Shown: piece by piece, positions 1 through 25,408 of the stretch
Layout of the letters: each line of letters opens with the position of its first letter
Position numbering within the stretch: the first letter of the stretch is position 1
Origin: a virus
IMG/VR virus record: IMGVR_UViG_3300025122_000138
Span: 1 to 25,408 of that record
Strand: one strand, 5' to 3'
DNA: 25,408 bases
Notes under the pieces: model-generated
Told to the model about the DNA's origin: nothing
Database searches by the model: none
What the model saw: the letters and a program-made list of their open reading frames with translations, nothing else
Program-made: the position numbers and the translations under genes

Positions 1-68
1 GGACAGCCACTGCGATTGTGGCCTTTTTCGTAACAATTTGAGCATCTGACAGTTCCGTTCCAACTCAT
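1..68 (-). CDS. CCHC zinc-knuckle protein, 3' end outside window
   Basis: The first 22 codons of a gene running off the left edge. The start ATG follows a GGAG Shine-Dalgarno with a 5-nt spacer, and a strong promoter lies just upstream. The peptide begins MSWNGTV and then shows C9-x2-C12-x4-H17-x4-C22, a retroviral-type CCHC zinc knuckle, which typically binds single-stranded nucleic acid. Small proteins starting this way are familiar to me from marine phage genomes, where their role is not established. The rest of the protein is not visible, so length and extra domains are unknown. The identity of the knuckle is seen directly; nucleic-acid binding is inferred from the motif class. Confidence 0.8.
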   Translation of the reverse strand, partial: MSWNGTVRCSNCYEKGHNRSGC

Positions 69-98
69 ATTTTCTCCGTGGTTCGAGTTTCTATATAT

Positions 99-127
99 AT
101 TGTATCAAAAGGGGATGCTTTTGTCAA
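99..127 (-). promoter_or_regulatory. Sigma-70-type promoter for the zinc-knuckle gene
   Basis: On the - strand TTGACA (122-127) and TACAAT (99-104) are separated by exactly 17 bp. The -35 is a perfect match and the -10 has one mismatch to the housekeeping consensus. The element lies across the stop codon of the preceding gene (stop at 105-107), so the promoter uses the last coding bases of its upstream neighbour. Predicted transcription starts about 25 nt before the ATG. Confidence 0.85.
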
Positions 128-749
128 CAACTTTTTTTGTTTTCTTTGATTTTTTGTATGTTTTAAGGTGGCGTTCTTCGCATTCGATTGGTTTTGCCAA
201 ACCGTAGGGCAAAACCTTGTATGGTTTCGCACCCTTAGCAGCACTCTTGATAATTCCACCCGTTGCAATGACAATGCAAGGCTTATCGCCTGCGGCGTAC
301 CGATGCGCCCAATCGGCAGTTGCCCGAAACATAACTGTAGAGCCAACGGGATACTTTGGGTCTGCGTCGTGCAATGCTAGAACCTTTTTGGCGTACTTGT
401 TCTCACACATTTTGCGCCATGCTTTTTCGGGTGGAGTGTAATCAGAATCTTCAAGAATAGAAGATGCTAACGCAGTGAAATAGCCGGTTTTGTCGTAGTA
501 TTCGGCGCAGATGCGAGCAATGCGACGTTTTTCATCGTCGTAGCTATTTTGCCAGACTTGGCTGGTATGGCGTGCCTCTTCCGAAAGTTTGTCTTGCTCG
601 ACACGCTCCAAAATTTCAAGCTGGCGTGCAGACAATGAACCGCGTTTCTTAAATTGTTGATGAAGGCTCTCGATGAAGCCAGCTTCCCATTGAGAAAGTA
701 AGCTTGAATTTTTCAGAGCGTGTTCCAGTCGTAGCAATGTCGGATTCAT
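105..749 (-). CDS. Hypothetical phage protein with C-terminal SH3/KOW-like segment
   Basis: A 214-aa protein of unknown function. The start was moved to the second in-frame ATG (MNPTLL) because GGGAG lies 8 nt before it, while the earlier ATG has its only purine run directly adjacent. The N-terminal half is charged and helical (about residues 10-110). Around residues 130-185 there is a V-G-S-x-V-M-F-R segment followed by beta-strand-like stretches (IVIATGGIIK, YKVLPYGLAKPIE), which resembles the small KOW/SH3-type barrels encoded next door. The C-terminus is very basic (KKSKKTKK). It has its own promoter and is probably the only gene of its unit before the zinc-knuckle promoter. Binding to RNA or to host translation or transcription machinery is a guess from the barrel and basic tail. 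Confidence 0.75.
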   Translation of the reverse strand: MNPTLLRLEHALKNSSLLSQWEAGFIESLHQQFKKRGSLSARQLEILERVEQDKLSEEARHTSQVWQNSYDDEKRRIARICAEYYDKTGYFTALASSILEDSDYTPPEKAWRKMCENKYAKKVLALHDADPKYPVGSTVMFRATADWAHRYAAGDKPCIVIATGGIIKSAAKGAKPYKVLPYGLAKPIECEERHLKTYKKSKKTKKVVDKSIPF

Positions 750-775
750 TAAATCTTCTCCCATCCTTCATTATA

Positions 776-804
776 ATTATCTCATAGGCAGAAGAAAATG
801 TCAA
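776..804 (-). promoter_or_regulatory. Sigma-70-type promoter overlapping an upstream stop codon
   Basis: On the - strand TTGACA (799-804) and GATAAT (776-781) are separated by 17 bp. The TGA inside TTGACA is also the stop codon of the KOW-like gene ending at 801. It should drive the 214-aa gene at 105-749, with a leader of roughly 20 nt holding the GGGAG ribosome-binding site. Confidence 0.85.
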
Positions 805-1016
805 GAGATATTTGATTTTTTTTGCGGTTTAGATACGAATTTTAAGTTTGCTCTACGGTGGCGTACCTTTCCTGGGCCATCGAACCAGTGAACATCAATG
901 GGGTACATGCCGCTTTCGCGTATCTCAACAATAATTCCTGTTTTCTTCCGCATCGCCTGGCAATATCCCGTGCCTCGACCGGCAGAAGAAAGTTCAACTA
1001 AATCACCGACTTTCAT
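801..1016 (-). CDS. Small KOW/SH3-like protein (MKVGDL family), copy 1
   Basis: A 71-aa protein starting MKVGDLVELSS, followed by TGIIVEIRES and a WFDGPGKVRHRRANLKFV segment. The pattern GDLV / G-I-I-V-x-I / V-x-W / L-x-x-V is that of a small five-stranded SH3-like or KOW-type barrel, used by NusG and several ribosomal proteins for RNA or protein contacts. The start ATG lies within the end of the upstream gene (14-nt overlap ATGAAAGTCGGTGA) and is preceded by AGGAG. The basic RHRR patch and Lys-rich tail would suit nucleic-acid binding, but no function is known. It is one of about nine related small genes in this window. Confidence 0.8.
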   Translation of the reverse strand: MKVGDLVELSSAGRGTGYCQAMRKKTGIIVEIRESGMYPIDVHWFDGPGKVRHRRANLKFVSKPQKKSNIS

Positions 1017-1209
1017 TGGCCTCTCCTAGTACCTTGAGTCTAAATTTTTGAATAAAATAACGCTCCCCTTTGTGTAATATCCAGATGTCACCGGGACTTC
1101 CTGATTCAGCCACAATTAAAACTGGCGCACGAGTTTGATACAATTCGCGTACCCAACTTGGCGCACCCGTTGAAAGATTGCGAACTACTGCTAAGTCACC
1201 GGGTTTCAT
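1003..1209 (-). CDS. Small KOW/SH3-like protein (MKPGDL), copy 2
   Basis: A 68-aa protein starting MKPGDLAVVRN. A longer frame extends 19 codons upstream, but the internal ATG at 1209 was chosen because it aligns with the MK-x-GDL starts of its relatives, is preceded by GAGGCAGG, and gives the same 14-nt overlap (ATGAAACCCGGTGA) with the upstream gene. Strand-like segments are APVLIVAES, DIWILHKGERYF and FRLKVL. The protein ends NESR, read from the same bases that start the next KOW gene in another frame. Its role is unknown; it is less similar to the others in the middle than at the N-terminus. Confidence 0.75.
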   Translation of the reverse strand: MKPGDLAVVRNLSTGAPSWVRELYQTRAPVLIVAESGSPGDIWILHKGERYFIQKFRLKVLGEANESR

Positions 1210-1504
1210 TGCCTGCCTCAATATATGGTATGCCTGCGGGTAAATCGCCCGAGACGATTCCGCCATGTTTGGCGCAAACCAGTGAAATTCTTTCTGCTGG
1301 AACGTATCCGTAGACTGTATTTGTTGGTTTTTTTGGGTCTTCGGCCCATTCCACCAACAAAGGCTCAGGTTGCGACGGGTAGCCGACTTCGACGCTAGTA
1401 TATTTTACAGCGTCGTTCACTCGTGGGCTGCAATACGCGGTGTAGTTCGCTTGCACGCTCATTGTAAATCCGTCTTTACAAACAATTTCTTTATTCAACG
1501 TCAT
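1196..1504 (-). CDS. Conserved phage hypothetical protein
   Basis: A 102-aa protein starting MTLNKEIVCKDGFTMSVQ, with later segments AYCSPRVND, SVEVGYPSQPEPLLVEWAED, TVYGYVPAERISLVCAKHGGIV and SGDLPAGIP. From memory, proteins with this series of motifs recur in marine and environmental phages, always unannotated. Its ATG overlaps the TGA of the GTG-started gene upstream (ATGA), which indicates translational coupling, and its 3' end is fused to the start of a KOW gene. It has no KOW signature itself and no membrane segment or recognised catalytic motif. It sits in the middle of the KOW island and is presumably co-translated with it. Confidence 0.8.
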   Translation of the reverse strand: MTLNKEIVCKDGFTMSVQANYTAYCSPRVNDAVKYTSVEVGYPSQPEPLLVEWAEDPKKPTNTVYGYVPAERISLVCAKHGGIVSGDLPAGIPYIEAGNETR

Positions 1505-1680
1505 TGCTTACCACCTTTGCTAAGTACATCCACTTCATCCCACCAACACATCCCTCTTTTGCCAGTGCTGACCCAAATCACATGGAGCCGCGTGTCGTCA
1601 ACCTGAGCAGCTTCTTGCACGCGCACAACTACGCCGAGAGTGCCGTACTTTCTCATCCGTATCAAATCACCGACTTGCAC
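1501..1680 (-). CDS. Small KOW/SH3-like protein with GTG start, copy 3
   Basis: A 59-aa gene that is easily missed because it starts with GTG and is under 60 codons. Translation gives MQVGDLIRMRKYG, TLGVVVRVQEA, RLHVIWVST and WWDEVDVLSKG, matching the family pattern: GDL, then G-x-V-x-V, then V-x-W, then a final D-V-L strand. The GTG lies in the same position as the ATG of its relatives, in a 14-nt overlap GTGCAAGTCGGTGA with the end of the upstream KOW gene. Its stop TGA overlaps the next gene's ATG. The frame is fully open from 1680 to 1501. No clear Shine-Dalgarno precedes it, so it probably depends on reinitiation after the upstream stop. Confidence 0.8.
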   Translation of the reverse strand: MQVGDLIRMRKYGTLGVVVRVQEAAQVDDTRLHVIWVSTGKRGMCWWDEVDVLSKGGKQ

Positions 1681-1852
1681 TGATGACTTTGATCCATTTT
1701 TTGTTCATCGCAAATGGCTGCGAGTGGTCCTCTAAGTTTACCAGCGTCACGGCATTGCGTACACGTCCGAACGAGTCCGAAGCATTCAAGCTCGTTATTA
1801 TATAAGTCCCTGTTTTCGCAGGGGCTATTGTAACTAAATCGCCAACTTTCAT
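1667..1852 (-). CDS. Small KOW/SH3-like protein (MKVGDL), copy 4
   Basis: A 61-aa protein starting MKVGDLVTIAPAKTGTYIITSL, then GRVRNAVTLVNLED and a closing KKWIKVI strand. It shares the GDLV start and the overall size and strand pattern of its neighbours. AAGGT lies 8 nt before the ATG, inside the preceding KOW gene's 3' end, and only 4 nt separate the two genes. Its own last codons (SASR, stop) are read from the same bases as the GTG start of copy 3. Function unknown. Confidence 0.78.
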   Translation of the reverse strand: MKVGDLVTIAPAKTGTYIITSLNASDSFGRVRNAVTLVNLEDHSQPFAMNKKWIKVISASR

Positions 1853-1856
1853 GAAT

Positions 1857-2036
1857 TTATACCTTTTTCACACTCCAACTAAGAACGTCGGTATAATCAA
1901 AAGTGTTGGCACCAAAGGCCACTCTCACAATTTGATGTCCATCGCTCCAGTCTTTCAAAATAGTAACCTTCCCAATTCTACCACATTCGTCATTATTTTT
2001 GGAAATGACCTTAACCTTGTCTCCAATTCTAAACAT
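1857..2036 (-). CDS. Small KOW/SH3-like protein (MFRIGDKV), copy 5
   Basis: A 59-aa gene read directly from the sequence. It starts MFRIGDKVKVISKN, continues CGRIGKVTILKDW, then HQIVRVAFGANTF and ends VLSWSVKKV. G-x-I-G-K-V-T-I after an I-G-D-K-V-x-V strand is the classic KOW turn (turn glycine plus alternating hydrophobics), the clearest KOW-type sequence in this group. The start has AGAGGT 7 nt upstream. It is the first gene after the structured gap at 2037-2206, so any readthrough or control by that element acts on it first. Its N-terminus differs from the MKVGD type, and it is not entered by a 14-nt overlap. Confidence 0.78.
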   Translation of the reverse strand: MFRIGDKVKVISKNNDECGRIGKVTILKDWSDGHQIVRVAFGANTFDYTDVLSWSVKKV

Positions 2037-2066
2037 ATTATAACCTCTCGTGTGCGTGCGCGCAAG

Positions 2067-2092
2067 AAAAAAAAAAAAAAAAAAAAAAAAAA
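2067..2092. repeat. Homopolymer of 26 A (T26 on the transcribed strand)
   Basis: An uninterrupted run of 26 A, flanked on the left by an alternating GTGCGTGCGCGC tract at 2052-2063. On the - strand, the coding direction, it is a T26 run directly after an outer stem arm, as in an over-long intrinsic terminator. Run length could be misreported by sequencing or assembly. Confidence 0.9.
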
Positions 2093-2199
2093 GAAGCAGG
2101 CCGCTGTCCTTGGCGCGTCACATTCCCAGGTTCCTTTTAATTAGCCTTCAAGAGAACCATTGAAGGGCTGTTAGTCATATATCTTATCTGCTTCTTTTT
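2088..2199 (-). ncRNA. Candidate structured RNA / attenuator between KOW genes
   Basis: Read on the - strand, the arms AAAAAGAAGCAG (2199-2188) and CTGCTTCTTTTT (2099-2088) form a perfect 12-bp stem. Inside it, AGCCCTTCAA (2169-2160) and TTGAAGGCT (2151-2143) form a 9-bp hairpin with one bulged base. The 8-nt loop contains GGTTC, complementary to GAACC at 2133-2129, so a pseudoknot is possible. The 3' arm merges into T26. The 2095-2130 part is visibly more GC-rich than the coding surroundings. It lies between two KOW genes of the same direction. It could be a terminator, a transcription attenuator or a stable small RNA; it matches no family that I recognise. Confidence 0.45.
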
Positions 2200-2206
2200 A
2201 TGTTAC

Positions 2207-2398
2207 TTAATTCTTATACTCTTTTTTAGCTATTTCTAAATCATCAACATGCTCGCTGTAGACGATTCCATCAATCCAGTGAACTTTAGCCCACTTTCTT
2301 CCTTCCGTCCCTACAACAACGCCTGTAATGTCCTTTTTTGTACTCTCGCTCATTTTCTTGAATGATTTAGAGTATCTTACTGTATCACCGACTTTCAT
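2207..2398 (-). CDS. Small KOW/SH3-like protein (MKVGDTV), copy 6
   Basis: A 63-aa protein starting MKVGDTVRYSKSF, then DITGVVVGTEG, KWAKVHWIDGIVYSEHVDDLEIA. The TGVVVG / A-K-V-H-W / V-D-D-L-E segments match the family closely. A first in-frame ATG exists 6 codons earlier, but the second (2398) was chosen since it gives the standard 14-nt ATGAAAGTCGGTGA overlap with the end of the DUF7417-like gene. It is the last gene before the structured RNA gap. Confidence 0.8.
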   Translation of the reverse strand: MKVGDTVRYSKSFKKMSESTKKDITGVVVGTEGRKWAKVHWIDGIVYSEHVDDLEIAKKEYKN

Positions 2399-2558
2399 TA
2401 CAATCCCCACTTTCAATTAAACTTTTTGCAATACGACCATAATGTCCTTGCAATTTCCATGCCAATCCGGTATCAATGAGTTCTTGGAAAAGGGATATTA
2501 CCTCTCCTTTGCTCATTTCTCCGTTTTCATATGCAATAATTTTGCTAACATTAACCAT
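2385..2558 (-). CDS. DUF7417-like small phage protein
   Basis: A 57-aa protein starting MVNVSKIIAYENGEM, then EVISLFQELIDTGLAWKLQG and HYGRIAKSLIESGD. I recognise the motif series K-I-I-A-Y-E-N-G, LFQ-L-D-G-L-W-LQGHYGR-A-LI from a widespread small phage family, which I believe is named DUF7417. No function is established, though a helical nucleic-acid or RNA polymerase binding role has been speculated for proteins of this size. The start lies 1 nt after the stop of the 168-aa gene. The family core ends at about residue 52. The extra NESR tail comes from the overlapping start of the KOW gene, so the natural stop may have been replaced when that gene arrived. Confidence 0.85.
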   Translation of the reverse strand: MVNVSKIIAYENGEMSKGEVISLFQELIDTGLAWKLQGHYGRIAKSLIESGDCNESR

Positions 2559-2559
2559 A

Positions 2560-3066
2560 TTATTTCACCACACTAGCCAAAATTTTGTCAGAGTGCCATT
2601 TGATTGTGCCCGGTTTGCAAGTGATCGCTTGCAACTTGTTGTTCACAAATACTGTCAGTTGATTCCTACCAACGGCAGTAACAATAGCGTGCTTTTTATT
2701 GACTGTAATGAGGCTTCCAACCGGTGGCAAGCCTTCCTCTGTCAAATTTCCAGGGTCTTCAATCTTAAGGAATGGACGTTTTTGTCCAGGTGCAATGAAC
2801 CATTTATATTCACCCATTGTTTTCTCATCGAGAGTTAGTGTAGTTTTCTTTGGCTTCCCATTCAAAGAAGAATATTGCTTTCCTTCAACAAGCCATTGAC
2901 TGCCCGTCTTCGTCGCTTTATCAACTTTGAATACAATAGTTCGGTATTTTGGATAAGTACGATAAGTTTCAAGCTCTCCGCTTTGATTCATCGTCGCTTC
3001 TTCACGGGCTTTGCTTCGACCCATACCAAAACACCACTTCTTCATTAAAATATCATTTGCTTTCAT
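2560..3066 (-). CDS. Hypothetical phage protein, KOW/SH3-like C-terminus
   Basis: A 168-aa protein of unknown function. The start ATG follows AGGAGAT by 6 nt and a strong promoter. The N-terminus is basic (KKWCFGMGRSKAREEA); the middle (about 35-100) alternates short strands (RTIVFKVDKAT, SQWLVEGKQY, TTLTLDEKT, YKWFIAPG). The last 55 residues contain V-G-S-L-I-T-V-N-K-K-H-A-I-V-T-A-V-G, then LTVFVNN and IKWHSDKIL, a pattern close to the stand-alone KOW-like neighbours. It heads a unit of DUF7417-like and KOW genes and may be a two-barrel relative of them. Confidence 0.75.
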   Translation of the reverse strand: MKANDILMKKWCFGMGRSKAREEATMNQSGELETYRTYPKYRTIVFKVDKATKTGSQWLVEGKQYSSLNGKPKKTTLTLDEKTMGEYKWFIAPGQKRPFLKIEDPGNLTEEGLPPVGSLITVNKKHAIVTAVGRNQLTVFVNNKLQAITCKPGTIKWHSDKILASVVK

Positions 3067-3084
3067 TTTTAATCTCCTGCATAT

Positions 3085-3113
3085 ATTATGCCAGAAGGAT
3101 TCAAAGATGTCAA
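3085..3113 (-). promoter_or_regulatory. Sigma-70-type promoter
   Basis: TTGACA (3108-3113) and CATAAT (3085-3090) on the - strand are separated by 17 bp, in the 60-nt gap before the 168-aa gene. The initiation site would fall about 15 nt before the ATG, just ahead of AGGAGAT. It likely drives the KOW island down to about 2207 and beyond if transcription passes the structured gap. Confidence 0.85.
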
Positions 3114-3126
3114 GGATTAATTTGAA

Positions 3127-3333
3127 TTATTTTGATAAAAGTTCAAGTTCGTCTGCGGTAAGCCACCAATCGCCGCTAGAATTAAATTGAATATGAAATT
3201 GTTCTGTGCTGAAAGATGTGTTAGAATCAATTATGATTCCCATCTCTCCACATTCTATTTTCCCAATGATGGCACCAGCTTTGCCACCTATTTCAATATC
3301 AAACTTAGCTTTAACGAGACTGCCTATCTTCAT
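3127..3333 (-). CDS. Small KOW/SH3-like protein (MKIGSLV), copy 7
   Basis: A 68-aa protein starting MKIGSLVKAKFD, then AGAIIGKIECGEMGIIID, FHIQFN and WWLTADELELL. The longer frame starting 14 codons upstream was rejected: the internal ATG aligns with the MK-x-G start of the family. It overlaps the end of the 63-aa membrane protein by 23 nt rather than 14, so this junction differs slightly from the others. E-L-E-L-L-S-K at the end is the usual closing strand. Role unknown. Confidence 0.72.
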   Translation of the reverse strand: MKIGSLVKAKFDIEIGGKAGAIIGKIECGEMGIIIDSNTSFSTEQFHIQFNSSGDWWLTADELELLSK

Positions 3334-3502
3334 TTTCTTCGTTAAGCCAGCCAAAAACTTTAACAGCCATTTCATACAGTTGAAATTGTTTCGGTGTTGG
3401 AAGGAAGGGTAGAAATCCGCGTAAAATAAAAAACAGACCGGCTACAATTAACATGCCGCCGCCCAAAAAACTAAACCTCAAATTTCTTAGGTACTTCCTC
3501 AT
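3311..3502 (-). CDS. Small single-pass membrane protein
   Basis: A 63-aa protein with a basic N-terminus (MRKYLRNLRF) and one hydrophobic segment at about residues 11-33 (FLGGGMLIVAGLFFILRGFLPFL), predicting an inner-membrane protein with the basic end inside by the positive-inside rule. The C-terminal 30 residues are hydrophilic and end EENEDRQSR, the final codons being shared with the next KOW gene. It starts 3 nt after the stop of the LeuA-like gene. No family recognised; holin-like size is noted, but nothing supports that role. Confidence 0.6.
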   Translation of the reverse strand: MRKYLRNLRFSFLGGGMLIVAGLFFILRGFLPFLPTPKQFQLYEMAVKVFGWLNEENEDRQSR

Positions 3503-3505
3503 ACT

Positions 3506-4126
3506 CTAAGTAGTCTTTAGTTTTGCAATCGTTTCTTCGTATGATACGATGCGTACTAGTTCAGTCATTCGTATCGTGTCTTCTTGAACTAAATCTGTTC
3601 TTCCTCTTTCTGTTGCGTCTTTTATGCTTTTATACAACTCTATCACTGCCAGTTCCACATTTATTAGATATTCTATTGCACTTTTGATTGCGGAGATGGC
3701 CGCGACAACCAATGAACGCGCAGTCGCTTTGAAGTATAATAATTTTTTGTTTGAGTTTTCAATCGCTAATTTGATTTCCACTGGTGCATCTGTCTTATTC
3801 CACCTATTGCTATTTTTAAAATCAACTTTCACTGAAAAATCATCTAAACTAAATTTTTTTAATGAACAAAAATCACCGGAAAGTCTCTCGATTATCGCAC
3901 TAAAAAGAGCATCAACAAAGCCGTCGCCCTCGCCCTTAATTTTAGCAGACAATTTCCTGCTTGCCGGTACTCTTAGGGAACAAGAAATATATGATTTCTC
4001 GTCTTTGTCGCTCTCCTTCAAAATAAAATTAGAAATAAACAATTTTAACTGGGATTTTCCCAGGACTTCGTTTATAATTATTCCACATCTTTCTTGTACT
4101 ACTTCTTCAGGAAAAGTTGGGGGCAT
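3506..4126 (-). CDS. Stand-alone LeuA allosteric (dimerisation) domain-like protein
   Basis: A 206-aa protein whose residues of about 15-170 resemble the C-terminal regulatory domain of 2-isopropylmalate and citramalate synthases. Shared features are an opening strand series, then G-E-G-D-G-F-V-D-A-L-F-S-A-I, then LKKFSLDDFSVKV, TDAPVEIKLAIE, and a closing FKATARSLVVAAISAIKSA-IEYLIN helix, matching the family's GxGPVDA, DY-V, TDA-V-V-L and S-DII-AS-AYL-N landmarks. The TIM-barrel catalytic part and its metal ligands are absent. In the enzymes this domain binds leucine or isoleucine. A helical tail of about 40 residues follows. It starts 3 nt past the PAP2 gene. Whether it binds an amino acid or pairs with a host enzyme is inference. 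Confidence 0.68.
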   Translation of the reverse strand: MPPTFPEEVVQERCGIIINEVLGKSQLKLFISNFILKESDKDEKSYISCSLRVPASRKLSAKIKGEGDGFVDALFSAIIERLSGDFCSLKKFSLDDFSVKVDFKNSNRWNKTDAPVEIKLAIENSNKKLLYFKATARSLVVAAISAIKSAIEYLINVELAVIELYKSIKDATERGRTDLVQEDTIRMTELVRIVSYEETIAKLKTT

Positions 4127-4129
4127 ATA

Positions 4130-4753
4130 TTAATTAGCTGTTTGGAGTTGTTTAAAGATGATATTTTTAGATAAAAAATAACACATACTAGCCAATAGTA
4201 TACCAGATAAAACGTCCACAATAAAGTGTTGTTTCAAAGCCAATGTAGAAAGTGCAATTAAAGCTGCCCAAACAAAATAAACCGTTTTAATCCATGGCCT
4301 ATTCTTTGCGTATTGCGTCAAGCCCACAAAAAATGCCAAGAGCCATGAAAATGTTACGTGACCCGATGGAAAAGTATTATTTGCTCCATCAATCATCCTC
4401 GTCAGTTCAACTAGCCAGCCAGAAATAGATGAGGGATCAACAAAAGATTCACGAGGATAAAAAGAAGGGAAGAGAACATAGAATATGCTCAATGTAACCG
4501 AAGCAATCATATAAGCTGTGAACGCAGAAAAAAATACTTCTTTCCTGCTTACAAAACTAAACATTGTTACAAGAATCACAGGAATTAAAGTGTGATAAAC
4601 CCAAACAAACTCTGGAACGAACGGAATTACATGATCGAGACTTGTTAGAAAATTATATTCATTGACTGTGAAAAGTAATTGGATGCCGAAATAGGTTACG
4701 AAATTAAAAATAATAAATAGGGTGAGATATTTTGCTTTCGTCCCATTCGACAC
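4130..4753 (-). CDS. PAP2-superfamily membrane phosphatase
   Basis: A 207-aa multi-pass membrane protein with about six hydrophobic segments. The signature is F-P-S-G-H-V-T-F-S at 128-136 (active-site His132) and L-A-L-K-Q-H-F-I-V-D-V-L-S-G at 171-184 (His176, Asp180). These correspond to motifs C2 and C3 of the PAP2 / inositolphosphotransferase-type family, which act on lipid phosphates or pyrophosphates at the membrane. The classic KxxxxxxRP motif C1 is not obvious. The start is GTG at 4753 with GGAG 10 nt upstream; no ATG is available nearby. A host lipid or undecaprenyl-phosphate substrate is plausible but not shown. It follows a 157-nt leader and precedes the LeuA-like gene. Confidence 0.82.
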   Translation of the reverse strand: MSNGTKAKYLTLFIIFNFVTYFGIQLLFTVNEYNFLTSLDHVIPFVPEFVWVYHTLIPVILVTMFSFVSRKEVFFSAFTAYMIASVTLSIFYVLFPSFYPRESFVDPSSISGWLVELTRMIDGANNTFPSGHVTFSWLLAFFVGLTQYAKNRPWIKTVYFVWAALIALSTLALKQHFIVDVLSGILLASMCYFLSKNIIFKQLQTAN

Positions 4754-4825
4754 TTATATCGTTCTCCGCGCAAACTAATCCAGTAAATGGTGCTCCAAGT
4801 CTTAAATTGCTTTAATTTTTTGGGA

Positions 4826-4849
4826 AGATGTGTAAAAAAATACACACCT
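4826..4849 (-). promoter_or_regulatory. Inverted repeat in the PAP2 leader
   Basis: AGGTGTGTA (4849-4841) and TACACATCT (4834-4826) on the - strand form a 9-bp hairpin (one G-U pair) with a T6 loop. A further ACACA just upstream (within 4862-4868) can pair with the TGTGT of the first arm, so two foldings compete. The surrounding 4754-4910 gap is extremely AT-rich and has no open frame of note. No U-tract follows, so it is not a standard terminator. A leader control element is possible. Confidence 0.35.
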
Positions 4850-4910
4850 CTAATAGTACATATGTGTGAATTAATTAAAAAAGAAAAAAACGGTTGTTTT
4901 TTATAAAAAA

Positions 4911-5186
4911 TTATTTAAAAACTGGGTTTTTGCTGGTTTCAAACAGCCTTCGCATGAATGATTTTTTTAGACGAAGCAGGCGTTCAAACCTTGCTTTTTC
5001 TCTTGTGTTGATATAAAGTGCGGAAGGTGTCCTAATTTGGCCGTCGATTAGTTGCTCGCTGAAGTCATAAAATTTAGATTTTACATTGCGATTGGGAGGC
5101 TTGGCGTTAGTCGATGAGCACATCAATGTTACAAGAGTAAATACGAATATTATTAAAATTGATGTGGCGCGGGTGCGCTTTTTCAT
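4911..5186 (-). CDS. Small secreted or membrane-anchored phage protein
   Basis: A 91-aa protein with a typical signal peptide: basic MKKRTRA, a hydrophobic stretch of about residues 9-23 and TNAKP, suggesting cleavage after Ala29. Cys23 lies at the end of the hydrophobic core, but the preceding TLM is not a good lipobox. The mature part contains YDFSEQLIDGQIRTPSALYINTREK-type residues followed by a basic helix with RFERLLRLKKSF, a pattern that I recall from unannotated phage and myxobacterial proteins. The ATG is 9 nt after AAGGA. Periplasmic location is inferred; function unknown. It lies between lipid-active membrane genes. Confidence 0.7.
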   Translation of the reverse strand: MKKRTRATSILIIFVFTLVTLMCSSTNAKPPNRNVKSKFYDFSEQLIDGQIRTPSALYINTREKARFERLLRLKKSFMRRLFETSKNPVFK

Positions 5187-5225
5187 CTGAAATTTTCCTT
5201 GGCGTAACTACGCCTCTTTTTCAGG

Positions 5226-5489
5226 TCATGTTTCCTCAAGTACTTCTTCGTGAAGTGTTTCTTCGCTGTGCATATGATGATAAACTTCGCCAATATCGTC
5301 TGCTAGGACTGCCAGTTTTGATTGTACCCATTCTGGTAAATCTCTTTTGTCTGCTACCAAATCCATTAGCATGTTCGAGTATTCATTTATCTTTAATAGC
5401 TGTTTTTCTGCCATGTCTCCTTCGGAGTCGTGGCTTTCTGCTAAGACCTCTCTTACATATTGCTCAAGAATTGTTTTCGTCAGTTTCAT
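5226..5489 (-). CDS. Conserved small helical phage protein
   Basis: An 87-aa acidic, all-helical protein. The first 20 residues (MKLTKTILEQYVREVLAES) look like the short N-terminal MKLTK-x-L-x-x-x-I/V-x-E segment found on many marine-phage proteins. The remainder has KQLLKINEYSNMLMDLVADK, LPEWVQSKLAVLADDIGEVYHHM, a series that I recall from marine phage genomes without assigned function. It overlaps the hydroxylase gene's end by 26 nt, so the two are translationally linked. The N-terminal tag may be a virion-targeting or propeptide-like sequence, but that is inference. Confidence 0.75.
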   Translation of the reverse strand: MKLTKTILEQYVREVLAESHDSEGDMAEKQLLKINEYSNMLMDLVADKRDLPEWVQSKLAVLADDIGEVYHHMHSEETLHEEVLEET

Positions 5490-5967
5490 CGTCGCTGTCC
5501 TTTTTTAAATATTTAACTCTCGTACCTATAAGTAGGTCCCAAAAGCTGTTTGTTACTCCCCAATTTGCATCTTGATTGGTTCCCATGTGATGCTCATAGT
5601 GCCAGGGTACATTTTTTTTTGCCCACTCAACATCTTGATGCGCTTTCCAATGAACCCAAAGGTATCTAATTGCACAAGCAACTAATGTAATATAAAACAC
5701 CGGAAAGAATAAAATCAATGGAGAGTGAAGAAGAATTAATAAATTAATTCCCATGACTTCTTTCCTCAATGAAGAATGGAGTGGGCACTGGTCATAATGG
5801 GGGTCTAGCCCTTCATTTTTTCTGCATGCTTTGTGGTGCTCGTGCCAATGAAATGCCCAATAAGATTCTTTATTCTTGCCTAAGCCGTGCAAAATATATT
5901 TATGAATTAACCATTCTAAAAGAGAAGCGTATAAAATTCCAAGCACTGCGGCAAGCACATACCACAT
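5464..5967 (-). CDS. Fatty acid hydroxylase / sterol desaturase superfamily protein
   Basis: A 167-aa membrane protein with hydrophobic segments at about 3-20 and 73-106. It carries the di-iron histidine clusters: H22-x4-H27; H40, H42, H44, H45; H107 and H110; and H123-x2-H126-H127 near the end, followed by the family-like NWGVTNSFWDLLIGTR. The superfamily uses O2 and a di-iron centre to hydroxylate or desaturate membrane lipids, sterols or carotenoids. It is compact for the family but has every histidine block. The start ATG overlaps the preceding stop by 1 nt (TAATG) with AGGA upstream. With the PAP2 gene nearby, phage remodelling of host lipids is an attractive inference; the substrate is unknown. 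Confidence 0.87.
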   Translation of the reverse strand: MWYVLAAVLGILYASLLEWLIHKYILHGLGKNKESYWAFHWHEHHKACRKNEGLDPHYDQCPLHSSLRKEVMGINLLILLHSPLILFFPVFYITLVACAIRYLWVHWKAHQDVEWAKKNVPWHYEHHMGTNQDANWGVTNSFWDLLIGTRVKYLKKDSDDETDENNS

Positions 5968-7571
5968 TATTTCCTAGCCCTCATTATTCGTACTTTAATC
6001 TTCTTTGATTCTCGAATGGGCATGTTGCGTACATCTTCTGCATCTTTTTCTGCTTGTGTTTCCAAGGGCAATTCCATTTGTTTTTTCTTTTCTTCGTCGG
6101 AAGGCCAATAAAATCTTTCTTTTTCTAAGTCTGGGGCTGGGATTTTTCTTAATCCTTTTAACTTCGAAATCACCACATCATATATTTCTTGCCAATTGCT
6201 GTCATATTCTAAAACTCTAGCGGCAAATTGTTCAAATCCATCTACGCCGCTTTCATCATAATCGGGAGTAAAATCAAGTCTCACTTCTTCATATGAAGAT
6301 TCTATATCGTCAACGTAAACATAATTATCATCGGCTGCTTCTCGAACAATTTCTTCCAACATATCATCATTATCTTCATGTTCATCAATCCACTCTAAAT
6401 CAGAGAAATCAAAAGACATTCCACCATTATAGTAATATTTGCCCTCTTCGTATTCGTCAAAATAGAGATAAGTATGCTCCGCGCTTTCTTCAAATTTGTC
6501 CTGAATCTTCTGATAATCTGCTTCGGTTGGACCAGCAGGATTTTCATAGGCGTGATCGCGCATTTGCTCCATAATGTGAATTTGAACGGCTTCTGCTTGT
6601 TCGCGTATTTTTTCATTAGCCCGTTCAAACCGTGTCACCCACTCATAATCGTGTTTTGATTTTTCGTCTTCGGGAGTGGGAGGCAAATCAATTTCAAGTC
6701 TTTCAAGCGCCTGATTATATAATGCTACATCTTCTTTGGTTACTTCATCAGCAAACCTATTGCTATCATACCACAAATACGCCATCCAAGCTCCCTCTGC
6801 GGTTGCTTGATTTAGAAGATTCTGTACAAACGCTTCTGTTATTTCTCCGCTGTCCAATTCAGTATCTTCTGCATCAAAAACACTTTCAAGATCGTATTCG
6901 TTGTCGAGGACAAATGCTAATTTTTTATATTTATTTGTAGGATCGACATGCTTTAGGAATACAAAATAGAACATCTTGCCTTCGCTAGTGTAGCTATCGA
7001 AATAATTGTGACTTTGTTTTGCAGAGATGCACCACTGTGTGCTTCTACCAAAAAAACAAGAAGCCTGAGTGCTCATTGGCCTGACAATAAAATAATCTTC
7101 GGTGTCATCAATGACTTCTGCTTCGCTGAGAGCGGCTCTCTTCTCTTCTGCTCTTTTTGTGGCTTGTGTGTCTTCTTCTTCTACTTTATTAACGGCGTTG
7201 CGAAGTGATTCATAATCTTTGTAAGAATTGATGTCCTTTGAAAAGCCAAATTTTGGCATACGCTGGTTCCATTTGTGGAATTTTTCAATCTTATCAGTGA
7301 GTTCGGGCACCCATGACGATTCTATTTGTGCGACGTCTAAGCCAGTTCCTGGTGGAGTGTGTTGGGCGCGATATTGACGGGCTGCTTCAGTTTGTTTTGC
7401 GGCCCAAGCAAGATATTTTTGATTACCAGAAGGATCTCGCCTTACAAGATAATCAATAATTTTCGGAATGCGAGGATATTTCTTTTTGACGTCTTCAATC
7501 CGGCCTTCAATTAAAAGCTGCTCTTCTGAAAGAAGTGAGTACTTTCGCCAACCTTCGAATAATTGTTGCAT
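5967..7571 (-). CDS. Large acidic phage protein with G-x2-T-x-WC motif
   Basis: A 534-aa strongly acidic protein rich in Asp, Glu and Tyr. The N-terminus (LFEGWRKYSLLSEEQLLIEG) resembles short tags on other marine-phage proteins. Residues of about 160-215 contain FIVRPMSTQASCFFGRST-QWC with C172 and C181, then YFDSY, KMFYFVF, KLAFVLD. I recall this 'GxxTxWC...F..Y...YF' module from many unannotated large phage proteins. The second half is a long acidic helical region (about 270-500) and the C-terminus is basic (KKIKVRIMRARK). No enzyme motif is secure. A virion or internal-head role is possible given the tag and location. The ATG has no good Shine-Dalgarno. Confidence 0.78.
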   Translation of the reverse strand: MQQLFEGWRKYSLLSEEQLLIEGRIEDVKKKYPRIPKIIDYLVRRDPSGNQKYLAWAAKQTEAARQYRAQHTPPGTGLDVAQIESSWVPELTDKIEKFHKWNQRMPKFGFSKDINSYKDYESLRNAVNKVEEEDTQATKRAEEKRAALSEAEVIDDTEDYFIVRPMSTQASCFFGRSTQWCISAKQSHNYFDSYTSEGKMFYFVFLKHVDPTNKYKKLAFVLDNEYDLESVFDAEDTELDSGEITEAFVQNLLNQATAEGAWMAYLWYDSNRFADEVTKEDVALYNQALERLEIDLPPTPEDEKSKHDYEWVTRFERANEKIREQAEAVQIHIMEQMRDHAYENPAGPTEADYQKIQDKFEESAEHTYLYFDEYEEGKYYYNGGMSFDFSDLEWIDEHEDNDDMLEEIVREAADDNYVYVDDIESSYEEVRLDFTPDYDESGVDGFEQFAARVLEYDSNWQEIYDVVISKLKGLRKIPAPDLEKERFYWPSDEEKKKQMELPLETQAEKDAEDVRNMPIRESKKIKVRIMRARK

Positions 7572-7583
7572 GTTATAAATAGT

Positions 7584-7913
7584 TCAGTGGAGAGATAAAG
7601 AAACATTCTTGCTTGTTAATAATTCTTTTGTGGTAACTGCGCCTTCAAAAAAGACTGAGAACTTCAAAGCTTGATCTTTGGCTAGATAAAAGAACTTGTT
7701 TTTCTCTTCATGCTGCTCTTCTATGTCTTCCAGTATTATCTTCATGTGATCTAATAGAGAAAGATATTCACACAAAAGTGCTACTATTTCATCATTTTCA
7801 TGAAAAAAAGAATCCTTCAGGATATGATGCTTCAGAATCTTCTCTTGTTTTTCAATTTTATCTAAGTACTCAAAGTATTTTTCTTCAGACAAAACAAAGA
7901 CTGTTTCATTCAT
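7584..7913 (-). CDS. Helical coiled-coil hypothetical protein
   Basis: A 109-aa protein, almost entirely helical and acidic, with heptad-like stretches (YFEYLDKIEKQEKILKHHIL and LLDHMKIILEDIEEQHEEK). The start was moved to ATG 7913 (MNETVFV), because its ATGA overlaps the stop of the upstream gene, as at many junctions here; the longer frame would run 49 nt into that gene. No family recognised. The C-terminal 25 residues (FFEGAVTTKELLTSKNVSL) are less charged. Confidence 0.68.
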   Translation of the reverse strand: MNETVFVLSEEKYFEYLDKIEKQEKILKHHILKDSFFHENDEIVALLCEYLSLLDHMKIILEDIEEQHEEKNKFFYLAKDQALKFSVFFEGAVTTKELLTSKNVSLSLH

Positions 7914-8338
7914 CCCTTTTTTCTTCTCTTGGTCTTGGCTAGTGGTCCCTCTCCCCAAAAATGCCTACTTCTTCTTTTGTCCGTCACCAAAAAGGCCTGG
8001 ACGTATTTTTTATTGCCTTTTTCAATTAGTTTCGCCCGGTGTGGCGCATCGTGGAATGCTCCATACAATGGCTTTCTTTTCCGTATTCTACCATATTTGC
8101 TTTTTGGCGGCGTATTTAGATGTTCCACGCAGCCAGTCACAATCTCTTCAATGGTTTTGCCTTCTTCAATATGTTTTTTATGGTCCACGTCAATGTTGAC
8201 AATCACAACCCAATTTTTTCGTCCGAAACCCGGCACTGACCAGTGAAACGAATTAGAATATAGCCCATGTCTAACCTTGCTAAGGCGTGTCGGCTTATTT
8301 GCGCCTTCAGCCATCGGCATTAATTTGCATTCTATCAT
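7910..8338 (-). CDS. Hypothetical basic phage protein
   Basis: A 142-aa basic protein. Noticeable segments are HGLYSNSFHWSVPGFGRKNW, VVIVNIDVDHKKHIEEGKTI, a run of basic residues RIRKRKPLYG, and a very basic C-terminus (KTKRRKKG). Its ATG overlaps the glutaredoxin gene's stop (ATGA). A nucleic-acid-binding role would fit the charge, but there is no recognised domain. It is co-translated with a redox protein and a coiled-coil protein, which does not clarify its function. Confidence 0.68.
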   Translation of the reverse strand: MIECKLMPMAEGANKPTRLSKVRHGLYSNSFHWSVPGFGRKNWVVIVNIDVDHKKHIEEGKTIEEIVTGCVEHLNTPPKSKYGRIRKRKPLYGAFHDAPHRAKLIEKGNKKYVQAFLVTDKRRSRHFWGEGPLAKTKRRKKG

Positions 8339-8598
8339 TTAATAATCTCCAAATATCTTTCTAAATCCGAACACCCTCCGATAAAGCTCCTGTCGCCGTT
8401 TGAACACTGTTCAACAATGAGAGGCACCGTTGACCAATGGTGCTGGTTTTGGACTTTTTCCAACTGATCTAAGTTGCTGCTCATTTCAAAAACGGTGAAA
8501 GTGTGATCAGATTCAAGCAAAATAGCAGTGGCCTCGTCGCAATATGGACAGCCATTTTTTGTCCATAAAATAAAATGTCTTTTAATCGTGGAGGACAT
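8335..8598 (-). CDS. Glutaredoxin
   Basis: An 87-aa thioredoxin-fold protein. It has the dithiol active site C17-P-Y-C20, the cis-proline loop T57-V-P59, and the glutathione-binding FIGGCSDLERYL at 72-83. Glutaredoxins supply electrons to ribonucleotide reductase or reduce protein disulfides; many phages encode one for dNTP synthesis. The start was set at the second ATG (MSSTIK), which has GGAG 6 nt upstream, while the first ATG (MERSM) is too close to its purine run. It overlaps the preceding gene by 17 nt. No ribonucleotide reductase is visible in this window, so the partner is either encoded elsewhere or is the host's. Confidence 0.9.
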   Translation of the reverse strand: MSSTIKRHFILWTKNGCPYCDEATAILLESDHTFTVFEMSSNLDQLEKVQNQHHWSTVPLIVEQCSNGDRSFIGGCSDLERYLEIIK

Positions 8599-8881
8599 GC
8601 TTCTCTCCATTTCCTCTTAGTTTAGATTCAATCATGTGTGCCTGACCTACAACAATCACATCTAAACCAGATTGTCCTCTATCTAAAGTTAGCCGAGTAA
8701 ATTGTTGTCTAGAATCTAATTCGTCCGGAAGCCGTCCTTCCTTAAGTTTTTGCAAATATGCTGGCTCTGCCCTTAAGGCAACAACATGTTTCGGGTTTAT
8801 AAATATTTCCCTTAAAGTAAATTGCTGTTGTGCCGATTTTGACGCTTTCAACAATTCGCACACCTCTACTAATTTAATCAT
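8582..8881 (-). CDS. Conserved phage hypothetical, possibly FlbD-like fold
   Basis: A 99-aa protein starting MIKLVEVCELL, then FTLREIFINPKHVVALR, FTRLTLDRGQSGLDVIVVGQAHMIESKL. The layout (MI-L, then I-N-P-x-H-V-V-x-L-R, then a strand with G-x-x-x-x-V-V-G and a terminal helix) resembles the small FlbD-like proteins and unannotated phage relatives that I recall. The resemblance is by eye. GGAG lies 5 nt before the ATG. It sits between a KOW-like gene and the glutaredoxin in the unit driven by the 9459 promoter. Confidence 0.72.
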   Translation of the reverse strand: MIKLVEVCELLKASKSAQQQFTLREIFINPKHVVALRAEPAYLQKLKEGRLPDELDSRQQFTRLTLDRGQSGLDVIVVGQAHMIESKLRGNGEKHVLHD

Positions 8882-8890
8882 ATTTTCTCC

Positions 8891-9127
8891 TCATGTTTTA
8901 ATATTCTTTTTCTCCACAAACCATTCTTCGCCCTGATACCAGACCTTCACACATTCATTTCCTGCATTTTCTTCAATCAATAACAAATTTAAAGGTTTAG
9001 TTAGCCTATTAAATTTAATTGGTGTTGGGCCAATATAAGTTTCTTTAGGGTCACGGTCTTTTACTTCTTTATTGTACTGAAGCAATCTTGTTTCTGCTGG
9101 TACATAAACTAAATCACCCTTCTTCAT
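8891..9127 (-). CDS. Small KOW/SH3-like protein (MKKGDLV), copy 8
   Basis: A 78-aa protein starting MKKGDLVYVPAETRL and ending with CVKVWYQGEEWFVEKKNIK, the V-K-V-W-Y-x-G-E-x-W-F-V pattern of the final barrel strands. The middle has an insertion relative to the shorter copies (DRDPKETYIGPTPIKFNRL). It is located 5.5 kb from the main island but has the same 14-nt entry overlap (ATGAAGAAGGGTGA) with its upstream gene, here ending NEEG. That shared junction is the best evidence that it belongs to the same cassette-like family. Confidence 0.78.
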   Translation of the reverse strand: MKKGDLVYVPAETRLLQYNKEVKDRDPKETYIGPTPIKFNRLTKPLNLLLIEENAGNECVKVWYQGEEWFVEKKNIKT

Positions 9128-9440
9128 TCGGGGCCTCGCTCGCTTCTTCTGGCTCCTCTAAACTTTCAAAGTCCTCTACGTTCCCCAGCAGAACATTTTG
9201 GTATCCTGAAAGGATGTGCATGCAATCGGCCAACCTCAAATCAATTCTCGATAATTCTTGACGCACCTCATCCAAAAGACGGACAGCGTTTTTTTCATCT
9301 TCTTTATTTAACAAAGTTAAAGCTTCGTCAAGCTTTTTGGTTAGCGGCCTTAAAGAACTTTCTTTAGTATCATGGATGAGTTTGGCCGTAGTTTGCGGTA
9401 TATCTTCTAACTCAACAGAATAAGTTACATTCACTCTCAT
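9114..9440 (-). CDS. Conserved phage coiled-coil protein
   Basis: A 108-aa protein starting MRVNVTYSVELEDIPQTTAKLI. A long helical region follows with LTKKLDEALTLL, VRLLDEVRQELSRIDLRLADC and HILSGYQNVLLG. I recall the sequence series V-x-Y-S-V-x-L-x-D-I-P, R-x-x-L-x-x-x-D-x-R-L-x-D-C, I-L-x-G-Y from marine phages, with no function attached. The C-terminal 20 residues are acidic low complexity. It has a strong promoter and a GAGGAG ribosome-binding site 6 nt from the ATG, suggesting high expression. Confidence 0.8.
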   Translation of the reverse strand: MRVNVTYSVELEDIPQTTAKLIHDTKESSLRPLTKKLDEALTLLNKEDEKNAVRLLDEVRQELSRIDLRLADCMHILSGYQNVLLGNVEDFESLEEPEEASEAPNEEG

Positions 9441-9458
9441 GTTATACTCCTCATATAT

Positions 9459-9487
9459 AATATATCAAAAGTTTACAACATAGTCAA
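9459..9487 (-). promoter_or_regulatory. Sigma-70-type promoter
   Basis: TTGACT (9482-9487) and TATATT (9459-9464) on the - strand are separated by 17 bp in the 65-nt gap before the 108-aa gene. The bases TTTTGA directly before the -10 are identical to those in the promoter at 99-127. Transcription would start about 12 nt before the GAGGAG site and cover the small-gene run toward 7584. Confidence 0.85.
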
Positions 9488-9505
9488 GCTATTTTTAAGA
9501 AAATA

Positions 9506-9793
9506 TTAAAAATTAAACATTTTAAACGCGGCGGCAGAAGCCAAGCCAACGACGGCACTGATTATAATCCAAAGAAGTCGCGTCGAAGTTTTTTGCCAGC
9601 TTTCTAAAGCTTTGAGGCGAGCGTAGAGACCTTCATCTGGGTGGTAAACAACTTCTTTAATTTGAGATATGTCATCGGCCATTTCTTCTTGCTTTTCTTT
9701 GATCGTGTCAACACTTTGCATGATTTGATCAAATTTCCCACCAATTTCGGCAAATGTGACTTTTACTTCCGTGTCATACTCATCAATTGCCAT
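9506..9793 (-). CDS. Coiled-coil protein with C-terminal membrane anchor (XhlA / DUF7201-like)
   Basis: A 95-aa protein: an acidic coiled coil at about residues 10-50 (FAEIGGKFDQIMQSVDTIKE and EEMADDISQIKEVV), then the conserved-looking HPDEGLYARLKALESWQKTSTRLLW, then a single hydrophobic segment (about 74-90) to the end. This is the layout of small phage proteins related to haemolysin XhlA and DUF7201, some of which cooperate with holins; function is not established. GGGGG lies 8 nt before the ATG. It lies directly downstream of the chaperonin gene. Cytoplasmic coiled coil with inner-membrane tail is the likely topology. Confidence 0.72.
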   Translation of the reverse strand: MAIDEYDTEVKVTFAEIGGKFDQIMQSVDTIKEKQEEMADDISQIKEVVYHPDEGLYARLKALESWQKTSTRLLWIIISAVVGLASAAAFKMFNF

Positions 9794-9822
9794 GTGTGAA
9801 GCCCCCGTATATTAAATAGTAT

Positions 9823-11394
9823 TCACGCTTCAATAACAGCCGAGTTTGTCGTAATTAGTGTAGATGCAACTGAAGCTGCATTTTGCAAAGCGCATCGCGT
9901 TACTTTGGCTGGATCTATAATTCCAGCCTCCAGCATATCAATAACATTGCCATTTGTGAAATCCACCCCTAAACCATCGTCTTCGCCCTCTATTTTCGAT
10001 AAAATTAAATCGGGTGATTCACCTGCATTGATTGCCATTTGTCTCACAGGCTCTTTGACTGCCTCTAAGATGATTTTAACACCCAGTTCTTGACTTTCGT
10101 TTTCAGTTTCAACTTGCAAATCATTGCAAGCCCTTATTAGTGCAATTCCACCTCCTGGTACAATTCCTTCTTGTTGCGCTGACTTTACAGCCTCCAAAGC
10201 ATCTTCGATCCTGTGTCTTTTTTCTATCATTTCAATTTCTGTGGCTGCCCCAACTTTAATAATCGCGATGCCGCTAGCCAATCTCGTAATTCGTTCTTGG
10301 ATCTTTGCACATTCATGAAGATTTTCCGTTTGACCAACTTCGGTTTTTAATGTTTCTATTTTCTTTGCCACCTCTTTTAAATCTCCGGTGCCTCCAACAA
10401 TTGTAGTAAAATTCTTTGAACATTCAAAAGTCTTCGCTGAACCAAAGTGATTAAGCGTGACATCTTTTAATCTCAGATTATTTTCCCTACCAATTAATGT
10501 TGCCCCAATTGAAACAGCCAAGTCCTTTAAAATGTTTCTCCTTTCTTCTCCGTAGCGAGGAGCTTTCACGGCGGCAATTTTTAAAGTGCCCCTAACGGCA
10601 TTCATTATGAGGGCCGCAAGTGCCTGCCCCTCAATGTTTTCAGCAACAATTATACATGGCCGAGCTTCCCTTGCTACCAATTCCAATACTGGCATCATTT
10701 CCTCTACTGCTTCTATTCTTTCGTCTGTAACTAGAAGTAGTGGATTCTCATATTTAACAACGCCTCGTTTTTCATCCGTAATGAACGCACTGGCTAAGTA
10801 TCCAGAATCAAAGCGAAAGCCTTCCACCACATCTAGGCTTGTCTCAAGAGAACGTGCCTCTTCAATTGTTATTGCACCGTCTTTGCCAGCTAAATCAACA
10901 GCAGTTGCAATTAATTTGCCAATCGTCGAATCGCCGTTTGCAGAAATGGTTGCAACGTGCGCTATGTCTTCTTCGGATGTAATTGGAGTAGAAACTTCTT
11001 TTAGATTATTAACAATGGCTTCTACGGTTTTGTCAATTCCTTTTTTAAGCTCTACGGGAGGTGCACCCGCAATTAAATATTTTTGAGCTTTATCTAAAAT
11101 TGCTCTCGCCAAAACTGTTGAAGTCGTTGTGCCATCTCCAGCTTCTGAATTTGTTTGGGCGGCGGCTTGTTTAATGATCTGGGCACCAACATTCTCGAAC
11201 GGATCTTCTAGTTCGATGAACTTTGCCACTGTAACCCCGTCCTTTGTAATGATTGGGTTGCCTTTTTCTTTGTGATGTAATATTACGTTTCGGCCGCGTG
11301 GCCCCAGCGTAGAAGCTACGTTATCAGCTAATACATTAACACCTTTTAAAATTTTTTGTTGAAGTTTTAGATTAGATTCATATTTTCGTGACAC
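9823..11394 (-). CDS. groEL: GroEL-type chaperonin
   Basis: A 523-aa group I chaperonin, co-linear with bacterial GroEL. Landmarks are G-P-R-G-R-N-V at 31-37, K-D-G-V-T-V-A-K at 51-58 with Asp52, [11 protein letters not shown] with Asp87, [11 protein letters not shown] at 276-286, and R-I-E-D-A-L with Asp398 followed by [10 protein letters not shown]. Asp52, Asp87 and Asp398 fall at the E. coli positions, so ATPase activity is expected. The apical hydrophobic patch is retained (MMPVLEL at 233-239). The C-terminus stops at NSAVIEA without a GGM tail. The start is GTG with GAGG 5 nt upstream. No GroES is encoded in the window, so either the host co-chaperonin is used or none is needed, as reported for some large-phage chaperonins. 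Neighbouring probable virion genes suggest a role in folding them. Confidence 0.97.
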
Positions 11395-11408
11395 TTTTAC
11401 CTCTTTTC

Positions 11409-12938
11409 TTATTCAGTTTTTTCGACTGCTTTTTTGGTGTGATAGTTTAATCTTCCAGCGTCTTTGACAGCACTCATGCCGTGTTGATTTCTGCTCATTT
11501 CTCCCTCATCTACATCAAGGAAAAACTTATTAATATTAACAGAGAGGCTGCTCAAAGAATTATAAATAGCAATCAAATTATTACTTAAATCTTTTGCATA
11601 TTGATTTGCAATTTGTACAAGTTTTGGTGGATATAAATCTAGCACACCGATTTCTCTAGATTGTTTTCTAAAATAGCCAGGTGCAATGTGAAATTGCTTT
11701 CTTGATATGTAGCCGGGACTATTCACAATCTCTTGCCAGAATTCTGGGCCTCTTTCCATTGTTTTTAGCTGACTGTATAGATCTTCTTCATTGCCATAAA
11801 GTGCTTTCGAAGAACTAGTTCTTTTACCCGTTGTTGTATATTCTTTTTCTCCAATTTTCGCATTCACTTTATATGTTTCACCAGCTACTAGCAAATCTTC
11901 TGGGTTTAGGCGAACTTCTCCGCTTTCTGTGACTTTTGAGAGAGCAACTTCATCAGCAATGGCCGCTGGATTAATTTTCTGTGTTATAATTTCTTCTGCT
12001 TCAATTTCATCATATTGCATAAATCGGCCTTTTGGTCTGGTAGGTGGCCTAGGAATAACTTCGCCATTAATAATTTTAGCTCTCACTACTGGGCCAGCGG
12101 TAATTTTTACATTGGCAGCGGGAGTGTCGTCAACGCCAAACGTAAATTCCACTGGTGCAATCTCGTGTTGCATTTTAAATTCTTCGTGACCGATATAATC
12201 TAAAAAGTTTTCTGGAGTGATGTCAAATTCATTGAAGGCTAGCGTTCCAGCGCCCATTTTTGTTACAACCAAATAAATGATCTTTTGGCTGCGCCCTTCT
12301 GCAAAGAAATCAACTAAGTTTTTAAAACTTCCCTTCAAATCTGTTCCTGGGCTAAGCACTTTTAAACTATAAGGCACAATTGCTTCTTCAACGTCTGCTT
12401 CGTCTCCGGCCTGAATTGCTCTGCGAATCATTAAATTCACATCTTCAATCGGAAGGGAGCCAGCCGCTGCGCCAACTTGTTCTGGGTCTTGAACCTGTTC
12501 GCCCAAAAACAAACCAGCCAAAAATGCTTCAAAAAGAAAACCAGCCGTCGAAGCATTGTATTCTTCAATAATGTTTGAAAATATCTGTAAAAAGATTAAG
12601 TTTGAAAGGATTTTGGGAACTGCTAAGCCTGGTTGATAATTCATGAAGTCATTAACGCTTGCTAATTTTGCTTCGACAGTACCGCCGACAACATTTTTCA
12701 TTAGGGTTTCTAGGATTGCACGATCTTCAGTGTTTTTAACGCCCCAATTCTCCGTAATCTTGATTGCTGGGAATCTAATCACTCTTTCTTCGGAAGTTTC
12801 ATCTGCTTCTATTGGCACATCGGCTTCAGTCATAAGGGTGCCAAACCGATTAACTTCTTCTTCAATTATTTTTAAAAACCCATCTAAACCAAGAGATTTA
12901 AATGCGCGGTAGTTTTCATTTAGTTTATTAATGTCCAT
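11409..12938 (-). CDS. Large conserved phage protein, probably virion-associated
   Basis: A 509-aa acidic protein without a recognised enzymatic motif. The N-terminus MDINKLNENYRAFKSLGL is a short helical segment like the tags on neighbouring proteins. Residues of about 125-145 include an S-T-A-G-F-L-F-E-A-F-L-A-G-L-F-L-G segment that I recall from marine phage proteins of unknown function. Later parts alternate strands and charged loops, and the last 80 residues are helical (VQIANQYAKDLSNNLIAIYN). It is placed directly upstream of groEL and downstream of the endolysin. A structural or assembly role, possibly as chaperonin client, is an inference from context and size. Confidence 0.78.
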   Translation of the reverse strand: MDINKLNENYRAFKSLGLDGFLKIIEEEVNRFGTLMTEADVPIEADETSEERVIRFPAIKITENWGVKNTEDRAILETLMKNVVGGTVEAKLASVNDFMNYQPGLAVPKILSNLIFLQIFSNIIEEYNASTAGFLFEAFLAGLFLGEQVQDPEQVGAAAGSLPIEDVNLMIRRAIQAGDEADVEEAIVPYSLKVLSPGTDLKGSFKNLVDFFAEGRSQKIIYLVVTKMGAGTLAFNEFDITPENFLDYIGHEEFKMQHEIAPVEFTFGVDDTPAANVKITAGPVVRAKIINGEVIPRPPTRPKGRFMQYDEIEAEEIITQKINPAAIADEVALSKVTESGEVRLNPEDLLVAGETYKVNAKIGEKEYTTTGKRTSSSKALYGNEEDLYSQLKTMERGPEFWQEIVNSPGYISRKQFHIAPGYFRKQSREIGVLDLYPPKLVQIANQYAKDLSNNLIAIYNSLSSLSVNINKFFLDVDEGEMSRNQHGMSAVKDAGRLNYHTKKAVEKTE

Positions 12939-12945
12939 ATTATAA

Positions 12946-13842
12946 TTAGTCTCTAAGATCGCTCAACATCTCATCCCAATCTAAATTTGCTGCGTCCCAC
13001 TTGTTTCTAGACACGTGAAAGTGATTTACAATGCCGCTGAATTTTCCATCTTTAGTTTCTTTATGCTCTGCTAATAAAACGTTCCCACCATTATCCATTG
13101 GCATTTGTATTGGAATATCATAGTGAGAACAAAGAGTTTTAACTAAAGCCTTATATGCTTCAAGTTGTATATCATAAAAGCCCAAACATTCTTTTATATA
13201 ACTGTTGTGTACTTTTACCTTTTCCAAAAGTGGGCGTGGGCCGAAGTTCTTTCTTCTGTACCATTTTTGATATTTTGTATAAACCGCATTGGAAATATCA
13301 ATTCCAATAGAGGCTTTATTTACTTTGCGATTTCCAGCATGCCAGCCTTCATGTTGAGTATCGACCATCTGATAAATTGTACCATCATTGTCGATGACAA
13401 AGTGGCTGGAAATTCCTTTCTTTTCTAACACTCTCGCGCAAGATTTAGCAGAAAGGCATACATCAAAATGGGTAACAATCATTTTAACATTTCGTTTGTT
13501 TTTCTTATATTCTCTGAATCCTTTTGGCAAGGCCAAGCTATCCTCGTCACGAAGATTAACAACCTTGTCCCAATCAATCGGCACCAATTCGCCTTCGCAG
13601 ATTAAATGATTGCCTTCGAGATTTTCAAATTCTTTCTCAAGCCCTGCTTCATGTTCTGTATTTGCTCTTCGAAAAGTCATTGGTCCGCATAATCCATCTG
13701 CCGAAAGGCCATGTTCTTTTTGAAATTTGCGTATACTTGTAATTAGCTTTTCATCAAATTCTTTCGCACCAAACCATGAAGGCTCCCATCCTAATTTGGA
13801 AGCCGAGGCCTTGTTATAAAATATCTTATCTTTAACTGCCAT
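12946..13842 (-). CDS. Endolysin: N-acetylmuramoyl-L-alanine amidase with peptidoglycan-binding domain
   Basis: A 298-aa endolysin. Residues of about 13-60 form a PG_binding_1-like domain (ITSIRKFQKEHGLSADGLCG-PMTF). The catalytic part from about 118 is of the Amidase_2/PGRP type: I-V-T-H-F-D with zinc ligand His125, S-S-H-F-V-I-D-N-D-G-T-I-Y-Q, WHAGNRKVNKASIGIDI at 167-183, and N-H-F-H-V-S-R-N-K-W-D with His274 or His276 and Asp283 as the remaining ligands. It would cut the amide between muramic acid and L-alanine. No signal peptide is visible, so a holin is presumably required. AGGA lies 8 nt before the ATG, and an extended -10 promoter is just upstream. Confidence 0.93.
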   Translation of the reverse strand: MAVKDKIFYNKASASKLGWEPSWFGAKEFDEKLITSIRKFQKEHGLSADGLCGPMTFRRANTEHEAGLEKEFENLEGNHLICEGELVPIDWDKVVNLRDEDSLALPKGFREYKKNKRNVKMIVTHFDVCLSAKSCARVLEKKGISSHFVIDNDGTIYQMVDTQHEGWHAGNRKVNKASIGIDISNAVYTKYQKWYRRKNFGPRPLLEKVKVHNSYIKECLGFYDIQLEAYKALVKTLCSHYDIPIQMPMDNGGNVLLAEHKETKDGKFSGIVNHFHVSRNKWDAANLDWDEMLSDLRD

Positions 13843-13880
13843 AATAAATTTCCTGATTAAATCTTTTATCCCATGTTCGT

Positions 13881-13889
13881 ATTATACCA
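13881..13889 (-). promoter_or_regulatory. Extended -10 promoter before the endolysin
   Basis: TG-G-TATAAT on the - strand in the 70-nt gap before the endolysin. The -10 is a perfect match with the extended TG, while no good -35 is found 17 bp upstream (TTTAAT). This differs from the TTGACA promoters of the left part and may reflect a separate timing class. Confidence 0.6.
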
Positions 13890-13912
13890 AATCTTTTTTT
13901 AAAATTAAATTC

Positions 13913-14173
13913 TTATCTTTTATCTTCGCGAACTTTCACATTAATTATATCGTCATCCCAATAAATATCAATCTTATTTTGTAAAAACAAATGCAAACTA
14001 TGAAAATGCTTGTCTAGTTCGGCATTTGAAATATTCTTCGATATTTTCCTTTTGGCACACCATTGAATTATAGAATTTGCAATGAAGGCCTTATCTGCAT
14101 AATAAATATTATCGTCTCGATAAAGCGCACCCTCTTCACGTAGCCATCGCAAGAGCGTGTCCTTATCTATCAT
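13913..14173 (-). CDS. Small hypothetical protein
   Basis: An 86-aa protein starting MIDKDTLLRWLREEGALYRD, with Y-Y-A-D-K-A-F-I-A-N-S-I-I-Q-W-C helices and a C-terminal strand pair DIYWDDDIINVKVRED. No family recognised. Its ATG overlaps the stop of the preceding gene (ATGA). The D-I-Y-W-D-D-D-I-I-N-V segment is the most distinctive part. It ends its unit, since the endolysin promoter follows. Confidence 0.65.
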   Translation of the reverse strand: MIDKDTLLRWLREEGALYRDDNIYYADKAFIANSIIQWCAKRKISKNISNAELDKHFHSLHLFLQNKIDIYWDDDIINVKVREDKR

Positions 14174-14535
14174 TTTTTTACAGTTTGATCATAATAATCA
14201 ACTGCCTCCTCCCAAGTTTCGAAAGTTGATAGTGATTGAAAACTTCTTGGCGTCGCTCTATTTAAACTTACAATCGAGGCTCGTTTCCAAGAGCTTATTA
14301 TTGAATCATCAATTAATTCAAGACTTTCCACTTCTTCCGGTGGGACGCTGGCATCAATCAGCATTTCGTGTTTTATTGTTGCGGCCCCTTCTAAATCTTG
14401 TGAAGCGGCAATCAGCATTGCGATTACATGGAGTTGGATTTCGTGGAAAAAAGCAAATAGCTGATAAAGCCCTAGAAGTTTTGATAGGAATTTATATATC
14501 AGTGCTCCCGATAGGAACCACATGAACTCATACAT
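14170..14535 (-). CDS. Phage protein with N-terminal membrane segment
   Basis: A 121-aa protein starting MYEFMWFLSGALIYKFLSKLL, one hydrophobic segment at about 4-24, then an amphipathic helix rich in His and Ile (FHEIQLHVIAMLIAASQDLE) and a soluble C-terminal half ending in TFETWEEAVDYYDQTVK. I recall proteins opening M-Y-E-F-L/M-W-F-x-S-G-A-x-x-Y-K-F-L-S from marine myophages near structural genes; their function is unknown. GAGAGGT lies 4 nt before the ATG. A membrane location is predicted. Confidence 0.75.
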   Translation of the reverse strand: MYEFMWFLSGALIYKFLSKLLGLYQLFAFFHEIQLHVIAMLIAASQDLEGAATIKHEMLIDASVPPEEVESLELIDDSIISSWKRASIVSLNRATPRSFQSLSTFETWEEAVDYYDQTVKK

Positions 14536-14546
14536 TTTAACCTCTC

Positions 14547-15029
14547 TTAAGAAAGCTTCTCTTTGACTCTTCTGAGTACTTCTTGTAGTATATCAGATTG
14601 TCTTGCAGTTTTAAATGTAGATTCGTCATCGACGATTTCAAGGTTGGGGATGTGTCGTAGGATTGATTCTGCCAAAGTTCTTGAAGTTGGAGATTCCTTT
14701 TGTTCTTCTGCGCAGCCCGGGCCGACACATTTTTTTGTATCCTTTACGACAAACGGACAGTCTTTTGTGCCGCTGCCTGCGTCTGGGCATTTTGCTTCTT
14801 CAAGCTCTTCTGCCTCTTCCACCACTTCCGGTGTTTCAGTCGGTGTTTCGTCAGGGGCAGTTGGGGCAGTTGGGGTCTGGAATGGCTCTGGTGGCGTGTT
14901 CAGTTCGAGCGGCGGCACGGCTTCATTTACTTTTTTTAAGAATGGATTAACTAAGGATTCTACGCCGGCCAAAGCCATGAATCGACGGACAGTGCTTTCA
15001 TTCAGGAGTGTCTTTTTCTTGTCAGTCAT
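14547..15029 (-). CDS. Acidic phage protein with LLNE-type N-terminal tag, Cys-containing
   Basis: A 160-aa protein. Residues 7-26 (KTLLNESTVRRFMALAGVES) match the N-terminus of the next protein upstream. A Pro/Thr/Glu-rich linker follows at about 38-80, then C-P-D-A-G-S-G-T-K-D-C-P and C-V-G-P-G-C, four cysteines in two close pairs that could bind a metal or form disulfides. The C-terminal 40 residues are helical and charged. GAGGT is 5 nt before the ATG. The common tag suggests that both proteins are delivered to the same structure, as with T4 capsid-targeting propeptides; this is inference. Confidence 0.75.
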   Translation of the reverse strand: MTDKKKTLLNESTVRRFMALAGVESLVNPFLKKVNEAVPPLELNTPPEPFQTPTAPTAPDETPTETPEVVEEAEELEEAKCPDAGSGTKDCPFVVKDTKKCVGPGCAEEQKESPTSRTLAESILRHIPNLEIVDDESTFKTARQSDILQEVLRRVKEKLS

Positions 15030-15041
15030 TTTTCTACCTCG

Positions 15042-15731
15042 TTACTTTTTAGTGCGTCGTTTTGCGCCTTGCAATCTTCGAGCTACGCGCTTCGTGACTT
15101 GTTCAACAATGTGCTCTCTTTTTACGCGATTGGCAACGCGGCGAGATAATTCTTCCATGAAAAGTTCTTGTTGTGCAGCGTGGCGTCTTGCCTCTTCAAG
15201 TCCGGGGGGCAAACCTTCTTCTTCTTCTTCTTCGGCTGCGGGTAAGAAATCTGGTGGTGGCATTTCTTCTCCGGGCTCGCCAGGCTCGCCTTCGGGCTCT
15301 CCGGGTTCAACGTCCATGTCGAGGCCATCTTTTTCAGCCTCGCCTTCAATTACGGACAATATGCGACGATACACATCTTCTACTTCTGGACTAGCTTCTG
15401 CTGCTGGTTCGCCCTCTGGTGGGACGCCCAAATCAGCTTCTGGTTCGCCCAAACCAGCGTCTGGCTCCAGAGCTTCGGGGGGCGGTCCTGGCAGCGGCTC
15501 TTCTTCGCCGGGCACTTGCTCCTCCAAGGTTTTAAGTATATCGCCCACATGATCTTTTCTTGGTGGGTGCGGTTTGGATTTCAGATCCTCGCTGCCCTGC
15601 TCTTCAAGCTCTTCTGCTTCTTCAAGCTCTTCTTCTTCAAGCTTCACGCCTTCGTAAAGCTTTTCGGTGCCTGCCAATTTCATGAATCGCTTAACGGTAT
15701 CTTCATTTAAAAGTTTCTTACCCTTGCTCAT
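15042..15731 (-). CDS. Acidic Pro/Glu-rich phage protein with LLNE-type N-terminal tag
   Basis: A 229-aa protein. Residues 6-25 (KLLNEDTVKRFMKLAGTEKL) are nearly the same as in the downstream 160-aa protein. Then come long Glu-rich and Pro-Gly-Glu-rich low-complexity stretches (about 30-165, with PGEPEGEPGEPGEE-type repeats), a helical region and a strongly basic end (VTKRVARRLQGAKRRTKK). An acidic body with basic tail would suit a scaffold, prohead core or internal head protein. AGGAG lies 7 nt before the ATG. The large open frame on the other strand over this region is a by-product of the skewed composition. Confidence 0.75.
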   Translation of the reverse strand: MSKGKKLLNEDTVKRFMKLAGTEKLYEGVKLEEEELEEAEELEEQGSEDLKSKPHPPRKDHVGDILKTLEEQVPGEEEPLPGPPPEALEPDAGLGEPEADLGVPPEGEPAAEASPEVEDVYRRILSVIEGEAEKDGLDMDVEPGEPEGEPGEPGEEMPPPDFLPAAEEEEEEGLPPGLEEARRHAAQQELFMEELSRRVANRVKREHIVEQVTKRVARRLQGAKRRTKK

Positions 15732-15783
15732 TAGTTCACTCCTGTAAATAAAAAGGTTTTCTAGATATAAATAGTCTTTTGTT

Positions 15784-16014
15784 TCAGTAATCGTATATTT
15801 TCTTTAATTTTTGTAAGGCTGCATCTTGAATCTGTTTCACCCTCACAATACTTATGTCCAATCGCTTAGAAACCTCATTTAATGTCATCTCTGGGTTCTG
15901 CCCTACGGCTATCGCGGTGCAATTCATATCTTCGCCATAGTTAATCCATAATCGACACTTTCTCTCTTTGCAACCTTCTTGATTTTCTAAACATTTTCTA
16001 GCGCAACCTATCAT
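15784..16014 (-). CDS. Cys-rich sigma-70 region 4-like regulator
   Basis: A 76-aa protein. The first half has cysteines at C4, C8, C15, C20 and C32, arranged so that a small zinc site is possible, around K-C-R-L-W-I-N-Y-G-E-D-M-N-C-T-A-I-A-V. The second half, MTLNEVSKRLDISIVRVKQIQDAALQKLKK at 43-72, is a helix-turn-helix like region 4.2 of sigma-70, which reads the -35 element and contacts the RNA polymerase flap. I recall such Cys-plus-region-4 proteins in marine phages. It lacks region 2, so it could redirect polymerase only together with another factor. ATGA overlap with the upstream gene. Confidence 0.8.
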   Translation of the reverse strand: MIGCARKCLENQEGCKERKCRLWINYGEDMNCTAIAVGQNPEMTLNEVSKRLDISIVRVKQIQDAALQKLKKIYDY

Positions 16015-16337
16015 AAATCTCCATGCTCCTTTTCTATAATATCAAATATGTTTTCAATCTCATCTTTATTTAAGCCAAATTGCTTAATTGTTTCTTCTTC
16101 TTTTAATCTCGCTCGTTTAATTTTATTACGTCTGGGGTTTGACATAGCTTTCTTTTCTTTTAACTCTTCAACGAAGGCTAGCATATGTTCGTTTCTATCA
16201 ACGTAGCCAGACACCACATCAATAAAAAATTCACGGATCTTTAAATCATCATAATGCAAACGAATCTTTAAATCAGCATGAAGCTTGTCTGTGCTTTCAA
16301 AGCAAATTTTCTTAATGATGTTTCCATAATCTGGCAT
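16011..16337 (-). CDS. Conserved phage protein, ribbon-helix-helix candidate
   Basis: A 108-aa protein with one short strand (HADLKIRLHYDDL, about 20-32) followed by two helices (KIREFFIDVVSGYVDRN and HMLAFVEELKEK), the order found in Arc/MetJ-type ribbon-helix-helix DNA-binding proteins. The C-terminal half has R-R-N-K-I-K-R-A-R and KQFGLNKDEIENIFDIIEKE. I recall the whole series from marine phages, unannotated. It is coupled to the sigma-region-4-like gene by an ATGA overlap and to the preceding gene by TAATG, so a transcription role is consistent with position. Confidence 0.7.
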   Translation of the reverse strand: MPDYGNIIKKICFESTDKLHADLKIRLHYDDLKIREFFIDVVSGYVDRNEHMLAFVEELKEKKAMSNPRRNKIKRARLKEEETIKQFGLNKDEIENIFDIIEKEHGDL

Positions 16338-17356
16338 TAAGTCTTTCCTAAAATGTGAGTTCGGCTTTCGCCCAAGCCCGCGTTTGTTTGTTTGATAAAC
16401 TTGGCTTTTGTTTGTAGTTCTAAAATTGTTCTCGCGCCAGAATAAGAAAATCCAGAAACAATTCCATTTCTTAAATCTTCTAAAATGGTCTTAACGCTTC
16501 CCTTATATGGAATGAACGTAGAAATGCCCTCATTGGACGAATACCGACCACGCCATTTAATTTGAGCATCTTTGCTAGCCATACCGCGATATTCCTTTTT
16601 AACGCCGCCGAGTGTAACAACTTTTTCTCCTGGGGATTCATCTGTTCCTGCTAAAAGCGAGCCAAGCATTACAAAATCTGCTCCCGCGGCAATTGCCTTA
16701 ACAATGTCGCCAGAAGAGCGAATGCCGCCATCGGCAATAATCTTTGCGGATCTGTCTGACATGGCACATTCAAATATAGTTTGCAATCCTGGCATGCCGT
16801 GTCCAGTTTGAATTCTTGTACTACAGATTGAGCCGCCGCCAATATTACAACGAATACTATCTGCGCCCCAATCTGCTAAATCATTAAAGCCTTCTAAAGT
16901 AGCAACATTGCCAGCCATAATGTGTACGCTGTCGTGGAGCAAATCTTTTATAGATTTGATCGCATGCTCTACCAATTTATGATGACCGTGTGCGACATCA
17001 ATACATAAAACATTTGTTCCGTTGCGTGTCAAATTTGCAGCTCGTTCTAAAAAATCATCTGTAACACCTACTGCTGCGCCAACGTTTGGGTTATATTCCC
17101 AAGCTTTACGGACTATTGCACATTGTTTTTCAACTGTATTGTAACGATGAACGATCCCTAAGCCGCCCACTTCTATCATTGAGGTGGTCATGTTGAGTTC
17201 CGTAACGGTATCCATTGGCGCTGAAATTACTGGAAAATCTAAGTGGATATTTTCATCCAAATCATTTCCGATCTTTACTTCTTTTCGACTCTCAATGTCT
17301 GAATATTGTGGTATCAATAATACATCATCGTATGTTAAGGCTTCTTTAAATCTCAC
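16337..17356 (-). CDS. IMP dehydrogenase / GMP reductase family enzyme, no CBS domains
   Basis: A 339-aa (beta/alpha)8 enzyme. It has [11 protein letters not shown] at 7-17, APMDTVTE at 46-53, GAAVGV at 93-98, D-V-A-H-G-H at 120-125, catalytic loop G-G-G-S-I-C-S-T-R with Cys178, A-D-G-G-I-R at 208-213, and the flap N-E-G-x-S-T-F-I-P-Y-K-G around 275-286. IMPDH makes XMP from IMP; GMPR makes IMP from GMP. The usual CBS pair near residue 95 is absent. The flap favours GMPR slightly and the rest favours IMPDH, so I leave it open. The usual V-G-I-G-P-G-S is changed to C-N-I-G-G-G-S. The start is GTG with GGGAGG 6 nt upstream. Likely role: purine pool control. Confidence 0.92.
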
Positions 17357-17540
17357 TAATGACCTCCCAATTCTCTTTTATTAGTTTAAGTGGCGCTGTT
17401 GATGCACTCGAATCTCCTGAAAATACAACCTTCGCATATTCTTCACTTCGGTATTCAAGGTGTTGCTCGGACATAAAAATATCCAATATTATGCCCGTGG
17501 TTCCGGCATAATTATGTTTTATCAAATCACCGACTTTCAT
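17346..17540 (-). CDS. Small KOW/SH3-like protein (MKVGDLI), copy 9
   Basis: A 64-aa protein starting MKVGDLIKHNYAGTTGIILDIF, with YAKVVFSGD and a closing WEVISEI strand. G-T-T-G-I-I-L-D-I is close to the matching part of copies 1 and 6. It enters through the identical 14-nt overlap (ATGAAAGTCGGTGA) at the end of the DUF3310 gene, about 15 kb from the main island, and its own end overlaps the GTG of the IMPDH-like gene by 11 nt. Function unknown. Confidence 0.8.
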   Translation of the reverse strand: MKVGDLIKHNYAGTTGIILDIFMSEQHLEYRSEEYAKVVFSGDSSASTAPLKLIKENWEVISEI

Positions 17541-17757
17541 TGTTCTCTAGCTCTTCAATCATCTTTTCAAGATACCAGCGAGCTTTCTTTAAATCTTGTA
17601 AAGCTTTGCCCTTATATTTATGCCGGGAAACATATTTAATTATATTGCCTTCGGCATATCCCATCCGCCAAGAATTGATAAATTCATATGGCTCAATGGC
17701 CTGTTCGCCTTTCCAATTAATGTTATAGTGTTTTGGATGGTTAACGTTGTCGCTCAT
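17527..17757 (-). CDS. DUF3310 family protein
   Basis: A 76-aa protein with the DUF3310 pattern: V-N-H-P-K-H-Y-N, then G-E-Q-A-I-E-P-Y-E-F-I, then G-Y-A-E-G-N-I-I-K-Y-V-S-R-H-K-Y-K, and D-L-K-K-A-R-W-Y-L-E-K-M. The family is common in phages, often labelled 'SaV-like' or nucleotide-kinase-like, and has no proven activity. The core ends around residue 70. The final NNESR is read from the overlapping start of the KOW gene. ATGA overlap with the preceding membrane gene. Confidence 0.9.
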   Translation of the reverse strand: MSDNVNHPKHYNINWKGEQAIEPYEFINSWRMGYAEGNIIKYVSRHKYKGKALQDLKKARWYLEKMIEELENNESR

Positions 17758-17939
17758 TTTATTCCTTTTTTACAATCCGGATGGCACGGTGCGTGCACAG
17801 GGCATCCAATTTCGCAATTATCTTCTGGTGCTTCTATCTTGGGTGCAAATTCAAATGCAAAATAAAGAATAGCGGATATGATTAGCACGCTAACTATAAA
17901 TGCCAGCGCCGCCACTTTCTCTTCTCTTAAAAATTTCAT
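17754..17939 (-). CDS. Small membrane protein with Cys-rich tail
   Basis: A 61-aa protein with one hydrophobic segment at about 11-31 and a short tail containing C42, C46, C52 and C56 (D-N-C-E-I-G-C-P-V-H-A-P-C-H-P-D-C). The four cysteines and two histidines could hold a metal or form disulfides; the tail side (cytoplasm or periplasm) cannot be told from the sequence. It is coupled by ATGA overlaps at both ends. No family recognised. Confidence 0.65.
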   Translation of the reverse strand: MKFLREEKVAALAFIVSVLIISAILYFAFEFAPKIEAPEDNCEIGCPVHAPCHPDCKKGIK

Positions 17940-18226
17940 TTTTCAACTTCCGCTCCTTTTTCTAGATGCTCTTTAAAATCTTGAAGGATATTAACTGCTT
18001 TTTCCCAACACTCAGGACAATAAAGGCGAACAATTCCTTCTTCTTGTCGTACTACAACATTCCATGTTGTTACTTGTTCTTTATTCATCTTATCAAATGA
18101 TTCCTCACAAGTCAAACACTTATCTGGAATTTTATCAAATAAAGCAACTTTAGCTGCCATCTCTTTTTCGGCGCTCTTTTTTGCTTTGTTTGTTTTCTTC
18201 CTTCTTAGTTTTCTTTCTAAAGACAT
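17936..18226 (-). CDS. Conserved phage zinc-binding protein
   Basis: A 96-aa protein with a basic N-terminus (M-S-L-E-R-K-L-R-R-K-K-T-N-K) and two CxxC knuckles, C37-L-T-C40 and C70-P-E-C73, forming a probable four-cysteine zinc site around the strands TWNVVVRQEE and IVRLYC. I recall the series D-K-x-P-x-x-C-L-T-C, W-N-V-V-V-R, V-R-L-Y-C-P-x-C-W-E-K-A from marine phage proteins without known function. Start and stop are coupled to both neighbours by overlaps (1 nt and 4 nt). It may bind nucleic acid. Confidence 0.78.
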   Translation of the reverse strand: MSLERKLRRKKTNKAKKSAEKEMAAKVALFDKIPDKCLTCEESFDKMNKEQVTTWNVVVRQEEGIVRLYCPECWEKAVNILQDFKEHLEKGAEVEK

Positions 18227-18693
18227 TATCTTTCTCCCGTGGAACCAAATCCACCTTCGCCGCGTTTTGAATGAAAGTTTAAAAACTCGTCACTTTCAAC
18301 TTCTTCAACTTTACAATGAACAATCGGTATCAATATTGCTTGTGCAACTTTGTCGCCTGGCCTAATCATTTGCGTTTCAGCGCCAATGTTGTGAAGGTTT
18401 ACATACACTTCGCCATTATAGCCAGGATCTACAACGCAAGCGCCCACTATTAATTGTCGCTTGTAAGCTATGCCTGATTTGTTTTTAACCTCCAACATAT
18501 AACCGTAAGGAATCTCGACTTTTATTCCAGTTGGAATCAATCTAGATTCTTTTGGTGGAATAAAGAAATCTTTTGAATCATATAATTTCTTTTCTCCATT
18601 CGGGCAATAAAATAAATCCATTCCAGCATCCATTTGATGTGCTCGAACTGGCAATCTTGCTTTTGGCCGCATCCTGTGTACTTTAATTCTCAT
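18226..18693 (-). CDS. dut: dUTP diphosphatase
   Basis: A 155-aa trimeric-type dUTPase with all five motifs: D22-A-G-M-D-L-F (motif 1), N71-K-S-G (2), V88-D-P-G-Y-N-G-E-V-Y (3), R111-P-G-D-K-V-A-Q (4) and R144-G-E-G-G-F-G-S-T-G (5). It hydrolyses dUTP to dUMP and pyrophosphate, which keeps uracil out of DNA and feeds dTMP synthesis. The ATG at 18693 was chosen (ATGA overlap with the AP2-domain gene, GGAAGG upstream) rather than a TTG four codons earlier. Residues D22 and D89 are conserved. It sits in the replication block next to the polymerase. Confidence 0.96.
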   Translation of the reverse strand: MRIKVHRMRPKARLPVRAHQMDAGMDLFYCPNGEKKLYDSKDFFIPPKESRLIPTGIKVEIPYGYMLEVKNKSGIAYKRQLIVGACVVDPGYNGEVYVNLHNIGAETQMIRPGDKVAQAILIPIVHCKVEEVESDEFLNFHSKRGEGGFGSTGER

Positions 18694-19394
18694 TTGCCTT
18701 CCCAATTCCTTGAGAACTTCGAGCCAATTTTAAATCCTATAATGGTATTCTCTTCAAGAGAGACTTTGAAGCCAAAATCATTACTAGAAAAGTAAACTTG
18801 GACATGATCTTGAAGATCTTCAAAGCTTGAAGCTTGAGAAGAAAACTCTCCATATTCATCTTGAATAATTTGCAGCGCTTTTTCTTCGCGAGTTTCTTGC
18901 CAGACATAATAATTTGTGCCTTTGCTTTTATGAAATTTGATTCCAACATTTTTCATAGCCCATTTTTTGAAAAGGGCGTCTAAGCCAGGATAAGAATAAC
19001 TGGCCCCTCTAAAAGAAATTCTGTTCGTATTTTTTAACAACTCTTTTCTCTCGGATGGTCGCAAGTTAAAAATCTCATCGACTAGTTCAGCGGTTTGGAA
19101 GGCGACTTCTTCATTCTTTTTCAACAAAGAAATAAATTCTTTCTTAATAATTTCAGTCGTCTCCTCGCGCACCGGCTCCTCTTCCTTGAAATAAAAATCA
19201 AACTCTTGTTGAGCTTCATTTTCAGAAAAGATTTTACGTGCATATGCTTGACCGGCTTCAAAAGCTGTGTCAAACCTGCCAAGTCTTTCTTTCGCGTAGA
19301 CGGCAACGAATGGCTTTCTGCAACCTTCGTTGCGTTTAACCCCTCTGTAGCCGAATTTATTTCTATTACTTTTAATAGGTTCTACATAATTCAT
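18690..19394 (-). CDS. AP2/ERF-type DNA-binding domain protein
   Basis: A 234-aa protein. Residues of about 11-55 read N-K-F-G-Y-R-G-V-K-R-N ... K-P-F-V-A-V-Y, then L-G-R-F-D-T-A-F-E-A-G-Q-A-Y-A-R, the AP2 pattern (YRGV, three strands, LG-F-T-EEA-AY helix). In phages this domain usually sits in HNH homing endonucleases, but no HNH motif is seen here. The remaining 170 residues are charged and helical with a segment S-F-R-G-A-S-Y-S-Y-P-G-L-D-A-L-F and give no family. AGGAGG is 5 nt before the ATG. DNA binding is inferred from the fold; a role in gene control or replication is open. Confidence 0.82.
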   Translation of the reverse strand: MNYVEPIKSNRNKFGYRGVKRNEGCRKPFVAVYAKERLGRFDTAFEAGQAYARKIFSENEAQQEFDFYFKEEEPVREETTEIIKKEFISLLKKNEEVAFQTAELVDEIFNLRPSERKELLKNTNRISFRGASYSYPGLDALFKKWAMKNVGIKFHKSKGTNYYVWQETREEKALQIIQDEYGEFSSQASSFEDLQDHVQVYFSSNDFGFKVSLEENTIIGFKIGSKFSRNWEGK

Positions 19395-19406
19395 TCTTTC
19401 CTCCTT

Positions 19407-22400
19407 TTATCCTAAAAGCCTAAAATTATATTTAATTGATCGTGTGCTAAAACCCCATTGTTCATCATAATCCAGTCTGCTCATGTAAGGTCGATTGAGA
19501 TGAATAATATCTCTTTCCGGCTTTACGCCCCAGCATTTGATGCTGCTTTGGATTGAAGTGCTATCAATTGTTTTTATGATCCAATAAGGTTTTCCATTTT
19601 TAGTTTTCTTTTCGATAACTTCTCTCGGAATAAACCAGGCAACTCCGAGGTCATTATCCCATTCTCCAAGTGGTGGAACTTGATAATATTCTAATCTTTT
19701 AAGGATGTTTTCATCCAGTACTAAATCCATTGGAAAAATACCAGTTAATGAAACCAAATTTTCAATCCTCTCTTTGTTTGAAAAGTTACCTTCTGGTTTA
19801 TAAAGTTCTATGTTTTCTTCAAGTTTCTTTTTGTTTTTTGGCCGCTCGACCACTGTCGCAGTCCAGAAATGTTTTGGGCCTGAAAATCTATCATCAATTA
19901 GGCAATTTAAAGCTTCGCTTCGAGCTAAAACATCAAGCGCCTTTTTATTTAATTTGCTATAAACAATATCTTCATTAAAAAGGAAGTCTTCAATTACGTT
20001 AAATGGCCGGTTGTTAATAATCTGTTCCATTGCCTTATCTCCCAAGCCTTTAAGAGAAGTTAAGGGCTGAATTAATGTTTTATTATCTTCGGCAATTTCC
20101 CAAACAACACCAGATTTATTTACATCAATTGATTGAATCTTGAATTTAAATTTCTTTGCAAGGTTAATTGCTTTTTCTTTTCGAGTCTCCGGCTCTTTAT
20201 CTAAGAATGCTGCCACCCACTCCACTGGATAGTAATTAAACAACCAAGCACACTGATAAGAGAGGGCAGAATAAGAAACCGCGTGAGACTTATTAAAGCC
20301 ATAGCCTGAGAAATACTCAAACTTTTTCCAAAGAGAGTTTGCCGCATGCTCGGTCATATTCTTTTCAACACACCCTTCAACAAACTTAGCCTTTAGTCTA
20401 TTTTTCTGCTTTGCGACGGCTCCTGTGCCTCGCTTTGTGAGAAGTTTCCGAAGTTTATTGCCCTCATCTAAACTAAAATTCTTTCCTAGCTTGTGTGCCA
20501 ACAATGCAATTTGCTCCTGGAAAATCAAAAACCCGTAAGTTTCTTTTGTCACTTCCTTGACAATATCATTTTCATATACTATGTTATCAGGGTTTTCTTT
20601 TGCCTCAACATATAATTTATCAACATCTGCTCCAAGAGGGCCAGGCCGATAAATAGAAGTGATGGCAGCAATATTAATTATGTTATTTGGCTTTGCTTTC
20701 TTGCAAAAGTTTTGTGCGCCTTCTTCTGTGAACTGAAATATGCCAGCCCATTTGCCCTTGTGGAAAATATTAGTGTATACTTCTTGGTCATTAAAGTCGA
20801 TCTTGTCAGGGTGGAGATTCTCATTATAATAATCTTGAATCTCTTCAAACGTTGGGTTTTCAATATTGTGATGTCGTTTCAATATGTGTGCAATCGCACC
20901 TTCGATCATTTTTAATGTTGAGAGCCCAAGAATATCAAACTTAATGAACCCTAAAGGTTCAAGATGTCTAACGTTTTGACCTTCTGACCATGGAGTTTGT
21001 GTAATTCCTCCGCTATTAATTAAAGGTATATGGCGATTTAAGTTTTCTCCAATGACTACGCCCCCTGCATGACGAGAAACTGATCTCGTTTGCCCATATA
21101 AAACATTAATATGGTCTGCAATGTGCGGATACTTGCTTAAAAATGCTTTTAATGAATCAGAATATTCCATTACTTCTTCAAATGTCGGTACATAAACTCC
21201 TGATTTTATTCCGTGTTTCTTCTTAGCGGCAGGTGTGGCCTCTCTCATCATTCGCGAGGTTACAGGATTGACTTCCGTAAAGGGAACCCCATAAAACTTT
21301 GACACATCTTTAATTAATGAACGGAGCTGCAAAGTATTAAAGTTGGAAATTGGAACCACAGTGTTGCTGCCCCATTCTTCAATTAGTAATTCTTTCAGCT
21401 CCATCGGATCCGAAACATCATAATCAATATCTGGATAGTCTTTCGCGTCTCGTCTTAGAAATCGAGAAAACAAAAGCTTATATTTAATGGGATCAACTTG
21501 AGTAATTCCAAGGACATAAGCAACCAATGAACCTGCTGCTGAGCCACGTCCGGGCCCAGTTAATTGAATTTCATTTGCTTTTGAGGCAACCGCATTCATA
21601 GTTAAAAAATACTTACTAAAGCCGCGTTCGCTAATAACTTCTAATTCTTCACGCAAACGATTAACGTATTCTTTATCATGATGTAGATTCATGTGACGTG
21701 CCCTGTCGATGCACAGCCCTTTTAAAGTTTGCTCTGCTGTAAGTTCGGGTGGAACAACAAAATCTGGCAGATGTACAGTGTTGTCTGGAATAAAGCTCTC
21801 AATCCGATTATGGGCTATGCTATGTGTTTCTTCAATTGATTGGCGAATTAAGTCATCATCATATTCAACTCCGCAGCAATCTGAATAGTACTTGTAAGCG
21901 TCCCACATTTGTTGTCCGTTTTTTGGATATAACTCGTAGCCAATCTCATCAACACTGGAAGGTAAAACGTCTGAACAATAGCTTGGTTTAGACATAGATT
22001 TGCCTAGCCAGCCCAATCTTTTATATAGCTCGCGATCTTTCCAAGCATCAGGATTTGGGTAGTGGCTATCTGCTGTGGAGATTAGTTTGATGCCAAATTC
22101 TCTGTGTAGTTGTATAATATTTTTATTTAATATATGCTGTTCTGGTGTTTTGCTCCACTGCAGTTCGCCATACCAACGATCTCCAAATATATCCATCATT
22201 TCCATTGTTGTGTGGCGCATTGCATCCATTACCGCATCTTCGCCGTATTCTCTGTTCTCCCAAAAGTCCCCTGCATAAACGCCACCTAAGCATGCGCTAG
22301 CGGAAATTACGCCTTCGTTATATTTTTTTAACATCTTATAATCGATACGAGGAAAGCGATAAAAGTTTTCTTTAGAAAATGATTTAGAAATCATTTCAAA

Positions 22401-22838
22401 TATATTATTTAATCCCGTCTGATTCTGCGCCAGCAAAATTAAATGGCGTCGTTTGTTTAAGATGTTCTTAACTGCGCGTTTAGATGTAGATTCATCTTCA
22501 ATTGTCGTTCCTGAGCGCGAGTCGTCGAGTGAAGACTTTGCTTTTTTGTCTGCTTTGACTTTTTCATATTCTCCCCTCCACTTTGCCAGGTTGGGTAGGA
22601 AATATGCCTCTATTCCAAATATTGGCTTGAAGCTTTTCCCTTCTTCTAACATCTTCTTAGCGTGGAGAACTTGATAAGCCATCCCATTCATATTGCCGTG
22701 ATCTGTGAGAGCTAGTGCATCGCTGCCATTTTCGAAAGCAAAATCCATATGTTCTTGCGGATAACCTAAGCCATCAAAAACGCTGCCGGCTACGCTGTGT
22801 GCGTGCAAACCAGCAAATGGAATGTTATTCTTCTTCAT
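19407..22838 (-). CDS. dnaE: DNA polymerase III alpha subunit (family C, DnaE-like)
   Basis: A 1143-aa bacterial-type replicative polymerase. The N-terminal PHP domain shows L11-H-A-H-S, T45-D-H-G-N, G75-I-E-A-Y-F and S-T-A-D-S-H-Y near 254-260. The palm has G428-P-G-R-G-S-A-A-G-S and the acidic P469-D-I-D-Y-D, the two metal-binding aspartates being 470 and 472; further family marks are IYRPGPLG, F-Q-E-Q and G-Y-G-F-N-K-S-H-A-V-S-Y-S. It is close to full DnaE length, with a charged insertion at about 88-125 in the PHP region. It would synthesise phage DNA. Most tailed phages use family A or B enzymes, so this is less usual. The ATG has GGAG 6 nt upstream and overlaps the preceding gene by 14 nt. 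Confidence 0.97.
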   Translation of the reverse strand: MKKNNIPFAGLHAHSVAGSVFDGLGYPQEHMDFAFENGSDALALTDHGNMNGMAYQVLHAKKMLEEGKSFKPIFGIEAYFLPNLAKWRGEYEKVKADKKAKSSLDDSRSGTTIEDESTSKRAVKNILNKRRHLILLAQNQTGLNNIFEMISKSFSKENFYRFPRIDYKMLKKYNEGVISASACLGGVYAGDFWENREYGEDAVMDAMRHTTMEMMDIFGDRWYGELQWSKTPEQHILNKNIIQLHREFGIKLISTADSHYPNPDAWKDRELYKRLGWLGKSMSKPSYCSDVLPSSVDEIGYELYPKNGQQMWDAYKYYSDCCGVEYDDDLIRQSIEETHSIAHNRIESFIPDNTVHLPDFVVPPELTAEQTLKGLCIDRARHMNLHHDKEYVNRLREELEVISERGFSKYFLTMNAVASKANEIQLTGPGRGSAAGSLVAYVLGITQVDPIKYKLLFSRFLRRDAKDYPDIDYDVSDPMELKELLIEEWGSNTVVPISNFNTLQLRSLIKDVSKFYGVPFTEVNPVTSRMMREATPAAKKKHGIKSGVYVPTFEEVMEYSDSLKAFLSKYPHIADHINVLYGQTRSVSRHAGGVVIGENLNRHIPLINSGGITQTPWSEGQNVRHLEPLGFIKFDILGLSTLKMIEGAIAHILKRHHNIENPTFEEIQDYYNENLHPDKIDFNDQEVYTNIFHKGKWAGIFQFTEEGAQNFCKKAKPNNIINIAAITSIYRPGPLGADVDKLYVEAKENPDNIVYENDIVKEVTKETYGFLIFQEQIALLAHKLGKNFSLDEGNKLRKLLTKRGTGAVAKQKNRLKAKFVEGCVEKNMTEHAANSLWKKFEYFSGYGFNKSHAVSYSALSYQCAWLFNYYPVEWVAAFLDKEPETRKEKAINLAKKFKFKIQSIDVNKSGVVWEIAEDNKTLIQPLTSLKGLGDKAMEQIINNRPFNVIEDFLFNEDIVYSKLNKKALDVLARSEALNCLIDDRFSGPKHFWTATVVERPKNKKKLEENIELYKPEGNFSNKERIENLVSLTGIFPMDLVLDENILKRLEYYQVPPLGEWDNDLGVAWFIPREVIEKKTKNGKPYWIIKTIDSTSIQSSIKCWGVKPERDIIHLNRPYMSRLDYDEQWGFSTRSIKYNFRLLG

Positions 22839-23718
22839 TGTCTACTCCTATTGGGTTCCATTCATGATATCCTAATATTTCTTTGGGGGGTTTAACTAAT
22901 GCTGTACAATTCTCTGAGCCTAGAAAGGTTCGAAGATTGTCCCAACTGTCAATATTATGATACCAAGGAATGTCTAACATATTTGCACCTTTCATTTTAA
23001 CAGAGTTGAAAACTTTGTCAAGAGAAAAAAACCTAGCAGACCATCTTTTTTCAAAAGGTATTCGGTCCTTGCCAAAGCCCAAACTTTGTCCTGTGCCTTC
23101 TTTTCTTACCAGCCTTCGGCACGCTTTAAAATCTTCTGCATCGAAAGTAAATCCAAGGTATTCATTATCTTTCACGGTTTTTCCGTTGTGTGAAACAAAA
23201 AACGGCTTTTTATTAGATATTTGTTTTCTATGTGATTTCAGATATTCTGGGTCGTACACTCCATATGGAAATGCCACATAATATTTATCTGGTACGACCC
23301 ATTGGCTAATTGTGCGGCTGAGCCAATATGCGGTTAAAGCTCCGTATAGCGCGTTCCAGCCCAAACAATCTCTTCTGTCGCGGTCTCTCGGGTGAATTGG
23401 AACATAATAAATGGGGATTGGTCTTTTAAGCTCATCCGGCATAGAACTTCTTGTTTTATTGACAAAAAGAGGATCTTGAATGTAATCTCCCAAGCGATAT
23501 CTAATTAGCGGCTGCATATCATCGTGACAAATAATCCATATAGTTTCACTGCCAGCGCATGCACATTCCCACACTGCTCGCTCAACTGCTAAATAATTTT
23601 TTCCAATTGGTTGCAAGCAATCATGCCATGGAAAATTAAAATCTTTGGGCTGGCTAGCGACTGGTATAATCCCTGCTAAATGAAAAGAATTTATATTTTG
23701 TGGACCATTTTCAATCAT
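22825..23718 (-). CDS. Nucleotidyltransferase-like (GT-A fold) protein
   Basis: A 297-aa protein. Residues of about 12-85 read H-L-A-G-I-I-P-V-A, PWHDCLQPIGKNYLAVERAV, ETIWIICHDDMQPLIRYRLGDY, resembling the opening of sugar-nucleotide transferases (an N-terminal strand, a P-I-G-K-N-hydrophobic helix that parallels the G-x-P-K-x-L-x-P-x-x-x-K element, and an I-W-I-I-C strand). The normal glycine-rich G-x-G-T-R loop is not present. Later segments include YYVPIHPRDRDRRDC and KYYVAFPYGVYDPEY. The start is ATGA-coupled to the preceding gene, and the end overlaps dnaE. Reaction and substrate are unknown; a link to replication comes only from position. Confidence 0.6.
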   Translation of the reverse strand: MIENGPQNINSFHLAGIIPVASQPKDFNFPWHDCLQPIGKNYLAVERAVWECACAGSETIWIICHDDMQPLIRYRLGDYIQDPLFVNKTRSSMPDELKRPIPIYYVPIHPRDRDRRDCLGWNALYGALTAYWLSRTISQWVVPDKYYVAFPYGVYDPEYLKSHRKQISNKKPFFVSHNGKTVKDNEYLGFTFDAEDFKACRRLVRKEGTGQSLGFGKDRIPFEKRWSARFFSLDKVFNSVKMKGANMLDIPWYHNIDSWDNLRTFLGSENCTALVKPPKEILGYHEWNPIGVDNEEE

Positions 23719-24563
23719 AATATTTTCAATAAATCATTCAACTTATTTTGATAACCGCCTTTATTTTCTTGAATTAATAATTCTTGCGGGCTTGAATAAT
23801 TAAATTCAATCTTGTCGCTATCATCGTATAAATTCATTCTAAATTTTTTGACTTCTCTCTTTTCAACTTTTAAATCCAGAGGATAATAAATTCTTTCTTC
23901 ATTTAAAAAGCCATTTTTTCGGCCATTGAATCCTTCTTCTTTCAATAGCTTAATCACTTTAAATCGTGCATATGTATCTGAATAATCAAAATCTTGTAGC
24001 TGTTCTGTTGTTAGGTGAGATACTGCAACAAGGTCTCTTTGGGTTGGGTGATTTCCGGCAACGCGCTCGGTGGGATAGAAGTAAATGTCCTTAACAAAAT
24101 CATCTTCTGTGCAAAAGTGCTCAAAATCATGAACCATGCATGAGCGAGCAGTCATCCAATCCAATACGATAAATTTACTTGTGGTTTTATATAATTCTTC
24201 AATTGACATTGGAAGCCCTGTTACATTTTCATCATCAAACACAATTGCTTTTTCAAAATTTAATTTAGTCACTTTTGAATTTAAAGTTGTGGTTGCAGCC
24301 TCATTTTTGTTTATTCTCACATGATTTACTTGATCCCCAAACAAATTTAGGCCGGCCAATGAAAGTAGAAAGTATAATTTTTTCCATAATTTTAATTGGC
24401 TTTCGTTGTTAACTTTTTCAAACTGGTGGGGGACGGATAATTTATTTATTATACAAGGGGTGTCGTTTAAATAAGAATAGATTAATGCGCTTAAATTTCC
24501 GCCAATTATTATTTGGTTATATTTATATTTTTTAACGCTAGCAACTGCATCCTGACTCTTCAT
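23715..24563 (-). CDS. Hypothetical protein with possible Rossmann-like N-terminus
   Basis: About 282 aa. After a short leader, N-Q-I-I-I-G-G-N-L-S-A-L-I-Y-S-Y-L resembles a strand-GG-helix dinucleotide (FAD/NAD) motif, but it has only two adjacent glycines instead of GxGxxG, so binding is doubtful. Further segments are CIINKLSVPHQFEK, FIVLDWMTARSCMVHDFEHF and YFYPTERVAGNHPTQRDLVA. The start is uncertain: in-frame ATGs lie at 24596, 24578 and 24563, all inside the preceding gene and without a good Shine-Dalgarno; I chose the last. I do not recognise the family. It is upstream of and coupled to the nucleotidyltransferase-like gene. Confidence 0.65.
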   Translation of the reverse strand: MKSQDAVASVKKYKYNQIIIGGNLSALIYSYLNDTPCIINKLSVPHQFEKVNNESQLKLWKKLYFLLSLAGLNLFGDQVNHVRINKNEAATTTLNSKVTKLNFEKAIVFDDENVTGLPMSIEELYKTTSKFIVLDWMTARSCMVHDFEHFCTEDDFVKDIYFYPTERVAGNHPTQRDLVAVSHLTTEQLQDFDYSDTYARFKVIKLLKEEGFNGRKNGFLNEERIYYPLDLKVEKREVKKFRMNLYDDSDKIEFNYSSPQELLIQENKGGYQNKLNDLLKIL

Positions 24564-25068
24564 ATTCGTCGTTCTCATCTTTAAGTCTATACTCAAGGCA
24601 ATCTTCTATGTAATTGACTTCTTTCATCAGGCGTTTCGCGAATTTACGAATTTTCCACGAATACCTCCAGCCGGCATGCTTCCGATTATATTTTTTTCCA
24701 CATTTATACCCCGAACTATATCCACATAGGCCGCGGCCGATTTTTCCTTTAGCGTACTTTTCAACCCATCTGCGTAAAATTGCTGTACCGAATTCAATAT
24801 TTGTCTCGGGGTTTTTTAATTGCTTGCAAGTTTTTCCAGGCTTTTTCATATATCGCGGGATCACCTGCATTAAGCCGCAAGCATTGGAACTGCTCACAAC
24901 AACAGGGTTCCAATTGCTCTCGTAATGAATTAGCGCTATAATAATTTCTGCCGGAATATCATTCTGTTCCGAGGCTTGGGCTATTAATTCCATTTGATCG
25001 CATGCAAAGTGCGCCTTTGGCATGCCGATGTTAAGTATTGCTAAACATAAAATTTCTGCGGTCGTCAT
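24538..25068 (-). CDS. Secreted lytic transglycosylase (SLT family)
   Basis: A 176-aa protein with a short N-terminal hydrophobic stretch (MTTAEILCLAILNIGMPKAHFA), probably a signal peptide, followed by the SLT/goose-lysozyme-like domain: I-I-I-A-L-I-H-Y-E50-S with catalytic Glu50, A-C-G-L-M-Q-V at 63-69, N-I-E-F-G-T-A-I-L at 90-98 and C-G-Y-S-S-G-Y. It cleaves the MurNAc-GlcNAc bond with anhydro product. The protein continues with a basic region (KIRKFAKRLMKE) and an acidic Cys-containing tail. AGGAG lies 6 nt before the ATG. It could be a second lysis enzyme or a virion entry enzyme; a signal peptide favours export. Confidence 0.9.
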   Translation of the reverse strand: MTTAEILCLAILNIGMPKAHFACDQMELIAQASEQNDIPAEIIIALIHYESNWNPVVVSSSNACGLMQVIPRYMKKPGKTCKQLKNPETNIEFGTAILRRWVEKYAKGKIGRGLCGYSSGYKCGKKYNRKHAGWRYSWKIRKFAKRLMKEVNYIEDCLEYRLKDENDEYEESGCSC

Positions 25069-25091
25069 ATATCTCTCCTGTTGTTTTTGTT

Positions 25092-25328
25092 TTATAAGTT
25101 GACACTATTATAACATTTTTGTTTTATTTTATTAATTAATTTGCGAATCAAATCATCCGCTTCATCTTTGCAAGAAAAATTTGCAATGGTCAATATCGTA
25201 GAATTGTTTTTAAAAAACGCTCTAACCAAGTAGCATTCTTGATCCAATTTTGGATCACTATATTTCTCTGACCAAACTGCAATTAGTTCTTCTAATTTAA
25301 AAAAACACCCTTCGTGTACTTTGTGCAT
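25092..25328 (-). CDS. Small hypothetical protein
   Basis: A 78-aa protein starting MHKVHEGCFFKLEELIAVWSEKY, with strands ECYLVRAFFKNNSTILTIANFS and a closing helix DEADDLIRKLINKIKQK. The strand-strand-helix order is compatible with a small alpha/beta fold. GGAGGT lies 3 nt before the ATG, suggesting good translation. No family recognised. Its last codons contain the promoter of the transglycosylase gene. Confidence 0.68.
   Translation of the reverse strand: MHKVHEGCFFKLEELIAVWSEKYSDPKLDQECYLVRAFFKNNSTILTIANFSCKDEADDLIRKLINKIKQKCYNSVNL
25107..25115 (-). promoter_or_regulatory. Extended -10 promoter before the transglycosylase
   Basis: TG-T-TATAAT on the - strand, a perfect -10 with extended TG, lying inside the last codons of the 78-aa gene. 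No TTGACA-like hexamer is found 17 bp upstream (the region is A-rich). The same promoter type precedes the endolysin. Confidence 0.55.
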
Positions 25329-25341
25329 CGCACCTCCAAAT

Positions 25342-25408
25342 TTAAGCTAATTTTCTCATGATCACGTCGGGGCGGCCATATTTGTAATTATTATATTTTA
25401 AATTTGGA
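25342..25408 (-). CDS. 3' end of a gene continuing past the right edge
   Basis: The - strand frame is open from the window edge to a TAA at 25342-25344 and ends PNLKYNNYKYGRPDVIMRKLA (last 21 codons, read here without its start). Y-K-Y-G-R-P-D-V-I-M-R-K-L looks like real protein rather than noise, and a GGAGGT ribosome-binding site for the next gene follows the stop within about 10 nt, which fits the operon style of the window. Too little is visible for an identification. Confidence 0.55.
   Translation of the reverse strand, partial: PNLKYNNYKYGRPDVIMRKLA

Follow-up and report, generated by a model that had tools for sequence, protein, structure and literature searches.

A 14-nt start/stop overlap links small KOW-like genes of uncultured marine T4-type phages

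Results

A recurrent junction in front of small KOW-like genes

The window, meaning the whole stretch of 25,408 nucleotides from IMG/VR record IMGVR_UViG_3300025122_000138, contains six places, all on the minus strand, where a small KOW-like ORF opens with a 14-mer whose last three bases are the TGA of the ORF upstream. An earlier note on this DNA had proposed these overlaps, and all six were found where it had placed them, including three identical copies (1003-1016, 2385-2398 and 17527-17540). It had also described the upstream genes as unrelated, which does not hold for two of the six, where the gene upstream is another KOW-like one (KOW B ahead of KOW A, KOW D ahead of KOW C). The genes and junctions are the following.

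801-1016, minus strand: KOW A, 71 aa; a different KOW stands at this place in the nearest relative, L254
1003-1016, minus strand: junction KOW B / KOW A, ATGAAAGTCGGTGA
1003-1209, minus strand: KOW B, 68 aa, C-terminus ANESR; conserved in L254
1196-1209, minus strand: junction ORF102 / KOW B, ATGAAACCCGGTGA
1196-1504, minus strand: ORF102, a non-KOW array gene, C-terminus GNETR; relatives occur in other contexts (L220/L131: after DUF3310)
1501-1680, minus strand: KOW C, 59 aa; its L254 relative is on the opposite side of ORF102-KOW B
1667-1680, minus strand: junction KOW D / KOW C, GTGCAAGTCGGTGA
1667-1852, minus strand: KOW D, 61 aa, C-terminus SASR
1857-2036, minus strand: KOW E, without a 14-nt junction
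2207-2398, minus strand: KOW F, 63 aa
2385-2398, minus strand: junction DUF7417 gene / KOW F, ATGAAAGTCGGTGA
2385-2558, minus strand: DUF7417 gene, C-terminus CNESR; Pfam E 1.8e-16
8891-9127, minus strand: KOW G, 78 aa
9114-9127, minus strand: junction 108-aa gene / KOW G, ATGAAGAAGGGTGA
9114-9440, minus strand: 108-aa gene, upstream of KOW G
16337-17356, minus strand: IMPDH (guaB) gene, downstream of KOW H and overlapping it by 11 nt; bounds the DUF3310-[cassettes]-guaB site on the right
17346-17540, minus strand: KOW H, 64 aa; dN/dS of 0.13-0.56 in comparisons with relatives; small beta barrel in the structure model
17527-17540, minus strand: junction DUF3310 / KOW H, ATGAAAGTCGGTGA
17527-17757, minus strand: DUF3310 gene, C-terminus NNESR

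Dinucleotide shuffles gave an expectation of 0.11 such sites and never reached six (0/100), so that chance was rejected as their origin. The long ORF at 1003-1266 is an artefact of taking the first ATG, the coupled start lying at 1209. Among the KOW-like genes of the window, the junction is absent at 1857-2036, at the start of 1667-1852 (GGC, no stop) and at 3127-3330. In the related record G010, a 14-nt junction is retained at the place matching 9114-9127, with an upstream end SNESG. Between KOW F and KOW E lie about 27 A in a row (2066-2092) and a segment that is 79% conserved in L254 (2100-2165) and contains an apparent inverted repeat, possibly a terminator. Elsewhere in the window lies unusual phage cargo: a PAP2 phosphatase (4130-4753), a fatty acid hydroxylase (5464-5967), GroEL (9823-11394) and the IMPDH gene already listed.

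The label 'KOW' is a guess at the level of the fold. None of 52 members scanned against Pfam matched a KOW profile, with only scattered weak SH3/Tudor-like matches, and no Pfam or PHROG family covers these proteins as a whole. The AlphaFold model of KOW H (pLDDT 83) is a small beta barrel of four strands; its best Foldseek match, a weak one, was PWWP (E 0.012), followed by CAP-Gly, IF5A, CarD and Tudor. The proteins resemble KOW/SH3-like small barrels in length, in a G-D near the N-terminus and in the modelled four-strand barrel, but differ in lacking a covering family and in that marginal structural match. KOW H is under purifying selection (the dN/dS range listed above).

The junction is widespread in related phages

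The junction is not local: it joins hundreds of very diverse KOW/SH3-like genes of 50-80 aa in uncultured marine T4-type phages. An exact scan of viral contigs for ATGAAAGTCGGTGAT found at least 120 stretches. Among the matches listed, with duplicates removed, 84 of 151 small genes with a ATGAAAGTCGGTGAT start shared 14 nt, and 27 shared 4 nt, with an overlapping ORF no shorter than 40 codons, and none of the 17 copies inside long genes was overlapped in that way. In a wider survey of 649 KOW-like genes, 365 had the 14-nt and 106 the 4-nt overlap; most of these came from contigs chosen by the motif, and a set found by peptide agrees. For the back-translated scan a single KOW member was used rather than the 52-protein alignment, because the latter was too diverse. 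In the peptide-found set the 14-nt overlap occurred in 106 of 205 genes (52%) vs 15 of 505 (3%) other genes with a Shine-Dalgarno sequence from the same kind of loci (Fisher p 2e-51; here and below, counts are inflated by shared ancestry and p-values are therefore guides only). The earlier note had allowed that random junctions might give such overlaps at similar frequency, and this comparison shows that they do not.

Large records (about 70-290 kb) carry 4-28 copies of the motif, clustered and almost all on one strand, and 0-3 of the reversed pattern. A gp23-like major capsid protein was found in 16 of 17 related records, which identifies the carriers as T4-type phages; gp23 is not within the 25-kb window, whose gene order resembles that of G010. 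The window also encodes a DnaE-like DNA polymerase III alpha (19407-22838), the phage's relatives being T4-type. Against cultured phages, neither megablast of the window nor tblastn of the array KOW proteins gave a match. RM378, Flavobacterium immuto and Microcystis Mel-JY01, the closest cultured relatives by capsid, hold no copies of the motif. A scan of genome contigs returned 12 matches, several in marine MAG contigs with these KOW arrays, possibly phage contigs; the remaining ones are in-frame within longer genes. One array lies in a record labelled as a bacterial chromosome (L240, CP070664.1, a WOR-3 MAG), as a prophage or a misbinned phage.

The overlap is the core of a coding connector

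At the centre of a standard connector about 25-30 bp long lies the 14-nt overlap. The connector is made up of a Shine-Dalgarno sequence embedded in the 3' end of the preceding gene, the next start codon and a stop in each of the two remaining frames. In its left part, the Shine-Dalgarno sequence (GGAGGTGATCA at its best) encodes the C-terminal strand LEVI of the previous protein, and the commonest upstream C-terminus, LEVI-[SN]ESR, is what GGAGGTGATCA-RTGAAAGTCGG encodes, a stretch in which an extended Shine-Dalgarno sequence runs into the next start. The right part is the KOW start RTGAARNNNGGTGA, with TGA at bases 2-4 (in ATG starts followed by A) and at 12-14. A gene entering out of frame consequently terminates within at most 14 nt, which accounts for the same unit being seen behind 14-nt, 4-nt or no overlaps; and since start, ribosome site and stop all lie in the connector, any two genes joined there retain all three. 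Shine-Dalgarno matches of at least 6 nt were present at 47% of 14-nt junctions vs 7-17% of other classes. GTG starts make up 169 of 365 in the 14-nt class and are less common elsewhere.

Codon usage at the KOW start bears the mark of selection on both frames. A codon 3 with T in third position, which would make the upstream protein end in Trp instead of Arg (CGG or AGG), occurs in 8 of 393 14-nt junctions vs 77 of 298 elsewhere (p 2e-22), and Arg is the last upstream residue in 421 of 471 cases. In three DUF3310 loci (L132, L136, L150) GGTGAT has become GGTAAT or GGTAAC, which preserves the upstream stop as TAA while the Asp of the KOW protein changes to Asn. In a further class with 10-nt overlaps, residue 2 is Gln or Arg and GTA/ATA in codon 3 can yield TAG at 8-10. 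GGT is retained in 63% of 4-nt-linked genes, where nothing forces it, vs a background of 29%; the enrichment is weaker (42%) in genes without a close upstream gene.

The C-termini of upstream genes follow the presence of the KOW gene. Across 80 DUF3310 loci, every gene with an intact KOW at 14 nt ends in [E/A]-x-R, and those with guaB directly after, or with a KOW at 4 nt, have other C-termini. The earlier note had held that upstream homologues ending in N-E-S-R with no KOW behind them would speak against a cassette. Four DUF3310 genes end in ESR or NR without an adjacent intact KOW, and all four keep a KOW remnant, a decayed gene in L140 and L142 and a start stub in L151 and L153, so that this objection does not hold. 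Nineteen DUF7417 relatives lack such a KOW behind them and none ends in ESR; among nine relatives of ORF102 (1196-1504), the NENR end is found only in the one with a 14-nt KOW.

Genes appear to be exchanged at the connector

We found 21 pairs of junctions with the upstream gene in common (at least 85% identity) and unrelated downstream genes, and 20 pairs of the reverse kind; in those pairs, identity ends within or just past the connector. When all loci were aligned blindly, 216 of 232 homology ends near KOW starts fell within -20 to +29 nt, and after collapsing 131 of 149 did so, with about a quarter (0.24) expected. The same unit stands behind different upstream genes at 85-100% identity, one unit is cleanly missing at a junction between L017 and L023, and unit order is permuted among L027, L107 and L052. 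In L254, the nearest relative of the window here, the relative of KOW C comes after KOW B rather than before ORF102, and KOW A is replaced. Swaps do not depend on the 14-nt phase, as they are also seen at KOW starts that overlap the gene upstream by 1 nt or are separated from it by an intergenic gap.

Exchange extends beyond the array. The DUF3310-KOW-guaB site, which lies outside it, has received three different genes in relatives, all of them array genes in L254: between DUF3310 and KOW stand ORF102 in L130, L131 and L133, the MGAPPGW gene in L143 and L145, and the MSVILRHM gene in L151 and L153. The left side of the last is a bare six-codon KOW start with a stop (RTGAAARTCGGTGATAA, translated as MKIGDK or VKVGDK and stop), that is, a connector without its gene; this stub occurs behind DUF3310 in one phage and behind KOW, an unrelated upstream gene, in another. 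The idea that a cassette enters at the 3' ends of genes and supplies their stop codon is thus largely right, as the KOW start does supply the upstream stop, but parts of it change: the main setting is tandem arrays with KOW units one after another, and exchange is not a one-way insertion of KOW genes but runs both ways, with other genes entering in front of KOW (L131, L143, L151). Exchange can also take larger pieces. Between window positions 15601-20757 and L123 the flanks are mostly 99-100% identical, but identity drops to 76-82% across DUF3310 and KOW H (17358-17757). This recently replaced patch of two genes has its ends at gene starts and not at the 14-mer.

Discussion

We consider it likely that a standard connector joins small, mostly KOW/SH3-like genes in accessory arrays and permits exchange at that point. 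Gene swaps would occur at the connector, so that units are deleted, inserted, permuted or transplanted undamaged; as the connector is common to the units, exchange there would damage no gene. Judging from the embedded Shine-Dalgarno sequence, each unit would be translated by coupling or reinitiation from the preceding gene. Homologous recombination at or across the connector is probably the route, and the best supported one: phage RecA/UvsX-type recombination would probably use the shared connector as homology, and a RecA-family gene is present in 17 of 17 records. RecT was searched for and none was found. We lean, by a little, towards the broader claim of a natural system of standard parts, in which the coding connector lets hundreds of small phage genes be exchanged freely through ordinary homologous recombination, as in an integron-like array that has no integrase. 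The diversity of the KOW proteins suggests, as a guess, an accessory repertoire that is rapidly exchanged, perhaps one aimed at host factors.

Selection alone could account for breakpoints at gene ends, because recombination inside genes would often kill them; recombination would then occur anywhere and the connector DNA would not serve as homology. The patch between the window and L123, which ends at other gene boundaries, fits this account, as do swaps at several overlap types. We nevertheless hold it to be rather unlikely, given that the connector sequence is kept where the upstream gene makes no use of it (GGT in the 4-nt-linked genes) and that a bare start stub travels with a non-KOW gene. 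The arrays might instead have grown by tandem duplication and divergence of one KOW gene together with its overlap, the junction being inherited and kept because compact, coupled translation is selected for, and the shuffling incidental. That 272 of 365 upstream partners at 14-nt junctions are KOW-like, and that units have N- and C-terminal signatures in common, would follow from such a history, which we judge improbable: the other 93 partners are different genes, the same unit stands behind different upstream genes at high identity, and non-KOW genes travel between loci together with the junction.

A short conserved sequence at cassette boundaries, in single orientation, is also what a recombinase target would look like, as in integrons. 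Tyrosine integrase (PF00589) was found in 0/17 records, with a positive control detected in 14/14, and serine recombinase (resolvase) in 0/17; moreover, the element varies at positions where coding tolerates it, and the demands of coding, Shine-Dalgarno sequence and stops explain it. We rejected integrase-driven cassettes on the 0/17 counts, and site-specific recombination at the connector appears very improbable. Even less credit goes to the idea that the residues M-K-V-G-D alone create two out-of-frame stops and that the overlaps are meaningless. A Lys at position 2 does give ATGA, and GGT-GAN is enough to produce GGTGA; but the background of GGT is 29%, and the idea was rejected on the 52% vs 3% in controls and on an avoidance of T in codon 3 that depends on the overlap.

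Integron gene cassettes form arrays of small genes in a single orientation with a shared boundary sequence, and the phage arrays are alike in all of this. They differ in that no integrase was found and in having a coding boundary that contains stop, Shine-Dalgarno sequence and start. In lambda, consecutive nin genes are described as linked to one another by ATGA overlaps (Kroger and Hobom 1982, described in PMC8022706). Common to both systems are non-essential small phage genes, tight packing, overlapping stop and start codons and variable content. In lambda, genes of diverse families are joined by the common 4-nt ATGA, whereas here we find one 14-nt overlap with an embedded Shine-Dalgarno sequence and stops in both frames, in hundreds of genes of one small-protein class in T4-type phages. 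When nin-type features were looked for, consecutive small genes did overlap, but the overlap was not the 4-nt ATGA (365 14-nt vs 106 4-nt of 649), and the carriers are not lambdoid (gp23 in 16/17). Mobile regulatory cassettes have been described from T4-type phages themselves (Arbiol et al. 2010, cited in PMC4177764). There, short repeated elements are reportedly linked to shuffling of small accessory genes, a feature found here too. Those elements are reportedly intergenic promoter/stem-loop elements; the element described here is coding, and 14-nt overlaps leave no intergenic space. To our knowledge, neither system has this connector, and no account of these KOW arrays appeared in the largely open-access literature that was searched.

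The connector offers a concrete, testable explanation of how small accessory genes can be reshuffled in phages with reading frames and translation signals left intact: a single repeated element would provide recombination homology together with stop, start and ribosome site. Attention is also drawn to a large family of small proteins in marine T4-type phages that is almost unannotated, and the connector serves as a sequence tag for locating KOW arrays.

Some loci carry other kinds of gene next to these elements. In L144 and L186 a long collagen-like (Gly-X-Y) gene directly follows DUF3310, in L144 between DUF3310 and KOW. In L018 (8637-8801) and L234 (VKVGEEFDWSV...), MKPGD and VKVGE starts are found on small proteins that do not resemble KOW domains, and here the connector start may have become fused to unrelated proteins.

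Follow-up and report, generated by a model that had tools for sequence, protein, structure and literature searches.

The LeuA_dimer domain is best known as a part of the enzymes of the leucine and isoleucine pathways. The leucine site of M. tuberculosis LeuA includes L535, A536, V551, Y554, A558, A565 and A567, and the yeast enzyme loses its feedback when G531, G533 or A536 is changed (PMC2704214). The carboxylate of the LeuA ligand is held between the N-termini of two helices; the regulatory domains touch each other and the leucine pockets are located at the dimer interface (PMC11057210).

The DNA analyzed here (25,408 nucleotides, called the window) is a 25.4-kb IMG/VR virus record of a marine phage. 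One of its proteins shares with the LeuA allosteric domain (PF08502; 1sr9/3fig, and 3f6g/3f6h for the citramalate synthase of Leptospira, LiCMS): (i) the profile, with a score above the cut-off; (ii) the predicted fold (Z 11.4); (iii) the GxGxVDA motif and, as placed by sequence alignment, most of the leucine-site positions. It differs from the PF08502 enzymes by having neither catalytic barrel nor linker and by a helical extension of 50 residues with its own invariant residues. Its identity to three CimA-type domains and to E. coli LeuA is 17-21%. The family to which it belongs is a real and conserved variant of a known domain, apparently undescribed: no paper on a phage or stand-alone LeuA_dimer protein was found in the open-access literature searched, and searches of PHROGs, INPHARED, PADLOC and BFVD did not reveal the stand-alone family with its tail. 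This coverage is not exhaustive, and automatic names based on the domain may exist in RefSeq.

Identification of a stand-alone LeuA_dimer protein

3506..4126, minus strand: gene of the stand-alone LeuA_dimer protein, 206 aa (ATG 4124-4126, stop 3506-3508; PF08502 match)
3665..4078, minus strand: segment matching LeuA_dimer, residues 17-154 (Pfam match, AlphaFold2 model, fold searches)

When the 206-aa ORF was compared with all of Pfam by hmmscan, PF08502 (LeuA_dimer) was the sole family obtained, with a score of 27.9 bits (cut-off 24.9) and an E value of 2.4e-6; residues 17-154 align to positions 10-130 of the 131 positions of the profile. No HMGL-like TIM barrel (PF00682) is present within the ORF, nor was one found when 20 records of related phages (fragments, 22-191 kb in length, the window record not included) were searched. 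The initial annotation had described a stand-alone LeuA-type allosteric domain in a phage, with no catalytic barrel, to be checked with PF08502; the significant profile match, the fold match to 3f6g (see below) and the presence of PF08502 alone in the ORF bear out this description.

In single-sequence scans, 20 of 23 diverse phage relatives match PF08502 at E <= 0.1 (best value 3.5e-9). The comparison by hhalign of the phage-family profile with genuine LeuA/CimA regulatory domains gives a probability of 98.8 and an E value of 5.6e-17. In the reverse direction, the family profile searched on genomes recovers true LeuA regulatory domains, in frames of 520-766 aa. The citramalate synthase model TIGR00977 is also matched by 9 of 15 members (best E 1.1e-4), by the regulatory part in the member shown; however, the members are far under its 450-bit cut-off, have no barrel and are not this enzyme.

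Sequence searches of the PDB, with a single sequence or a profile, did not reach LeuA. PHROGs gave only weak and scattered matches, of one member each, and PADLOC no defence family. Scanning the window for Rfam families and for tRNAs gave nothing. The other phage-type genes of the window comprise groEL, an endolysin, a dUTPase and an IMP dehydrogenase, together with a long ORF which by its appearance is DNA polymerase III alpha-like.

Predicted fold

The AlphaFold2 model of the window protein, obtained with a 12-row alignment, has a pLDDT of 87.5 and a pTM of 0.84. The order of its elements is helix, beta-beta-beta-alpha, short helix, beta-beta-beta-alpha and two further helices. Foldseek ranks M. 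tuberculosis LeuA and the LiCMS regulatory domain with bound isoleucine first, and these solved folds stand well above all others; a comparison of the predicted structure with the LeuA C-terminal domain had been proposed in the initial annotation. With VIA-align, 3f6g is matched with a Z of 11.4 and an rmsd of 2.6 over 119 residues, the first unrelated row being at 5.8. The model of a bacterial member (pLDDT 87.7) gives a Z of 11.2 with 3f6g, independently of the window protein. The predicted fold of the window protein is that of the two-times beta-beta-beta-alpha regulatory domain of citramalate/isopropylmalate synthases. A fold search of BFVD gave no convincing relative. A likeness to ribosome-hibernation and double-stranded-RNA-binding proteins was also considered and was rejected, being at background level only (Z 5 to 6).

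Putative ligand site

3908..3928, minus strand: G67-x-G69-x-V71-D72-A73 motif, on the N-terminal end of the first domain helix (alignment of 23 phage members)

This motif is the equivalent of G531-x-G533-P-L535-A536 of M. tuberculosis LeuA, which is a part of the leucine site. The residues of this site were mapped onto the family with E. coli LeuA as the intermediate in a sequence alignment. At all the named residues, the letters of the M. tuberculosis segment used in the mapping match those of PMC2704214. Both glycines (G531/G67 and G533/G69) are invariant in the 23 phage members. A536 corresponds to D72 and Y554 to F97, each in 22 of 23 members; L535 corresponds to V71 (21 of the 23 have V or I) and V551 to L94 (F or L in 22 of 23). 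A558 falls on V101, a variable position, A565 on A114 and A567 on V116. The second domain helix has at its N-terminus a nearly invariant residue, S138, and the glycines and helix-cap residues of the site rank among the best-conserved positions.

Judged from these residues, the acid-binding geometry looks kept. The presence of Asp at A536 and of Phe at Y554 means nevertheless that the specificity may differ or be lost. The role of a leucine- or isoleucine-responsive regulator, also put forward in the initial annotation, is possible in view of the well-conserved glycines and helix caps; the same residue conservation could be structural.

C-terminal extension

3509..3658, minus strand: C-terminal helical extension, residues 157-206 (alignments, AlphaFold2 model)

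An extension of about 50 residues follows the LeuA fold in every phage and bacterial member. In the phage set N156, E158, R174, R176 and Y196 are invariant and D178 nearly so, and the joint alignment of phage and bacterial sequences keeps these residues (N-x-E ... R-x-R-x-D ... Y). Its conservation equals or exceeds that of the domain (mean information of 2.51 vs. 2.16 bits). By alignment it has no counterpart in E. coli LeuA or in the CimA-type regulatory domains.

The free-standing LeuA_dimer proteins, about 200 aa in length, make up a family of their own, with a phage branch and a bacterial, chiefly myxococcotal one. The reading that we favour, tentatively, since it is somewhat short of an even chance, is that of a homodimeric sensor or adaptor of small carboxylates with its own output surface. 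The stand-alone protein would form a homodimer, as the LeuA domain does, and the N-termini of its two domain helices (GxGxVDA and SxS) would still enclose a site for small molecules. A carboxylate-bearing metabolite, e.g., a branched-chain amino or keto acid, might be bound there, and its binding would alter how the C-terminal helices (NxE, RxRxD, Y) are presented; these helices would act on a partner other than LeuA.

It is also conceivable, though rather unlikely, that the ligand has been lost and that the protein is a protein- or RNA-binding scaffold, which works through the surface of its C-terminal helices and uses the LeuA fold only as a dimerisation platform. The extension is indeed the most strongly conserved part outside the GxGxxDA motif, and the beta-beta-beta-alpha unit is common to double-stranded-RNA-binding and ribosome-hibernation proteins. 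However, the matches to such RNA-binding-like folds are those at background level given above, and the invariance of the leucine-site glycines and helix caps goes beyond the need of a plain scaffold.

Phage family and gene neighbourhood

9823..11394, minus strand: phage groEL, syntenic anchor about 5.7 kb upstream of the LeuA_dimer gene (Pfam/PHROGs, synteny)
4130..4753, minus strand: PAP2-superfamily membrane phosphatase gene, directly upstream with a 3-base gap (Pfam)

A single-sequence pattern scan of viral contigs gave no relatives; neither did tblastn against the INPHARED phages, nor megablast when the whole window was compared with these phages. Relatives were reached only by groEL synteny and by the family profile. 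The homologues in the loci fetched with groEL are found a few kb downstream of this gene and are 30-49% identical to the window protein. A profile scan gave 27 IMG/VR loci encoding relatives, 27-49% identical, many of them near-identical copies from different assemblies. Twenty-three representative phage sequences were aligned; for two of these (L011 and L059) the source is the groEL loci instead of the profile scan.

The dN/dS ratio is about 0.09 within a close clade and 0.17-0.19 between the window and two relatives, for which synonymous change approaches saturation; in two other pairs saturation was reached. These low values (about 0.09-0.19) show that the phage gene is under purifying selection and is maintained as a protein-coding gene.

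In most phage loci the gene lies downstream of groEL, at a distance of a few kb. This position would suit a phage assembly or late-gene factor, e.g., a chaperonin substrate or cofactor or a minor virion protein, and the start motif CTAnTTA is found also at a family of 509-aa phage genes (11409-12938 in the window). Such a function is nevertheless improbable: the bacterial branch is chromosomal, with no phage genes around in the loci read, and the gene is often absent from groEL-bearing phages, 26 of 40 such records (which are fragments) having no family match.

The LeuA_dimer gene is part of a conserved gene block. In 11 of 23 loci its direct upstream neighbour is the PAP2-type phosphatase gene; the more divergent loci have other phage genes at this place, often from the cluster of the 534-aa gene of the window. 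The phosphatase gene (4130-4753, minus strand) is itself close to a fatty acid hydroxylase-family gene (5464-5967, minus strand; Pfam), and this proximity suggests phage lipid modification.

Three other observations concern the neighbouring genes. (i) A 91-aa protein with a signal-like N-terminus (4911-5186, minus strand) is kept in 12 of 23 loci, close to the LeuA-domain gene on one side or the other, with the conserved motif KSKFYDFsEqlIdGqIR.P..Ly...R....F.RLLrLKKSF. (ii) Two related phage contigs have, besides groEL, a DnaK-like ORF immediately downstream of the LeuA-domain gene (9234-11111 in L117 and 9156-11108 in L119). (iii) Small proteins with a start like MKxGDLV are encoded on the minus strand at 801-1016, 1667-1852, 2207-2416, 3127-3375, 8891-9127 and 17346-17540; apparently these short SH3/KOW-like proteins belong to one family, several copies of which are dispersed in these phages.

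Bacterial branch

The scan of GTDB species genomes gave seven MAG loci. By profile search, full-length stand-alone homologues were then counted in 47 of 282 Myxococcota genomes, i.e., 50 matches minus three frames resembling LeuA itself, in a sample which includes five seed genomes. One patescibacterial genome was found in addition to the seed (E 1e-17). Two Magasanikbacteria (Patescibacteria) carry a homologue, of the myxococcotal type (L128 and L131). The homologues of Myxococcota and Magasanikbacteria (L126-L132 and L141-L170) are about 30% identical to the window protein and resemble it in length, in the succession of domain and C-terminal extension and in predicted fold; they differ in being chromosomal and in branching apart from 22 of the 23 phage rows.

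In the tree, for which LeuA was the reference, three groups are separated: LeuA, the phage members (22 of 23 rows) and the bacterial members. Support for many deep forks is only moderate, and the branches of L120 and L174 are long. L120, labelled viral, is placed inside the bacterial branch. The Magasanikbacteria are nested among Myxococcota, which suggests transfer between phyla.

In the two Magasanikbacteria loci the gene lies between rmuC-like and comM-like genes, and these surroundings give the copies a chromosomal look; a trigger-factor-like gene is near and, in one locus, a DnaA-like gene (all names by sequence appearance). The bacterial loci read have bacterial neighbourhoods and no phage genes. 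The neighbours vary (type II secretion F-like, 2-hydroxyacid dehydrogenase and methylmalonyl-CoA mutase-like, again by appearance); they were considered as an operon clue, which was dropped, for they look lineage-specific and suggest no pathway.

Relation to LeuA and CimA

HMGL and LeuA_dimer are joined in one frame in 5 of 45 Myxococcota bearers of the stand-alone gene vs. 9 of 20 non-bearers (Fisher p 0.007, a value that takes no account of shared ancestry; genes may also be missing from draft genomes). The other 40 bearers have no LeuA or CimA with a LeuA_dimer domain; among them are three that are assembled as one large chromosome (5.0, 5.8 and 8.0 Mb) bearing the gene. One Magasanikbacteria genome has no HMGL match, and the other only a contig-end fragment below the cut-off. 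The Bradymonabacteria are placed in the Myxococcota. These predatory bacteria are reported to have no complete synthesis of leucine and isoleucine (PMC7460792).

A split LeuA, i.e., barrel and regulatory domain encoded by separate genes, was also considered. It is not seen in five bearers (G073, G079, G146, G151 and G210), because their six short HMGL proteins are 4-hydroxy-2-oxovalerate aldolases or HMG-CoA lyases according to curated models, and not LeuA-type.

The initial annotation had proposed that the protein could hetero-oligomerise with host LeuA and change feedback control (taken here as the feedback inhibition of LeuA or CimA); true homology to the LeuA dimerisation domain (hhalign) and the contacts between LeuA regulatory domains, with leucine pockets at their interface (PMC11057210), would agree with it, but a family that occurs mostly in genomes without a domain-bearing LeuA or CimA, whose remaining HMGL proteins in five bearers are other enzymes, which is found in a Magasanikbacteria genome without HMGL and in phage records without the barrel (20 searched), and whose conserved extension is foreign to LeuA, makes this very improbable. 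The family is not a LeuA accessory, the bearers counted being Myxococcota, which may not be the hosts of the phages. As it is found for the most part where the enzyme is lacking, it probably has another function.

Significance of the family

Returning to the carboxylate sensor, the phage copy would replace, or compete with, a host protein of the same stand-alone family and would thereby couple some phage or host process to metabolite supply. A wider and more speculative picture, which we consider doubtful, is that of an as yet undescribed family of free-standing metabolite switches, each consisting of the LeuA regulatory domain and a helical effector tail. Myxococcotal bacteria without LeuA would use them, and large marine phages would carry them to sense the status of the host in branched-chain amino acids (or related acids) and to adjust infection or host physiology.

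The occurrence of LeuA_dimer alone, in phages and in genomes devoid of the enzyme, implies that an amino-acid-sensing fold has been reused as an independent module, as is likewise the case for ACT domains. With this family, a candidate phage metabolite sensor becomes open to testing, and a set of unannotated proteins of Myxococcota and marine phages acquires a meaning.

Start-proximal motif

4127..4137, minus strand: CTAATTA start-proximal motif, replacing the Shine-Dalgarno sequence (common to 10 of 22 homologues and the 509-aa phage gene)

In the form CTAnTTA, this motif is found at four genes of the window, all on the minus strand (3500-3513, 4124-4137, 7569-7582 and 12936-12949), while 0.44 occurrences of the whole pattern are expected. 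In the related loci it is present at 38 of 656 predicted ORF starts (about 4 expected), with a peak 4-5 bases ahead of the start codon, and it tends to replace the Shine-Dalgarno sequence. Its recurrence concerns the LeuA-domain gene and the 509-aa gene family. It is possibly a promoter for leaderless transcripts or a non-canonical translation signal.
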